Assembly (NCBI RefSeq): GCF_014200435.1
Contig: NZ_JACHBR010000001.1
Coordinates: 682,001 to 746,000 of the forward strand
Reading direction: 5' to 3'
Source of the DNA: Sphaerisporangium krabiense
GTDB taxonomy: Bacteria > Actinomycetota > Actinomycetes > Streptosporangiales > Streptosporangiaceae
DNA length: 64,000 nt
The position numbers were made by a program, and so were the translations under genes. The notes under the pieces are model-generated. The model worked only from the letters and a program-made list of their open reading frames with translations, searched no databases and was not told the origin of the DNA. Shown in pieces: positions 1-64,000 of this stretch; positions within the stretch are counted from its first letter, which is position 1, and each line of letters opens with the position of its first letter.

Positions 1-310
1 CGCGGAACACCTCGCCGATCACCGAGCCGAGCGAGCCGGGGCCGTCGACGGCCCTGCGGATGTAGGCGTCGGCGTCGATGCCGAGCTCGCGGAACTTGGT
101 GCTCTTGTCGGTGGCGATCCACTCGGCGAGCGCGCGCCGGTTCCCGGGCACGCGCATGTCGCCGTGGATCCGCCGGTGGTAGTAGACCTGGAGCAGGAAG
201 CGCGTCTCGGGCGGCACGGCGATGCGCGGGTGCGCGTGCAGCATGAGCTGCAGCATCGTGGTGCCGGAGCGCGGGCAGCCGATGATGAAGACGGGCCGGT
301 CTGAGCGCAT
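1..310 (-). CDS. Sulfotransferase family protein, C-terminus cut by window edge
   Basis: Only the first 103 residues are in the window; the gene runs off the left edge. The N-terminus carries the 5'-phosphosulfate-binding loop of PAPS-dependent sulfotransferases (FIIGCPRSGTTMLQ, residues 8-21), followed by HAHPRIAVPPETRFL. Family members move a sulfuryl group from PAPS to a hydroxyl or amine of a lipid, sugar or small molecule; the acceptor cannot be told here. The ATG at 310 lies 4 bp after the stop of the upstream CDP-alcohol phosphatidyltransferase, so the two are almost certainly co-transcribed. This suggests, but does not prove, that the acceptor is a lipid or lipid head group. Confidence 0.85.
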   Translation of the reverse strand, partial: MRSDRPVFIIGCPRSGTTMLQLMLHAHPRIAVPPETRFLLQVYYHRRIHGDMRVPGNRRALAEWIATDKSTKFRELGIDADAYIRRAVDGPGSLGSVIGEVFR

Positions 311-314
311 CGAT

Positions 315-1571
315 CTACACCCCCGTGAAGAAAGGATCGGTCCGCACGTGCCGCTGGTCGTCCTCGCCGGAGGCGTCCGGCGCGGCCTTTCCGAGCGCCC
401 GGGTGGACAGCCACATGCGGTAGACGAGGAAGATCTCGTTGGCGACGAGCAGGCCGCCCGCGAGCGTGGTGACGGGAAGCAGCGCGGCCGGGCCGATGAC
501 CGGGGCCACGACGAACACGGCGGCGTGGAACTCGATGCCGCTCATCAGGTGGGTGCGCACCCGGTGCCGGGCCAGGAAGTGGCCGACGCGCCGGCGCAGG
601 CCCACCGGCGCCTCGCCCTCCCCCGGCGGCTGGGGCGGCGCCTGGTCGTACCCCTCCGCCTCGTACCTGCGGACGTACTCGGGCAGGTCGCCGGCCATGT
701 CCGACTCCTGGTCGTACACCTGGTCGCGGGGCGGGGGCGGGAGGAGGTGGGGAACTCGGCCGGGATCGGGCCCGGGAACGGGGACGGGGACGGGGACGGT
801 GGCGGCGAGGGAGTCCTCGGAGCCGGACGCCTGCCGTGGGATGGCGGGGCCGTCCCACGCGGCGCCGCGGGCCTGGGCCGGCGCCTCGCCGTCGAGGCAG
901 GGGTCGGCAGGGGACGGATAGTCGAGCGGGCCGTGCGGCGGGAGCGGGTAGTCGTGGAACTCCTCGGCGGTCGCGGCGTGGTCGTCGTAGGCGACCACGC
1001 CCATGGCGTCGCCGTGGTCCCGGGCGAGCGAGTCGACGGCCATCGCCTCGCGCACCGCGGTGAGTTCGTCGCGGCGGGCGGCGCGGCGTCTGGCCTTGAC
1101 GGTCTGGCGTACCCGTTTCATCTGCGGGGCGTTGACGTAGCGGAACAGGTCCAGGATCGCGATGCCGGCGCCGAGCAGGACGAAGGCCATGCGGCCGGTG
1201 GCGGCGTACTGCCCGTAGGCGATGCCGGCGGCGCAGCAGACGACGCGGATGCGGTCGCCGACGTAGTCGAGCCAGAGCCCGAACGGCGTGCCGGTGCCCT
1301 TGAGCCTCGCGATCTTGCCGTCCACACAGTCGATCATGAAGCTGACGTAGAAGAGCGCCGCGCCGAGGGCGAGCCGGTTGGCGGCGAAGCAGGCCGCCGA
1401 GGCCATGCCGAGGATCAGGGAGAGGCGGGTCAGGGCATTGGGCGTGATCTCGGTGCGATTCGCTACGAACAGTGCCACCCGGCATGCGACCGGGTCGACC
1501 ACGAACACCGTCCACCATGAGTCTCTGCGTTTGCGCGTCGCGAGCACGTCATCCAGCGAATAGGACCTCAT
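315..1571 (-). CDS. CDP-alcohol phosphatidyltransferase family membrane protein with a large loop insertion
   Basis: Integral membrane enzyme that would transfer a phosphatidyl (or similar) group from a CDP-activated donor to an alcohol. The family signature is complete: D81-x2-D84-G-x2-A88-R89-x8-G98-x3-D102-x3-D106. Hydrophobic stretches lie at about 47-65, 68-80, 107-122, 126-142 and, after a long break, 345-385. Residues about 155-335 are charged and proline-rich, with a VPVPVPVP run at 259-266, and separate the first four helices from the last two. Family members are usually near 200 residues; this one is 418. The start at 1571 is chosen for the conserved feel of MRSYSLDD; an in-frame ATG at 1583 is possible. 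The sulfotransferase starts 4 bp downstream. Confidence 0.82.
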   Translation of the reverse strand: MRSYSLDDVLATRKRRDSWWTVFVVDPVACRVALFVANRTEITPNALTRLSLILGMASAACFAANRLALGAALFYVSFMIDCVDGKIARLKGTGTPFGLWLDYVGDRIRVVCCAAGIAYGQYAATGRMAFVLLGAGIAILDLFRYVNAPQMKRVRQTVKARRRAARRDELTAVREAMAVDSLARDHGDAMGVVAYDDHAATAEEFHDYPLPPHGPLDYPSPADPCLDGEAPAQARGAAWDGPAIPRQASGSEDSLAATVPVPVPVPGPDPGRVPHLLPPPPRDQVYDQESDMAGDLPEYVRRYEAEGYDQAPPQPPGEGEAPVGLRRRVGHFLARHRVRTHLMSGIEFHAAVFVVAPVIGPAALLPVTTLAGGLLVANEIFLVYRMWLSTRALGKAAPDASGEDDQRHVRTDPFFTGV

Positions 1572-1817
1572 GGCTGCCAGCATGGCGACGTGAAGCCACC
1601 GAAATCCGACCGTCTGTAACTCACATGAGATCTCTAGATGGTTTCTTGACCGCCCCCGGCGACTGGCCCCGGCGGCTTGACCTCCCGCCACACGATCGCT
1701 TCCTGGACGCTCGATCGGGCCCCCGTTCTCGAAACGTTTAATACTGATTTGGCGTGATTTTTACGTTCCATTGGAAAGCGGAGTAGGGTTGCGCGGCGTC
1801 GGCGAAGGAGGAGGACC

Positions 1818-2591
1818 ATGCGGCCTGCACAGCCAGCACAGCCTGCACAGCCCGCACCGCGAGCCGGGCGGATGATGCGACGGTTCGTCCCGGTCGCCGC
1901 GGCGGTCGCCCTGTTGGCGGCGACGCTCCCCGCCTCGGCCGAGGAGCCCGCGTCCGCGAGCGCCAAGGGCGTCGACTGCGCCCGGGTGAAGTGCATCGCG
2001 CTGACCTTCGACGACGGCCCCGGCCCGTACACCGCCAAGCTGCTGGACATCCTGCGCGCCCACCGCACCAAGGTCACGTTCTTCCTCATCGGCGGGCGCG
2101 TCGAGAAGGACCCGAGGACGGCCCGCAGGATCGCGCGCGACGGTCACCAGATCGGCAACCACACCTACGACCACCCGCACCTCACCACCCTGTTCGACGA
2201 CGAGATCCGCGACGAGATCGCCCGCGCCCAGGACGCCATCCAGGCGGCCACCGGACGGCGCCCCGACATCCTGCGGCCCCCGTACGGCGACACCGACGCG
2301 CGGGTGGGCGCCATCGCCGCCGAGTTCGGCCTGTCGCAGATCGTGTGGAACGGCAGCTCGCGTGACTGGGAGCTGCGGAACGCCGTGGCGATCCGCGAGA
2401 AGGTCCTGGGCCTGGCCAAGCGCGACCGCGTCGTGCTGATGCACGACATCCAGCCCGCGACGGTCAAGGCCATGCCGAGGATCCTCACCGCGCTGGAGAA
2501 GAAGGGCTACCACGTGGTGACCGTCGAGAAGCTGCTGCGCGGCCGCCGGCTGAGCGCCGGCGAGACGTTCCCGGTCGGCGGCTGGAACTGA
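1818..2591 (+). CDS. Secreted polysaccharide deacetylase (NodB domain, carbohydrate esterase 4)
   Basis: Secreted metal-dependent deacetylase of N-acetylated glycans such as peptidoglycan or chitin. The 257-residue product has a signal peptide (hydrophobic core about residues 23-40, AxA site near 39-41), then a NodB domain with all main motifs: TFDDGP (catalytic Asp and metal Asp), HTYDH (metal His pair), RPPYG, and a late LMHD. A strong Shine-Dalgarno (AAGGAGGAGG) stands just upstream of the ATG at 1818. Residues 3-14 are a short QPA repeat encoded by an imperfect 12-bp DNA repeat. A second Met pair (19-20) gives an alternative shorter signal peptide. It stands alone, with no obvious operon partner. 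Confidence 0.92.
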   Translation: MRPAQPAQPAQPAPRAGRMMRRFVPVAAAVALLAATLPASAEEPASASAKGVDCARVKCIALTFDDGPGPYTAKLLDILRAHRTKVTFFLIGGRVEKDPRTARRIARDGHQIGNHTYDHPHLTTLFDDEIRDEIARAQDAIQAATGRRPDILRPPYGDTDARVGAIAAEFGLSQIVWNGSSRDWELRNAVAIREKVLGLAKRDRVVLMHDIQPATVKAMPRILTALEKKGYHVVTVEKLLRGRRLSAGETFPVGGWN

Positions 2592-2744
2592 GTATCCGCG
2601 GAATCGCTTGCGCCGCCGCCCCGCGCCGGTCTTAAGGTGGTACGAGGCCCCGGCCAGGCGCGACGTCGCCCGGATTCCGGCGGCGTCTTCCGCGATCCGT
2701 CATGGCCGTTCCCCGGCCGTCACACGAGGAGACCTGGTCGAGCG

Positions 2745-2975
2745 ATGAGCGACGTACAGGAGAAGGCCGAGCTCTACGCCATGGACATCTCGGACGTGAC
2801 CTGGCTGAGCGCGCCCGGGAGCACCTCCGAGGACCGTATCGAGATCGCCTACCTGCGCGGCGGCGCGGTCGCCATGCGCAACCCGTCCGACCCCGCGGGC
2901 ACCGTCCTGCGCTACACGGCCGCCGAGTGGAACGCCTTCGTCCTCGGCGTCCGCGACGGCGAGTTCGACGACTGA
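2745..2975 (+). CDS. DUF397 domain protein
   Basis: Small 76-residue protein matching the actinobacterial DUF397 pattern: a W in the first third, a block reading VAMRNPSDPAGTVLRYT, and a C-terminal AEWNAFVLGVRDGEFD. The start at 2745 has GAGGAGA upstream. DUF397 proteins are usually encoded next to an XRE helix-turn-helix regulator (BldB/WhiJ-like systems); no such partner is adjacent, so this copy is orphaned. Exact function is unknown. Confidence 0.85.
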   Translation: MSDVQEKAELYAMDISDVTWLSAPGSTSEDRIEIAYLRGGAVAMRNPSDPAGTVLRYTAAEWNAFVLGVRDGEFDD

Positions 2976-2985
2976 GCCACCCGCG

Positions 2986-4185
2986 TCAGCGCCCGGCGGG
3001 ACGGGAACGCCCCTGCGCGCCGCCCAGGCGGCGCATCGGGCGTTCCACGTACCGGTAGGTCAGCGTGCTCACGGCGAGCACGACCGCGACGAACGCGAGC
3101 GCGAGCAGGGCCTGCGCGACCAGCGGGCGCTCGCCCGGGTCGCCGAACAGGGCCACGAACAGCTTCAGCAGCGGCACGTGCACCAGGTACACCGAGTAGC
3201 TGATCAGTCCGAGCCAGGCGAGCGGGCGGGGCACGGCGCGGTGGCGCAGGGCCATGCCGGCCGCGAACGTCGCCCCGGCGAGCGCGACCGTGGTCATCCA
3301 GACGTGCGGGTACGCCCACCATCCCGTCCGGTAGGCGAAGAACGGCACGATCACCAGCAGCGCCGTCACCGCGGCGACCGCGCCCGCCGCGCCGAGGGCG
3401 GACGCCTGTCCCCGCTCCCAGCGGTACAGGACGGTGCCGGTGAACATCACCGCGAGGATCGCCGGGCCGAGCCAGGGCGTCCGGCCGCCGAGCAGCAGCA
3501 GCGTCACCCCGAGCGCCCCGAGGGCGAGCGCGCCCGCCGCACGGCCCCGGCCCGTGATCACGCACCAGAACCCGGCCGCGAAGACGGCCAGTGCGACGAA
3601 GGCCGCCGGTCCACGGGGCAGCACGGGGGCCGCCAGCAGCAGCCCCACGACGACCGCGGCGCCCGCGAAGACCAGGGCCCACAGGGCGCTGCGCCGGTGC
3701 AGCCCGGTCACGAACAGCGCGGTGACGACGAGGTAGAAGACCATCTCGTAGGACAGCGTCCACATCGGCTCGGTGATCCCGCCCGACCCGACCACGTCCA
3801 GGAGCATGGTGACGTGCGCGGCGACGGTGGCGAGGTCCGGGGTGACCTCGCGCCGGATCGGCACGAGCGGCGCCAGCGCGAGCACCAGGCAGACGACCAC
3901 GATGTACAGCGGGTAGAGCCGGAGGAACCTGCCGATCCAGAACCCGCGCACGTCGCCGCGCCGCTCCAGCGACGCGGGAATGATGTAGCCGCTGACCAGG
4001 AAGAACACCAGCACGCCGTACATGCCGAGGCTGAACCAGCGGGGGCTGAGCTCGGGCGTGAAGCGGTACAGCATGTGCTCCAGGAGCACGGCGCCGGCGC
4101 CCACGCCCCGCAGGGCGTCCAGCCACGCCAGCCTGGAGCTCCTCTGGGCGGCGCTGTGCGGCGCGCCCGTCCCGGCCGTAAGCAT
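2986..4185 (-). CDS. Acyltransferase 3 family membrane protein (OafA/YrhL type)
   Basis: Multi-pass membrane O-acyltransferase of the Acyl_transf_3 family. The N-terminus has WLDALRGVGAGAVLLEHMLY, holding the usual (D)xxRG motif and the putative catalytic His, and about ten hydrophobic helices follow. The late block YSVYLVHVPLLKL is typical of the family. Members acylate exported sugars, cell-wall glycans or antibiotics; the substrate here cannot be told. Length (399 residues) is normal for proteins without an SGNH tail. The start at 4185 lacks a clear Shine-Dalgarno, but TAAATT lies 7 nt upstream, so a leaderless transcript is possible. It ends 10 bp from the convergent DUF397 gene. Confidence 0.88.
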   Translation of the reverse strand: MLTAGTGAPHSAAQRSSRLAWLDALRGVGAGAVLLEHMLYRFTPELSPRWFSLGMYGVLVFFLVSGYIIPASLERRGDVRGFWIGRFLRLYPLYIVVVCLVLALAPLVPIRREVTPDLATVAAHVTMLLDVVGSGGITEPMWTLSYEMVFYLVVTALFVTGLHRRSALWALVFAGAAVVVGLLLAAPVLPRGPAAFVALAVFAAGFWCVITGRGRAAGALALGALGVTLLLLGGRTPWLGPAILAVMFTGTVLYRWERGQASALGAAGAVAAVTALLVIVPFFAYRTGWWAYPHVWMTTVALAGATFAAGMALRHRAVPRPLAWLGLISYSVYLVHVPLLKLFVALFGDPGERPLVAQALLALAFVAVVLAVSTLTYRYVERPMRRLGGAQGRSRPAGR

Positions 4186-4236
4186 TGGACGGAATTTACC
4201 GGAGCGTGAACCCGCCCGGCCGCATCACGGACTTAT

Positions 4237-4262
4237 GTCCGGTCGAATCCGATTGACCGGAC
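4237..4262 (-). terminator. Inverted repeat downstream of guaA
   Basis: A perfect 8-bp inverted repeat (GTCCGGTC / GACCGGAC, 10-nt loop) lies 18 bp past the guaA stop. It could be a GC-rich hairpin ending guaA transcripts; there is no clear T-run. Confidence 0.45.
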
Positions 4263-4279
4263 TCATGCCCTGCCGGGGA

Positions 4280-5830
4280 TCACTCCCACTCGATGGTGCC
4301 CGGCGGCTTGCTCGTGACGTCCAGGACCACGCGGTTGATCTCGCGGACCTCGTTGGTGACACGGGTGGAGATGCGGGCCAGCACGTCGTACGGGACGCGG
4401 GACCAGTCGGCCGTCATGGCGTCCTCGCTGGTGACGGGGCGCAGCACGACCGGGTGGCCGTAGGTGCGGCCGTCACCCTGGACGCCGACGGAGCGGACGT
4501 CGGCGAGCAGCACGACCGGGCACTGCCAGATGTCCCGGTCCAGCCCGGCGCGCGACAGCTCCTCGCGGGCGATGGCGTCGGCCTCGCGCAGCACGTCCAG
4601 ACGGTCCTGGGTGACCTCGCCGATGATGCGGATGCCGAGCCCGGGGCCGGGGAACGGCTGGCGCCACACCATGGCCGGGGGCAGGCCCAGCTCCTCGCCC
4701 GCGCGGCGCACCTCGTCCTTGAAGAGCGTGCGCAGCGGTTCGACCAGGGAGAACCGCAGGTCGTCAGGGAGGCCGCCGACGTTGTGGTGCGACTTGATGT
4801 TGGCCGTGCCGGTGCCGCCGCCGGACTCGACGACGTCGGGGTAGAGCGTGCCCTGGACCAGGAAGTCGACCGGGCCGTCGGCGATGATGGCGCGCTGCTC
4901 GTCCTCGAAGACGCGGATGAACTCACGGCCGATGATCTTGCGCTTCTCCTCCGGGTCGGTCACCCCGGCCAGCGCCTTCAGGAAGCGCTCCTGGGCGTCC
5001 ACGACGCGGAGCCTGACGCCGGTGGCGGCGACGAAGTCGCGCTCGACCTGCTCGGCCTCGCCCTTGCGCAGCAGCCCGTGGTCGACGAAGACGCACGTGA
5101 GACGGTCGCCGATGGCGCGCTGGACGATGGCGGCGGCCACCGCCGAGTCGACGCCGCCGGACAGGGCGCAGATCGCGCGTCCCTCGGGGCCGATCTGGGC
5201 GCGGACGGCCTCGACGGCGTCCTCGACGATGTTGAGCATGGTCCAGGTGGGACGGCACCCGGCCGCGTCCAGGAAGTGCTTCATGACGGCCTGGCCGTGC
5301 TCGGAGTGCAGCACCTCGGGGTGGAACTGCACGCCGTACAGGCCCTTGTCCGGATGCTCCATGGCGGCGACCGGCGTGTCGGACGTCCAGGCCGTGACCG
5401 CGAAGCCCTCGGGGGCCGCGACGACGCTGTCGCCGTGGGACATCCACACCGACTGGGCCGCGGGCAGGCCGGCGAACAGCACGCCCTCGGCGCCGACGGT
5501 GAGCCGCGTGCCGCCGTACTCGGCGATGCCGGTCTGCGCGACCTGGCCGCCGAGCGCGCGGGCCATCTCCTGGAAGCCGTAGCAGATGCCGAAGGTCGGC
5601 ACCCCGGTCTCGAACAGGCCCTCCGGCGCGGCGGGCGCGCCCTCGGCGTACACCGACGAAGGCCCGCCGGACAGGATGATCGCCTTGGGTTTCTTGGCGA
5701 GCATCTCGGACACCGGCATCGTCGAGGGGACGATCTCGGAGTACACGTGGCACTCACGGACCCGCCGTGCGATCAGCTGCGCGTACTGCGCGCCGAAATC
5801 GACGACGAGGACCGTGTCGAACTCAGACAC
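4280..5830 (-). CDS. guaA: GMP synthase (glutamine-hydrolysing)
   Basis: Converts XMP to GMP with ATP and glutamine, the last step of guanine nucleotide synthesis. The N-terminal class I glutaminase has FGICYGFQ (nucleophile Cys83) and the late [11 protein letters not shown] His/Glu pair. The central ATP pyrophosphatase domain has the P-loop LSGGVDSAV, and the C-terminal dimerisation domain ends KPPGTIEWE. The length of 516 residues is typical. The start is taken as GTG at 5830, because the reading frame upstream is not GuaA-like and homologues begin near this point. guaB and guaB3 lie 10-13 kb away, so the GMP branch is loosely clustered here. Confidence 0.97.
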
Positions 5831-5865
5831 CGGAAAGACCCCCCAAAAGACGCCGCGGTCCTCAC

Positions 5866-5871
5866 AGTTTA
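5866..5871 (-). promoter_or_regulatory. Possible -10 element for guaA
   Basis: TAAACT (minus strand) lies 35 bp before the guaA start. The same TAAACTG string precedes guaB. No good -35 is visible. Confidence 0.3.
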
Positions 5872-5945
5872 GCGACGCCCGGAGATGCCGACGCTGCCGG
5901 TGATCTACCTCCCGCCGACCCGGCCCTGAACCGGGCCCGCGCGGG

Positions 5946-8156
5946 ATGCGTCGTAGGGGCATGAGGACTTCGATCGGTACGGCAGCGGCCGCCGCGCTGG
6001 CCTGCGGGCTCCTGACGGCGGCGTGCACGGGCGGCGGGGCCACGAAGCCCTCCGCCGCCCCGCCCGTCGCCCTGGGGGGGATCAAGCTCGTCTCGTACTC
6101 CGGGTGCGACGACATGCTGGAGGGCCTGCGCGGCGCCGCGGCGAAGAACGTGGGCCCCTGGGGTCTCGGCGGCAACATGATCATGTTCGCCCGAGGGGCC
6201 GAGGCCACCGCGAGCCAGGACGCCAAGGCCGCCCCGGCGTACTCCACCACCAACGTGCACGAGGCCGGCGTCGACGAGCCGGACATGGTGAAGACCGACG
6301 GCAAGCGGATCATCAGCTACGCCGCCGGGGTGCTGCGCGTGGTGGACGTGGCGTCCAAGAAGGAGACCGGCACGCTGCGCCTGGTGCCCGAGGAACAGTA
6401 CTGGGCGCCCGGCGAGCTGCTCGTCCACGGTGACCGCGCGCTGGTGATCTTCAGCGCGGGCGACGTGGTGCCCCTCGGCGCGACGGTCAAGCGGCCCGCC
6501 GTGTTCGGCCCCCGGTACATGCTGGTCGACCTGAAGGACATGAAGCCGCTCGGGACGATCACGCCGAAGGGGTCGCACGTCGACGCCCGGATGACCGGCT
6601 CCACGGTCCGTCTCGTGGTCAGGTCGCAGCCGGACATCACCTTCCCCGACTCGCGCCCGAACCAGAGCGAGGACGAGCTCGTCCAGCGCAACCGGGACGT
6701 CGTGCGCAAGGCGCCCATCGACGCCTGGCTGCCCACCTACGAGGTGTCGGTGCCCGGGCAGCAGGCCCGCACGGAGAAGCTGAAGTGCGAGCAGGTGAGC
6801 CACCCGGACGACTACACCGGCACCTCGCTGCTGAGCCTGCACACCATCGACCTGGAGGCCGGGCTCGCCTCCGACGACCCGATCGCCGTGGCCGCCGACG
6901 GCGACACGGTGTACGCGACGCCGACGAGCCTGTACGTCACGAGCAACCCGCGGTACTGGTGGCCGCGCCCGATCGACGCGCGGCCGATCGAGGACACGCC
7001 GCCCGTGGACGCCACGCCCGTGCCGGACACGCCCGCCCCCACCTCGTCGGCCCCGGTCTCGCCGGGGGCCGCGCCGGCGGACTCCCCGACCGTCGTCGCC
7101 CCGCGCGACCCGGTCACCTCGCCGCCCGCGGAGAAGGTGGAGCCGTCCGCCGATCCCTCGATGCCGACGCTGCTCCCCGAGCCCACCCCGTCGCCCTCGG
7201 CCCCTGAGTCCCCCACCGCCACGCCGCCCACGGTGACGCCGTCGCCGGACAAGAGCGGGTCCCGGGAGGACCAGGCGCCGCCGGACCGGACTGAGGTGCA
7301 CCGCTTCGACATCAGCGGCGTCGGCGCGCCCCGCTACGTCGCCTCCGGCGCCGTCCCCGGGCGGCTGCTCAACCAGTACTCGCTGTCGGACTTCGACGGG
7401 CATCTGCGGGTGGCCACCACGGTCGACGCCCCCATGGGCGGCCCGGACGCGTCGGCCGCCTCCAGCGGGGTGTACGTGCTGAAGGCCGACACGCTCGCCC
7501 AGGTCGGGCAGGTCACCGGCCTCGGCAAGGGCGAGCGCATCTACTCGGTGCGCTTCATCGGCCCGGTGGGCTACGTGGTGACGTTCAAGCAGGTGGACCC
7601 GCTGTACACCCTCGACCTGCGCGACCCGGCGCGGCCGGCGGTGACCGGCGAGCTGAAGATCACCGGCTACTCGGCCTACCTGCACCCCGCCGGCGACGGG
7701 CGGCTGCTCGGCATCGGCCAGGAGGCGAGCACGCAGGGCAGGACGCTCGGCATGCAGGTCTCGCTGTTCGACGTCGCCGACCCGGCGGCGCCGAAGCGGT
7801 TGTCGCAGTTCCACCAGAAGGAGTCCGCGTCCGAGGCCGAGTGGGACCCGCACGCGTTCCTGTACTGGCCCGACTCCGGGCTGGCCGTGCTGCCGGTGAG
7901 CAGTTGGGGCGGCAGCGACGCCGGGGAGTCCGACATGGCGGCCATGGTGCTGAAGGTCGGCGACGACTCGATCACCCAGGCCGGACTGGTCAGGCACCCG
8001 AAGCCCGCCAAGAGCCAGGACCCGGTGCGGTTCGACGCCCGGATCCAGCGCAGCCTGATCATCGGCGACACCCTGTGGACGCTGTCCGGCGCGGGTCTCA
8101 AGGCGAGCGACACGACGACCCTGGCCGACCAGGCGTGGATTCCCTTCCGGGTATAA
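5946..8156 (+). CDS. Secreted beta-propeller domain protein
   Basis: 736-residue exported protein. The N-terminus is a signal peptide ending LLTAAC, a weak lipobox, so it may be a lipoprotein. The block [17 protein letters not shown] (about residues 103-119) is the hallmark of the family annotated as beta-propeller domain-containing protein (PF09826 type), and further propeller-like strands follow. Residues about 345-445 are a Pro/Thr/Ser-rich linker inserted between propeller parts. Function is unknown in the family; cell-surface binding is a guess. Two ATGs (5946, 5961) are possible starts, neither with a good Shine-Dalgarno. It is transcribed divergently from guaA and convergently with glpD. 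Confidence 0.82.
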
Positions 8157-8181
8157 CGTTTCCAGGGGCTTTTTCCGGCTT

Positions 8182-8265
8182 CCGGGACGTATCGCGCAGT
8201 ACGTCCCGGAGCGCCCCGGCCGCGCGGCCCGTGCTTCCCGGTGACGGGACCGAGGCCGCGCGGCC
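8182..8265. terminator. Double hairpin between convergent beta-propeller gene and glpD
   Basis: A perfect 10-bp stem (CCGGGACGTA / TACGTCCCGG, 8182-8209) is followed by two copies of the palindrome GGCCGCGCGGCC (8218-8229 and 8254-8265) that can also pair with each other. The position between two convergent genes fits a bidirectional terminator. No long T-run is seen. Confidence 0.6.
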
Positions 8266-8277
8266 GAGCGGCGAACG

Positions 8278-10125
8278 TCAGCCCCTCTTGGCCGCCGGCC
8301 GCTTGGCGGTCGTCTCGCCGACCGGGACGATCTCGGGCGCGCCGAGGCGGATCGCGTCCGCCTCCTGGTCGGTGTCCTGCTCCTGGGAGGCCCGCTCGGC
8401 CTCGACCCGCTTGGTGTAGTACTCGACCTCCCGCTTGACCTGCTCGTCGTCCCACCCGAGCGGCCCGGCCATCAGCTCGGCGGCCTCCTGCGCCACGGCG
8501 GTTCCCCGGTGGAAGGTCTCGATCGAGATGCGCGTGCGGCGGGTGAGGACGTCGTTCAGGTGGCGCGCGCCCTCGTGGGTGGCCGCGTACACGACCTCGG
8601 CCCTCAGGTAGTCGTCGGCGCCCGACAGCGGGCGGCCCAGCGAGGGATCCTCCCGGACCAGGGCGAGCACCTCGTCGATCAGCGAGCCGTACCGCTGCAG
8701 GAGGTGCTCGATGCGGGCGACGTGCAGGCCGGAGGAGCGCGCCAGCCGGTGGCGCTGGTTCCACAGCGCCTGGTACCCCTCGCCGCCGAGCAGCGGGACC
8801 GTGTCGGTGCAGGACGGCGGCACGCGCTGGTCCAGACCGTGCGCGACCGCGTCCACGGCGTCCTTGGCCATGACCCGGTACGTCGTGTACTTGCCGCCCG
8901 CGATCATCACCAGGCCGGGGACCGGGTGGGTGACGACGTGCTCGCGCGACAGCTTGGAGGTCTCCTCGGACTCGCCGGCGAGCAGGGGGCGCAGGCCCGC
9001 GTACACGCCCTCGACGTCGTCGCGGGTGAGCGGCACCGACAGCACGGCGTTGACGTGGTCGAGCACGTAGTCGATGTCCTGGCGGGAGGCGGCGGGGTGG
9101 ACCTTGTCGAGGGACCAGTGGGTGTCGGTGGTGCCGACGATCCAGTGCCGGCCCCACGGAATCACGAAAAGCACCGATTTTTCGGTACGAAGGATGATTC
9201 CGGTGAGCGCGTGGATCCGGTCCCGCGGGACGACCAGGTGCACGCCCTTGGAGGCCCGCACGTGGATCTGGCCGCGCCCGCCCACCATCTCCTGGATCTC
9301 GTCGGTCCACACGCCGGTCGCGTTGACCACCTGCCGGGCGCGGATGTCGTACTCGGCGGTGCTCTCCAGGTCGCGGACCCGCACGCCCGTGACCCGCTCC
9401 CCCTCGCGCAGGAAGCCGATGACCTGCGTGCGCGAGACGATGTGCGCGCCGTAGGAGGCGGCGGTGCGCAGCATGGTGGTGACGTAGCGGGCGTCGTCCA
9501 CCTGAGCGTCCCAGTACTGCACGGCGCCGGTGAGCGCAGACTTGCGCAGCGCGGGCGCCAGGCGCAGGGCGCGGCGGCGCGACAGGTGGCGGTGGCCGGG
9601 CATGCCCCGGGTGAGGCCCGTCGAGAAGCCCAGCGTGTCGTAGAGGGTGAGGCCCGCGCCCACGTACGGCCGCTCCCACACGTGGTGGGTGAGCGGGAAC
9701 AGGAAGGGCACCGGGCGCACCAGGTGCGGGGCGATCCGCTGGAGCAGCAGCGCGCGCTCCTGCAGCGCCTCGCGCACGAGGTCGAAGTTGAGCTGTTCGA
9801 GGTAGCGCAGCCCGCCGTGGATCAGCTTGGACGAGCGCGAGGAGGTGCCGGACGCGAAGTCGCGGGCCTCGACCAGGCCCACGGAAAGCCCGCGCGTCAC
9901 GGCGTCCAGAGCGACGCCGGACCCGACCACGCCGCCGCCGACCACGATGAGGTCGAGCTCGTGCGCGGGGTCGGACATGCGGGCCAGCGCGGCCGATCTC
10001 TCCGCCGGGCCGAGCCGGGCGGAATGCGTGCCGCCCTCCCTGGCCAGGGGATGGGAGTCCGTACGCCGGGTGCCGGCCTCCCCCTCCCGCGCCGCCCGTT
10101 CCCTCGCACCGTCCTGGCTGTCCAT
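8278..10125 (-). CDS. glpD: Aerobic glycerol-3-phosphate dehydrogenase
   Basis: FAD-dependent, membrane-associated oxidation of sn-glycerol 3-phosphate to dihydroxyacetone phosphate, feeding electrons to the quinone pool. The Rossmann motif VVGGGVVGSG lies near residue 60, followed by SSRSSKLIHGGLRYLE, which is diagnostic for GlpD. The C-terminal cap domain has the conserved YGSLIDEVLAL region. The ATG at 10125 is supported by GGGGGAG 5 nt upstream, giving 615 residues; the first 50 or so residues are a charged extension not needed for the fold. Neither glpK nor glpF is adjacent. Confidence 0.95.
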   Translation of the reverse strand: MDSQDGARERAAREGEAGTRRTDSHPLAREGGTHSARLGPAERSAALARMSDPAHELDLIVVGGGVVGSGVALDAVTRGLSVGLVEARDFASGTSSRSSKLIHGGLRYLEQLNFDLVREALQERALLLQRIAPHLVRPVPFLFPLTHHVWERPYVGAGLTLYDTLGFSTGLTRGMPGHRHLSRRRALRLAPALRKSALTGAVQYWDAQVDDARYVTTMLRTAASYGAHIVSRTQVIGFLREGERVTGVRVRDLESTAEYDIRARQVVNATGVWTDEIQEMVGGRGQIHVRASKGVHLVVPRDRIHALTGIILRTEKSVLFVIPWGRHWIVGTTDTHWSLDKVHPAASRQDIDYVLDHVNAVLSVPLTRDDVEGVYAGLRPLLAGESEETSKLSREHVVTHPVPGLVMIAGGKYTTYRVMAKDAVDAVAHGLDQRVPPSCTDTVPLLGGEGYQALWNQRHRLARSSGLHVARIEHLLQRYGSLIDEVLALVREDPSLGRPLSGADDYLRAEVVYAATHEGARHLNDVLTRRTRISIETFHRGTAVAQEAAELMAGPLGWDDEQVKREVEYYTKRVEAERASQEQDTDQEADAIRLGAPEIVPVGETTAKRPAAKRG

Positions 10126-10373
10126 CGCGCTCCCCCTGGGGTGCGGTCGTCGCGCCTGCGTCCCGTTCCTACCCGAGAGTAGATACCTACATGCCCGGGC
10201 GGGCCCCGGCGGGTACGGCACATCTCGCGGGCGTGAACCGCCGATGACCTGCCTTCTCCTCCTCGAAGAGGGGTCGCCTCACCGCCATCCCCGCACCGGT
10301 AGATCTTTCCTCCGCACGTGGGAGCAGGGTACGGCCCCGGCGGCCTACGCGATCTCCGGTCGCCAGGGCGAGG

Positions 10374-11144
10374 TCACACCCGCAGGACCTCCACGCCCTT
10401 GTCGGTGAACTCGGCGACGGCGGCGTCCGAGAGCCCGGCGTCGGTGATCAGCGTGTGGATCCGGTCGATGCCGCAGATGCGCGCGAAGGCGCGGCGGCCG
10501 ATCTTGGAGGCGTCCGCCACCGCCACGACGCGCCCGGCCCGTCCGATCATCAGGTTGTTGACGCTGGCCTCGCCCTCGTGGTGCGCCGACGCGCCCGCCT
10601 CGGCGTCGATGCCGTCCACGCCGAGGAAGGCGATGTCCAGCGTCACCTGCTCCAGCACCCCCGACGCCAGCGGGCCGATCAGCTCGTAGGACTGCGGCCT
10701 GGCCACCCCGCCCGTGACGACGATCTTGACGTGCTGCCGCACGGTCAGCTCGGCGGCGATGTTCAGCGCGTTGGTCACGACGGTGAGCCGCGCGCCGGGG
10801 TCGGCGCGGGCGGCGAGGGTCCTCGCGACCTCGGAGGTCGTGGTGCCGCCGTTCAGGCCGACCACGCCGCCGGGCCGCACCATCTCGGCCGCCGCCTCGG
10901 CGATGCGCTGCTTCTCGCCCTCGTGCCGGGCCGTCTTGTACCGCAGGGGGAGGTCGTAGCTCACGCTCTGCGCGACGGCGCCGCCGCGGGTGCGCATGAG
11001 CATCTGCTGCTGGGCGAGCTCGTCGAAGTCGCGCCGGATCGTCGCCGTGGACACGTCGAGCGTCTCCGCGGCCTCCTCGACCGTCAGACGCCCCTGCTGG
11101 GCGAGGAGCTCCAGGAGCGAGTTCCAGCGTTCGTAACGGCTCAT
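10374..11144 (-). CDS. DeoR-family transcriptional regulator of the divergent sugar operon
   Basis: 256-residue repressor. An N-terminal DeoR helix-turn-helix (about residues 6-58, with the STATIRRDFDEL recognition helix) is followed by the DeoRC sensor domain, which normally binds a phosphorylated sugar (GLNGGTTTSEVARTL, GPLASGVLEQV, IAFLGVDGID). It is divergent from, and 127 bp away from, the SIS-nagA-pfkB-aldolase operon and most likely represses it, playing the part of AgaR. The start at 11144 (MSRYERWN) is the family-typical one; an upstream in-frame ATG at 11180 is possible. Confidence 0.9.
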   Translation of the reverse strand: MSRYERWNSLLELLAQQGRLTVEEAAETLDVSTATIRRDFDELAQQQMLMRTRGGAVAQSVSYDLPLRYKTARHEGEKQRIAEAAAEMVRPGGVVGLNGGTTTSEVARTLAARADPGARLTVVTNALNIAAELTVRQHVKIVVTGGVARPQSYELIGPLASGVLEQVTLDIAFLGVDGIDAEAGASAHHEGEASVNNLMIGRAGRVVAVADASKIGRRAFARICGIDRIHTLITDAGLSDAAVAEFTDKGVEVLRV

Positions 11145-11146
11145 GA

Positions 11147-11236
11147 GCACAAAGCGTGGCACAAGAATGCCGCGTGTCATGGCGTCACGGGAGTCCTGGC
11201 CCGACACTGCACAAACTTGCTCATTAGTGCTATAAA
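11147..11236. promoter_or_regulatory. Divergent promoter/operator region of the amino-sugar operon
   Basis: A -10 box TATAAA stands at 11231-11236 with TGCACA 17 bp upstream as a modest -35, directing the SIS operon. Three GCACAA hexamers occur at 11147, 11159 and 11209, plausible half-sites for the DeoR protein. The stretch is locally AT-rich against a very GC-rich background. Confidence 0.5.
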
Positions 11237-11271
11237 AAATGCAGAACATGACATGACTGGAGGCTGTGAGC

Positions 11272-12156
11272 ATGACGGCGTACACCGAAAGCGAGATCGC
11301 CTCACAACCCGCCTGCTGGCGCCGCGCCGTCGAACTGGCCGCCGCCGCGCCTCTGCCCCGGCCCGGCGAGCGCGTCGCCGTCGTCGGGTGCGGCACCTCC
11401 TGGTTCATCGCCCAGTCCTACGCCGCGCTCCGCGAACGCGCCGGCCACGGCGAGACCGACGCCTTCCCCGCCTCCGAGGCCCCCCTCGGCCCGTCGGCGC
11501 GGCGGTACGACCGCGTGCTCGCGCTCACGCGGTCCGGCACCACGACCGAGGTCCTCGACGTGCTGCGGCGGCTCGACGGCACGCCCGCCACCGCCGTCAC
11601 CGCCGACCCCGCCACCCCCGTCATGGACCTGGCCGGCGACGTCGTCGTCCTCGACTTCGCCGACGAGAGATCCGTCGTCCAGACCCGGTTCGCCACCACC
11701 CAGCTCGCGCTGCTGCGCGCCCACCTCGGCGAGGACCTCGCCCCCGCCGTCGCCGACGCCGAGCAGGCGCTCGCCGAGCCCCTGCCGTCCGAGCCGGTCG
11801 AGGCCGAGCAGATCACCTTCCTCGGCTCCGGATGGGTCTACGGCCTGGCCCAGGAGGCCGCGCTCAAGATGCGCGAGGCCGCCCGCGCCTGGACCGAGGC
11901 CTACCCCGCGATGGAGTACCGCCACGGCCCGATCAGCATCGCCGGGCCCGGCCGGGTCACCTGGATGCTCGGCCCCCCACCCGACGGGCTCGCCGGCGAG
12001 GTACGGCGGGCGGGCGGCGCCTTCTTCCACCGCGACGCCGACCCGATGGCCGAACTGGTACTGGCGCAGCGCGTCGCGGTGGCGCGGGCGCAGGCCCGCG
12101 GACTGGACCCCGACCAGCCGATGCACCTGACCCGATCTGTGATCCTGTCCTCATGA
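11272..12156 (+). CDS. SIS-domain sugar isomerase/deaminase (AgaS-like)
   Basis: Predicted to act on a phosphorylated amino sugar, by family as a ketose-aldose isomerase or deaminase like AgaS or the GlmS isomerase half. It holds two SIS domains: CGTSWFIAQSYAALRE with LTRSGTTTE in the first, and GSGWVYGLAQEAALKMREA with AYPAMEYRHGP in the second. There is no glutaminase domain, so this is not GlmS. The ATG at 11272 is preferred to the GTG at 11266 because GGAGG sits 8 nt before the ATG and only 2 nt before the GTG. It is the first gene of a four-gene operon; its stop overlaps the nagA-like start (ATGA). Likely role: galactosamine-6-phosphate to tagatose-6-phosphate. Confidence 0.86.
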   Translation: MTAYTESEIASQPACWRRAVELAAAAPLPRPGERVAVVGCGTSWFIAQSYAALRERAGHGETDAFPASEAPLGPSARRYDRVLALTRSGTTTEVLDVLRRLDGTPATAVTADPATPVMDLAGDVVVLDFADERSVVQTRFATTQLALLRAHLGEDLAPAVADAEQALAEPLPSEPVEAEQITFLGSGWVYGLAQEAALKMREAARAWTEAYPAMEYRHGPISIAGPGRVTWMLGPPPDGLAGEVRRAGGAFFHRDADPMAELVLAQRVAVARAQARGLDPDQPMHLTRSVILSS

Positions 12157-13286
12157 GCATCACACTCGCCGACGCCCGCGTCGTCACTCCCGGCGGCGTG
12201 CACGAGGGCTGGATCACCATCGAGGACGGCCGCTTCACCCACATCGGGCACGGGACGGCCCCCAGGGACGGTCTCGGCCTGGGCGGACGGTACGTCGTGC
12301 CGGGGTTCGTCGACATCCACACCCACGGCGGGGCGGGGGGCTCCTTCCCCTCCGGGGACCCCGAGGAGGCGCGGCGCGTCGTCGCCTTCCACGCCCGGCA
12401 CGGCACCACGACGATCATGGCCAGCCTCGTCACCGCCGCGCTCCCCGACCTCGCCCGCGCCACCTCCGCGCTCGCCGACCTGTGCGACGACGGCCTGCTG
12501 GCCGGCATCCACTTCGAGGGGCCGTACATCGCCAGGTCCCGCTGCGGCGCGCACGACCCCGGGCTGCTGCGCGACCCCTCCACGGCGGAGCTGTCCGAGC
12601 TGTTCAAGGCGGGGCGCGGCCACGTGCGCATGCTCACCGTCGCCGCCGAGCTGCCCGGCGGCATCGACGCGGTGCGCGCGGCGGTCTCCGAAGGGGTGAT
12701 CGCCGCCCTCGGGCACAGCGACGCCACCTACGAGCAGGCCCTGGAGGCCATCGACGCGGGCTGCACGGTCGCCACGCACCTGTACAACGCGATGCGGCCG
12801 CTGCACCACCGCGACCCCGGGCCCATCGCCGCGCTCCTGCAGGACGAGCGGATCACGGTCGAGCTCGTCAACGACGGCGTGCACCTCCACCCGGCGATGG
12901 TCCGGCTGGCGCACACGGCCGCCGGGACGAGCCGCACGGCGCTCATCACCGACGCCATGGGCGCGGCCGGCATGGGCGACGGCGTCTACCGCCTCGGCTC
13001 CATGGACGTCGAGGTCTCCGGCGGCGCGGCGCGCCTGGTCCAGGGCGGCGCCATCGCGGGCAGCACGCTCACCATGGACGTCGCCTTGCGCCGCGCGGTC
13101 GAGCAGGTCGGCCTGACCCTCCCCGAGGCCTCGATCATGGCCTCGCTCACCCCCGCCCGCGTCCTCGGCCTGGACGACCGCGTCGGCTCCATCACGGTCG
13201 GCAAGAACGCCGACCTGGTCGTCCTCAACGAGGACCTGACGATCCACTCCGTGATGCACCAGGGCGCCTGGATACCCACGTCATGA
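12153..13286 (+). CDS. nagA: N-acetyl-amino-sugar-6-phosphate deacetylase (NagA/AgaA)
   Basis: Metal-dependent amidohydrolase removing acetate from N-acetylglucosamine- or N-acetylgalactosamine-6-phosphate. Motifs seen: PGFVDIHTHGG (metal site), HFEGPYIA (metal Glu), LGHSDAT and THLYNAMRPLHHRDPG (metal His), and LITDAMGAAGMGDG (catalytic Asp). The 377-residue length is normal. It overlaps the SIS gene by 4 bp and is followed 58 bp later by a PfkB kinase. Sequence alone does not separate NagA from AgaA; the neighbours (tagatose-type kinase and aldolase) favour the galactosamine substrate. Confidence 0.93.
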   Translation: MSITLADARVVTPGGVHEGWITIEDGRFTHIGHGTAPRDGLGLGGRYVVPGFVDIHTHGGAGGSFPSGDPEEARRVVAFHARHGTTTIMASLVTAALPDLARATSALADLCDDGLLAGIHFEGPYIARSRCGAHDPGLLRDPSTAELSELFKAGRGHVRMLTVAAELPGGIDAVRAAVSEGVIAALGHSDATYEQALEAIDAGCTVATHLYNAMRPLHHRDPGPIAALLQDERITVELVNDGVHLHPAMVRLAHTAAGTSRTALITDAMGAAGMGDGVYRLGSMDVEVSGGAARLVQGGAIAGSTLTMDVALRRAVEQVGLTLPEASIMASLTPARVLGLDDRVGSITVGKNADLVVLNEDLTIHSVMHQGAWIPTS

Positions 13287-13344
13287 CCCCCTCTCCCCCC
13301 GTGCCCCGGTCCAGCGCCGTCCCCGCCCTCCTCGGGCGGGCCCG

Positions 13345-14397
13345 GTGATCCTCACCGTGACCTTGAACGCGGCGCTGGACGTGACGTACATGGTGGACGG
13401 CGTGGACTGGGACGGGGTCAACCGGGTTCGCGCCGTGCACCGACGGGCCGGGGGCAAGGGAGTCAACGTCGCCCGCGTTCTGCGGACGCTCGGGGAGGAC
13501 GTCGTCGTCGCGGGCCTCGGCGGGGGGCTCACGGGCGCGGCCATCGAGACCGACCTGTCCGCCGCCGGCCTCCCCAGTGCCCTGACCCGCATAGCCGCCG
13601 AATCCCGCACCACCGTCACCATCACCACCTCCCCTCAGCCACCCCGTCCCGAGCCCGTACCACCCTCACCCACCCCGGGAGAGGTACACGGATCGCGCGA
13701 AACCCCTGATCCCACGGCACGAACGGCACTGCCCAGCGAACCCGGGCGAACGGCCCTCTTCAACGAGCCCGGACCGGAGGTGACTCCTGAGGAGCTTGGC
13801 CGGTTTATGGCCACTTTTCAGGATCTGGCGGCGCGGGCGGACGCCGTCGTCCTCTCCGGAAGCCTGCCGCGCGGCGTCCCTCTCGACCTCTACGCCACGC
13901 TCGCCGGGCACGCCCGCGACCTCGGCGTCCCGGTGATCGTGGACTGCGACGGCGCCCCGCTGCGGCTCGCCCCCGCGGGACGCCCCTCGATCCTCAAGCC
14001 CAACGCCGGAGAACTCGCCCACGCCCTCTCCCCCGGCGCCCCTGCGACCGGCGACGGCGTCGCCGAGGCGCTCGCGGGAGCCGAGGCCCTGCGCAGGGCC
14101 GGCGGCGAGGCCGTGGTCGTGTCGATGGGGCGGGACGGCCTCGTCGCCGTCACCGGCGAGGGCACCTGGCGGGCCCGCATGCCCTACGCGGTGCCGGGCA
14201 ACCCGACCGGCGCGGGAGACGCCCTGGTCGCCGGGCTCGCCCGCGGCCTCGTCAGAGGAACGCCCTGGCCGGAGCGGCTGCGTACGGCCGCCGCGCTCGG
14301 CGCCGCCTCCGCGGCGACCCCCGTCGCCGGCGAGGTCGACCTGCGGGTCTACCGGGCGGTTCGCGATGAGATCGGAGTGGAACCATGCCCCTCGTGA
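13345..14397 (+). CDS. PfkB-family hexose-phosphate kinase (1-phosphofructokinase / tagatose-6-phosphate kinase type) with an insertion
   Basis: Phosphorylates a ketohexose phosphate, most likely tagatose-6-phosphate to the 1,6-bisphosphate. The N-terminus MILTVTLNAALDVTY and the block RAGGKGVNVARVL are typical of FruK/LacC, and NPTGAGDALVAGLARG is the PfkB signature with the catalytic Asp. Residues about 95-135 are a Pro/Thr/Arg-rich stretch inserted just before the conserved TALFNEPGPEVTPEE; homologues normally pass straight through this point. The length is 350 residues rather than about 310. The start is GTG at 13345, and the stop overlaps the aldolase start by 13 bp. Confidence 0.88.
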   Translation: MILTVTLNAALDVTYMVDGVDWDGVNRVRAVHRRAGGKGVNVARVLRTLGEDVVVAGLGGGLTGAAIETDLSAAGLPSALTRIAAESRTTVTITTSPQPPRPEPVPPSPTPGEVHGSRETPDPTARTALPSEPGRTALFNEPGPEVTPEELGRFMATFQDLAARADAVVLSGSLPRGVPLDLYATLAGHARDLGVPVIVDCDGAPLRLAPAGRPSILKPNAGELAHALSPGAPATGDGVAEALAGAEALRRAGGEAVVVSMGRDGLVAVTGEGTWRARMPYAVPGNPTGAGDALVAGLARGLVRGTPWPERLRTAAALGAASAATPVAGEVDLRVYRAVRDEIGVEPCPS

Positions 14398-15209
14398 GGA
14401 CCGGAGACATCGTGGCCGCGGCGCCCGCGGGCGTCGGCGCCTTCAACGTGATCCAGTTGGAGCACGCCGAGGCGATCGTCGCCGGCGCGGAGGCGGCGGG
14501 CGCGCCCGTGGTGCTGCAGATCAGCGAGAACTGCGTCCGCTACCACGGAGCGCTCCGGCCGATCGTTCTCGCCTGCCTGGCCGTCGCGGAGTCCTCGGCC
14601 ACGCCGGTCGCCGTCCACCTCGACCACGCGACCGACCAGGCGCTGGTCGAGGAGGCCGTACGGCTGGGCGTCGGCTCGGTGATGTACGACGCCTCCGCCC
14701 TGCCGGACGCGGCGAACGTGGCCGCGACGGCGGAGGTGGCGGCCTGGTGCCACCGGCGCGGCGCGTGGGTCGAGGCAGAGCTGGGCGAGATCGGCGGCAA
14801 GGACGGCGTACACGCGCCGGGCGCGCGCACCGACCCGGGGGAGGCCGTGTCCTACGTGGCCGCGACCGGGGTGGACGCGCTCGCGGTGGCGGTCGGCACC
14901 TCGCACGCCATGACGTCCAAGGACGCCGTGCTCGACCTGGCGCTGATCGCCGAGCTGCACCGGGCCGTGCCGGTCCCGCTCGTGCTGCACGGCTCGTCGG
15001 GCGTTCCCGACGCGTCGCTGCGCGAGGCCGTGCGGCACGGCATGAAGAAGATCAACATCGCGACCCACCTGAACCGCGCCTTCACCGGCGCTATCCGCGA
15101 CCACCTGGCCGCCGATACCACGGTGGTCGACTCCCGCAAATACCTCTCCCCCGCCAGAACGGCCGTGACCCAAGAGGTCACCCACCTCCTGACCATCCTC
15201 ACCACCTGA
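14385..15209 (+). CDS. Class II ketose-bisphosphate aldolase (tagatose-1,6-bisphosphate aldolase type, AgaY/GatY-like)
   Basis: Zinc-dependent cleavage of a ketose 1,6-bisphosphate to dihydroxyacetone phosphate and glyceraldehyde 3-phosphate. Visible family motifs: VGAFNVIQLEHAEAI, PVAVHLDHATD (metal His and catalytic Asp), EAELGEIGG, AVAVGTSHA (metal His) and LHGSSGVPD. The 274-residue length fits the short GatY/KbaY/AgaY group better than the longer housekeeping Fba. It is the last gene of the DeoR-linked operon, overlaps the kinase by 13 bp, and is followed by a strong hairpin. Confidence 0.88.
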   Translation: MPLVRTGDIVAAAPAGVGAFNVIQLEHAEAIVAGAEAAGAPVVLQISENCVRYHGALRPIVLACLAVAESSATPVAVHLDHATDQALVEEAVRLGVGSVMYDASALPDAANVAATAEVAAWCHRRGAWVEAELGEIGGKDGVHAPGARTDPGEAVSYVAATGVDALAVAVGTSHAMTSKDAVLDLALIAELHRAVPVPLVLHGSSGVPDASLREAVRHGMKKINIATHLNRAFTGAIRDHLAADTTVVDSRKYLSPARTAVTQEVTHLLTILTT

Positions 15210-15300
15210 CCCAGAACCGCACCACCCCGTCCGACACGGCGTGGATGAGCGCGGCGGAGGATGAGGGCGGGGTGTGGTGGTGTCGAAAGGTCTGTGGCTG

Positions 15301-15330
15301 ACCCGGGCACGTCGTGGGGCGTGCCCGGGT
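15301..15330. terminator. Terminator hairpin between the sugar operon and guaB3
   Basis: Perfect 11-bp stem (ACCCGGGCACG / CGTGCCCGGGT) with an 8-nt loop, placed between the convergent aldolase and guaB3 genes. No T-run. Confidence 0.65.
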
Positions 15331-15343
15331 GGTGAGCGCGAGG

Positions 15344-16462
15344 TCAGTGGAGTTGGGGGGCGACCACGACCTCGACGCGCTGGAACTCCTTCAGGTCGGA
15401 GTAGCCCGCGGTGGCCATGGTGCGGCGCAGGGCGCCCATGAGGTTCATCGAACCGTCCGCGACGGTGGACGGGCCGTGGAGGATCTCCGCCATCGTGCCG
15501 ATGGTGCCGACCTCCACCCGCGCGCCGCGCGGCAGCTCGCCGTGGTGGGCCTCCGAACCCCAGTGGTGTCCGCGCCCCGGGGCCTCGGCCGCCCGGGCGA
15601 GCGGCGAGCCGACCATGACGGCGTCGGAGCCGCAGGCGATGGCCTTGGCGATGTCGCCGGAGCTGGTCATGCCGCCGTCGGCGATGACGTGGACGTACCG
15701 GCCGCCGGACTCGTCGAGGTAGTCGCGGCGGGCGGCGGCGACGTCGCCGATCGCGGTCGCCATCGGGACGGCCACGCCGAGCACGGTGCGGGTGGTGTGC
15801 CCGGAGCCGCCGCCGAAGCCCACGAGGACGCCGGCGGCACCCGTGCGCATCAGGTGGAGGGCGGCGGTGTAGGTGGCGCAGCCGCCGACGATCACGGGCA
15901 CGTCGAGCTCGTAGATGAACTGCTTGAGGTTCAGCGGCTCGGCACGGCCGGAGACGTGCTCGGCCGAGACCGTGGTGCCGCGGATGACGAAGATGTCGAC
16001 GCCGGCGTCGATCACGGCCTTGTGGTGCTGCGCGGTGCGCTGCGGCGACAGGCGGGCCGCGGTGGTCACGCCGGCGGACCTGACCTCCTCGATGCGGCGC
16101 CCGATGAGCTCGTCGCTGATCGGCGCGGAGTAGATCTCCTGCAGGCGCTTGGTCGCGGCCTCGCCGCGCATCTCGGCGACCTCGGACAGCAGCGACGCGG
16201 GGTCCTCGTAGCGGGTCCAGAGACCTTCGAGGTCGAGCACGGCGAGGCCGCCGAGCCGTCCGATCTCGATCGCGGTCCTCGGCGACACGACGCTGTCCAT
16301 CGGGCTCACCACGACCGGCAGCTCGAAGCGGTAGGCGTCGATCTGCCAGGAGATCGAGACCTCTTCGGGGTCGCGCGTGCGCCGTGAGGGCACGATGCCG
16401 ATCTCGTCCAGCGCGTAGCCCCGGCGCCCGCTCTTGCCGCGCCCGATTTCAACCTGAGTCAT
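15344..16462 (-). CDS. guaB3: GuaB3 family IMP dehydrogenase-related protein
   Basis: TIM-barrel protein of the IMPDH/GMP reductase superfamily, 372 residues, without CBS domains. It matches the actinobacterial GuaB3 group (MTQVEIGRGKSGRRGYALDE at the start; VSPMDSVVSPRTAIEIGRLG; VIADGGMTSSGDIAKAIACG). The active-site loop reads GGGSGHTTR (214-225 region), where true IMPDH has GxGSICTTR, so His222 stands where the catalytic Cys would be. That argues against classic IMP dehydrogenase chemistry. A GMP reductase or regulatory role has been proposed for relatives, but nothing here decides it. It lies downstream of guaB in the same orientation, separated by a 522-bp repeat-bearing gap. Confidence 0.9.
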   Translation of the reverse strand: MTQVEIGRGKSGRRGYALDEIGIVPSRRTRDPEEVSISWQIDAYRFELPVVVSPMDSVVSPRTAIEIGRLGGLAVLDLEGLWTRYEDPASLLSEVAEMRGEAATKRLQEIYSAPISDELIGRRIEEVRSAGVTTAARLSPQRTAQHHKAVIDAGVDIFVIRGTTVSAEHVSGRAEPLNLKQFIYELDVPVIVGGCATYTAALHLMRTGAAGVLVGFGGGSGHTTRTVLGVAVPMATAIGDVAAARRDYLDESGGRYVHVIADGGMTSSGDIAKAIACGSDAVMVGSPLARAAEAPGRGHHWGSEAHHGELPRGARVEVGTIGTMAEILHGPSTVADGSMNLMGALRRTMATAGYSDLKEFQRVEVVVAPQLH

Positions 16463-16984
16463 GCTCTCGCCGTTCCCGTCTCAAAAAACCCGTTGTGCTT
16501 ACGAAGCTTACGAACCCGCCCCAACTCCACCCTCGCCCTACCACCTCGCAGAACGCCCCAGCCGACCTGACCGGCCCGTCCGCGCCACCAGCCCGACCAG
16601 CCCGACCGGCCCGTCCGCGCCACCAGCCCGACCAGCCCGACCGGCCCGTCCGCGCCACCAGCCCGACCAGCCCGACCGGCCCGTCCGCGCCACCAGCCCG
16701 ACCAGCCCGACCGGCCCGTCCGCGCCACCAGCCCGACCAGCCCGTCCGCGCCGCGAGCCCGACCGACTCTCGGCACCGCCGGCCCGGCCAGCCCCGTCGG
16801 CACGGTCGGCACCGCGGGGAGGCGGTGGGTCGGCACCCATTGCCGTTCTTCCCGTCACGGGTCCGGCCACCCGGCGATGGGCCGCCCGCCGGCGGCGCGG
16901 GCACGTTCGCCGCGAGCGCCCGGACGAGACCCTGACCCTGCCCGTGGCCGTGGCGTGCTGGACGGCCGGGTGGGGTGGAGGGGG
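16463..16984. other. 522-bp gap between guaB3 and guaB
   Basis: No credible gene. Roughly the first half holds the 35-bp tandem repeats described separately. The rest is GC-rich sequence with direct repeats of AGCCCGACC and no clear promoter. Open frames occur in all phases only because of the repeats. Confidence 0.7.
16562..16764. repeat. 35-bp minisatellite (four full units plus partial units)
   Basis: The unit begins GTCCGCGCCACCAGCCCGAC and repeats exactly every 35 bp at 16578, 16613, 16648 and 16683. A 26-bp shortened unit follows from 16718, a diverged partial unit from 16744, and a partial unit precedes. Within each unit CAGCCCGACC is itself repeated. There are no unique spacers, so it is not a CRISPR. 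It lies between guaB and guaB3. Confidence 0.95.
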
Positions 16985-18520
<1,536 letters not shown>

Positions 18521-18522
18521 TC

Positions 18523-18528
18523 AGTTTA
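18523..18528 (-). promoter_or_regulatory. Possible -10 element for guaB
   Basis: TAAACT on the minus strand, 60 bp before the guaB start, embedded in CTAAACTG as upstream of guaA. The -35 is not recognisable. Confidence 0.3.
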
Positions 18529-18606
18529 GTGGCCCGCACGTGACGGCCTCCGCGTCCTGTGGATAACCTGAGCGCGACCGTATGGTCACCGCTCGCCAAC
18601 AGGCGG

Positions 18607-18665
18607 CCCTCATCAGGGTAGGTCGTATCACTGCTACGCCACCACTTGCCCTCATCAGGGTAGGT
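18607..18665. repeat. Pair of perfect 17-bp direct repeats upstream of the DUF5319 gene
   Basis: CCCTCATCAGGGTAGGT occurs at 18607-18623 and 18649-18665, start-to-start distance 42 bp (four helical turns). Each copy contains the small dyad CCCT-CATC-AGGG. The location just upstream of a gene start and the phased spacing suggest protein-binding sites. Confidence 0.6.
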
Positions 18666-18686
18666 GGGGGTCATAAGGTGGAAAGC

Positions 18687-19064
18687 GTGCTGGAAGACGT
18701 CCCCCGCGACCCATTCGCGGACGATCCGAACGACCCCGCCGCGGCGATGGGCGAACTCGACGACTCCGACCCGCTGACCTTGGCCGAGCGGGACGAGGCC
18801 CTGACCGACCTCGCCGACGTGGAGGTCTTCCGCTCCCTGCTGGAGCCGCAGGGCGTGCTCGGGCTCGTGCTCGACTGCCCGGAGTGCGGCGAGCAGCACT
18901 ACTTCGACTGGGACCTGCTGCGCGGCAACCTGCGGCAGATGATCGACCACGGCCGTCCACAGGTCCACGAGCCCGCCTTCGAGCCCGACCCGGCCCACTA
19001 CGTGAGCTGGGAGTATGCCCGCGGCTACGTGGACGGCGTGATCGACACCGAGGAGAGCCGCTGA
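18687..19064 (+). CDS. DUF5319 family protein
   Basis: Soluble acidic protein of about 125 residues in a family seen in nearly all actinomycetes beside guaB and sigD (the Rv3412 position in Mycobacterium). The conserved core reads LDCPECGEQHYFDWDLLRGN, including a CxxC pair, followed by [14 protein letters not shown]. The function is not known. GTG at 18687 is chosen because GGTGG lies 5 nt upstream and homologues start shortly before DPFADDP; GTG at 18678 is a close alternative. Its 3' end overlaps the convergent small anti-sigma-like gene by 40 bp. Confidence 0.82.
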   Translation: MLEDVPRDPFADDPNDPAAAMGELDDSDPLTLAERDEALTDLADVEVFRSLLEPQGVLGLVLDCPECGEQHYFDWDLLRGNLRQMIDHGRPQVHEPAFEPDPAHYVSWEYARGYVDGVIDTEESR

Positions 19065-19231
19065 TCGACGTCCTCGGTGAGGGCGCGGAGCAGGCCCACG
19101 ACGAAGTCGTCCTGCTCGCCGGCCGGCTCCCGGCGCGCGAGCGCGTCGATGACCGCGTCCGTCCTGAGAACCTGGGGGTCGGTCTCGGCCCCGCGTGTCC
19201 GCAGTGAACGCGCCGGATGGACGGCGGTCAA
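19025..19231 (-). CDS. Miniature RsdA-like anti-sigma factor candidate
   Basis: 68-residue product translated from a TTG whose bases overlap the stop of the upstream sigma gene (TTGA), with GGAG 8 nt before it. The middle reads [20 protein letters not shown] then [14 protein letters not shown]. This resembles the N-terminal sigma-binding segment of anti-sigma-D factor RsdA (pattern: acidic, DxxLDxLAxR, DD, LL, then W/L-xx-DV). There is no transmembrane segment and no C-terminal domain, unlike mycobacterial RsdA. The gene position (directly after the sigD/shbA-type gene, before DUF5319 and guaB) is the same as rsdA in Mycobacterium. Either a reduced cytosolic anti-sigma factor or a decaying remnant; translation is inferred. 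Confidence 0.55.
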
Positions 19232-19854
19232 GCTATCGACTCCATGTCGGCCATCGCCCGAAGCCTTGCCAGCGCCCGATGCTGGGCCACGCGAACCGCA
19301 CCTGGTGACATACCGAGTACGTTACCCGTCTCTTCGGCGGACAGACCCGACACCACCCGGAGGATGATCAGCTCGCGCTGGTTCTCGGGAAGGCGGGACA
19401 GCAGCTCGCGGGCGTGCGCGGCCTCGATGTACCGCACGACGGTCTCCTCCGGCCCGGGGCCCTGGTCGGGGCCGTCGGGGAGGTCCTGGGTGGGCACGGC
19501 CGAGCGCACGGAGCTGCGCAGGGCGTCGGCGACCTTGTGGGAGGCGATGCCGAAGACGAACGAGGCGAACGGCCGGCCCATGTCCCGGTAGCGCGGCAGG
19601 GCGGCGAGCACCGCGATGCACACTTCCTGGGCCACGTCGTCGGCGATGTGGTAATGACCGGATACCCGGCCCAATCGAGCACGGCAATAGCGCACCACCA
19701 TCGGGCGCAACTGCCCCAGCAATGATTCGATCGCGGTGCGATCCCCCTGGACGGCAAGGCTTGTCAGATCCCTGAGGTCGGACTCGTCCGATCTCGTCGC
19801 AAGCCTTACCCCAGTCTTGGCGTCGGCGACGCATCCCTCGGTCACGTTAGGCAT
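19228..19854 (-). CDS. ECF-type RNA polymerase sigma factor (SigD/ShbA type)
   Basis: Sigma-70 family factor with region 2 ([38 protein letters not shown]) and region 4 ([38 protein letters not shown]). There is no region 1 or 3. Position next to groEL, DUF5319 and guaB identifies it with the mycobacterial SigD / Streptomyces ShbA group; ShbA in Streptomyces drives the principal sigma gene hrdB, which is known for that genus only. The start is uncertain: ATG 19854 gives 208 residues, while ATG 19884 and GTG 19908 would extend it. Its stop overlaps the small RsdA-like gene, implying translational coupling. Confidence 0.88.
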
Positions 19855-20090
19855 GATGCCCGCCACGATCGCGCATGTCGTCATGGTGAACGGATACGGA
19901 TTGGTCACATTGACGCGACGATAACCCTGCGTAATCGAACGCGCACAGTGACGTTTGCGTATTTCCGCCGCGCCCCGAATTCGAGTGATATTCGCCCGAT
20001 GTCGCCACAGCTCGCGGGCCCGCCGACGCCCCGGCGCCGCGATCGGTTTACCGCCGCCTCAAATCCGCCGAAGTGAAAATCGATTCAACC

Positions 20091-20133
20091 AAAAAGCACG
20101 GCCCGCGCCCCGGGGCGGGACGCGGGCCGTGCT
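20091..20133 (-). terminator. Intrinsic terminator of the groES-groEL operon
   Basis: A 13-bp perfect GC stem (arms 20095-20107 and 20121-20133, AGCACGGCCCGCG type) is followed on the minus strand by TTTTT. This is a textbook rho-independent terminator about 40 bp past groEL. Confidence 0.9.
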
Positions 20134-20171
20134 CGGCGCCGAAGCGGCCGGTGGCCGGACCAGAGACCGGA

Positions 20172-21794
<1,623 letters not shown>

Positions 21795-21902
21795 TTAAGG
21801 TCCTCTCAGCGTCAGAGGCCCCGGGGCCTGGGACAGGACCCGGGGCGTGACACGCAAAATTCGTAAGGCTCCGGACTGGTGGTAGCTGGCGCGCTCCGGG
21901 GC

Positions 21903-22214
21903 TTACTTCTCGATGATCGCGAGAACGTCACGGGCGGAGAGCACGAGGTACTCCTCGCCGCCGTACTTGACCTCGGTACCGCCGTACTTGCTGTAGAGGA
22001 CGACGTCCCCTTCCTTGACGTCGAGCGGGATGCGCTTCTCGCCGTCCTCGTCCCAGTTGCCGGGGCCGACCGCGAGGACCTTGCCCTCCTGCGGCTTCTC
22101 CTTGGCGGTGTCCGGGATAACCAGACCGGAAGCGGTCGTCTGCTCGGCCTCAAGCGGCTGGACCACGATGCGGTCGCCGAGCGGCTTAACGGGAACCTTG
22201 GTGGCGGTCGTCAC
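21903..22214 (-). CDS. groS: 10-kDa co-chaperonin GroES
   Basis: Heptameric lid of the GroEL cage, 103 residues. The start [20 protein letters not shown], the mobile loop [20 protein letters not shown] and the end VLAIIEK are standard. The GTG start at 22214 has GGGGAGG 7 nt upstream. It is first in the groES-groEL operon, with a perfect CIRCE about 100 bp upstream. Confidence 0.97.
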
Positions 22215-22309
22215 GATCGGACCTCCCCTTCAGATATTCGATGATGGCTGAAGAGGCGACCAGCGGCCTGCCGTCGCGGGTGTCAGACCTGCCTCGTCGC
22301 ATTTTCGTC

Positions 22310-22336
22310 TTGGCACTCTCAATGGGCGAGTGCCAA
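22310..22336. promoter_or_regulatory. CIRCE operator (HrcA binding site)
   Basis: TTGGCACTC, 9-nt spacer, GAGTGCCAA: a perfect match to the consensus inverted repeat. It lies just downstream of the groES -10 box, where bound HrcA would block transcription until heat shock. Confidence 0.97.
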
Positions 22337-22342
22337 CACTGA

Positions 22343-22371
22343 ACAGTATGCAAGGCCGCCGACACAGTCAA
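22343..22371 (-). promoter_or_regulatory. groES promoter
   Basis: On the minus strand TTGACT (22366-22371), 17-bp spacer, TACTGT (22343-22348). A housekeeping-type promoter directly next to the CIRCE operator. Confidence 0.85.
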
Positions 22372-22453
22372 CACGAGCCGTGCCAGTGGCGCGTAAGAGG
22401 TCTTCGAGGGCCTCGGACCAGGCCCGCCCCGCAGGGCGGTAGCGTCGGGCGGC

Positions 22454-23638
22454 GTGGATGTCGATGCCTTTCGTGAGCTCCTGACGCCGGACGGGCAGGA
22501 GGCGTTGCGGCGGGCCGCGGCGGGGCTGGCGGCCGGCGAGGAGGGCCTGCGGATCGTGAGCGGGCTGCGCAGGTCGTTCGGCCCGGGGCTCAGCGGGGCG
22601 GCGCTCGCGCAGGCGACGCTGCGGGCGCGCGGGGCCGCCAAGTTCGGCGCGGACGCGGCCGTCATGTACTTCACCGGCGACGGCCTGGAGCAGGCCACGC
22701 GCGCCGAGGTGGCCGCGCACCGGGCCCGCCGGTTCGCCGAGGGGGCGGCCGAGGTGACCACGGTGGCGGACGTCTGCTGCGGCATCGGCGGGGACATGAT
22801 CGCACTGGCCCGCGCGGGCCGCCGGGTGGAGGCGGTGGACGCCGACCCGCTCACGGCCGAGGTAGCGCGGGCGAACGCGGCGGTCCTGGGGCTGGCCGGG
22901 CTGGTGACCGTGCGGGTGGGCGAGGCGTCCCAGGTCGAGCCGGAGGGGTACGACGCGCTCTTCGCCGACCCGGCGCGGCGCTCGACCGGCAGGCGGGTCT
23001 TCGACCCGATGGCGTACTCCCCGCCCTGGCCGCGGGTGCTCGCCCTCGCGGAGCGGGCGCGCGCGGCCTGCCTGAAGGTCGCGCCTGGCCTGCCGTACGA
23101 GCTGATCCCCGAGGACGCCGAGGCCGAGTGGGTGTCCTACCGGGGCGAGGTCAAGGAGGCCGTCCTGTGGACGGGCGCCTTCGCCGCGCGGCCGGGCCGC
23201 CGCGCGACCATGCTGCCCTCCGGCGACACGCTGACCGCCGACCCTTCCCTGGGGCCGGCCCCGCACGGGCCGGTGGCCCGGTACCTGTACGAGCCGGACG
23301 GCGCGGCCGTGCGCGCCCACCTGGTGGCCGAGGTCGCCGCGCTGGTGGGCGGCCACCTGATCGACCCGCACATCGCCTACATCACGGCGGAGTCCCCGGC
23401 GTCCACGCCGTGGGCCGCGCGGTACGAGGTGCTGGAGGCGCTGCCCTTCTCGCTGAAGCGCCTGCGAGCGGCGTTGCGGGAACGCGGGATCGGCACGGTG
23501 ACGCTGAAGAAACGCGGCTCGGCGCTCGATCTGGAGCGTTTGAGGAAAGACCTCCGGCTTTCCGGTGATAAATCGTGTGTCGTGGTGCTCACCCGCATCG
23601 GCACGGACCCGTTCGCCTTCATCTGCCGGCCGTCCTGA
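22454..23638 (+). CDS. Class I SAM-dependent methyltransferase with THUMP-like C-terminal domain
   Basis: 394-residue cytosolic protein. The SAM-binding motif VADVCCGIGGDMIALAR is followed by an acidic end-of-strand motif (VEAVDADP), and FADPARRS stands at the catalytic-loop position. The C-terminal part (about 300-394) reads LPFSLKRLRAALRERGIGTV then TLKKRGSALDLERLRK, typical of the THUMP-like RNA-binding domain. The likely target is RNA, but the modified site is not known. The start is GTG 22454; no other start fits better. It is divergent from groES. Confidence 0.82.
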   Translation: MDVDAFRELLTPDGQEALRRAAAGLAAGEEGLRIVSGLRRSFGPGLSGAALAQATLRARGAAKFGADAAVMYFTGDGLEQATRAEVAAHRARRFAEGAAEVTTVADVCCGIGGDMIALARAGRRVEAVDADPLTAEVARANAAVLGLAGLVTVRVGEASQVEPEGYDALFADPARRSTGRRVFDPMAYSPPWPRVLALAERARAACLKVAPGLPYELIPEDAEAEWVSYRGEVKEAVLWTGAFAARPGRRATMLPSGDTLTADPSLGPAPHGPVARYLYEPDGAAVRAHLVAEVAALVGGHLIDPHIAYITAESPASTPWAARYEVLEALPFSLKRLRAALRERGIGTVTLKKRGSALDLERLRKDLRLSGDKSCVVVLTRIGTDPFAFICRPS

Positions 23639-23854
23639 CCTGCCTAAACGCCACAACTCCCCCAAATCCACCGCAATCACGAAGTTTTAAAGTCGGCCCC
23701 GAAAGCGTCCCGCCGAGCCACTACAGTTGGCCAGCGCGGGATTTTGGCCTGATCGATGGCCGACCCGCCTTATTCGCCGCGTATTCGTCCCCGCGACGAC
23801 CAGGACCTACCCCACCGCCGCGCGGCCGACCGCCCGCGAGTGAAGGAGCTTCCG

Positions 23855-25366
23855 GTGGATCACTCCAACCACGCCCTCCTCCAGGCGGGCGGCCAGACCG
23901 CCATCTCCGACCGGATGCGCGAGCTCCTCGCCCGAGCGGCCCAGGACCACGTCTACGAGCAGCGCACGCAGGGCGCGGTCCTCGACGAGATACGCCAGCG
24001 CCTCGAAGGCATGGAATGGCTGCTGCGCGAGGTGCGCGAGCGCGAGCTCGGCGGGCTCAACGGCGCGCTGGAAGGGGTGAACGGCCGGCTCGGCGAGCTG
24101 GCCACCCGGCCGCCCGCCTGGGCCGAGGGCCTGGCCCAGCACGTGGAGGCGCTGCGCGACCGGGTGGACCTCGTGGGCGACCGGGTGGCGGGGCTCGGCG
24201 ACCGCGTCGAGGCCGTGGGCGACCGGGTGAAGCCCATCACCGAGCTCTCCGGCCTGTGGACCGACCTCGGCGCCGTGCGCGAGGGGGTCGCCGAGGCCCT
24301 CAAGCGGCTCCAGGCCGTCCTGGAGGGCGGCCAGGCGCTCCCCGAGCGCATGGCCGAGTTCGCGCGCCGCCTGGAGCATCTGGCGTCCGGCATGGAAGCC
24401 GCCGCGGGCCGGTTCACCCGCGTCGACAAGGCCCTGCACGAGCTCACCCAGCGCACCGAGCGGCTGGAGGGCGGCGTCCTCGACCTCACCGAGGGTCTGG
24501 ACGAGATGCTGCCCTCGGCCGTCGAACGCCTCAACGGCTCGGTCGAGCGGCTCACCGAGAAGCTGGACGGCATGGCCACCCGGCTGGCCGAGGCCGAGAC
24601 GCGGCTCGGCGGCCGTCTCGACGGCGTGGACGGGCGGGTCGCGGGCGTCGAGAGCCGGGTGGAGGGCGCCCTGTCCACCGTGTCCTCCCTGTCCGGCCTC
24701 TCCACCGTCCCCGGCCGGTTCGACGACGTGGACAGCCACCTGGGGGCCGTCCAGGGGCGCCTGGACACCGTGGACGTCCGGCTCCAGAGCCTGCACGACC
24801 GGGTCGAGACCGCCGGGGCCGGCCTCGCGGCCCTGGACGGCCTCGACGGGCGGTTCACCGAGGTGGACAGCGCCCTGACCGGGCTGGACAGCCGCCTGAC
24901 CGGCGTCGACCAACGGCTCACGGGCATCGACGGCGCGCTGTCCCGGCACGACGAGCGGTTCACCGCGATCGGCGCGAGCTTCGAGGACGTCAGCGAGCGG
25001 CTCGACATGGTGGACGACCGTGTGGAGGCCGTCAACCAGCGCGTCGGCCAGCTCCCCGGCCTGCTGGAGGTCGGCGAGGTGCACAAGCGGGTGGGCGAGC
25101 TCATCGACGCCCAGGGGGGCGTCCAGGACAAGCGGTTCGACGAGATCGACCGCCGGCTGTCCGAGACCGTCGCCTCCCTGCCGCCGCTGGCCGAGCTGCT
25201 GGACCTCGTGCGGGCGCGGCCGGACCGCGGCCAGCTCTCCGAGACCGTCGGCGAGGTGATCCAGCCCGCGCACGACGACCTGACCCGCAGGCTGAGCGCC
25301 CTGGAGGAGACGATGCTCGCCCTCGCCGAGGCGCTCCTGCGCCCGGCGCGCCCCGTCAAGGACTGA
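23855..25366 (+). CDS. Long coiled-coil repeat protein of unknown function
   Basis: 503 residues, almost all amphipathic helix with seven-residue spacing. Short units of the form LTG-h-D-x-RL recur: DRVAGLGDRVEAVGDRV near 110, GRLDGVDGRVAGVESRVEG near 255, and ALTGLDSRLTGVDQRLTGID near 355. There is no signal peptide, membrane helix or enzymatic motif. GTG 23855 is chosen because AAGGAG lies 6 nt upstream; the open frame extends to an ATG at 23756 that lacks a Shine-Dalgarno. It resembles myosin-tail or apolipoprotein-like rods. A scaffold or cytoskeletal role is only a guess. It converges with tsaD, leaving a 9-bp gap. Confidence 0.75.
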   Translation: MDHSNHALLQAGGQTAISDRMRELLARAAQDHVYEQRTQGAVLDEIRQRLEGMEWLLREVRERELGGLNGALEGVNGRLGELATRPPAWAEGLAQHVEALRDRVDLVGDRVAGLGDRVEAVGDRVKPITELSGLWTDLGAVREGVAEALKRLQAVLEGGQALPERMAEFARRLEHLASGMEAAAGRFTRVDKALHELTQRTERLEGGVLDLTEGLDEMLPSAVERLNGSVERLTEKLDGMATRLAEAETRLGGRLDGVDGRVAGVESRVEGALSTVSSLSGLSTVPGRFDDVDSHLGAVQGRLDTVDVRLQSLHDRVETAGAGLAALDGLDGRFTEVDSALTGLDSRLTGVDQRLTGIDGALSRHDERFTAIGASFEDVSERLDMVDDRVEAVNQRVGQLPGLLEVGEVHKRVGELIDAQGGVQDKRFDEIDRRLSETVASLPPLAELLDLVRARPDRGQLSETVGEVIQPAHDDLTRRLSALEETMLALAEALLRPARPVKD

Positions 25367-25375
25367 GGCCGGGCC

Positions 25376-26407
25376 TCACACGTGGACGGTGGTGATCGGC
25401 AGCGAGGAGTCGGCGGGGATGTCCCAGGCGGAGGCCCCGATGCCGGAGGCCACCAGCTCCGACCCCAGCGCCGCGATCATGGCCCCGTTGTCGGTGCACA
25501 GCCCCGGCCTCGGCACGCGCAGCCGCACCCCCGCCGCGTCGCACCGCTCCTGGGCCAGCGCGCGCAGCCGCGAGTTCGCCGCGACGCCGCCGCCGATCAG
25601 CAGGTCCTCGACGCCGTACTGCCGGCACGCCTGCAGGGCCTTGCGGGTGAGAACGTCCACCACGGCCTCCTGGAAGGACGCGGCGACGTCCGCCACCGGC
25701 ACGGACCCGCCCTCGCGCTCCTTGGCCTCCACCCAGCGGGCCACCGCGGTCTTCAGGCCGGAGAACGAGAAGTCCAGCGTGCCGTCGTCGTACTTGCCGC
25801 GCGGGAAGGCCACCGCCGTCCCCGACCCCTGCGCGGCGGCCCTGTCGATGTGCGGGCCGCCGGGGAAGGGCAGCCCGAGCACCCGCGCCACCTTGTCGAA
25901 CGCCTCGCCCGCCGCGTCGTCCACCGTGGAGCCGAGCGAGATCACGTCCCTGGCGACGTCCGGCACCAGCAGCAGCGAGGAGTGCCCCCCGGAGACCAGC
26001 AGGGCGATGGTGGGCTTGGGCAGCGGGCCGTGCTCCAACTGGTCCACGGCGACGTGCGCGGCGAGGTGGTTGACGCCGTACAACGGCACGCCGAGCCCCA
26101 TGGCGTACGCCTTGGCGGCGGCGACGCCGACGAGCAGCGCGCCCGCGAGGCCCGGCCCCGCGGTCACGGCGACGGCGTCGATGTCGGAGAACCGCACCCC
26201 CGCCTGTTCCAGAGCGCGCTCGACGGTCGGCGTCATGGCCTCCAGGTGGGCGCGCGAGGCGACCTCGGGCACGACGCCGCCGAACCTGGCGTGCTCCTCG
26301 ACGCTGGAGGCGACGGCGTTGGCGAGCAGCGTGCTGCCGCGGACCAGGCCCACGCCGGTCTCGTCGCACGAGGTCTCGATGCCCAGCACCAAAGGCTCGT
26401 CAGCCAT
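25376..26407 (-). CDS. tsaD: tRNA N6-adenosine threonylcarbamoyltransferase TsaD
   Basis: Transfers the threonylcarbamoyl group to A37 of ANN-decoding tRNAs, working with TsaB and TsaE. This ASKHA-fold protein of 343 residues starts [17 protein letters not shown]. The metal-binding His pair is in VNHLAAHV, and the nucleotide-binding loops [12 protein letters not shown] and [13 protein letters not shown] are present. The ATG overlaps the end of rimI by 8 bp. It is the last gene of the tsaB-rimI-tsaD run. Confidence 0.97.
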
Positions 26408-26876
26408 CTCGGTCGCCTCCCTGACCGTTCAGCGACCGCATCATCATGATCGCGTCGGTTCCGTCGTCGTAGTAGTCGCGGCGCAGGCCGACGCGCTCGA
26501 ACCCGAACCTCTCGTACATCGCCTGCGCGGGCGGGTTGTCGGCCCTGACCTCGAGGAACACCGCGGTCGCGCCCCGGCGCACGGCCTCGGCGAGCAGCTC
26601 CGACAGCATGGCGCTGCCGATGCCCGCGCGCTGGCTGGCCGTCCGCACCGCGATGGTCTGCACGTCGGCCTGGTCCCCGGCCGCCGCCAGACCCGCGTAC
26701 CCGACGATCTCGCCCTCGGCCACCGCCACGATGTAGTGGCGGGTGCGCGGCTGGTCGGCCAGTTCGCCGCGCAGCATGCCCTCGCTCCAGGCGTCGAGCG
26801 GGAACGTCGCGCGCTCGATGGACAGGACGGCGGGCAGGTCGGCCTCGGTCATCTGCCGGAGCGTGGCCACGCTCAC
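26400..26876 (-). CDS. rimI: Ribosomal protein alanine acetyltransferase RimI (GNAT)
   Basis: GNAT-fold N-alpha-acetyltransferase of 158 residues. The acetyl-CoA motif is Q-R-A-G-I-G ([14 protein letters not shown]), followed by [20 protein letters not shown], typical of RimI. The GTG start overlaps the tsaB stop (GTGA) and the end overlaps tsaD, so the three genes are translationally coupled. Genes of the t6A pathway are frequently linked to rimI in bacteria. Confidence 0.93.
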
Positions 26877-27544
26877 GCCGTCACCTTCTTGGGCGGGCCC
26901 GGCTCGCGGGCGTCCGGGCGGCGCAGGTAGATCGGGCGGGGCGAGGTGAGCACGGCGTCGCCGTCCGCGCCCCCCGTGGCGGCCAGGCGTTCGGCGGCCA
27001 GCGCGGCCAGCGCGCCCGCCGAGGGGTACTCGGGGGCGTCCGGCGCCAGACGGTGCTCGCCGACGATCGCCGCGTACATGCGCGCGCCCGCCCCGACCAG
27101 CGGCGGTCCCGCGGGCAGGTCGCCGGGGTGGTCCACCGCGGGCTCGGTGACGCGGGTGCGCGCGTCGGCGTACTCGGCCCAGAACACCTCTTTGCGCCGC
27201 GCGTCCGTGGCCACGACGAACGGCTCGCTCAGGCCCGCGGCGTAGGCGAGCGCGTCCAGCGTGCAGACGCCGTACGCCGGGGCGCCGGCCGTGGCGGCCA
27301 GGGCCTGGGCGGTCATCAGCCCGACGCGCAGCCCCGTGTACGGCCCGGGGCCCGCTCCCGCGACGATCGCGGTGACGTCCCCGAGCGCGGCGCCCGCCTC
27401 GCGCAGGACCTCGCGGATCGAGGGAACGAGCAGCTCACCATGCCTGCGGGCGTCGATCGTCGTCGACTCGGCGAGAACCCGGTCACCATCGTGCAACGCG
27501 GCGGTGACGGCCGGTGTCGCGGTATCAAAGGCCAAGACCAGCAC
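26873..27544 (-). CDS. tsaB: tRNA threonylcarbamoyladenosine biosynthesis protein TsaB
   Basis: Non-catalytic ASKHA-fold partner of TsaD, 223 residues. The N-terminus VLVLAFDTATPAVTAAL and the block IVAGAGPGPYTGLRVGL are diagnostic. GTG 27544 is the family start; the open frame upstream is arginine-rich noise inside the palindromic element. The Shine-Dalgarno is weak. Upstream stands a repeat and hairpin element, then the sortase pair, which separate tsaB from tsaE. Confidence 0.94.
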   Translation of the reverse strand: MLVLAFDTATPAVTAALHDGDRVLAESTTIDARRHGELLVPSIREVLREAGAALGDVTAIVAGAGPGPYTGLRVGLMTAQALAATAGAPAYGVCTLDALAYAAGLSEPFVVATDARRKEVFWAEYADARTRVTEPAVDHPGDLPAGPPLVGAGARMYAAIVGEHRLAPDAPEYPSAGALAALAAERLAATGGADGDAVLTSPRPIYLRRPDAREPGPPKKVTA

Positions 27545-27570
27545 AAACGCCAAGCCTAACGGGTTTGCTG

Positions 27571-27632
27571 TGTTGATGGCGCCGCCTCCGGCGTCGCGGC
27601 CGTGTTCATGGCGCCGCCTCCGGCGTCGCGGC
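27571..27632. repeat. Two 30-bp near-identical direct repeats upstream of tsaB
   Basis: TGTTNATGGCGCCGCCTCCG and the 10 following bases occur at 27571 and 27603, a 32-bp period. The only difference is one base after TGTT. They lie next to the large hairpin. Confidence 0.85.
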
Positions 27633-27736
27633 GTGCGGGCGCCTTTGAGCCGGTGCTCTTCCGTCGTCGGTCGGAAGGGGGATCGTTCCTCACCCCCTTC
27701 CTCCCTCCTCCTCCAGAGCACCGGCGCGCCCGCACG
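27631..27736. repeat. Large nested palindromic element (REP/terminator-like)
   Basis: Outer arms GCCGGTGCTCT (27649-27659) and AGAGCACCGGC (27715-27725) are flanked by a further matching pair (CGTGCGGGCGC near 27632 with GCGCCCGCACG at 27726-27736). Inside is a second perfect stem, GGAAGGGGG (27673-27681) / CCCCCTTCC (27693-27701). It sits between the sortase stop and tsaB on the same strand. It could be a strong terminator for the sortase operon or a REP/MITE-like insertion. Confidence 0.8.
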
Positions 27737-27773
27737 AGGGCCGGTTGTTCTCAGGGGTCTTCAGGCTGTCGTT

Positions 27774-28349
27774 CTACGCGGCGGCGGGGAAGGGGGCGCC
27801 TATCAGGGTCGTGTAGATGATGATGTTGTCGAGGTATTCGTGGGTCTTGCGGTCGAAGGTGCCGCCGCAGGTGACCAGGCGGAGGCCGTCGTCGGCGTAG
27901 ACGCGTTCGGCGGGGAAGCGGTCCTTGGCGACCTGTTCGATGGCGTTGACGCGGTACTGGGCGGTCCTGCCGTCGCTGCGTCGGACCTTGACGATCGCGC
28001 CCTTCTTGAGCTCGCGCAGGCGGTAGAAGACGGCGGGGGCCGTCTTGGTGTCCACATGGCCGATGATCACCGAGGGGCCCGCGTCGCCGGGGACGACGCT
28101 CTGGTCGAACCAGCCCGCCGTGGACGGCTTCTCGAACGGCGGCAGCTCGACCTCTCCGTCGTCGGCGAGGCCCAGTTTCATGAGGGGGGCCTTCAGGCCG
28201 AGGGAGGGGATGTCGAGGCGCTCGGGGACGGCGGTCTTGATCCGGCGCGGCTCGGACTCGCGTCCGGGGCCGCCGGTGATCGCGTACAGGACGGCGCCGG
28301 TGACGACCCCGGCGACCACGATCCTCAGCCACTTGGGGGTGTCGGCCAT
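27774..28349 (-). CDS. Class F sortase
   Basis: Membrane-anchored cysteine transpeptidase that would join sorted proteins to the cell wall or process a partner. The 191-residue product has an N-terminal membrane helix (about 8-25), then a sortase barrel with SVIIGHVDT (His98) and LRLVTCGG (Cys161). The usual third residue, Arg, is best matched by Arg167 (FDRKTH); the later EYLDNIIIY has Leu where many relatives have Arg. It lies 22 bp downstream of a gene for a secreted protein with a C-terminal membrane anchor, its likely partner. The pair interrupts the tsaE-tsaB stretch. Confidence 0.88.
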   Translation of the reverse strand: MADTPKWLRIVVAGVVTGAVLYAITGGPGRESEPRRIKTAVPERLDIPSLGLKAPLMKLGLADDGEVELPPFEKPSTAGWFDQSVVPGDAGPSVIIGHVDTKTAPAVFYRLRELKKGAIVKVRRSDGRTAQYRVNAIEQVAKDRFPAERVYADDGLRLVTCGGTFDRKTHEYLDNIIIYTTLIGAPFPAAA

Positions 28350-28371
28350 GGGGGGAGCGCGGGCGGGACGG

Positions 28372-29016
28372 TCAGCGGGTCCGGGACCTGTGCCGCGCCA
28401 GCGCCACGCCGCCGCCGAGCGCCCCGAGCAGCACCACCACGGTCACCGCCGTGGGAATGCCGCCCGGCTCGTCCGTCGCGCCCGCGGCCGTGCCGCCGCC
28501 CCCGGCCCGCGGCGCCCTGGTGGGCACGACGCGGGTCCTGGTGGGGGCGGGCTCTGAGCGCTTGGCGGTGAGGGTGAACGTGGCCTTGCCGGTGTCGTTG
28601 GTGCCGTCGCACTTGACGTCGACCTCGTAGCGGCCGGGCCGGGCGTCCTCGTCGACGAGGGCGAAGCCGTGGACCTCCGGCGAGGGGGCCGCCGTGGTGA
28701 CCGGGGTGGAGGACGCCGCGGGAGTGGACAGCGGCGGCTGGGTCAGCGTGACCACGCCGGTGAAGGAGTTGGACCGCGCCGTCGCCCGGTAGTCGGTGCC
28801 GCCCTGCGGAACGGGGCAGAAGGCGCGGACGCGGACCGAGCGCGTCGCCCCGCTCTGCACCTTGCTCGGCACGATCTGGACGCGGATGTCCTGCCTGCTC
28901 AGCGTGGGCGCAGGGGTGGGATCGGCCGTCCCTCCGGTCTGGGCCGAGGCGGTGCACGCGACGCCGCCCAAGAGAAGGAACGCACCCGACACCGCGACCC
29001 GCCCGACCCTGTGCAC
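28372..29016 (-). CDS. Secreted protein with C-terminal membrane anchor, likely sortase partner
   Basis: 214 residues that I do not recognise as a named family. The N-terminal signal region (about 4-24) reads RVAVSGAFLLLGGVACTASA; the VAC could be a lipobox. A middle domain with strand-like blocks (IRVQIVPSKVQSGATRSVRV; GRYEVDVKC) looks immunoglobulin-like and holds two Cys. Next comes a Thr/Pro/Arg linker and a C-terminal helix VVVLLGALGGGVALARHRSR with a basic end. No LPxTG is seen before the helix. GTG 29016 is chosen because GGAG lies 7 nt upstream; a longer frame has no ribosome-binding site. It is co-directional with the sortase, 22 bp apart. Confidence 0.75.
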   Translation of the reverse strand: MHRVGRVAVSGAFLLLGGVACTASAQTGGTADPTPAPTLSRQDIRVQIVPSKVQSGATRSVRVRAFCPVPQGGTDYRATARSNSFTGVVTLTQPPLSTPAASSTPVTTAAPSPEVHGFALVDEDARPGRYEVDVKCDGTNDTGKATFTLTAKRSEPAPTRTRVVPTRAPRAGGGGTAAGATDEPGGIPTAVTVVVLLGALGGGVALARHRSRTR

Positions 29017-29183
29017 CGTCGCACTCCACTTCGCCGTACGATCCGACCCCGCCCGACACGACCACACCTGGGCTTTACCCAACCTGGCATACCCAGAAAT
29101 GACAGGCCAACCCATTGGAACGATCTTCATTCCGATGATTCACAGGAACTCAGGAGTGCGTCAAGGGAGGCAAGATTACCGGT

Positions 29184-29669
29184 CTAGATCGGAGAAAGGC
29201 GGCCGATCGCCTCGTTCCACCGCGACCCGACCGCGCGCAGCTCGACGACGCGCTCCTCGCCCGCGTCGGCGCGCCGGATCGCGATCTCCAGACGGTCCTC
29301 GGCGAGCCCCTCCACCAGGCCCTCGCCCCACTCCACGACGGTCACCGAGTCCTCCAGGGAGGCGTCCAGGTCGAGGTCGTCGACCTCCAGCGCGCCGCCG
29401 AGGCGGTAGGCGTCCGCGTGGACCAGGGCCGGGCCGCCGGCGAGCGAGGGGTGGACGCGGGCGATCACGAACGTCGGCGAGGTGATCGGCCCGCGCACCT
29501 TGAGCCCCTCGGCGACGCCCTGGACGAAGGTGGTCTTGCCCGCGCCGAGCGGGCCGGACAGCACGACCAGGTCGCCGGGGCCGAACAGGCGCGCGACCTC
29601 CTCCCCCAGCGCGCGCATGTCCTCGGTCGTGGGCACGTCTCTGGTCACGTGTCTGGTCACCTGGTTCAT
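29184..29669 (-). CDS. tsaE: tRNA threonylcarbamoyladenosine biosynthesis ATPase TsaE
   Basis: P-loop ATPase that resets the TsaB-TsaD complex, 161 residues. Walker A is SGPLGAGKTT, with ITSPTFVIARVH and HADAYRLGG following, and EWGEGL (Trp-Glu-Gly) near the end. The ATG at 29669 overlaps the upstream hydrolase stop (ATGA). After its stop a 167-bp gap precedes the sortase pair. Confidence 0.96.
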   Translation of the reverse strand: MNQVTRHVTRDVPTTEDMRALGEEVARLFGPGDLVVLSGPLGAGKTTFVQGVAEGLKVRGPITSPTFVIARVHPSLAGGPALVHADAYRLGGALEVDDLDLDASLEDSVTVVEWGEGLVEGLAEDRLEIAIRRADAGEERVVELRAVGSRWNEAIGRLSPI

Positions 29670-30742
29670 ACGGCCTCTCCCATCGCGTCTCCGGCGCCGG
29701 CCTCCAGGGCTCGCTCGACCAGCCGGGCGATCGCCCCGGTCACGGTCTCGGGCTCCTCCAGCAGTACCAGATGGGAGGCGCCCTCGATCTCGGTGAGCCG
29801 CGCGGTGGGCAGGCTCGCGTGGATGGCCCTGCTGTGCTCGGTCGGGGTGAGCCAGTCCTTGTCGCCGACGATGATCTCGGTGGGCACCTTGTCCAGCACG
29901 CCGAGGGCGGACAGCTTGTCGTGGGACATCAGCGCCGGGTAGAAGTCGGCGATGACGTCCGTGGGGGTGGAGCGGATCATGGACTCCGCGAAGTCGACCA
30001 CGGTGGGGCTGATCTTGGTCGCGTCGCCGAACCCCAGGTAGCGCAGCACCAGGAACGACACGTCGCTGCCCGCCTGTCTGCCCTTGTCGATCAGCGCCGC
30101 GCGCCGTCCGAGCAGGGTGACCGCGGGCGCGGCGGCGCGGTGGACGACCTTGGAGAACAGGGCGGGCAGGCCCAGGGTGAGCTCGGCGAGCTTGCCCGCG
30201 GAGGTGGAGATCAGCGCCACGCCGCGCACCTTGTCCCCGAACAGCTCGGGGTGCCGTTCGGCCAGCGCCATCACCGTCATGCCGCCCATGGAGTGCCCGA
30301 CGAGCACGCACGGGCCCGGCACCAGCGTCTTCAGCACCTCGGCCAGATCGGCGCCGAGGCGGTCGATCGTGCAGTCCTCGGCGGGGGTGCGGGTGGAACG
30401 GCCGTGGCAGCGCTGGTCCCAGAACACCAGCCGGTGGGTGTCGCGCAGGTCGCGCCGCTGGTAGTGCCAGGAGTCGAGGTTGAGGGTGTAGCCGTGGCAG
30501 AAGACGATCGTCAGCGGGGCGTCCTCGGGGCCGTCGACCTCGGCGTACAGCTCGACGCCGTCGGAGGTCCGCACGGTGACGGGCCGCCCGCGCAACTCGC
30601 CGAAGGGCTCGCTCGCCTCGAGATCCGGCCGCAGGCGGATGCGCCCCACGGCGTACCTCTTGGCCAGGGCGGCCGCCGCCACGCCCGCCGACGCGGCGCC
30701 GACGACCGCCCCGGCGATGCCGACCCTGCGGCGTGTGGGCAT
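29666..30742 (-). CDS. Alpha/beta-fold hydrolase
   Basis: 358-residue hydrolase with an N-terminal membrane anchor or signal (VGIAGAVVGAASAGVAAAAL). The fold markers are FCHGYTLN (oxyanion loop), VGHSMGGM (nucleophile Ser), DKDWLTP (acid) and GASHLVLLE (His). This gene is commonly found between alr and tsaE in actinomycetes; its substrate is unknown. ATG 30742 is chosen because AAGGAGG lies 5 nt upstream; an ATG at 30757 would lie at the Shine-Dalgarno itself. It starts 11 bp after the alr stop and overlaps tsaE. Confidence 0.9.
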   Translation of the reverse strand: MPTRRRVGIAGAVVGAASAGVAAAALAKRYAVGRIRLRPDLEASEPFGELRGRPVTVRTSDGVELYAEVDGPEDAPLTIVFCHGYTLNLDSWHYQRRDLRDTHRLVFWDQRCHGRSTRTPAEDCTIDRLGADLAEVLKTLVPGPCVLVGHSMGGMTVMALAERHPELFGDKVRGVALISTSAGKLAELTLGLPALFSKVVHRAAAPAVTLLGRRAALIDKGRQAGSDVSFLVLRYLGFGDATKISPTVVDFAESMIRSTPTDVIADFYPALMSHDKLSALGVLDKVPTEIIVGDKDWLTPTEHSRAIHASLPTARLTEIEGASHLVLLEEPETVTGAIARLVERALEAGAGDAMGEAV

Positions 30743-30753
30743 CCGTACCTCCT

Positions 30754-31932
30754 TCAACCGGCGCCTTCCATCGGTGCCGTCTCCCGGTGAACGCGCGGCA
30801 CGCGCGCACCGATCCTCGTCACGATCTCATGAGTGATCGTGCCGAGGGAATCGGCCCATTCCTGAGCGGTGGGCTCCCCGTGGGCGCCCGGTCCGAACAG
30901 GACGACCTCGTCCCCCTCGGCGATCGGGTCGTCCCCTACGTCGATCATGAACTGGTCCATGCAGACCCGGCCCGCGACCCTGCGGCGGCGGCCGGCGGCG
31001 AGGACCTCCGCGCGGTTGGTGGCGCCGCGCAGCACGCCGTCGGCGTACCCGAGCGGCACCAGGGCCATGGTGGTCTCGCGGTCGGTCGTGTAGAGGTGCC
31101 CGTAGGAGACGCCGGTGCCGGCGTCCACGCGCTTGGCCATGGCGACGCGGGCGGTGAGCGTCATCGCCGGGCGCAGGCCGAAGTCGCCGAGCTCGGGGAT
31201 CGGGCTCAGCCCGTACACGGCGATGCCGGGGCGGACCATGTCGTAGTGGGCGCCGGGCAGCGAGACCGTGGCGGCCGAGTTGGCGATGTGCCGCAGGACG
31301 TGCGAGCCGGTGACGCCGGCCTTGTCGGCGACGGCCAGGGCCTCGTCGAACTCGGCGAGCTGGCGGGCGATCGAGGGGTGGCCCGGGATGTCGGCGCAGG
31401 CGAAGTGCGACCACAGCCCGGCGATCTCGACGGCGCCCTCGGCCTGGGCGGCCAGCGCGCGGTCCAGCAGCTCGGGCCACGCGCGGGCGGTGGCGCCGCC
31501 GCGGGTGATGCCGGTGTCGGCCTTGAGGTGGATCCGCGCGGTGCGGCCGGTCCTGCGCGCGGCGGCGACGATCGCGTCCACCGGCCAGACGGCTCCCGCG
31601 GACAGCTCGACGTCCGCCGTCAGCGCCTCGTCCAGCGGCTCGTCCGGCGTGAGGATCCAGGACAGGACGGGCGCGGTGATCCCGGCGGCGCGCAGCTCCA
31701 GGGCCTCGCGGACGTAGGCCGTGCCGAGGCGGGTGGCGCCGCCTTGGAGCGCGGCGCGGGCGCAGGGCACCAGGCCGTGGCCGTAGGCGTCGGCCTTGAC
31801 GGCGACCATCATCTCGGCGGCGCGGGAGTGCTCGCGCAGCACCGACACGTTGTGCCTGATCGCCGACAGGTCGACCCGGGCCTCGGCGGGCGTGGCCACG
31901 CGACTGTGGACATCGGGAATAGGGAAGCTCAC
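30754..31932 (-). CDS. alr: Alanine racemase
   Basis: PLP enzyme making D-alanine for peptidoglycan, 392 residues. The PLP Lys is in MVAVKADAYGHG, the catalytic Tyr in GVSYGHLYTT, and RVCMDQFMID and THEIVTRIGARVPR are standard. GTG 31932 gives an N-terminus a little longer than usual and has only a weak Shine-Dalgarno; GTG 31899 is an alternative. It lies in the order acpS, nnr, alr, hydrolase, tsaE, which is common in actinomycetes. Confidence 0.95.
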   Translation of the reverse strand: MSFPIPDVHSRVATPAEARVDLSAIRHNVSVLREHSRAAEMMVAVKADAYGHGLVPCARAALQGGATRLGTAYVREALELRAAGITAPVLSWILTPDEPLDEALTADVELSAGAVWPVDAIVAAARRTGRTARIHLKADTGITRGGATARAWPELLDRALAAQAEGAVEIAGLWSHFACADIPGHPSIARQLAEFDEALAVADKAGVTGSHVLRHIANSAATVSLPGAHYDMVRPGIAVYGLSPIPELGDFGLRPAMTLTARVAMAKRVDAGTGVSYGHLYTTDRETTMALVPLGYADGVLRGATNRAEVLAAGRRRRVAGRVCMDQFMIDVGDDPIAEGDEVVLFGPGAHGEPTAQEWADSLGTITHEIVTRIGARVPRVHRETAPMEGAG

Positions 31933-32048
31933 CCTCTCAGTCTCGCAGTATCGCGCCCGTGCGGGGCAGGTTCCTGCCAGGGCCTCGCGGGCCGTGGCAC
32001 GTGCCCTGTCCTGCACGGACAGTGCCCTGCCCCTTGCCGGTAAACCTG

Positions 32049-33539
32049 TCAGCCCACCGTCAGGGAGCGGAGCGCCGCGGGGAGCTCCAGGGCGACGTCG
32101 AGCGCCGCGACGGGCGCCTCGCCCTCGCCGGGGCCGCCGGCCGCCATGCGGGCGGCGAGGCCGTGGACGTGGGCCGCGCACGAGGCGGCCTCGTAGCAGG
32201 TCATGCCCGCCGCGAGGAAGGCTCCCGCGATGCCGGCGAGCACGTCGCCCGTGCCGCCGGTGGCCAGCCAGGGGGTGCCCGTGAGGTTCGCGCGGACCGG
32301 CCTGCCCTCCTCGGCGACCAGCGTAGTCGACCCTTTGACCAGCACGGTCACGCTCAGCTCCTCGGCGGCCCGCCGCGCGTGGCGCAGCCGGGCGGCCTCG
32401 ATCTCGCCCGAGGGGACGCCGAGCAGGCGGCCGAGCTCGCCGGTGTGCGGGGTGAGGAGCGTGGGGGCCTCGCGGCGCAGCAGGGAGCGGTCCCGGGCGA
32501 CCAGGGTGAGGCCGTCGGCGTCCACGATCACGGGCACGTCGCTGCCGAGGACGGACCTGGCGAGCGCGTGGGCGTCCTCGCCGGTGCCCATGCCGGGGCC
32601 GAGCACCCACGCCTGCACCCGCCCCACCTCGCCGATGCCCTCGCCCGGCGCGAGGACCGTGGTCACGGCCTCGGGCCAGCGGGCCCTGACCCGCGCGACG
32701 GGCTCGGCGGAGCTCGCGAAGCGCACCAGCCCCGCCCCCGCGCGCACGGCCCCGCCCACGGTCAGCACGGCGGCGCCGGTGAAGCGGTCGCTGCCGGCGA
32801 CGACGCCGACCACGCCCCGGCGGTACTTGTCGGACTCCGGGCCCGGCCGCGGCAGGCGGGCGGCGACGTCGGCGCCGGTGAGCGCGACCACGCCCGGCTC
32901 GGGCAGCCAGGGACGAAGCCCGATGTCGAAGGGGGTGAGCGCGCCCACGTGGCTCGCGCCCGGGTCGATCAGCAGGCCGATCTTGACCGCTCCGAAGGTC
33001 ACCGTGACGTCGGCGCGCACGGCCTCGCCCGCGACCTCGCCGGTGCTCGCGTCCACGCCGCTCGGCACGTCCACCGCGACGACGACGCCCTCGGCCCGCC
33101 GGCACAGCCGGGCCAGCGTGGCGTACGGCTCGCGCAGCGGCCCGGCGCCGCCGATGCCCGCCAGGCCGTCCATGACCAGGTCGGCCCGGACGATCAGGTC
33201 CTCCATCAGGACGGCGTCCCCGGAGCGGGCCTCGGCGACGCGGCCGCCCGCGCGGCGCAGCTCGCCGAGCCCGCCCTCGTGCGCCGTGCGACCGGCGAGG
33301 ATCGCGTGGACCCGCGCTCCCCTGCGGGCCAGCGCCGCCCCCGCGTACAGGGCGTCGCCGCCGTTGTCGCCGCCGCCCGCCAGCACGACGACGCGCCCGC
33401 CGTACACGCGGGGGAGCAGGCCCGCGCACGTGGCCGCGAGGCCGGTGGCGGCCCGCCGCATGAGCGTGCCGTCGGGGAGGCGGGCCATGAGTTCCCGCTC
33501 GGCGGCCCTGATCTCGTCGGAGGTGTACGCGCTCAGCAT
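32049..33539 (-). CDS. nnr: Bifunctional NAD(P)H-hydrate epimerase / ADP-dependent dehydratase
   Basis: Repairs damaged NAD(P)H hydrates. The N-terminal YjeF_N epimerase domain (about 1-210) has [17 protein letters not shown] and [12 protein letters not shown]. The C-terminal ribokinase-like dehydratase (about 225-490) has [28 protein letters not shown] and [11 protein letters not shown]. The length of 496 residues is normal for the fused form. Gaps of about 60 bp to acpS and about 115 bp to alr suggest loose co-transcription. Confidence 0.95.
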
Positions 33540-33596
33540 TCCACCGAATCTAGCTTTCCCCGATCACCCGGTGAACGCCACCCGCCGGGGCGCGGG

Positions 33597-33947
33597 TCAC
33601 CCTTCCGCGACCACGTACGCGATCGCGAACCCGCCGTCGTGGCTGAGCGAGACGTGCCACCACCGCACGCCGAGTTCGCGCGCCAGCTCGTCGACCCGGC
33701 CCTTGAGCCTGAGGATGGGACGCCCGAGGGCCGCCGTGGTGATCTCGGCGTCCTTGTGGGCCAGGCCGGGCGGCGCGCCGAGCGCCTTGGCCGCGGCCTC
33801 CTTGGCGGCGAAGCGCGCGGCCAGCGAGGCGATGGGCAGACCGATCTCGACCTCGGTGAACAGACGCTCGCGGAGCTTAGGGGTACGTTCCAACGCGGTG
33901 GCGAGGCGGGCGATCTCGACGATGTCCACGCCGATGCCGACGATCAC
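33597..33947 (-). CDS. acpS: Holo-acyl-carrier-protein synthase
   Basis: Transfers 4'-phosphopantetheine from CoA to acyl carrier protein. The 116-residue protein starts [14 protein letters not shown] (metal Asp) and has [14 protein letters not shown] (the second metal site) and [16 protein letters not shown] near the end. GTG start at 33947. It is the first gene of the minus-strand cluster; coaA, for the CoA pathway, is divergent 307 bp away. Confidence 0.95.
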
Positions 33948-34254
33948 GCCTCGGCCCTCCGGGGCCGGCGTCCGCGACGGGCGCGCGCCGGGACCGGCCC
34001 GCGCGGGGCCCGCGCGTCAACGGGAGTGCCAACGCTCCGGCGCACCGGGGCGGCAGGTGGCGGCCAGAGCGTCACGGCACAATCTTGCCCCACTCCGGCG
34101 GCGGAGGTCTCCTCGCAGTGCCCCCCGGTATCACTCCGCTTCACCCCCTAGACACCTGGTCACGGGATTGTCACGGCCCCCCGGGCCTTCAGGGGTCCCG
34201 CGTCCCGGGGGTGGCCCGGGGCCGACCGCGGGGCGCTCAGTAGAGTTTGCCGCC
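33948..34254. other. 307-bp gap between divergent acpS and coaA
   Basis: Must hold the two divergent promoters, but I cannot fix either with confidence. TAGAGT lies 21 bp before coaA (34231-34236) as a possible -10. A 66-codon minus-strand frame (33944-34144) shows no protein-like pattern. Confidence 0.4.
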
Positions 34255-35178
34255 ATGGAGGCACCTAGTCCGTACGTCGAGCTCAGCCGCGAGGAATGGC
34301 GGGAGCTGCGCAGGAACACGCCTCTCACGCTGACGGCCGGGGAGCTGGAAGAGCTGCGCGGCGTGGACGACCCGATCGACCTGACCGAGGTCACCGACAT
34401 CTACCTTCCGCTGACCCGGCTGCTGAACCTGCACTTCACCGGCGCACGGCAGCGCAGCGCGGCGGTCAACACCTTCCTCGGCGACGACCAGGCCCCGCCG
34501 CCGTACATCCTCGGCATCGCGGGCAGCGTCGCGGTGGGCAAGTCGACGACCGCGCGGCTGCTGCACACCCTGCTGGCCCGCTGGCCCGAGCACTCCCGGG
34601 TGGAGCTGATCACCACCGACTCCTTCCTGTACCCCAACAAGGTGCTGGACGAGCGGGGCATCGCCCACCGCAAGGGCTTCCCGGAGAGCTATGACCGCAG
34701 GGCGCTGGTCCGCTTCGTCGCCGAGGTCAAGGCCGGCGTCCCCGAGGTCCACGCCCCGGTCTACAGCCACCTGGAGTACGACATCGTGCCCGGGGCCGTG
34801 CAGACGGTGCGCAGACCCGACATCCTCCTCGTCGAGGGGCTGAACGTCCTGCAGCCCGCTCCCCCGGCGGCGCTGGCCGTCAACGACTACTTCGACTTCT
34901 CCATCTACGTGGACGCCAGGGTCGAGGACATCCGCACCTGGTACGTCGACCGGTTCCACAAGCTGCGGCGCACCGCCTTCGCCGACCCCAAGTCCTACTT
35001 CTCCTACATCGCCGAGCTGTCGGACGAGGAGGCGACCCGCTTCGCGCGAAACGTCTGGCGGGACGTCAACGAGCTCAACCTGGTCGAGAACATCGCCCCC
35101 ACGCGCGGGCGCGCGGGGCTGGTGCTGCACAAGGGCGCGGACCACGCCGTGCGCAGGGTCCGCCTGCGCCGTACCTAG
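34255..35178 (+). CDS. coaA: Pantothenate kinase, type I
   Basis: First step of coenzyme A synthesis, ATP-dependent phosphorylation of pantothenate. This 307-residue protein has Walker [38 protein letters not shown] and [13 protein letters not shown], all typical of prokaryotic CoaA. The ATG at 34255 ([15 protein letters not shown]) matches the family start; the Shine-Dalgarno is weak. It is followed 29 bp later by a DUF389 gene. Confidence 0.96.
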
Positions 35179-35207
35179 GGCCAGGCGCCCGGTCATAGGC
35201 TTTTGCG

Positions 35208-36173
35208 GTGCTGCATCTGAGGATCATCTGCCCGTGCGACCGCTCCGCCGAGGTCACCGGGATGCTGGAGTCCGCGACGGGGGTGACCAACGTCGTCGTG
35301 CTCCCGGGGGCGGGCCGCCGTCCCGAGGGCGACGTGATCCTCTTCGACGTGGCCAGGGAGGCCGCCAACGAGGTCCTGACCCGCCTGAAGGAGCTCGGCG
35401 TGGCCGAGGAGGGCTCGATCGCGGTGGAGCGGGTGGACCTGTCCCTGTCCCGGGTCGCCGAGGAGGCCGAGGCCGAGGCCCCCGGCGCGCCCGAGGACGC
35501 GGTGATCTGGGACGAGCTGGCCGGGCAGGTCTCGGCCGACGCCCGCGTCACGTGGGCGTACCTGGCGTTCCTCGTCATCGCCACGCAGCTCGCCGCCATC
35601 GGCGTGCTGCTCCCCTCGCTCATCCTCATCGTGGGCGCGATGGTCCTCGGGCCCGAGTTCGGTGCGGTGGCCGCCGTCTCGTTCGGCCTGCTGCGCCGGG
35701 ACCCGCGGCTGATGCTGGCCGCCGCCCGCACGCTGCTGATCGGGTTCGCGGTCGCGATCGCCGTCACCTGCGCGTGCGCGCTCGCGGTGCGCGGGCTGGG
35801 ATGGATCGGCCCCGGCAGCCTGAACGGGCACGACGAGGTGACCTTCATCGTGAAGCCGGACAAGTGGGCGTTCATCGTGGCGCTGCTCGCGGGGGCGGCC
35901 GGGGTGCTGTCGGTGACGGCGGGCAAGTCGTCCGCCCTGGTCGGCGTCTTCATCTCGGTCACCACCGTCCCGGCGGCCGGGTACGCGGCCGTCGCCGTCG
36001 CGCTCGGCAGGTGGCAGGACGTCGCGGGCTCGGCGACGCAGTTGCTGGTGAACATCGCGGGCATGGCGATCGCGGGCACGGTCACGCTGCTCGCGCAGCG
36101 GTTCTTCTGGGCCAGGTACGGCCTGCGTATCGCCCCACCCCCCGGGCGGATGAGGCGGAATTCCTCCGTCTGA
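35208..36173 (+). CDS. DUF389 family membrane protein
   Basis: 321 residues. The N-terminal soluble domain (1-105) is ferredoxin-fold-like (LHLRIICPCDRSAEVTGMLE; GDVILFDVAREAANEVL), followed by six or so membrane helices. The hallmark LIVGAMVLGPEFGAVAAVSF of the DUF389 group is present. Transport or sensing has been suggested for the family, without proof. GTG start at 35208; the stop lies inside a perfect palindrome that precedes the ABC operon. Confidence 0.85.
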   Translation: MLHLRIICPCDRSAEVTGMLESATGVTNVVVLPGAGRRPEGDVILFDVAREAANEVLTRLKELGVAEEGSIAVERVDLSLSRVAEEAEAEAPGAPEDAVIWDELAGQVSADARVTWAYLAFLVIATQLAAIGVLLPSLILIVGAMVLGPEFGAVAAVSFGLLRRDPRLMLAAARTLLIGFAVAIAVTCACALAVRGLGWIGPGSLNGHDEVTFIVKPDKWAFIVALLAGAAGVLSVTAGKSSALVGVFISVTTVPAAGYAAVAVALGRWQDVAGSATQLLVNIAGMAIAGTVTLLAQRFFWARYGLRIAPPPGRMRRNSSV

Positions 36174-36180
36174 CGGAGGA
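36162..36180. repeat. Perfect 19-bp palindrome before the ABC operon
   Basis: TCCTCCGTC-T-GACGGAGGA, spanning the DUF389 stop codon and ending 32 bp before the first ABC gene. The one-base centre suits a protein-binding dyad better than a hairpin. Confidence 0.6.
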
Positions 36181-36212
36181 GCCGGGGTCCGGCCGTTGGA
36201 TAGTGTCCCGTC

Positions 36213-37121
36213 ATGACCATCCTCGCCACCGAGGGACTCACCAAACGCTTTCCCCGCGTGACGGCGCTGGACCGGCTCACCGTCACCGCGGGGGCCGGCG
36301 TCACCGGCCTGGTCGGGGCCAACGGCGCGGGGAAGTCCACACTCATCAAGATCCTGCTGGGGCTGCTGCCGCCCACCGAGGGCAGCGCGACGGTGCTCGG
36401 CCTGAGCCCCGCCACCCAGGGGCTGGAGATCCGCAGGTCCGTCGGCTACATGCCCGAGCACGACTGCCTCCCGCCCGACATGTCCGCCACCGAGTTCACG
36501 GTGCACATGGCCCAGATGGCCGGCCTGCCGCGCAGCGCCGCCCGCGAGCGCGCCGCCGACACGCTGCGCCACGTCGGGCTGTACGAGGAGCGCTACCGGC
36601 CCATCGGCGGCTACTCCACCGGTATGCGCCAGCGGGTCAAGCTGGCCCAGGCGCTCGTCCACGACCCCCGGCTGGTCTTCCTGGACGAGCCCACCAACGG
36701 CCTCGACCCGCAGGGCCGCGACGAGATGCTCGCCCTGATCCGGCGCATCGGCGCCGAGTTCGGCATCAGCGTGATGGTGACCTCCCACCTGCTCGGCGAG
36801 CTGGAGCGCGTCTGCGACCACGTGATCGTCATCGACGGAGGCCGCCTGCTGCGCTCCTCCGCCATCGGCGAGTTCACCCAGGCCACCCGGTCGATCACCA
36901 TCGAGGTCGAGGAGGGTCAGGAGGCCCTGGCCGAGCGGCTGACGTCCCTCGGGCGGTCCGTCACCGCGCACGGGCGCCTGCTGAGCGTGGACGCCGGCTC
37001 GCCCGAGACCTTCGACCTCGTCCGCGACGCCGTCGTCGACCTGGGCCTGTCCCTGGTCCGGCTGGAGCAGGGCCGCCACCGCATCGAGGACGTCTTCCGG
37101 CAGGAGGCCGCCAGTGTCTGA
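36213..37121 (+). CDS. ABC transporter ATP-binding protein (first module)
   Basis: ATPase of an ABC-2 type exporter, 302 residues. Walker A GANGAGKSTLIK, signature YSTGMRQRVKLAQALV, Walker B LVFLDEPTNGLDP, and a switch His in TSHLLGE. The C-terminal third is the usual ABC-2 accessory domain. It overlaps the following permease gene by 8 bp. The substrate is unknown. Confidence 0.93.
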   Translation: MTILATEGLTKRFPRVTALDRLTVTAGAGVTGLVGANGAGKSTLIKILLGLLPPTEGSATVLGLSPATQGLEIRRSVGYMPEHDCLPPDMSATEFTVHMAQMAGLPRSAARERAADTLRHVGLYEERYRPIGGYSTGMRQRVKLAQALVHDPRLVFLDEPTNGLDPQGRDEMLALIRRIGAEFGISVMVTSHLLGELERVCDHVIVIDGGRLLRSSAIGEFTQATRSITIEVEEGQEALAERLTSLGRSVTAHGRLLSVDAGSPETFDLVRDAVVDLGLSLVRLEQGRHRIEDVFRQEAASV

Positions 37122-38028
37122 GCCGTCCCCGGCGGCGACCGTCCCCGGGTCCCCCGCCGCGCCCACCGGTGTCATCCACGACATCGGCTACCGCCACTAC
37201 GAGGGCCGGCGGCTCGGCCGTGGCGCCTCGCTGGCCGCGCTGACCCTCCACAGCCTGCGCGGCCTGTTCGGGCTCGGCCGCACCGCGCGCGCCAAGATCA
37301 TGCCGTTCCTGCTGGCCGGGATCATGCTGCTGCCGGCCGTCGTGTCCATCGCGATCATGGTCGTGGCGAAGCAGCAGGGCGTCGCCTATCCGACGTTCGC
37401 GGTGGCCATGCAGGCCGTGCTCGCGGTCTTCCTCGCCGCCCAGGCGCCCTACCTGGTCGCGCCGGACCTGCGGTTCCGGGTGCTGCCGCTGTACCTGTCG
37501 CGCCCGGTGACCAAGGGCGACTACATCACGGCCAAGCTCACCGCCATGACGATCGCGATGTTCCTGCTCGTCGCGGTGCCGATCACCGTCACCTACATCG
37601 GCGAGCTGCTCGTCGACATGCCCGGCCCGCCGCACACCAAGGAGTACTTCGCCGCGCTCGCCGGCGCGGTCGTCTTCGCGGTGCTGCTGGGGTGCCTCGG
37701 GGTCGCGATCGCCTCGTTCACCCCGCGGCGCGGGCTCGGCGTCGCGGCGGTCATCGCGGTCTACCTGCTGACCTCCGGCGTCTCCGCCGTGCTCGTCGGC
37801 GTGCTGATGTCGGTCAGCCGTGACTCCGCCGCGGCCTGGGCGTGGCTGGTCAACCCGTTCTTCCTGGTGGACTGCCTCCAGGTCTGGCTGTTCGGCACCA
37901 CGCCCAACAACGACGGCGGCTATCCCCCGGACGCCGGCGGGCCCGTCGCCCTGGTGGCCATCGTGGCGTTGATCGCCCTGAGCGTGACCGCCCTCGTCCT
38001 CCGCTACCGCAAGGCGGCCGCATCATGA
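37114..38028 (+). CDS. ABC-2 type transporter permease (first module)
   Basis: 304 residues. A short cytosolic N-terminus (HDIGYRHYEGRRLGRG, common in this permease group) is followed by six predicted helices (about 68-87, 97-117, 150-170, 185-205, 210-232, 273-295). GTG start overlapping the ATPase stop; its stop overlaps the next ATPase start (ATGA). Confidence 0.88.
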   Translation: MSEPSPAATVPGSPAAPTGVIHDIGYRHYEGRRLGRGASLAALTLHSLRGLFGLGRTARAKIMPFLLAGIMLLPAVVSIAIMVVAKQQGVAYPTFAVAMQAVLAVFLAAQAPYLVAPDLRFRVLPLYLSRPVTKGDYITAKLTAMTIAMFLLVAVPITVTYIGELLVDMPGPPHTKEYFAALAGAVVFAVLLGCLGVAIASFTPRRGLGVAAVIAVYLLTSGVSAVLVGVLMSVSRDSAAAWAWLVNPFFLVDCLQVWLFGTTPNNDGGYPPDAGGPVALVAIVALIALSVTALVLRYRKAAAS

Positions 38029-38942
38029 TCATCGAACTCCGGCAGGTCTCCCGCTGGTACGGCAACGTGGTCGCGGTCAACGACGTCACGATGACCATCG
38101 GCCCCGGCGTGACCGGGCTGCTCGGCCCGAACGGCGCGGGAAAGTCCACCCTGCTCCACATGATGGCCGGCTTCCTGGCCCCCTCCACCGGCTCGGCGAC
38201 CCTCGACGGGAAGACGATCTGGCGCAACCACCAGATCTACCGCTCCATCGGGCTGGTCCCCGAGCGCGAGGCCGTGTACGGCTTCCTGACCGGCTGGCAG
38301 TTCGTGCTGTCCAGCGCCCGCCTGCACCGCCTGCCGTCCCCGGAGGACGCCGCGGCCAAGGCCCTCGCCATGGTCGAGATGGAGGGCGCGAAGGACCGCC
38401 GCGTCGAGACCTACTCCAAGGGCATGCGCCAGCGGGTCAAGGTCGCCGCCGCGCTGGTCCACGACCCGAAGGTCCTGCTGCTGGACGAGCCGTTCAACGG
38501 CATGGACCCGCGCCAGCGCCTCCACCTGATGGACCTCGTCAAGGACCTCGGCGCCGCCGGGCGCACCATCCTGTTCAGCAGCCACATCCTGGAGGAGGTC
38601 GAGCGGGTCGCCCAGCACATCGAGGTGCTCGTCGCCGGACGCCACGCCGCCTCCGGCGACTTCCGCGAGATCCGCCGCCGCATGACCGACCGGCCCCACC
38701 TGTTCCGCGTGCGCTCCAGCGACGACCGGCGGCTGGCCGCCGCGCTGATCGCCGACGCCTCCTCGGGCGCGGTCTCCCTCGGCGCGGAGGGCCTGGAGGT
38801 CCAGGCCGTGGACTTCCGCAGGTTCACCTGGCTGCTGCCGAGGGTCGCCCGCGACGCCGGGGTCTCGGTCTGGCAGGTCTCCCCCGCCGACGAGGACCTT
38901 GAGAGCGTCTTCTCCTACCTGATCTCCGGGAGCACCCGATGA
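38025..38942 (+). CDS. ABC transporter ATP-binding protein (second module)
   Basis: 305 residues. Walker A GPNGAGKSTLLH, signature YSKGMRQRVKVAAALV, Walker B LLLDEPFNGMDP, and the switch His in SSHILEEVE. It is similar to, but clearly different from, the first ATPase (the DEPFNGMD box against DEPTNGLD). ATGA overlaps at both ends couple it to its neighbours. Confidence 0.93.
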   Translation: MIIELRQVSRWYGNVVAVNDVTMTIGPGVTGLLGPNGAGKSTLLHMMAGFLAPSTGSATLDGKTIWRNHQIYRSIGLVPEREAVYGFLTGWQFVLSSARLHRLPSPEDAAAKALAMVEMEGAKDRRVETYSKGMRQRVKVAAALVHDPKVLLLDEPFNGMDPRQRLHLMDLVKDLGAAGRTILFSSHILEEVERVAQHIEVLVAGRHAASGDFREIRRRMTDRPHLFRVRSSDDRRLAAALIADASSGAVSLGAEGLEVQAVDFRRFTWLLPRVARDAGVSVWQVSPADEDLESVFSYLISGSTR

Positions 38943-39655
38943 ACTCCGTCGTCGCCGGAATCACCTACCGCGCCGTGCTCGGGCGCCGCAGGGTGCTGCT
39001 GCTGCTCCTGCTGCCGCTGCTGCTCATCGGCCTGGCGATCCTGCTGCGCGCGCTCGGCAGCACCAGCGAGAGCGCCGCCGTCCGCCTCATGCAGGTGTAC
39101 GCCGTGGGCACGATGCTGCCGCTGCTCGGGCTGATCGCCGGGACGGGCACCATCGCGCCCGAGATCGACGACGGCACGATCATCCACCTGCTGTCCAAGC
39201 CGATCCCGCGGCCGGTGATCGCCGTCACCAAGTTCGCCGTGGCGGCCTCGCTGCTCGCGCTGTTCGCCGCCGTGCCCACCTACGTCGCCGGGTACATCAT
39301 CCTCGGCGACGAGGCCGGCATCGCGGCGGGCTTCGCGCTCGGCGCGCTGGTCGGCGGCATCGCCTACGCGGGGGTGTTCCTGTTCCTCGGCGTCGTCACC
39401 CGGCACGCCGTCACCGTCGGCATCATCTACGCCGTGGTGTGGGAGAACCTCGTCGGCGGCTACGTGCAGGGCGCCAAGAACCTCTCCATCCAGCAGTGGG
39501 CGCAGACCATCGCCGCGCAGGTCAGCACGTCGAACTTCTTCGAGGCCACGGTCAGCATGGGCTTCGCCGTGCCCGCCGTGCTGATCGTCACGGTCGGGTC
39601 GGTGCTGTGGGCCGGCCGGCGGCTGCGCACCGTCTCGCTCGCCGGCGAGGAGTGA
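38939..39655 (+). CDS. ABC-2 type transporter permease (second module)
   Basis: 238 residues with about six hydrophobic helices. The segment APEIDDGTIIHLLSKPIPRP is the cytosolic loop typical of ABC-2 permeases. It is the last gene of a four-gene operon (ATPase, permease, ATPase, permease) in which every junction overlaps, so the two pairs probably build one heteromeric or two co-regulated exporters. It ends 6 bp from a convergent gene. Confidence 0.88.
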   Translation: MNSVVAGITYRAVLGRRRVLLLLLLPLLLIGLAILLRALGSTSESAAVRLMQVYAVGTMLPLLGLIAGTGTIAPEIDDGTIIHLLSKPIPRPVIAVTKFAVAASLLALFAAVPTYVAGYIILGDEAGIAAGFALGALVGGIAYAGVFLFLGVVTRHAVTVGIIYAVVWENLVGGYVQGAKNLSIQQWAQTIAAQVSTSNFFEATVSMGFAVPAVLIVTVGSVLWAGRRLRTVSLAGEE

Positions 39656-39661
39656 CGGCGC

Positions 39662-40036
39662 TCACCTGCGGAACATCAGGCGCACGCAGACGCCGATGGC
39701 GATGCAGCCGACCGCGAAGACCAGCAGCACGCTGGAGGCGGCGAACCCCACCGCCCACAGCCCGGGGGTGTCGGTCGTCCGCGGCGACACCCCCTGCCAC
39801 ACCGCGAGGACGGGCTGGGGCGCCGTGAACGGCACCAGCGCCGCCACGGCGGTCTTGACCGGCACGAACACGCCGAGCACGACTCCGGCGATGAGGACGG
39901 CGGCGAACGTCCACGGGTACAGCAGGGAGCGGAAGAAGTAGCCGTCGGTTCCGGTGGCGGCGAGGATCCAGGTCGCGAGCGCCCCCGCGGCGAGCGAGCC
40001 GACGGCGATCAACTGATGCCTGTACCGGTGGACCAC
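39662..40036 (-). CDS. Small hypothetical membrane protein
   Basis: 124 residues, not recognised. Four hydrophobic segments (about 9-27, 39-60, 65-80, 95-118) with short loops and a basic end (RLMFRR). Start at 40036 (MVHRYRHQ). It is transcribed divergently from the MerR-type effector gene and convergently with the ABC operon. Confidence 0.65.
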   Translation of the reverse strand: MVHRYRHQLIAVGSLAAGALATWILAATGTDGYFFRSLLYPWTFAAVLIAGVVLGVFVPVKTAVAALVPFTAPQPVLAVWQGVSPRTTDTPGLWAVGFAASSVLLVFAVGCIAIGVCVRLMFRR

Positions 40037-40097
40037 GAGAATTCACCCTAAGGGACGGCGCCCCACCCCCGAGCCGCCGGTACGGGAGGATATCCAC

Positions 40098-40128
40098 TTG
40101 AGTCTCCACCTACTGGAGGGTGGAGGGT
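40098..40128 (+). promoter_or_regulatory. MerR-type promoter with dyad in a long spacer
   Basis: TTGAGT (40098-40103), a 19-bp spacer containing the dyad CTCCA-CCTAC-TGGAG (40104-40118), then GAGGGT (40123-40128) as a weak -10. A 19-bp spacer with a central dyad is the signature of promoters opened by MerR-family activators. It drives the gene for the MerR-type effector domain. Confidence 0.6.
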
Positions 40129-40170
40129 TGCTCCTCGAAGGAATGACCTGACCGAGAGGAGATGACGATC

Positions 40171-40698
40171 ATGGCGGATTCCGCGCGGGAAAGACGGCGG
40201 ATCATCGACGCGTTCGTGGACGAGGCGTTCGCCGGCGTCGAGCCGGACGCGCCCGGGGCGCGCATCGCCGAGGGCATGCGGGTGCTGCCCGACGAGCCGG
40301 ACGAGCTCGGCCCCGAGAAGGCCCGCGCGTGGGAGGAACTGGCCGGGCTGGTCGCGGACGACGGCTTCCGGCGGCGCGTGCGCCAGATGGCGGTCGAGGG
40401 CGCCAAGGGCGGCGACGGCGAGGGGTACGACGCGCAGCCGGTCATCGAGCACGCGGGCGGCGCCGTGGCGGCCGGGGTCGCGCCCGGCTCCCCCGAGGGA
40501 CAGGAGATCCTCGCCAAGCTCATCCCGGCCGGCACGCCCGCCGCGGAGCGCGAGCGCGTCGCCACGCGGGTGGAGATCTTCACCGACCGGCGGGTCGAGC
40601 GGTTCTGGGAGCTGATGGGCGTGCTCAACGACCGCCCGCCCTTTCCGAGCGGCGTCCCGGCGTTCGAATGGTTCGCCGCCGCGCTCCGGGCCCGCTGA
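40171..40698 (+). CDS. Stand-alone MerR-family effector (TipAS-like) domain protein, no DNA-binding domain
   Basis: 175 residues that align by pattern with the C-terminal half of actinobacterial MerR regulators. The phrase RAWEELAGLVADDGFRRRVR and the closing VERFWELMGVLNDRPPF then VPAFEWFAAALRAR are characteristic. The N-terminal winged helix-turn-helix that would bind DNA is absent, and the sequence upstream holds none in any frame. ATG 40171 has GAGGAG 9 nt upstream; the ATG at 40162 directly abuts the Shine-Dalgarno. It lies behind a MerR-type promoter, so a MerR protein elsewhere probably controls it. It may bind the inducer as a sink or sequester a partner. Confidence 0.72.
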   Translation: MADSARERRRIIDAFVDEAFAGVEPDAPGARIAEGMRVLPDEPDELGPEKARAWEELAGLVADDGFRRRVRQMAVEGAKGGDGEGYDAQPVIEHAGGAVAAGVAPGSPEGQEILAKLIPAGTPAAERERVATRVEIFTDRRVERFWELMGVLNDRPPFPSGVPAFEWFAAALRAR

Positions 40699-40715
40699 GC
40701 ACCGGACGGACGACG

Positions 40716-40754
40716 AAAGGCGGGGCCCTCCCCGGAGGGAGGACCCCGCCTTTT
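40716..40754. terminator. Bidirectional intrinsic terminator
   Basis: AAAGGCGGGG...CCCCGCCTTTT: a long GC stem flanked by A-run and T-run, between the convergent effector-domain gene and glmM. Works on both strands. Confidence 0.92.
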
Positions 40755-40783
40755 CGCACGTCTCCGGGCGGCCCGCCCGAAGG

Positions 40784-42141
40784 TCAGGCGCAGGTGGCGC
40801 GCACGACCTCGGCCAGCCGTCCGGCGATGCGCTCGGCCTCGTCCTGGGACTCGGCCTCGACCATCACGCGGACCATCGGCTCGGTGCCGCTCGGCCTGAT
40901 CACCACGCGGCCGGAGTCGCCGAGCGAGCTCTCCGCCTCCCGCACGGCGGAGGCCAGCTCCACGGACGTCTCGGCCTTGATCTTGGACACGTCGCGCACG
41001 TTGACCAGCACCTGCGGCAGCCGGGTCATGACCGAGGCCAGGTCTCCCAGGGAGCGGCCCGACCGGGCGACCCGCGCGAGCAGGTGCAGCGAGGTGAGGA
41101 GGCCGTCCCCGGTCGTCGCGTGGTCGAGCATCACGACGTGGCCGGACTGCTCGCCGCCGAAGTTGTACCCCCCGGCCTTCATCGCCTCCAGGACGTACCG
41201 GTCGCCGACCGCGGTCTCCACCATGGTCAGCCCGGCCTTGCGCATGGCGATCTTGAAGCCGAGGTTGGACATGATCGTGGCCACGACCGTGTCCTTGGCC
41301 AGCGTGCCGTCCTCGCGCATGGCCAGCGCCAGGACCGCCATGATCTGGTCGCCGTCCACCACCTCGCCGGAGGCCGTCACGGCCAGGCAGCGATCGGCGT
41401 CGCCGTCATAGGCCACGCCCGCGTCGGCGCCGCGCTCCACGACGGCCGTGCGCAGCGCGTCCAGGTGCGTGGACCCGACGCCCTCGTTGATGTTGAGGCC
41501 GTCGGGGGCGGCGCCGATGGTCTCCACCACGGCGCCCGCGCGGCGCAGCGCCTCGGGGGCGACCATGTGCGCGGCGCCGTGCGCGCAGTCCACGACCAGG
41601 CGCAGGCCCTCCAGGCGGCCGTCGACGCTCGTCAGGACGTGCGAGACATAACGGTCGGCCTCGCCGTAGGCGTCGCGCACGCGGCCGACGGCGGCGCCGA
41701 CCGGACGGTTCCACTTCTCACCGAGCCGCCGCTCGATGTCGTTCTCCACCGCGTCCGGCAGCTTGAAGCCGCCACGGGCGAAGAACTTGATGCCGTTGTC
41801 CGGCGCCGGGTTGTGCGAGGCGGACAGCATGACCCCGAGGTCGGCGCCGAGCGCCGACGTCAGGTAGGCGACGGCCGGGGTGGGCAGCACGCCGAGGCGC
41901 AGCACGTCCACTCCAGACGACGCGAGGCCGGCGACCACCGCGGCCTCCAGGAATTCTCCTGAGGCGCGAGGGTCCCGGCCCACGACGGCGACCGGGCGGC
42001 CACGCCGCCCGACGCTCGACTCGAATGCTCCGGCGTCGCCGAGGACATGAGCCGCCGCGACCGACAGGTCCATGGCGAGCTCGGCCGTGAGGTCGCGGCC
42101 CGCGACCCCACGGACTCCATCGGTGCCGAACAGCCGGCCCG

Positions 42142-42145
<4 letters not shown>
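40784..42145 (-). CDS. glmM: Phosphoglucosamine mutase
   Basis: Interconverts glucosamine-6-phosphate and glucosamine-1-phosphate on the way to UDP-GlcNAc. The 453-residue protein has [14 protein letters not shown] at the start, the phosphoserine loop [18 protein letters not shown], metal loop [10 protein letters not shown], sugar loop FGGEQSGHV and phosphate loop [14 protein letters not shown]. The only fitting start is TTG 42145, overlapping the rpsI stop (TTGA), so translation is coupled to rpsI. No glmS is adjacent. Confidence 0.95.
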
Positions 42146-42669
<524 letters not shown>

Positions 42670-42720
42670 GGTTCTCCTCTAACTTTCGATCTATCGGCGT
42701 CAGCGGTCGGCCAACGGTGA

Positions 42721-43164
42721 CTACTGGGCGATCTTGGTGAGCTCGAAGGGGACCGGCTGCTGCGCCTGGTGCGGGTGCTCGGCGCCGGCGTAGACCTTGA
42801 GCTTCTTGGCCATCTTCCGGCCGAGGGAGTTCTTGGGCAGCATGCCCTTCACGGCCTTCTCGACGGCGCGGTCCGGCCGCTTCTCCATCAGCTCGGCGTA
42901 GGACACCGAGCGGAGGCCGCCGGGGTAGCCCGAGTGGCGGTACGCCTTCTTCTGCTCCAGCTTGTTGCCGGTCAGGGCCACCTTGTCGGCATTGATGACG
43001 ATGACGAAGTCACCGGTGTCGACGTGCGGGGCGAAGATCGGCTTGTGCTTACCGCGGAGCAGCGTCGCGACCTGGGTGGCCAGCCGACCCAGCACGACGT
43101 CGGTGGCGTCGATGACGTACCACTGACGCTCTACGTCGGTGGCCTTAGGGGTGAACGTGCGCAC
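42721..43164 (-). CDS. rplM: 50S ribosomal protein L13 (uL13)
   Basis: 147 residues: [20 protein letters not shown] at the start, the block [12 protein letters not shown], then [13 protein letters not shown] and [14 protein letters not shown]. It is the first gene of rplM-rpsI-glmM; a good promoter stands about 150 bp upstream, leaving a leader of about 145 nt. Confidence 0.97.
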
Positions 43165-43582
43165 GGTGGTAAGCCTTCTGTCGGATTGACGTCATCTCGG
43201 TAGGTCGTGGGCGGGCGCACGACGGCCCAGACCATCCGTCTCCTCGAACAGGGAGATGACGCCGGACGCGCCGCGCATCGGTCACGACAGACCGATCCAC
43301 ACACAACAAATGAGCAGACTACCGGCGACACATGCGCGGGTCAAAACGAGTACGCCACGACGACGGCGCCGGCAGGTCCGTGCGTCCAGCGTACCGGGTG
43401 CCGTCGCGAAGTCCCAGAGGACACGAGCGCCGGGCCACGGGAATTCCGGTTTCGCACGCATCGCGGTGTTCGCTGTCCGAAACCTGGCACAGAACCAGAT
43501 TCGGACGCCCTTTCCGCGACAAAAACCCGTCCCCGGCGTCTCTTCTGTAACATGAGCTGACCTCTCTATATTTGGCAGCGGC
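43165..43582. other. 418-bp gap with divergent promoters (rplM and CAP gene)
   Basis: No gene. It contains the rplM promoter on the minus strand (listed separately). On the plus strand TATATT (43567-43572) ends 10 bp before the CAP-protein ATG and would give a very short leader. Several overlapping frames on both strands lack protein character. Confidence 0.6.
43316..43344 (-). promoter_or_regulatory. rplM promoter
   Basis: Minus strand TTGACC (43339-43344), 17-bp spacer, TAGTCT (43316-43321). Transcription would start near 43309 and give a leader of about 145 nt, room for autoregulation. Confidence 0.75.
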
Positions 43583-44380
43583 ATGAGTCAGCGCCCCACC
43601 CCCAGAAACGCCCAGAGGTTCCCCCCGAGGCGGACCCACGTGGGCCTGCTGGCATGCCTGACGGCGGCCCTGCTCGCCGGCGTCGTCGTCTCCCGCCTCG
43701 ACCCGCCAGAGCCCCCCGCCGTCGAGGTCTACCTGCAGACCGGCACACCCGCGCCCACCCCCGCGCGCGGCCGCCTGCTCGCCGCGCCCGAGGCCGCCGC
43801 CACCAAGCTGCCGTCGCTCGGCCGCGTGCTGCGCCCGAGCGCGCCCTCCACCGCGGCGCCGCACCCCAGCCCCACGCCCACCCGGTCCGCCAAGCCCCGC
43901 GACACCATCGACGGCACCGGGTCGCGCATCCCCGCCGACGCCAACGTGGGCACGGCCAGCGGCAGCGAGGAGACCGGCCCGCCCGAGGGCGCCGTGCCCG
44001 CGTCCCGCCTGGAGGCCGCGGCCGTCGCGCTCACCAACCAGGAACGGACCCGCAAGGGCTGCGCGCCCCTGCGGAGCGACCCCCGCCTCGCCCGCGCCGC
44101 CCGCGCCCACAGCCGCGACATGGCCGCGCGCAACTACTTCGGCCACACCTCCTCGGACGGCGGCAGCCCGTGGGACCGCATGGCCCGCGCCGGCTACAGC
44201 GCCAGCGCCGCCGAGAACATCGCCCGCGGCTACCAGAGCGCGGAGGAGGCCGTGCGCGGCTGGATGGCCAACAGCGGCCACCGCAGGAACATCCTGAACT
44301 GCCAGATCAAGACGGTGGGCGTCGGGGTCGCCTACGGCTCGGGCGACATCTGGTGGACCCAGGACTTCGGCTATTCCTGA
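43583..44380 (+). CDS. Secreted or membrane-anchored CAP-domain protein
   Basis: 265 residues. A membrane helix or signal (about 19-37, GLLACLTAALLAGVVVSRL) is followed by a Pro/Thr-rich stalk (about 50-135) and a CAP/SCP domain (about 143-265). CAP motifs present: ALTNQERTRKGCAPL, AHSRDMAARNYFGHTS (metal-type His), AAENIARG and NSGHRRNIL. Bacterial CAP proteins are mostly uncharacterised exported proteins. It is first in a row of three plus-strand envelope genes between rplM and truA. Confidence 0.88.
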   Translation: MSQRPTPRNAQRFPPRRTHVGLLACLTAALLAGVVVSRLDPPEPPAVEVYLQTGTPAPTPARGRLLAAPEAAATKLPSLGRVLRPSAPSTAAPHPSPTPTRSAKPRDTIDGTGSRIPADANVGTASGSEETGPPEGAVPASRLEAAAVALTNQERTRKGCAPLRSDPRLARAARAHSRDMAARNYFGHTSSDGGSPWDRMARAGYSASAAENIARGYQSAEEAVRGWMANSGHRRNILNCQIKTVGVGVAYGSGDIWWTQDFGYS

Positions 44381-44415
44381 CCTGTTATGTCGCGCCGCCG
44401 GGCTACTCTCGGCGC

Positions 44416-46425
44416 ATGGGTTACCCCGGGGATCAGCCACAACGCCGTCAGCCTTACCGCCCGTACGAGCCGCAGGAGCCCTCGGGGTCGCGCGACTCGG
44501 AAGAACGCCCCGAAGAGCGCACCGGCCCCTCCGTGCCATGGCCCACCCTCCCGCCGCCCGAGGAGGGCGAGCCCGCGCGACACCCCATGTCCCGCATGGA
44601 AGAGCGCCGCAGGCGCGCGCAGGGCCTGCCCATGGACGACCCCCTGGGCGCCCCGCCCTTCGGATCCCCCGCCGCCGGCGAGTCCTCGGACCCCCGCGGC
44701 GCCGGCGCCCCCTTCGGGCGCGGCCCCGGCGAGGAATCCACCACGAACCCTGACCTGCACGCCGCCCCCCGCCCAGGCGCGAACACCGGCCCCCACCCGT
44801 CCGCGGGCCCGGCCGCCACGCCCTTCGGCACATCCGCCCTCCAGGGGAACACCGGACCAATCGGCCCGTCCGGCCCTCAGGGGAACGCCGGCGCTCTGGG
44901 GTCCGCCGGTCTTCCCGGTGGGGGCGGGGCCGGCTCGGGGACGGGAGGCTTCGGGGCTTCCCCGGCGGGCCCGGGGCGTGGCTCCGGCTTCCAGGGTGAC
45001 CCGCTCTTCTCCAAGGACTTCCGCTTCGGCGACACCCCGTCCGCGAGCGGCACCGGCCACGGACAGCCCGGCCCCGGCGACCAGAGCGCCCCCGGCCCAG
45101 GCGCCGGCCCTCTCCCCGCCGATCCCCTGTCCTCGAATCCGCTGCCGCCCAACCCTCTCTCCTCGAACCCATCGCCGCCGAGCCCCCTGTCCTCGAACGC
45201 CTCGTCTTCGAGTGACCCGCTGACCGGGAGCCAGAACGGCTTCGGCGGCGGGCGCGCGCCCGGCTCGCCACGGGAGCGTGGCGGCGTCTTCGCGGAGCCG
45301 GACGGCCCCACGCCGTTCAACCAGCCCTTCGAGCGCGTCTTCGGCAAGCCCGACTCCCGGCCGTACGAATCCCCTCAGACCCCGGTCTCCGCATCACCCC
45401 CGGGCCCGACCTCGGCGTTCGAGCCGCCCCGGGCCCCGAGCCGTCCCTTCGAGTCCGCGCAGTCCCAGCCCGAGTCGTTCGGAGGCGGCCGCGCGCCGAA
45501 CCGACCCTTCGAGGCGTCGCCGGACAGGCCCGCCGGCTCGCCGGAAACGCCCGGCGCCGAGGAGCGCCCGTTCGAGGCGTTCGCGCCGCAGAGCCCCGGC
45601 CTGCTCTCCCGCCCGCGAAAGGACGGCCGTCCGTCCGAAGGCGAACCGCCGCCTCCCCCTATGGAGACGCGCAGGTCGGAGCCCGAGCCCGACGACCGGC
45701 GTTCCCGGGCGCCGCTGATCGTCGGCGGCGGCCTGGTCGGCCTGATCGGCGTGGTCGTCGCGGGCGTCATGTTCCTGAACAGCCTCGACGATCCGCCGAC
45801 GACGGCCGCCGTCCCCAACACTCGCCCGACCGCGCAGGCCCCGATCGTCACGAGCAACAATGACAAGTACGGATTCGCGGCCTCACGGAAGACCGACCCG
45901 CAGCCGCTCACGCTGAAGGAGGTCTTCGGCCACAAGACGGTGACCGCGCACGGCCGGTCCTACCTGATGACGGTGCGCCGGACGGACAAGAAGTGCGGCG
46001 ACGCGGTGCACGGCACGGGCATCCAGAAGGCCCTGAAGGCGGGGGGCTGCACGCAGTTCCTGCGCGCCAGCTTCCGCGACAAGCGGGGCGACCTCATCGG
46101 GACGGTCGGCGTGGGGAACCTGAAGACGGCCGCCGCCGCCAAGAAGGCCGGGAAGACCGGGACGGGCAAGGAGCTGGCCGACTACGTGACGCCGCTGCCC
46201 GGCAAGGACACGGCGACCAAGCTGCTCGGCGGCCCCGGGGAGTCCTTCGCCGCCGCCTGGCCGCAGGGGCACTACCTCGTCATGCTGTGGTTCCAGTACA
46301 AGGACGGGCACAAGCCCTCCAAGAACGAGATGAAGCAGCTCAATCGGGCCGCTCTCGACATCACGGAGGCGACGGTGTTCGCGGCTCTGGACACACGCGC
46401 GCTTACCGGAGCGAAAACCAATTGA
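44416..46425 (+). CDS. Giant proline-rich single-pass membrane protein, paralogue A
   Basis: 669 residues, not a family I recognise. Residues 1-432 are disordered and rich in P/G/S, with recurring PLSSNP/PLPPNP and RPFE-type motifs. A single helix follows (about 433-455, LIVGGGLVGLIGVVVAGVMF), then an outside domain of about 210 residues starting KTDPQPLTLKEVFGHKTVTA. The latter is clearly related to the end of paralogue B (KTDPKKLTLKEAFSQQKVTV; both then have KA-GCT-LRA and YxDGH). ATG 44416 has no Shine-Dalgarno, but TACTCT lies 6 nt upstream, suggesting a leaderless transcript. It begins 35 bp after the CAP gene. Confidence 0.8.
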   Translation: MGYPGDQPQRRQPYRPYEPQEPSGSRDSEERPEERTGPSVPWPTLPPPEEGEPARHPMSRMEERRRRAQGLPMDDPLGAPPFGSPAAGESSDPRGAGAPFGRGPGEESTTNPDLHAAPRPGANTGPHPSAGPAATPFGTSALQGNTGPIGPSGPQGNAGALGSAGLPGGGGAGSGTGGFGASPAGPGRGSGFQGDPLFSKDFRFGDTPSASGTGHGQPGPGDQSAPGPGAGPLPADPLSSNPLPPNPLSSNPSPPSPLSSNASSSSDPLTGSQNGFGGGRAPGSPRERGGVFAEPDGPTPFNQPFERVFGKPDSRPYESPQTPVSASPPGPTSAFEPPRAPSRPFESAQSQPESFGGGRAPNRPFEASPDRPAGSPETPGAEERPFEAFAPQSPGLLSRPRKDGRPSEGEPPPPPMETRRSEPEPDDRRSRAPLIVGGGLVGLIGVVVAGVMFLNSLDDPPTTAAVPNTRPTAQAPIVTSNNDKYGFAASRKTDPQPLTLKEVFGHKTVTAHGRSYLMTVRRTDKKCGDAVHGTGIQKALKAGGCTQFLRASFRDKRGDLIGTVGVGNLKTAAAAKKAGKTGTGKELADYVTPLPGKDTATKLLGGPGESFAAAWPQGHYLVMLWFQYKDGHKPSKNEMKQLNRAALDITEATVFAALDTRALTGAKTN

Positions 46426-46490
46426 TACTTAATAGCCCCATAAACGCACATAACCACACAGATCGGGTGTGACCTAGACCCGGAAACGCC

Positions 46491-46526
46491 CATACCGGTA
46501 TGCCGATCTCCGACTGTGGATACGCT
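46491..46526 (+). promoter_or_regulatory. Palindrome and -10 box before paralogue B
   Basis: Perfect 12-bp palindrome CATACCGGTATG (46491-46502) followed by TACGCT (46521-46526), 7 nt before the ATG at 46534. The dyad covers the -35 position, so it may be an operator. The surrounding 80 bp are AT-rich for this genome. Confidence 0.45.
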
Positions 46527-46533
46527 TCCGCGT

Positions 46534-49500
46534 ATGCGTGGCCAGGATTCCGGATCCGAGCACGAGCGAGAGACCGAGAGTTCGGGGGCTCCGGCGATGC
46601 CGCCCCCGAGCTTCGGACAGGCGCATCAGCCCGTGCCACGGACCGAAGACGACACGAAGAACCCCGCCTCACCACACCGGCAGGCGAGGTCCCACGACAC
46701 ATCCCCTGACCACTCCCCCTTCCCGGCACCTCCCACGGACGGACAGACGCGCCCAGGCATGCCGAGCAAGCACTCCAAGAAGCCCGACCCCGCCCCGGCA
46801 CCGCCGCCCCCGGGCGCCCCGTCTCCCATGGACGCCCCCCGCTCCTGGGGCCGCCCTCACTCAGGGACCGGTCAGGTGCCCGCCGAGGACACGCGGCGGG
46901 CGTGGGGGCGTGGCGAATCACAGCCGTGGCCCGCCGCCGAGCGGTTCCCCGGCGAGCAGGAGTGGTTCGGACCGTCCAACCCGCTGGACGACACCCCTGC
47001 CTCCCGAACCCCGAGCACCCAACCCTGGCCCGGCACCGACCAGAGCCCCGCCGGATCCTCTCCGGCGTCTCCGGCCATGGCCCACCCGGACCAGACCGTG
47101 CCCAGGACGGCGAACGGCCCGGCAGCCGACCTCTTCCCGCTGACCCCCTCCCGCGAATCGCAACTGGACCAGACCCGCCCCGGCGGCACACTCCCCGCCT
47201 TCCCGCCCGTCGACACACCCCTGCCAACGGCCACACCGGGCGTCCCGGCCACGCCGAGCGCCCCCGCCACGCAGGGCGCTGGGACCCCCACCCCGTCAGC
47301 GGCCACGGAAGCCCCCGCGATCCCCGGCGCTTCAGCCCCGACCATGCCGAACGCGTCGACGCCGTCGATCTCACCGGCGGCACCGGCGCCACCGGCGGCA
47401 CGACCACCGGCAGCGGCACCATCGGCGGCGCCGGGGTCATCGGCGGCATCGGCCAGTCGGTCACAGTCGCCGACCGAGCGGGCGAGACCGACACGGCCCG
47501 GCGAGCCGGGAGACGTGCCCGTCTGGCCCCTTGAGTCGAGCCCCGCGGACGACGTCGGCGGTGAGTCGCATGGGCGTGCCGTCGCCGGTGGCGAGCGTTC
47601 CCCAGGGGAGCCGTCAGGACAGCCGTCCCAGGCCGGCGCGGAGATCCCGTCGCCGTCGAAGCCCGAGCCCGCCGGGCCGGGCGGGCCCGCGACTCCTGGT
47701 CCCAGGCCCTCGCCGGTTCCCGCGCCCTCTCCCGTCCCCACGCCTACGGTGCCCGCGCCGTCGCCTCCGCCGGTCCCCACACCGTCGATCCCGGCACCGC
47801 GCCCGTCCGCATCCGCGACGCCGCCCACGACCGACCCTTCGGACTCCCCCTCCGCCCCCCAACTCCCGGCACCCCAGCACGGCGCGCAGGCACCCACACA
47901 TGAGCAGTCGCCGACCGCCCAGCACGGCGCGCACCCGACAGATGTACGGTTCCCGGCGGCCCAGCACGGTGCGCAGCCACCTGCAGGTGTGCAGTCTCCC
48001 CCCGACCAGCACGGCGCGCGGCCGCCGACGGGTGAGCAGTCCCCGGCCGATCGGCAAGAGGAGCGGAAGGGCGTTCCTCTGCTTCCGCGCTCGCAGGCGG
48101 GGCCTCCCCCGCCGAAGCCCGCGACCACGTCCGGCAGGGTGCCGGGCACGCCGCTGCCTCCCGCGCCGGTGACGCTTCCTCCCTGGCCCGGTTCGGCCCG
48201 GCGAGACCCCGGGGCCGCGCAGACGTCATCCCCCACACCCCCGCCGTCGGCCGCTACGCCAGGAACTCCCCCTGGACCGGCCCCTTCGGCGTCTCCCTCA
48301 GGACCAGCCCTCCCGGGGTCTCCGTCCGGGCCGGCCCCCTCGGGACCGGCTCCCTCAGGGCCTCTTCCGCCGCCGGGCACGCCGCTTCCCCCCGCGCCGG
48401 TGACCAGCGACGCCCTGACCCGGACGCCGCCGTACTCCGGGTCCGCGGAGACGCCGGCCGCGGCCGGCGCCGGACCCAAGGACGTCCTGGGTCCGGCATC
48501 GACGAACAGCGAGATACGAACCGATTCCGGCACGGCACGACTGCGACCCCCGCCGGCCCCTGGCACCCCGCTTCCGCCCGCGCCGCGGAGCCTGTCCCTG
48601 GTGCCGCCGCTGGGCTCGGAGCCCCAGGCTGCAGCCATCAGGTCCGCGTCACCCAGTGACGCCACTCCCCTGGCGTCCCCGATCCCCACGGCGCCCGCGC
48701 CCTCACCGGCACCCCCCACCGCTCCCGGCCCGAACTCCCCCATGGCTCCGACGGCCGCCCCGCCGGGAACCGGCTCCGCGCCTCCGTCCGCCGCCAACCC
48801 CACCGGTCCGAACGCCCTCGCCGCCAACCCCACCGGCCTGATGGGCCCCGCCGTCACACCTGTCACCGGGCCGAACGGTCCCGCCGTGCCGCCCGTCGTG
48901 GGGCCGAACGGTCCCGCCGCCGCACCGTCCACCGGCTCGGGCGGGCACTCGTCCGGCAAGGACGTCGTCCCGGCCCGCTCGGCCGTCCTCGCGACGGGGC
49001 CGGTCGTGGACGCGAACCGGGCGGCGTCCGGCGCGCAGGCCGGGCAGCCGGGGGCCTCGGGCGCGGTGCAGGAACGGCCCCCGTTCGTCCCGCCCGGCGC
49101 GGTTCCGCCGCCGGAGCAGCCGTCCGCGCCGTCCGAAGGGAACTCGCGCAAGCGCGTGGTGCTGGTCGCCGGGGTGGCCGTGGCCGTCGCCGCGGTCGGC
49201 ACCGCCGCCGTCTTCGGCTACCAGGCGTTCAACCGGGACAACGCTCCGATGAGCCTGCCCGAGCCGCTGCCGTCCGTCGACGTCGTGATCCCCGAGCCCA
49301 CGGACCTGGCCTCGCCCGAGCCGTCCCCGGTCGTGACCACGGTGCTCAACTCCGAGAAGACCGACCCGAAGAAGCTGACGCTGAAGGAGGCGTTCTCCCA
49401 GCAGAAGGTGACGGTCGAGGGCCGCGCCTACGTCCGCGCCAAGGTGGACCTCACCGCCCAGTGGCAGAAGGCCGCGGTCGGGACGTTCGCCACGGCGCTG

Positions 49501-49866
49501 AAGAAGGCCGGGTGCACGCGGGTGCTGCGGGCGACGTACGTGGACGGCAAGCGGCGTTACGCCGTCACGACCGGCATCGCGGTGTTCCCGACCAAGCAGG
49601 CCGCCGTCGCCGTGGACAAGAAGAAGGATCTGGCGAAGACGGTCTGGTTCCGCGGCCTGGCGGGCGACGCGGGCAGCGGCGCGGACAAGGCGGACATCGC
49701 CGGCGGGTACGCGTCCGGGCTGGTCTGGGGCCGCTACATCATCTTCAGCTTCGCGACCTACGCCGACGGCCACACCCCCACCGCCGCCGAGAAGGACCTC
49801 GCCCCCATCAGCGGCGCCTTCCGCGACCACACCGCCAAAGTGATCCAGAAACGCCTCACCGGCTGA
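46534..49866 (+). CDS. Giant proline-rich single-pass membrane protein, paralogue B
   Basis: 1110 residues, not recognised. About 870 residues of P/A/S/G-rich disorder come first. They hold a repeat block with five QHGA-x-P units (about 445-500) and three copies of GTPLPPAP (about 545, 620, 670). One membrane helix follows (about 874-897, VVLVAGVAVAVAAVGTAAVF), then an outside domain (about 900-1110) homologous to that of paralogue A. Basic residues (SRKR) before the helix place the long arm in the cytosol. ATG 46534 is preferred as a leaderless start; GTG 46516 is the alternative. It is separated from paralogue A by 108 bp and has its own promoter signal. Confidence 0.78.
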   Translation: MRGQDSGSEHERETESSGAPAMPPPSFGQAHQPVPRTEDDTKNPASPHRQARSHDTSPDHSPFPAPPTDGQTRPGMPSKHSKKPDPAPAPPPPGAPSPMDAPRSWGRPHSGTGQVPAEDTRRAWGRGESQPWPAAERFPGEQEWFGPSNPLDDTPASRTPSTQPWPGTDQSPAGSSPASPAMAHPDQTVPRTANGPAADLFPLTPSRESQLDQTRPGGTLPAFPPVDTPLPTATPGVPATPSAPATQGAGTPTPSAATEAPAIPGASAPTMPNASTPSISPAAPAPPAARPPAAAPSAAPGSSAASASRSQSPTERARPTRPGEPGDVPVWPLESSPADDVGGESHGRAVAGGERSPGEPSGQPSQAGAEIPSPSKPEPAGPGGPATPGPRPSPVPAPSPVPTPTVPAPSPPPVPTPSIPAPRPSASATPPTTDPSDSPSAPQLPAPQHGAQAPTHEQSPTAQHGAHPTDVRFPAAQHGAQPPAGVQSPPDQHGARPPTGEQSPADRQEERKGVPLLPRSQAGPPPPKPATTSGRVPGTPLPPAPVTLPPWPGSARRDPGAAQTSSPTPPPSAATPGTPPGPAPSASPSGPALPGSPSGPAPSGPAPSGPLPPPGTPLPPAPVTSDALTRTPPYSGSAETPAAAGAGPKDVLGPASTNSEIRTDSGTARLRPPPAPGTPLPPAPRSLSLVPPLGSEPQAAAIRSASPSDATPLASPIPTAPAPSPAPPTAPGPNSPMAPTAAPPGTGSAPPSAANPTGPNALAANPTGLMGPAVTPVTGPNGPAVPPVVGPNGPAAAPSTGSGGHSSGKDVVPARSAVLATGPVVDANRAASGAQAGQPGASGAVQERPPFVPPGAVPPPEQPSAPSEGNSRKRVVLVAGVAVAVAAVGTAAVFGYQAFNRDNAPMSLPEPLPSVDVVIPEPTDLASPEPSPVVTTVLNSEKTDPKKLTLKEAFSQQKVTVEGRAYVRAKVDLTAQWQKAAVGTFATALKKAGCTRVLRATYVDGKRRYAVTTGIAVFPTKQAAVAVDKKKDLAKTVWFRGLAGDAGSGADKADIAGGYASGLVWGRYIIFSFATYADGHTPTAAEKDLAPISGAFRDHTAKVIQKRLTG

Positions 49867-49901
49867 GGAAAGGCCCCCCGCGGCGCCCGAGTAAGGCGCC
49901 T

Positions 49902-49939
49902 CGACCGCTGATCGGCCCATGAGGACGGGTCAGCGGTCG
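49902..49939. terminator. Hairpin between paralogue B and truA
   Basis: Arms CGACCGCTGA (49902-49911) and TCAGCGGTCG (49930-49939), 18-nt loop. The right arm includes the truA stop. Placed between convergent genes; no T-run. Confidence 0.55.
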
Positions 49940-51129
49940 AGGGTGCGGACGCGGCGCGTTCGGCTGGCGCGGGCGCTCAGGTCTTCGGGAGCGGGGTAGC
50001 GGACCTCTTCGAGGCAGAGGCCGTGGGCGGGGGCGACGCTGACGCCGGAGTCGCGGACGGCGTTGACGAGCACGGTGCCCGGCCATTCGACGGGCCGGTT
50101 GCCCTCGCCGACGGCGAGCAGCGCGCCGACCAGCGCGCGGACCATCGAGTGGCAGAAGGCGTCGGCCACGACCGTGGCCACGAGCAGCTCGTCGGGCTCG
50201 CGGGTCCACTCCAGGCGCTGGAGCTCGCGGATCGTGGTGGCCCCCTCGCGGCGCTTGCAGAAGGCGGCGAAGTCGTGCTCGCCGATGAGCCGGGCCGCCG
50301 CCGCGTTCATCCGGCCGACGTCCAGGGGCCGGGGGTACCAGAGGATCTCGTTCCTGCGCAGCGGGTCCACGCCGCCGGGCGCGTCGCCCACCCGGTAGGC
50401 GTACCGGCGGGACAGGGCGGAGAAGCGCGCGTCGAAGCCCTCAGGAGCCTCCGTGACGGCCCGCACCCGCACATCCAAGGGAAGTACACCCGCGAGCCGC
50501 CGCGTCAGCGCAGAGAGCCGCTCAGCCGTGCTCCACGGGGTCGTGGCGCGGCGTCCCTCGACCGCGCTCAGGGAGGCGGCCGGGACGTCGAGGTGGACCA
50601 CCTGCCCGCGCGCGTGGACGCCCGCGTCCGTGCGGCCGGCGACGGTCAGCGAGGGAGGCGGGTCCAGGCGCAGGACGCGGCCGAGGGCCTTCTCCAGCTC
50701 GCCCTGCACGGTACGCAGTCCCGGCTGCCGCGCCCACCCGAAGAAATCCGTGCCGTCGTACGCGAGGTCCATCCGGAGCCGTACGAGCACCTCGTCGCCG
50801 CCCTCTGCCGCCGTCGCGCTGTCAGACGCGTGGCTCCCCGGCTCCCGGCCGTCACCGGCGGAGCCCGGCGACTCGACGGCCGGGGAGGTGACGGGCGCGC
50901 CGGACACGGGCGCGGCACCGGAGAACGCCTTTGTGGAAGCAACGGAGGTCGCAGGAGCGGTTCCCGGGGAGACGGAAACCGCGGCGGTTCCCAGCGTGGC
51001 GGGAACAGGGGAGGTTCCCCCGGCGGGAACAGGAGCGCTCCCCGGGCCGGCGGGAACAGGAGTGGTCCCCGGGGCGGTGGGGACAGGGGCCGTTCCCGGG
51101 GCGGCGGGAAGGCGGGGTGGGTTCGTCAT
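49930..51129 (-). CDS. truA: tRNA pseudouridine(38-40) synthase with Pro/Ala-rich N-terminal extension
   Basis: Makes pseudouridine at positions 38-40 of tRNA. The TruA core begins near residue 114 ([20 protein letters not shown]), with the catalytic Asp168 in [13 protein letters not shown] and the typical [19 protein letters not shown]. Ahead of it lie about 113 residues of low-complexity sequence built from GTAPVP/GSAPVP units. The ATG at 51129 has AGGAG 6 nt upstream, so the extension is probably translated; an in-frame Met at residue 120 lies too far inside. It follows rplQ in the alpha operon, as usual. Confidence 0.92.
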
Positions 51130-51252
51130 CGCGGGCTCCTCTCGCGTGGGGTGCGGCGGAACGCCACGGGCCCAGCACACCGGTGAAGTGCGCTGGGCCC
51201 GTGCACGATCGGCCGACGGCCGGGAACAGGCCCCGGCCTCACCACTGCTCGA

Positions 51253-51813
51253 TCAGGCCTCGTCCTTCTTGGACTCGGTCTTCTCGTCCGCGGGCGCCTC
51301 GTCGGAGGCGGCGTCGGCGGGAGCGGCGTCCGCCGGGGCCGCGTCGGCCGGGGCGTCCTCGGCGCGCACGTCCTCCGCGGGAAGCTCGACGACCTCTTCG
51401 GCGGGCGCCGGCGCGGCGGCGGCCGGAGCCGTACGGGTCACGGTGGCGGCGTTCAGCGGCTCGCTCACCAGCTCGATCAGCGCCATGGGGGCGTTGTCGC
51501 CCTTGCGGGGGCCGAGCTTGGTGATGCGGGTGTAGCCACCGGGACGCTCGGCGAAGGTCGGCGCGATCTCGGTGAACAGGTGGTGGACGACGCCCTTGTC
51601 CTTGACCACGGTCAGAACCTGGCGACGGTTGTGGATGTCGCCCTTCTTGGCCTTGGTGATGAGACGCTCGGCCACCGGCCTGAGGCGCTTGGCCTTGGCC
51701 TCGGTGGTGCGGATGCGGCCGTGCTGGAACAGCTGAGTGGCGAGGTTCGCCAGGATCAGCCGCTCGTGGGCCGGGCTGCCGCCGAGGCGTGCACCTTTAG
51801 CGGGCTTGGGCAT
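51253..51813 (-). CDS. rplQ: 50S ribosomal protein L17 (bL17), acidic tail
   Basis: 186 residues. The core [20 protein letters not shown] through [20 protein letters not shown] is standard. The last 70 or so residues are an Ala/Asp/Glu tail with a repeated APADA unit. Such tails are common in actinomycete L17. It lies downstream of rpoA with a 143-bp gap. Confidence 0.96.
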
Positions 51814-51956
51814 GGTGTCTCCTTCGGGATAACCCGCACCGGCCGTGTCAGGTACCGGAGTCGGGCCGGGAGGCTCGGTCGCTCTGCGAGCGCGCTCCCG
51901 TCAGGTGAAATACGGTGATCGCGGCCCTCCGCGAGCAGAGGGCCGCGACCGGTGGA

Positions 51957-52973
51957 TCAGTACTGCTCGGTCTCGACGTACCGGGAGTCCTCGTCGTCGT
52001 AGTCGCCACCGGCGACCGCGGTCGGGTCGAACCCGGGCGGCGAGTCCTTCAGGGCCAGCGACATCTCGTGCAGCTTCTGCTTGACCTCTTCGATGGACTT
52101 GGCGCCGAAGTTGCGGATGTCCAGCAGGTCCTGCTCGCTGCGCGCGACGAGCTCGCCCACGGTGTGGATGCCCTCGCGCTTGAGGCAGTTGTAGGAGCGA
52201 ACGGTGAGGTTCAGCTCCTCGATCGGCAGCGCCAGGTCGGCGGCGAGCGCCGCGTCCGTCGGCGACGGGCCGATGTCGATGCCCTCGGCCTCGACGTTGA
52301 GCTCGCGCGCCAGGCCGAACAGCTCGACCAGGGTCTTGCCGGCGGAGGCCACGGCGTCGCGGGGCTTCATCGACGGCTTGGTCTCGACGTCCAGGATGAG
52401 GCGGTCGAAGTCGGTGCGCTGCTCGACTCGGGTGGCCTCGACCTTGTAGGTGACCTTGAGCACCGGCGAGTAGATCGAGTCGACGGGAACGCGGCCGATC
52501 TCCTGGCCGGGCTGCTTGTTCTGGGCGGCGGAGACGTAGCCGCGACCGCGCTCGACGGTCAGCTCCATCTCCAGCTTGGCCTTGCCGTTCAGCGTGGCGA
52601 TGTGCAGGTCGGGGTTGTGGACCTCGACACCGGCGGGCGGCGCGATGTCCGCGGCGGTGACCTCGCCGGGGCCCTGCTTGCGCAGGTACATCACGACCGG
52701 CTCGTCGTGCTCGGAGGACACGACCAGCGCCTTGAGGTTGAGGATGATGTCGGTGACGTCTTCCTTGACCCCGGGCACGGTCGAGAACTCGTGCAGCACG
52801 CCCTCGATGCGGATGCTCGTGACCGCCGCCCCCGGGATGGAGGACAGCAGCGTGCGGCGCAGCGAGTTGCCGATGGTGTAGCCGAAGCCCGGCTCCAGCG
52901 GCTCGATGACGAACCGCGACCTGGTCTCCTCGATCGACTCCTCGAGGAGGGAGGGACGCTGTGCGATCAGCAT
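51957..52973 (-). CDS. rpoA: DNA-directed RNA polymerase subunit alpha
   Basis: 338 residues. The N-terminal dimerisation domain has [20 protein letters not shown] and [20 protein letters not shown]. The C-terminal domain, which contacts UP elements and activators, has [20 protein letters not shown] and [16 protein letters not shown]. It lies between rpsD and rplQ, as in the standard alpha operon. Confidence 0.98.
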
Positions 52974-53082
52974 TGGGTTCTCCCCTGGGTTCCGCGGGGC
53001 CCGCTATTTGACCACCGCGATGGTTGTTCTCCCCCTCCACCGGGCTCGCGAGACGCGCGCCCGGTGGACGGGCCCCGAGCTC

Positions 53083-53709
53083 TTACTTGGAGTAGAGCTC
53101 GACGATCAGCTGCTCCTGGACCTGCGTGTCGATCTGCTGGCGGACCGGGAGCTGGTGCACCAGGACGCGCAGCTTGTCCGGCACGATGCCGAGCCAGGCC
53201 GGGACGGTCCTGTCGCCGACGGTGGCGCGGGCCACCTCGTACGGCATGAGGTTGCGGGACTTCTCGCGCACCTCGATGATGTCGTGCTCCCGGACCCGGT
53301 AGGACGGGATGTCGACCTTCTTGCCGTTCACCAGGATGTGGCCGTGGCGCACCTGCTGGCGCGCGGCGTCGCGCGAGACGGCGAGACCGGCCCGGAACAC
53401 CACGTTGTCCAGGCGGCTCTCCAGGATCTGGAGGAGGTTCTCACCGGTCTTGCCGGCCTTGCGGTTGGCTTCCTCGTAGTAGTTGCGGAACTGCTTCTCG
53501 AGGATGCCGTAGATGCGGCGGGTCTTCTGCTTCTCCCGGAGCTGGAGCTGGTACTCCGACTCCTTGGGACGGCCGCGGCCGTGCTCACCCGGCGGGTAAG
53601 GACGGATCTCGATGGGGCACTTGGGGGACTCACACTTGGCGCCCTTGAGGAAGAGCTTGGTCTTCTCTCGGCGGCAGAGCTTGCAGTCCGCTCCGGTGTA
53701 ACGAGCCAT
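53083..53709 (-). CDS. rpsD: 30S ribosomal protein S4 (uS4), zinc type
   Basis: 208 residues beginning [20 protein letters not shown]. Cys9, Cys12, Cys26 and Cys31 form the zinc site that many low-zinc paralogues lack. The S4 RNA-binding domain has [20 protein letters not shown] and [18 protein letters not shown]4 is a primary 16S-binding protein and often the translational repressor of the alpha operon. Confidence 0.98.
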
Positions 53710-53729
53710 TTCTCTGTCTCTCCTGGGCC

Positions 53730-54134
53730 TCAGACGCGGCGGCGCTTGGGCGGACGGCAACCGTTGTGGGGAACCGGGGTCACATCCTGGATGGAACCCA
53801 CCTCCAGACCGGTGGCCTGGAGGGACCGGATGGCGGTCTCGCGACCGGACCCGGGGCCCTTCACGAAGACGTCGACCTTGCGCATGCCGTGCTCCATGGC
53901 GCGGCGGGCGGCGTTCTCGGCGGCCATCTGCGCGGCGAACGGGGTGGACTTGCGGGAGCCCTTGAACCCGACGTGGCCGGCGCTGGCCCAGGAGATCACG
54001 TTCCCGCTCGGGTCGGTGATCGAGACGATCGTGTTGTTGAACGTGCTCTTGATGTGGGCGTGCCCGTGAGCGACGTTCTTCTTCTCCTTGCGGCGCACCT
54101 TCTTCGGTGCGCCTTGGCGGCTCTTCGGCGGCAT
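53730..54134 (-). CDS. rpsK: 30S ribosomal protein S11 (uS11)
   Basis: 134 residues: [20 protein letters not shown], the middle [20 protein letters not shown], and the tail [18 protein letters not shown]. It lies between rpsM and rpsD, 20 bp before rpsD. Confidence 0.98.
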
Positions 54135-54224
54135 GTAGCGCTATCTCCTGAGGTGATCGGTCCTGCTGCGTGTGCGGAGGCGCGGGGCGGGCCGCCGGGC
54201 CCTGTCGCGCGCCACCGGCGAGGA

Positions 54225-54605
54225 CTACTTCTTGCCGGGCTTCTTCTTGCCGGCCACGGTCTTCTTCTTGCCCTTGCGGGTGCGCGCGTTGGTCTGCGTG
54301 CGCTGACCATGCACGGGAAGGCCGCGGCGGTGGCGGATGCCCTGGTAGCACCCGATCTCGATCTTGCGGCGGATGTCGGCCTGGACCTCGCGGCGCAGGT
54401 CACCCTCGATCTTGAAGGTGGCCTCGATGTAGTCACGCAGCGGCACCAGCTCGGTGTCGCTCAGCTGGTGGACGCGAAGGTCACCGCTGATGCCCGTGGC
54501 CTGCAGCACTTCCTGAGCGCGGCTGCGGCCGATTCCGTAGATGTAGGTGAGAGCGATCTCCAGCCGCTTGTCGCGGGGGAGGTCGACGCCAACCAGGCGA
54601 GCCAT
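54225..54605 (-). CDS. rpsM: 30S ribosomal protein S13 (uS13)
   Basis: 126 residues from ATG 54605 ([20 protein letters not shown]). [12 protein letters not shown] and the tail [14 protein letters not shown] are standard. A longer frame upstream is not S13-like. It contacts tRNA and bridges the subunits. Confidence 0.98.
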
Positions 54606-54803
54606 GGTCGGGCATTCTCCTTCGATGTGGCGGAGGTCTTGCGCGTCACTACCCCTCCCCATGCCCGGGGTGAGGGCCCCGGCCTCCGACCGGGGGTCTC
54701 CCGCGTGGTTCGGCGTGCGCCGCCTGCGCGGGTGTGATGCGCTACTGCGAGGTGTTCACTTGTTCCTACCCGGCCACGCCCCTGAGGCGTCGCCCGGGCG
54801 CGA

Positions 54804-54917
54804 TCAGCCCTGGCGCTGCTTGTGGCGCAGGTTGTCGCAGATCACCATGACGCGACCGTGCCGGCGGATCACCTTGCACTTGTCGCAGATCTTCTTGACG
54901 CTCGGCTTGACCTTCAT
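54804..54917 (-). CDS. rpmJ: 50S ribosomal protein L36 (bL36), zinc type
   Basis: 37 residues, [20 protein letters not shown] onward. Cys11, Cys14, Cys27 and His32 form the zinc ribbon. It lies between infA and rpsM; about 200 bp separate it from rpsM, more than usual for this operon. Confidence 0.97.
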
Positions 54918-55019
54918 AGTCCTTGTCGTTTCCTCAGACGGCCCGCCCGCCGGCGCCGCAGAGTCGCCCGCCGCGCCTGCGCGCGAGCGGCCGGCCTCTT
55001 CCACGCCACCGGGAAGGGC

Positions 55020-55241
55020 TTACTTGTATCGGTAGACGATCCGCCCACGACTGAGGTCGTAAGGGCTCAGTTCCACGACGACCCGGTCGTCGGGGAGAAT
55101 CCGGATGTAGTGCATCCGCATCCGTCCGCTGATGTGGGCCAGGACCTTATGGCCGTTGTCGAGCTGCACCCGGAACATCGCGTTGGGCAGCGACTCGACC
55201 ACAGTGCCCTCGATCTCGATGGCGCCGTCCTTCTTGGCCAT
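55020..55241 (-). CDS. infA: Translation initiation factor IF-1
   Basis: 73 residues, [20 protein letters not shown] through [15 protein letters not shown], the complete S1/OB-fold factor that occupies the ribosomal A site during initiation. It is the first gene of infA-rpmJ-rpsM-rpsK-rpsD-rpoA-rplQ-truA. Confidence 0.98.
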
Positions 55242-55729
55242 GTCCCTCGCGTTTCACTGATCGGTCGTCTGAGGTTTCGGCACACTACGCAGCCGCGACC
55301 GCGAGCGCGTGTGAGAGCGGCGGCGGAAGCCGCCGGACGCGCAATGGTCATAGTGAGCCGACAAAGGAGTGTACGACAACCGGCGAGGAATTGCGAAACG
55401 CCTGGTTCTTGTCCGGACACAACCGGCCCCCAGTCTACCTCAGAGGTGCCCGCCTACGGGATGGGCGACGTGGGGTGTCTCCGCACGTGGACGCGCCCAC
55501 CCGGCCGCCGGTACCGCCGATACCCGGCCTGGGTGGGCGCGTGCTCACGAGTGGACACGCTTGAGCCGTCGGCGGCGGCGATCAGATGTCCTCCACGCGC
55601 GGACGGACGGTGACGGCGTTCGCTTCTCGCCGGTAACCCCCGTTGTCCGCTAAAGATCACTTACCCCCCGCCAAACCGGGAAACTGCCGTGAGCGGTAAA
55701 GCCTGCGTCGAATCCCGTGAAACGAGAAC
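55242..55729. other. About 490-bp gap upstream of infA
   Basis: No gene. A candidate infA -10 (TACACT on the minus strand, 55368-55373) has only a weak TCGCAA at the -35 place. A small GC stem (CGGCGG...CCGCCG, near 55317-55336) lies in the leader. The far half is plain GC-rich sequence where I see nothing. Confidence 0.4.
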
Positions 55730-55757
55730 GGCGGGCGCTCCACGCGGAGCACCCGCC
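55730..55757 (-). terminator. Hairpin downstream of the DUF1707 gene
   Basis: GGCGGG-C-GCTCC / GGAGC-A-CCCGCC with a 4-nt loop: 11 paired bases and one mismatch, 30 bp past the stop, followed on the minus strand by a T-rich TTCTCGTTTC. Confidence 0.7.
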
Positions 55758-55786
55758 CATTTCACCCGGTCCGGTGGCGGCGAGCC

Positions 55787-56230
55787 CTATCCCTTGGACC
55801 TGTGGTTCCTGCCGCCCTCATGGTTCTTGCCGTCCCCACCGAAAATGGTGCTGACCAGCAGGATCGCACCCCACGGCCCCGCCACCCACATCGGCCAGAA
55901 GTACCCGCCGAAGTCGCTCAGGGCCCAGATGACCGTGGTGACCGCCAACACCATGGCCCAGCTCGTCCAGGCCGCCTTCAGGCCCTTCTGGGCGTTGCCG
56001 GGCCGCGCGCGCTCGGCGGGCGGCGCGGCCGGGCGCGCGTTCAGGTCGATGTCGGGCAGGTCGGCGGTCAGCTTCTGGAGATCGCCGTAGGTCCTGCCCT
56101 GATAGACCAGCTCCAGGCGCTCCTGGAACTCCTCCATCGTGAGACGGCCCTGGGCGGCGTGCTCGCGCAGCGCGGCCGCCACCTTGTCCCTGTCGCCGTC
56201 CGACGCCCTCATGTCCGGTGTCGCCGCCAT
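55787..56230 (-). CDS. DUF1707 (SHOCT-like) membrane protein
   Basis: 147 residues. The N-terminal DUF1707 domain has MRASDGDRDKVAAALREHAA then GRLTMEEFQERLELVYQGRT, followed by two membrane helices (about 82-100 and 106-126, with WPMWVAGPWG between) and a basic tail. ATG 56230 is chosen because GAGGG precedes it; a longer frame to 56290 is less likely. Family members are membrane proteins of unknown role. It starts 66 bp after the map stop. Confidence 0.85.
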   Translation of the reverse strand: MAATPDMRASDGDRDKVAAALREHAAQGRLTMEEFQERLELVYQGRTYGDLQKLTADLPDIDLNARPAAPPAERARPGNAQKGLKAAWTSWAMVLAVTTVIWALSDFGGYFWPMWVAGPWGAILLVSTIFGGDGKNHEGGRNHRSKG

Positions 56231-56296
56231 CGATCCCTCAACTCCCGCGCTGACGTCCGCCGAGGGGACGGCCTGCCCGCGACGGGTCAAGCGGGC

Positions 56297-57139
56297 TCAA
56301 CGTCCCGGCCCGGCACCGGTGTCGGTCTTCCCTCCCAGCAGTTCGCTGAGCCGTGCCTTCCCCCCATCCAGGGCGGTAAGCACCCAAGGACCATTATCGG
56401 TGACCGCGACGCTGTGCTCGAAGTGCGCCGAGGGCTTTCCGTCGATCGTCACGACCGTCCAGTCGTCGTCCAGGACGCGGGTGCGGTCGGTGCCGACGTT
56501 CACCATCGGCTCGATCGCGAAGCACATGCCCGGCTCGAACCGGGGCCCCTTGCCGGGCCTGCCGTGGTTGGCGACCCACGGCTCCATGTGCATCTCGGTG
56601 CCGATGCCGTGCCCGCCGTACTCCTGAGGGATGCCGTAGCGGCCCTGAGAGCGCACGTAACGCTCGACCTCGTGCCCGATGTCGGACAGGTGCCCGCCGA
56701 CGGTCAGGGCCGCGATACCGCGCCACATGGCCTCTTCCGTGACCCGCATCAGCTCGGTCAGCGCGGGGTCGACCTCGCCCACCCCGACGGTGATCGCCGA
56801 GTCGCCGTGCCACCCGTCGAGGATGGCCCCGCAGTCGATGGAGATGATGTCGCCCTCGCGCAGCGCGCGCCGCGCCGTCGGGATGCCGTGCACGACCTCG
56901 TCGTTGACCGAGGCGCAGATGGTGGCGGGAAAGCCCTGGTACCCCTTGAAGGACGGGATCGCGCCCTCGTCGCGGATGGCCTTCTCGGCGATCGCGTCCA
57001 GGTCGAGCGGCGTGACGCCCGGGCGCACGGACTCGCGCAGCAACTGGAGCGTCCGCCCGACGACCAGGCCGGCGGCCCGCATCTTGTCGACCTGCTCCGG
57101 CGTCTTGACCTGGATCCCGTGCTTGTTCTTCTTGAACAC
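56297..57139 (-). CDS. map: Methionine aminopeptidase, type I
   Basis: Removes the initiator Met from new proteins. In its 280 residues the five metal ligands can be read: Asp in ISIDCGAIL, Asp in WHGDSAIT, His in GGHGIGTEMH, Glu in AIEPMVNVG and Glu in AHFEHSVAV. GTG start at 57139. It lies downstream of adk with a 153-bp gap; secY-adk-map is the normal order. Confidence 0.96.
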   Translation of the reverse strand: MFKKNKHGIQVKTPEQVDKMRAAGLVVGRTLQLLRESVRPGVTPLDLDAIAEKAIRDEGAIPSFKGYQGFPATICASVNDEVVHGIPTARRALREGDIISIDCGAILDGWHGDSAITVGVGEVDPALTELMRVTEEAMWRGIAALTVGGHLSDIGHEVERYVRSQGRYGIPQEYGGHGIGTEMHMEPWVANHGRPGKGPRFEPGMCFAIEPMVNVGTDRTRVLDDDWTVVTIDGKPSAHFEHSVAVTDNGPWVLTALDGGKARLSELLGGKTDTGAGPGR

Positions 57140-57292
57140 TTACTGGCACCCCCTGGGGTGAATCAACGGACGGCGCGGCAGCCCGATTCCCCCGATTGTC
57201 CCCCAACACGCCGAACGCCACCCCTGGAGAATGACCCCAGAAGTGGCGTTGGCGGAAATCGCGGGATTCGGGGAACTACGACCCTTGATGCG

Positions 57293-57946
57293 TTATTCGG
57301 CGAAGCGGCGCAGCTCCGCCATCGCCCGCTGCGTGATCTCCTCTACCGGACCGGTGGCGTCCACGCCGCGGAGGATGCCCTCGTCGGCGTAGAACCTGAT
57401 CAGCGGCGCCGTCTGGTCCTGGTAGACCTCCAACCGGTGGCGGATGGTCTCCTCACGGTCGTCGTCGCGCTGGAACAGGTCTCCACCGCACGCGTCGCAG
57501 ACCCCCTCGGTGGCGGGGGGGTCGAACACGACGTGCCACACCTTGCCGCAGGAGCGGCAGGTGCGCCGTCCGGCGAGGCGCCGCACGACCTCCTCGTCGT
57601 CCACGACCAGTTCCAGGACGAGGTCGAGCGAGGTGCCGAACTCGGCCAGCATCTTGTTGAGGATCTGGGCCTGCGGCACGTTGCGCGGGAAGCCGTCCAG
57701 CAGGAAGCCCTCCTGCGCGTCCGGCTCCGAGAGGCGGTCGCGGACCATGGCGATGGTGACCTCGTCGGGCACGAGATCGCCGCGGTCCATGTATTCCTTG
57801 GCAAGCTTGCCGAGTTCCGTGCCGCCCGAGACGTTGGCACGGAAGATGTCCCCTGTCGAGATCTTCGGGATGGACAGGTTCGATGCGATGAACTGGGCCT
57901 GCGTCCCCTTACCCGCTCCGGGGGGCCCGACCAGGACGACGCGCAC
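57293..57946 (-). CDS. adk: Adenylate kinase, zinc-LID type
   Basis: AMP + ATP to 2 ADP. 217 residues: P-loop [18 protein letters not shown]-binding [11 protein letters not shown], and [10 protein letters not shown]. The LID carries Cys130, Cys133, Cys150 and Cys153, a zinc site as in Gram-positive kinases. The GTG start shares one base with the secY stop, so expression is coupled. Confidence 0.97.
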
Positions 57947-59253
57947 TACTTGAGGAAGCCCTCGTAGTTCCGCTGCTGTAGCTGGCTCTCGATCTGCTTC
58001 ACGGTGTCCAGCCCAACACCAACCATGATCAGAATGCTCGTGCCTCCGAACGGGAAGTTCTGGCTCGCCCCTGCCACCGCCAGCGCGATGATCGGCACCA
58101 TGGAGATCAGGCCCAGATACAACGAACCGGGAGCGGTAAGCCGCGTGAGCACGTAGTTGAGGTACTCAGCGGTCGGCCGTCCCGGGCGGATGCCCGGGAT
58201 GAAACCACCGTACTTCTTCATGTTGTCCGCCACTTCAACGGGGTTGAAGGTAATGGACACGTAGAAGTAGGTGAAGAAGATGATCAGCACGAAGAACGTG
58301 ATCATGTACACCGGGTGGTCACCGCGGACGAAGTTCTGCGCGAGCCACTGGACGACGACGTTCGGCTCCGCGCTGTTGCCGAACAGCGACACCACGAGCT
58401 GCGGGAGGTAGAGCAGCGAGGAGGCGAAGATGACCGGGATGATGCCGGCCTGGTTCACCTTGAGCGGGATGTAGGTCGAGGTGCCGCCGTACATGCGGCG
58501 GCCCACCATGCGCTTGGCGTACTGCACCGGGATGCGACGCTGGGCCTGCTCGACGAAGACGACCGCGGCGATCATGAACACACCGACCACCATCACCACG
58601 GCGAAGGTGAAGGCGTTCTGACGGAAGATGTTCATGAGCTCGGACGGGAAGACCGCGATGACCTGCGTGAAGATCAGGATGGACATGCCGTTGCCGACCC
58701 CGCGGTCGGTGATGAGCTCGCCCAGCCACATGATCACGGAGGTGCCCGCGGTCATGACGACCACCATCGTGATGATGGTGAACACGTCGTTGTTGATCAA
58801 AATGGGCTGGCGACAGTTCGGGAAGAGCTGCCCGGTGCGCGCCAGCGCGACGAAGGCGGTCGACTGCAGGATCGCAAGACCGATGGTGAGATAACGCGTG
58901 TACTGCGTGATCTTGGCGGTGCCCGCCTGGCCTTCCTTCTTCAGCGCCTCAAGACGTGGAATGACCACGGTGAGCAGCTGGAGGATGATGCTCGCGGTGA
59001 TGTAGGGCATGATGCCCAGCGCGAACACCGACAGCTTCAGCAGCGCACCGCCGCTGAAAAGCTGCACCATGCCATAGATGTTGGCGGCGTCTCCGGCCTG
59101 CGCCTCTTTCAGACACTGCTGGACGTTGATCGTGTTGACGCCTGGGGTCGGCAGCACCGAACCCAGCCGGAACAACACGATGATCCCCAGCGTGAAGAGC
59201 AGCTTATTGCGCAGGTCGGGCGTACGGAACGCCCGGCTAATCGCGGTCAGCAC
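57946..59253 (-). CDS. secY: Protein translocase subunit SecY
   Basis: Central pore of the Sec translocon, 435 residues and ten membrane helices. [20 protein letters not shown] at the start, [20 protein letters not shown] (the cytosolic loop binding SecA and ribosome) and the plug region near [11 protein letters not shown] are recognisable. GTG start. It is separated from rplO by 169 bp. Confidence 0.98.
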
Positions 59254-59422
59254 GGTCCCTCCTGCGCGCCTGTTAGGCGGTATCGGCCAGCGAAGGTCTG
59301 GAAGTGATCCATCGGCACATCTCTGATCAACGAGCCCTGGACACCGTTTGTCCAGCGCACTCTAACGCACTACGGGCGCGGCGGCTCTCCTCTGAGCCCC
59401 CGCGCCTCGTATTGCCTGCCTC

Positions 59423-59896
59423 CTACAGCTCGGTGACAGAGCCACCAGCTGCGGCGATCTTTTCCTTCGCGGAGGCGGAGAACGCATGCGCTCGCACGTT
59501 CAACGCCACCGAGATCTCACCGGTTCCCAGGATCTTGACCGGCTGGTTCTTGCGGACCGCGCCACGCTCGACCAGCGTCTCGACGCCGACCTCGCCGCCC
59601 TCGGGGAAGAGCTCGCCGAGCCTGTCCAGGTTGACGACCTGGTAGGTCGTCTTGAACAGGGCGTTGGAGAAGCCCTTCCGCTTGGGCAGGCGCCGCTGGA
59701 GCGGAATCTGGCCACCCTCGAAACCGAAGGGGACCGTGGTACGGGACTTGGTGCCCTTGGTGCCACGACCGGAGGTCTTGCCCTTGGACGCCTCGCCGCG
59801 GCCCTTGCGGACCTTGGCCTTGTTGGCGCCGGGGGCCGGACGCAGGTGGTGGATGCGCAGCGGCGCGCCGCCGCCGGAGTTCTCAGCGTTAGCCAT
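59423..59896 (-). CDS. rplO: 50S ribosomal protein L15 (uL15)
   Basis: 157 residues: [48 protein letters not shown]. Standard Gly-rich RNA-binding N-terminus. Starts 2 bp after rpmD and closes this part of the spc operon before secY. Confidence 0.98.
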
Positions 59897-59898
59897 GA

Positions 59899-60081
59899 CT
59901 AGTCGACCTCTTCCACCTCGACGAGGTGCGTCACCACGGCGACCATGCCCCGGATCTCCGGGCGGTCCTCCTTGACGACGACGTCGCCGATTCGCTTCAG
60001 GCCCAGCGAGCGCAGAGAGTCACGCTGGTTCTGCTTGCCGCCGATCTTCGATCGGACCTGGGTGATCTTCAGACGAGCCAT
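59899..60081 (-). CDS. rpmD: 50S ribosomal protein L30 (uL30)
   Basis: 60 residues from ATG 60081: [20 protein letters not shown] through [17 protein letters not shown]. The longer open frame upstream is the shadow of rpsE. Confidence 0.98.
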
Positions 60082-60083
60082 CG

Positions 60084-60716
60084 CTAGCTCACCGCCTTCG
60101 CCGCCGCGGCCGCCTCGGCGATGCCCTCGGCGCGAGCCTTGAGCATCCGTACGGGCGCGACGTGCTCGATCGGGAGCCCACGGCGGGCGGCGATCTCCTC
60201 GGGCCTGCTGAGGTCCTTCAGGGCCGCCACGGTGGCGTGGACGATGTTGATCGGGTTGTCCGAGCCGAGCGACTTGGACAGCACGTCGTGGATCCCCGCG
60301 CACTCGAGGACGGCGCGCACCGGGCCGCCGGCGATGACACCGGTACCAGGCGAGGCCGGGCGCAGCAGGACGACGCCGGCGGCGTCCTCACCCTGCACCG
60401 TGTGCGGGATGGTGCCCTGGATGCGCGGCACCTTGAAGAAGTGCTTCTTGGCCTCCTCGACGCCCTTGGCGATCGCCGCGGGCACCTCCTTGGCCTTGCC
60501 GTAGCCGACGCCGACCAGGCCGTTGCCGTCGCCGACGACGACCAGGGCGGTGAAGCTGAACCGCCGGCCGCCCTTGACGACCTTGGCGACTCGGTTGATC
60601 TTCACAACGCGCTCGATGTACGAGACGCCCTTCTCGGCAGCACCACCGCGGCGATCGTCGCGACGGTCACGCCGCTCACCACCGCCGCCGGCGCCGCGAC
60701 GCGGAGCTGCAGCCAT
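60084..60716 (-). CDS. rpsE: 30S ribosomal protein S5 (uS5)
   Basis: 210 residues from ATG 60716. A Gly/Arg-rich N-terminal extension (residues 5-25) precedes the S5 core ([40 protein letters not shown]). It acts in decoding fidelity and mRNA unwinding. 2 bp before rpmD. Confidence 0.98.
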
Positions 60717-60765
60717 CAGTGGTTCCTCTTTTCGTTGCTCTTGATTGCGATGCGGGCCGGAGACA

Positions 60766-61146
60766 TCAGAACTCCAGCCCGCCTTCACGGGCGCTGTCCG
60801 CCAGGGCCGCGATGCGGCCCGCGTAGCGGTTGCCACCACGGTCGAACACGACCGCGGTGATCCCGGCGGCCTTGGCCCGCTGAGCGACGAGCTCGCCGAC
60901 CTTCTTCGCCTTGTCGGTCTTGGTGCCCTCGGCCGTGCGCAGCGAGGCGTCCAAGGTGGAGGCGCTGGCCAGCGTGTGGCCCGCGGTGTCGTCCACGATC
61001 TGCACGAAGATGTGACGCGCGGAACGATTGATGACCAGGCGCGGGCGGGCCGGCGAGCCGACGACCTTCTTGCGGACGCGGCGGTGACGGCGCGAGCGCG
61101 ACAGCGCGCGGGCGGCCGTGTGCTTGGCAACCTTGGTGAAGGCCAT
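60766..61146 (-). CDS. rplR: 50S ribosomal protein L18 (uL18)
   Basis: 126 residues: [60 protein letters not shown]. Binds 5S rRNA. It sits between rplF and rpsE. Confidence 0.98.
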
Positions 61147-61148
61147 GA

Positions 61149-61691
61149 CTACTTACCAGCCTTTCCGACCTTGCGGCGGATGACTTCGCCCTGGTACCGC
61201 ACACCCTTGCCCTTGTAGGGGTCGGGCTTGCGCAGCTTGCGGATGTTCGCGGCGACCTCGCCGACCTTCTGCTTGTCGATGCCGTCCACGTGGAACAGGG
61301 TCGGCCGCTCGACGCGGAAGGTGACGCCGTCGGGGGCGTCCACGATCACCGGGTGGCTGAAGCCCAGCGAGAACTCCAGCTGCGTCGGGCCCTTGGCCTG
61401 GACGCGGTAACCGACGCCGACGATCTCCAGCGTCTTGCTGTACCCCTTGGTGACGCCGTCCACCATGTTGGAGATCAGCGTCCGGGACAGCCCGTGCAGG
61501 GCGCGCACCTTGTTCTCGTCGTTGGGGCGGGTGACGGTGATGGTGCCGTCGTCCCCGCGCTCGACGTCGATCGGCTCCGCGACCTTGTGTGAAAGCGTGC
61601 CCTTCGGGCCCTTGACCGTGACATCCCGGCCGTCGATGGCGATGTCCACGCCACTCGGTACGGGGATGGGCAGCCGTCCGATTCGCGACAT
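61149..61691 (-). CDS. rplF: 50S ribosomal protein L6 (uL6)
   Basis: 180 residues from ATG 61691 ([20 protein letters not shown]). [16 protein letters not shown] and [18 protein letters not shown] are standard. A 19-residue longer frame lacks L6 character. Confidence 0.98.
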
Positions 61692-61710
61692 GCTGTGATT
61701 CCTCCCCTCG

Positions 61711-62109
61711 TTACCAGACGTAGGCGAGGACTTCCCCGCCCACACCACGCTTGCCGGCCTGCTTGTCGGTCATGAGGCCCCCGGACGTCGAGATGATCGC
61801 GACACCGAGACCGCCCAAGACCCTGGGCAGGTTGTCCTTCTTTGCATAGACCCGCAGGCCGGGCTTCGACACCCGGCGCAGGCCCGCGATTGACCGTTCA
61901 CGCGTGGGCCCGAACTTGAGCTCCACCACGAGGTTCTTTCCGACCTTGGCGTCTTCGACGGTCCAGGCCTGGATGTAACCCTCCTGCTGGAGGATCTCGG
62001 CGATGTGCGCCTTGATCTTCGAGTACGGCATGCTCACGGTGTCGTGGTATGCCGAGTTCGCGTTACGCAGACGCGTCAGCATGTCTGCGATCGGGTCGGT
62101 CATCGTCAT
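61711..62109 (-). CDS. rpsH: 30S ribosomal protein S8 (uS8)
   Basis: 132 residues. [20 protein letters not shown] at the start and [20 protein letters not shown] at the end. ATG 62109 has AGGAGG 10 nt upstream and is preferred to the ATG two codons later. S8 is the usual translational regulator of the spc operon. Confidence 0.98.
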
Positions 62110-62249
62110 GGCCGGTGGCCCTCCTCACCGCGGTTTCCCGACCGGGACCTACGGTGTGGTCGTGGGCGCCTGACTCGGCGCCCGGTTGATATGACTTGGA
62201 TGTACGGCCGGCAGGGCGCGGGCCCTCGTCGCGAGGGCCCGCACGCGGG

Positions 62250-62435
62250 CTACCAGCTGGACTTGGTGATGCCGGGCAGCTCGCCCCGGTGCGCCATCTC
62301 GCGGAAGCACACGCGGCACAGGCCGAACTTGCGGTAGACCGCACGGGGACGGCCGCAGCGCGAACAACGAGTGTACGCGCGGACGCCGAACTTCGGCTTG
62401 CGCTCGGCCTTGGCGATCAGGGACTTCTTGGCCAT
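62250..62435 (-). CDS. rpsN: 30S ribosomal protein S14 (uS14), zinc type Z
   Basis: 61 residues, [20 protein letters not shown] onward. Cys24, Cys27, Cys40 and Cys43 form a zinc ribbon, the short type Z. It starts 2 bp after the rplE stop; a gap of about 140 bp follows before rpsH. Confidence 0.98.
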
Positions 62436-62437
62436 GC

Positions 62438-63013
62438 TCAGGCCTCCTTGAAGGGGAAGCCGAGGAGCTTCAGCAGCGCCCGGCCTTGTTCGTCGTTCGT
62501 GGCGGTGGTCACGACCGTGATGTCCATGCCCCGCTGGCGGTCGACCCGGTCGGGGTCCACCTCGTGGAACATGACCTGCTCGGTCAGACCGAAGGTGTAG
62601 TTCCCGTTGCCGTCGAACTGCTTGGGCGAGAGGCCGCGGAAGTCGCGGATGCGCGGCAGCGCGAGGGACAGCAGCCGGTCGAGGAACTCCCACATACGGT
62701 CGCCGCGCAGCGTCACGTGCGCGCCGATCGGCATGCCCTCGCGCAGCTTGAACTGCGCGATGGACTTGCGGGCGTGGGCCACGGCCGGCTTCTGGCCGGT
62801 GATGGCGGTGAGGTCGCGCACCGCGCCCTCGATCAGCTTGGAGTCGCGGGCCGCCTCGCCGACGCCCATGTTCACCTTGATCTTGGTGAGCTTGGGGATC
62901 TGCATGACGTTCGCGATGCCGAACTGCTCACGCAGCTTGTCCGCGATCTCCTCGCGGTAGCGGAGCTTGAGGCGCGGCGCGGGGCGCTCGGTCTCGGTAG
63001 TGGTGGCGGTCAT
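62438..63013 (-). CDS. rplE: 50S ribosomal protein L5 (uL5)
   Basis: 191 residues: [60 protein letters not shown]. Binds 5S rRNA and contacts P-site tRNA. The ATG overlaps the rplX stop by one base. Confidence 0.98.
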
Positions 63014-63336
63014 CAGTTGTCCTCACCCGATTCGTCGGCCTCGGCGGCCTTCTTGGCGGGCTTGTCGTCCTTCGTCGCCTCGTCCTTCTTGGCGTCATCC
63101 TTGAGCTTCTTGACGTTGCTCACGTGGATGGGCGCCTCCAGGGTCTGCACGCCGCCTTCCTTGGCGCCGCGCGGGCCCTGGTGGGTGACCTTGGAGTGCT
63201 TCTTGATCAGGTTCACGCCCTCCACCACCACGCGGTCCTCGCGCGGCAGGGCGCGGATCACACGACCCTTGGCACCCTTGTCCTTACCGGCGATGACCTG
63301 GACGAGGTCACCCTTCTTCACATGCAGCTTCGGCAT
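63013..63336 (-). CDS. rplX: 50S ribosomal protein L24 (uL24), charged tail
   Basis: 107 residues. The KOW domain [20 protein letters not shown] with [20 protein letters not shown] is standard. Residues 78-107 are a Lys/Asp/Glu-rich tail not present in short homologues. It abuts rplN with no gap and overlaps rplE by one base. Confidence 0.97.
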
Positions 63337-63705
63337 CTACAACACCTCCGGCGCGAGCGAGATGATGCGCATGAACTTCTTCTCGCGCAGCTCGCGACCC
63401 ACCGGACCGAAGATACGCGTGCCCCGAGGGTCACCACTGTCCTTGATGATGACCGCGGCGTTCTCGTCGAAGCGGATGTAGGAGCCGTCGGGGCGGCGGC
63501 GCTCCTTGCTGGTGCGCACCACGACAGCCTTGACCACATCACCCTTCTTGACGCCCGCGGCGGGAAGAGCGTCCTTCACCGTCGCGACGATGATGTCGCC
63601 GATACCCGCGTAGCGCCGACCCGAGCCACCGAGCACCCGGATGCACAACAGCTCCTTGGCACCCGTGTTGTCGGCGACCTTGAGCCGCGACTCCTGCTGG
63701 ATCAC
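63337..63705 (-). CDS. rplN: 50S ribosomal protein L14 (uL14)
   Basis: 122 residues: [63 protein letters not shown] start. A strong hairpin separates it from rpsQ. Confidence 0.98.
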
Positions 63706-63812
63706 GTCAACTCCCGTATGTCACGCCGGTTCTCATTCATTGAGCCTGGCGGAACTAGATTCGGTCTAATGCGCCCCCGGCCGGTCTTACCGGCCCGAGG
63801 GGGGACGCCACA

Positions 63813-63841
63813 CGGGAGACCCCCTTCCGGGGGGCCTCCCG
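63813..63841 (-). terminator. Strong hairpin between rpsQ and rplN
   Basis: CGGGAG-A-CCCCC / GGGGG-C-CTCCCG, 11 pairs with one internal mismatch and a short loop, 10 bp past the rpsQ stop. No T-run on the minus strand. May be an attenuator or an mRNA-processing or stability element inside the operon. Confidence 0.6.
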
Positions 63842-63850
63842 CACGGCGAC

Positions 63851-64000
63851 TTACTTGGCCCGCTCGAGGATCTCCACGACCCGCCACCGCTTGGTGGCGG
63901 ACAGCGGCCGGGTCTCCATCAGAAGGACGCGGTCGCCGACGCCGGCGGTGTTGGCCTCGTCGTGGGCCTTGTACTTGGTCGTACGGCGGATGACCTTGCC
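63851..64000 (-). CDS. rpsQ: 30S ribosomal protein S17 (uS17), N-terminus cut by window edge
   Basis: The last 49 residues are in the window: [49 protein letters not shown]. These are characteristic of S17, a primary 16S rRNA-binding protein. The gene continues past position 64000. Confidence 0.96.

Follow-up and report, generated by a model that had tools for sequence, protein, structure and literature searches.

The outer domain of PknH sits outside a single membrane helix, a position like that of the outer domains described here, and research on mycosins has treated them as components of type VII secretion. With regard to TiME, which we take to be possibly identical to TtfA, no paper was found in our literature search. 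ESX-4 of M. tuberculosis is presumably located between rplM and truA; the literature search found no paper on ESX-4 next to these two genes. The range given for ESX-4 in the literature is Rv3444c-Rv3450c (PMC1660551).

In the stretch of 64,000 nucleotides from Sphaerisporangium krabiense analysed here (the window), a CAP gene and two adjacent genes, A1 and A2, occupy the rplM-truA place (Table 1). This place had been regarded as normally filled by housekeeping genes only, which does not hold: in three of the 12 further genomes read, genes for EccB and a mycosin separate rplM from truA, an arrangement like that of ESX-4.

The A1 and A2 locus and its family

The original prediction of two adjacent genes encoding 669 and 1110 aa was right in coordinates, lengths and open frames, and their position with a CAP gene (265 aa) between rplM and truA is confirmed. 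The CAP protein exhibits, as judged by eye, an N-terminal hydrophobic stretch and a Pro-rich linker. The plan proposed for both A proteins, a long arm, one membrane helix and a homologous outer domain, agrees with hydropathy, which gives one helix each, at residue numbers recounted to the starts adopted here, and with BLASTP, in which the two outer domains align over 180 columns with 31% identity (E 2e-17). The outer domain is shorter than the 210 or so residues first given, which include the stalk: from KTDP to the stop, it comprises 178 residues in A1 and 169 in A2. The start KTDPxxLTLKEAF has to be amended for A1, which reads KTDPQPLTLKEVF and not ...KEAF.

Table 1. Features of the A locus, numbered from the first nucleotide of the window.
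Feature	Position	Strand	Remarks
rplM, flanking gene	42721..43164	-	
CAP-domain protein, 265 aa	43583..44380	+	found in 15/29 distinct A loci
CAP domain, residues 149-262 of the CAP protein			PF00188, 5e-26, 92.3 bits (cut-off 21.1)
TACTCT, resembling a -10 hexamer, 6 nt upstream of the A1 ATG	44404..44409	+	probable leaderless promoter
A1, 669 aa	44416..46425	+	tip, disordered arm, helix, outer domain
A1 arm tip	44416..44457	+	MGYPGDQPQRRQPY
A1 membrane helix, residues 434-452	45715..45771	+	hydropathy 2.47
A1 outer domain with conserved Cys pair	45889..46422	+	AlphaFold2 mean pLDDT 78, pTM 0.77
TACGCT, resembling a -10 hexamer, 7 nt upstream of the A2 ATG	46521..46526	+	probable leaderless promoter
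A2, 1110 aa	46534..49866	+	tip, disordered arm, helix, outer domain
A2 arm tip	46534..46620	+	MRGQDSGSEHERETESSGAPAMPPPSFGQ
A2 membrane helix, residues 875-893	49156..49212	+	hydropathy 2.55
A2 outer domain	49357..49863	+	AlphaFold2 mean pLDDT 78, pTM 0.80
truA, flanking gene	49930..50700	-	coordinates of the stretch taken as query

The outer domain had been described as not recognised, and no Pfam or NCBIfam model reached its cut-off with A1 or A2. A sequence search for solved relatives returned none at E up to 10, and the literature search found no paper on the A1/A2 domain family. The outer domain is a small alpha/beta domain with, usually, a conserved Cys pair, and the family is actinobacterial and without a name. 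This one Cys pair is common to the whole family; its first Cys is missing in the A2 of the window and in S. album. A match to NF051463 (0.0021) in one of 24 members was regarded as chance.

The genome of the window carries six copies of the family, forming three pairs: A between rplM and truA, B between moeZ and ogt, and C between lgt and gltB. The weakest A2 match in this genome (C1:5487657, E 0.2), whose sequence is that of a copper P-type ATPase, was set aside as chance. Profile comparison links the branches at 99.4% (A-B), 99.8% (A-C) and 94.6% (B-C). In the tree, a long branch of about 1.6 changes per column separates B from A plus C, which leaves room for altered function. Since gene calls based on base composition missed most A genes, our counts rest on homology maps. 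The A1 and A2 labels of distant loci are best hits, some of which the tree puts elsewhere. L051, a repeat of L015, was excluded from the profile, tip and promoter, and arm and locus counts, and L088 from the profiles and the tree.

Of the proposed linkage of the three genes, the part concerning A1 and A2 stands, as the two are direct neighbours in 16 of the 29 distinct A loci and the rplM-truA place is kept in 27, the remaining two ending at contig ends. The CAP gene does not follow this pattern. It was not found in 14 of the 29 loci, mostly the more distant ones, in which an A-type gene is still in place, and a single unit of the three genes is not supported; with L051 included, the CAP tally is 16/30. 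A weak match beside rplM in one further genome (G056, E 1.5e-4) is absent from the locus mapping and lies outside the 29 loci.

The starts of A1 and A2 are supported by a conserved TANNNT hexamer, which lies 6-7 nt upstream of the ATG in 16/16 A1 genes and 7 nt upstream in 14/14 A2 genes. An SD-like 4-mer was found upstream of none of these 16 and 14 genes. On the plus strand of the window, five of 613 ATGs have such a hexamer, and these five must include A1 and A2. Judging from the upstream sequence, A1 and A2 look leaderless in all 30 genes.

The arms comprise about 433 residues in A1 and 874 in A2, with a P/A/S/G/T share of 60% and 69%, respectively, calculated from frames 21 and 6 residues longer. 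Among branch-A proteins, arm lengths range from 40 to 1497 residues, the starts of the distant ones, and hence their arm lengths, being set mechanically. In the family of the window, arms are short in most copies of B (median 54) and of C (median 60). Over residues 1-10, 16 A1 sequences have a mean pairwise identity of 0.61, compared with 0.10 for arm 10-mers taken at random. For A2 (14 sequences), the corresponding values are 0.81 (residues 1-10), 0.46 (residues 11-20) and 0.57 (residues 21-30), with random 10-mers of the arm at 0.12. The tip and promoter sets were chosen by N-terminal motif, and their members are related and hence not independent. By sequence identity, these comparisons show tips that are conserved in the nearer genera and arm interiors that are not.

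The inner flank of the helix is the more positive side in 16/20 A1-type, 24/25 A2-type, 11/15 B-type and 14/14 C-type proteins. This flanking charge points to an N-inside topology of the family with a cytosolic arm, in line with what had been proposed.

Branch B and the mycosin-like subtilases

Outside the window, branch-B genes are followed directly by a gene for a mycosin-like subtilase in all 59 cases read (24/24 in 17 loci and 35/35 in 20 further loci). This coupling is seen in three families: that of the window, f20, probably Streptomyces, and f6, probably the mycobacterial family. In 56 of the 59, the closest start codon of the protease gene overlaps the branch-B stop, and in the others this codon lies 2, 2 and 40 nt beyond it. 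Scoring used the start closest to the stop, a choice that favours overlap in the count. The catalytic Asp, His and Ser are all kept in 23 of the 24 coupled proteases examined, out of 59 seen. The coupled protease of the second copy at L078 is without all three catalytic residues, with the partner gene still present. A C-terminal membrane helix (hydropathy of at least 1.6 in the last 80 residues) is found in 22 of the 24.

In the genome of the window, the first B-coupled protease matches PF00082 (7e-44). With TIGR03921, the two copies score 261.3 and 219.3 bits, below the cut-off of 278.75 bits, at which no protein of this genome matches. The B locus lies at C1:3.69 Mb and the only EccB match at 5.09 Mb, about 1.4 Mb apart; in this genome, the B-coupled proteases are outside the type VII secretion cluster. 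The literature search found no paper on a dedicated mycosin partner.

The mapped A and C loci yielded no mycosin-like gene, and the link of A1 and A2 to these proteases is therefore by kinship only. Likewise, none was found in the 14-kb stretch (L164) around a distant relative in G141 (E 3.7e-6; at most 10 candidates were scored per genome).

Possible function of the A1/A2 family

Among what the analysis shows, namely the family, its three pairs, the kept place, the coupling of branch B with proteases, the conserved tips and the promoter-like hexamers, the coupling is the strongest functional clue and hints at a joint action of the family with such proteases. Coupled genes demonstrate a common role and not contact. 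Based on these observations, we tentatively favour, as a possible reading, that the A1/A2 family comprises membrane-anchored partners of mycosin-like proteases, with the arms as variable tethers and the tip as a docking site. At the cell surface, the outer domain would most likely dock on mycosin-like subtilases, themselves membrane-anchored, and thereby set the place, timing or stability of protease action. For branch B, the target would be the protease whose gene immediately follows. A1 and A2, if they share the function of branch B, may act in trans, their target being the B-coupled proteases or a partner that has succeeded these. The arm, disordered and cytosolic, would be a tether of variable length, its first, conserved residues being a putative docking peptide for a cytosolic partner and the remainder a spacer.

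The main rival is a PknH-like receptor without a kinase, whose outer domain would sense an envelope ligand and whose arm would signal to a cytosolic partner at the tip; we consider it conceivable and only slightly less probable than the favoured reading. Two models of the outer domain, one per paralogue and both built from the same eight sequences, were compared with the PDB using Foldseek. The PknH ectodomain (4esq; places 2 and 1, E 0.026 and 0.091, TM 0.35) and TiME (places 1 and 2) take the first two places for both models, yet the matches to PknH and TiME chains reach only E 0.01-0.3 and TM-scores of 0.30-0.40. Weak matches to PknH_C (PF14032) in three of 24 members (E up to 0.1, best 0.00099) and partial ones to DUF7373 (PF24088) in two of 24 (A1 domain 18.2 bits, cut-off 27) point the same way, but the best PknH_C match, that of B1 (E 7e-4), has 19.9 bits against a cut-off of 27. 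For comparison, 16 PknH_C domains were chosen from 45 matches. The branch-A and pooled profiles score 19.5 and 17.6, above the best of 40 column-shuffled PknH_C controls (17.7 and 17.1), whereas branches B and C score 15.6 and 14.9, below theirs (18.6 and 17.2), and the hhalign probabilities of 0.3-1.3% are not significant by its own measure. Four Cys are present in each of the four branch-B alignment rows, as in 15/16 PknH_C domains; nevertheless, the Pfam scan of A1 and A2 gave no match to a kinase.

The folds matched, weakly, are those of sensor or lipid-binding domains and not of protease partners. TiME and CoxG (places 6 and 4) would both fit an accessory protein that binds a lipid or envelope precursor and works with a transporter in the manner of TiME or CoxG. 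We regard this as quite unlikely, the Foldseek scores being not significant and inspection by eye of the genes called in the B and C loci of this genome revealing no transporter gene. That the giant arm itself constitutes the function, as a membrane scaffold or condensate former, had been proposed and is very unlikely. The extreme composition and length of the arm, of a type kept across many branch-A proteins, would suit such a role; however, arm length is poorly conserved in branch A, which speaks against a length-critical scaffold, B and C copies in the family of the window are mostly short-armed, and the arm interior, unlike the tips, is not conserved in sequence.

On the reading as protease partners, a strictly coupled partner of mycosin-like proteases outside a secretion cluster would make a stand-alone role of these proteases directly testable in laboratory actinomycetes that are harmless. 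The branch-A arms, with their range of lengths and their tips conserved in nearer genera, provide a natural series for studying disordered tethers at the bacterial membrane. A broader proposal, which we hold to be rather unlikely, is a system for proteolysis at the actinomycete surface that operates separately from type VII secretion and in which mycosin-like proteases would have dedicated, co-translated membrane partners, A1 and A2 being expanded members whose tip couples the outside state to the cytosol.

Comparison with described systems

The family resembles PknH_C and 4esq in the size of the outer domain and in the Cys count of branch B (four), and 4esq ranks first or second by fold for both models. 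Unlike PknH, A1 and A2 are without a kinase, only one Cys pair is found family-wide, and the sequence and fold scores are not significant. The soluble domain of TiME (7cu8, 7cu9) likewise holds one of the first two fold ranks for both models, but with a Foldseek E of 0.01 at best and the low TM-scores given above. With regard to EccB, PF05108 is not among the Pfam matches of the outer domains, and the only EccB match of the genome is remote from the B locus. Nevertheless, EccB and mycosin of type VII secretion offer the same arrangement, in that a mycosin-like protease is encoded together with a membrane protein that has an outer domain, and fill the rplM-truA slot in three other genomes.

Architecture and gene starts of A1 and A2

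The CAP-domain gene and the two paralogues downstream of it, A1 (669 aa) and A2 (1110 aa), lie where the original prediction had placed them (see table), and the common plan proposed for the paralogues is borne out. Each exhibits a long disordered N-terminal arm enriched in P, A, S, G, and T (60% of the arm in A1, 69% in A2), a single hydrophobic helix, starting at residue 434 in A1 and 875 in A2, and a folded outer domain beyond it, which comprises 178 and 169 residues, respectively, from KTDP to the end. The two outer domains are homologous, as had been claimed (180 columns, 31% identity, E 2e-17). Because positive charge is greater on the inner than on the outer side of the helix in most sequences (16/20 A1-type, 24/25 A2-type, 11/15 B-type, and 14/14 C-type), the arm is likely cytosolic, in line with the earlier proposal.

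Coordinates of the features discussed
Feature	Position	Remarks
CAP-domain gene	window 43583-44380 (+)	
A1	window 44416-46425 (+)	
A2	window 46534-49866 (+)	
-10-like hexamer of A1	window 44404-44409	conserved, 6-7 nt before ATG
-10-like hexamer of A2	window 46521-46526	conserved, 6-7 nt before ATG
A pair		window's genome, between rplM and truA
B pair	locus L019 6683-10873; contig C1 3.69 Mb	between moeZ and ogt; each outer-domain gene overlaps the downstream mycosin-like subtilase gene
C pair	locus L018 7027-8492; contig C1 5.80 Mb	between lgt and gltB; arms mostly short

Arm length ranges from 48 to 540 residues in A1-type and from 40 to 1497 in A2-type proteins. In 16 A1 and 14 A2 sequences whose start was recognised by motif, mean pairwise identity at the tip of the arm is 0.61 for residues 1-10 of A1, and 0.81, 0.46, and 0.57 for residues 1-10, 11-20, and 21-30 of A2, against 0.10-0.12 for random arm 10-mers, these tip figures being biased upward because the sequences were chosen by that same motif. 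Tip conservation is absent in more distant loci, such as L062-L069 except A1 of L064. The hexamer TANNNT is found 6-7 nt upstream of the ATG in 16/16 A1 and 14/14 A2 genes, compared with 5 of 613 ATGs on the + strand of the window, and an SD-like 4-mer precedes the start in 0/16 and 0/14. This combination suggests that A1 and A2 transcripts are likely leaderless and made from their own promoters.

The rplM-truA slot and the branches of the family

Among 29 distinct A-type loci, including the window, 27 have rplM on one flank and truA on the other; the remaining two (L072 and L073) run into contig ends. The idea that the three genes form one unit is not supported: A1 and A2 are both called in 16 of the 29 loci, and the CAP gene is present in 15, for the most part in nearer genera. 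In one genome (G135), an A-type gene lies near truA, yet about 43 kb away from rplM. The rplM neighbourhood was fetched from 12 other genomes of 14 searched. Three of these (L170, L171, and L178) carry EccB and a mycosin, a membrane protein and a subtilase protease of type VII secretion, in the stretch from rplM to truA. Two others (L177 and L180) have a mycosin-like gene on the truA side of rplM, in stretches ending before truA; no mycosin-like gene was found in the remaining seven neighbourhoods, five of which stop short of truA. Some relatives thus have type VII secretion genes in this slot, which contradicts the view that it normally holds only housekeeping genes. By eye, L180 also contains WXG100-like and FtsK-like genes.

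The window's genome has six family copies arranged as three pairs (A, B, and C), four of them besides A1 and A2. A search with the A2 domain gave a match in 42 of 60 genomes (own, relatives, class); a 24-row alignment did so in at least 11 of 296 phylum-drawn genomes, a lower bound since scoring was limited to 10 candidates per genome. Profile-profile matches between branches reach 99.4% (A-B), 99.8% (A-C), and 94.6% (B-C). In a tree of 84 domains, the split between B and A plus C is fully supported, and A1-type rows join C rather than A2 (support 90/95), suggesting that A1 and A2 are old paralogues. Within the 24 rows, one column of a cysteine pair is invariant and its partner is at least 90% conserved, the first cysteine being missing in A2 of S. 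krabiense and of S. album; branch-B rows have two additional cysteines near the C-terminus.

The arm of one C member (G025, L082) is about 505 residues long. In genomes of another family, f20 (L140, L141, L143-L147), several branch-B proteins have, by eye, a Pro-rich arm several hundred residues in length, and the rplM-truA copy of the same genomes has a short one. The long arm therefore appears, by eye, to move between branches.

Protease coupling of branch B

A mycosin-like subtilase gene follows the B-type gene in 24/24 cases (17 loci) and in 35/35 from 20 further loci. It follows each outer-domain gene of the own B locus, one protease gene lying between the two members and another behind them. 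Scored with the start codon nearest the B-type stop, the protease start overlaps that stop in 56/59 cases and otherwise lies 2, 2, and 40 nt downstream. The protease is also present in the ten mapped loci of families f20 and f6, where moeZ and ogt gave no match; a more distant relative (L164) gave no mycosin-like match. The active-site Asp, His, and Ser are retained in 23 of 24 B-coupled proteases examined, and a hydrophobic stretch at the C-terminus is present in 22 of 24. The one exception at the active site, encoded by the second mycosin-like gene of L078 (from 7644), has lost all three catalytic residues but keeps its partner gene; it is likely a pseudoprotease, judging from these residues.

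Possible fold and role of the outer domain

AlphaFold2 models of the outer domain, one per paralogue and both built from the same eight sequences, have a mean pLDDT of 78 and pTM of 0.77 and 0.80. Among solved structures, the PknH ectodomain and TiME take the first two places for both models (best chains: E 0.01-0.1, TM 0.30-0.39). At E up to 0.1, Pfam PknH_C matches 3/24 members (best 0.001) and DUF7373 2/24 (best 0.00016). Against 16 PknH_C domains, branch A and the pooled profile score above all 40 shuffled PknH_C controls, although the match is non-significant by hhalign's own measure. For neither model does the structure search give a match at E 0.001 or better. The family may share the PknH-like fold but cannot be assigned to PknH_C. 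A PknH-like sensor, itself tentative and rated only slightly below the account favoured next, is a strong rival for its role.

The most economical account, which we favour tentatively, is that the proteins of the A1/A2 family are anchored in the membrane and act as partners of mycosin-like proteases. The outer-domain protein would contact the protease, A1 and A2 would share this role with branch B, and the arm would serve as a tether whose tip docks on a partner inside the cell. Our literature search listed no paper that deals with the outer-domain family or with a partner dedicated to mycosin. In the own genome, every match stays below the NCBIfam mycosin cut-off (278.75 bits); the two B-coupled proteases score 261 and 219 bits, ranking second and third. 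The genome's best-scoring mycosin-like protease (L162, C1 5.108-5.127 Mb) lies about 31 kb from the genome's only EccB match, with a protein-kinase-like gene nearby by eye. According to PMC10924467, mycosin itself is a tail-anchored protease with a link to type VII secretion.
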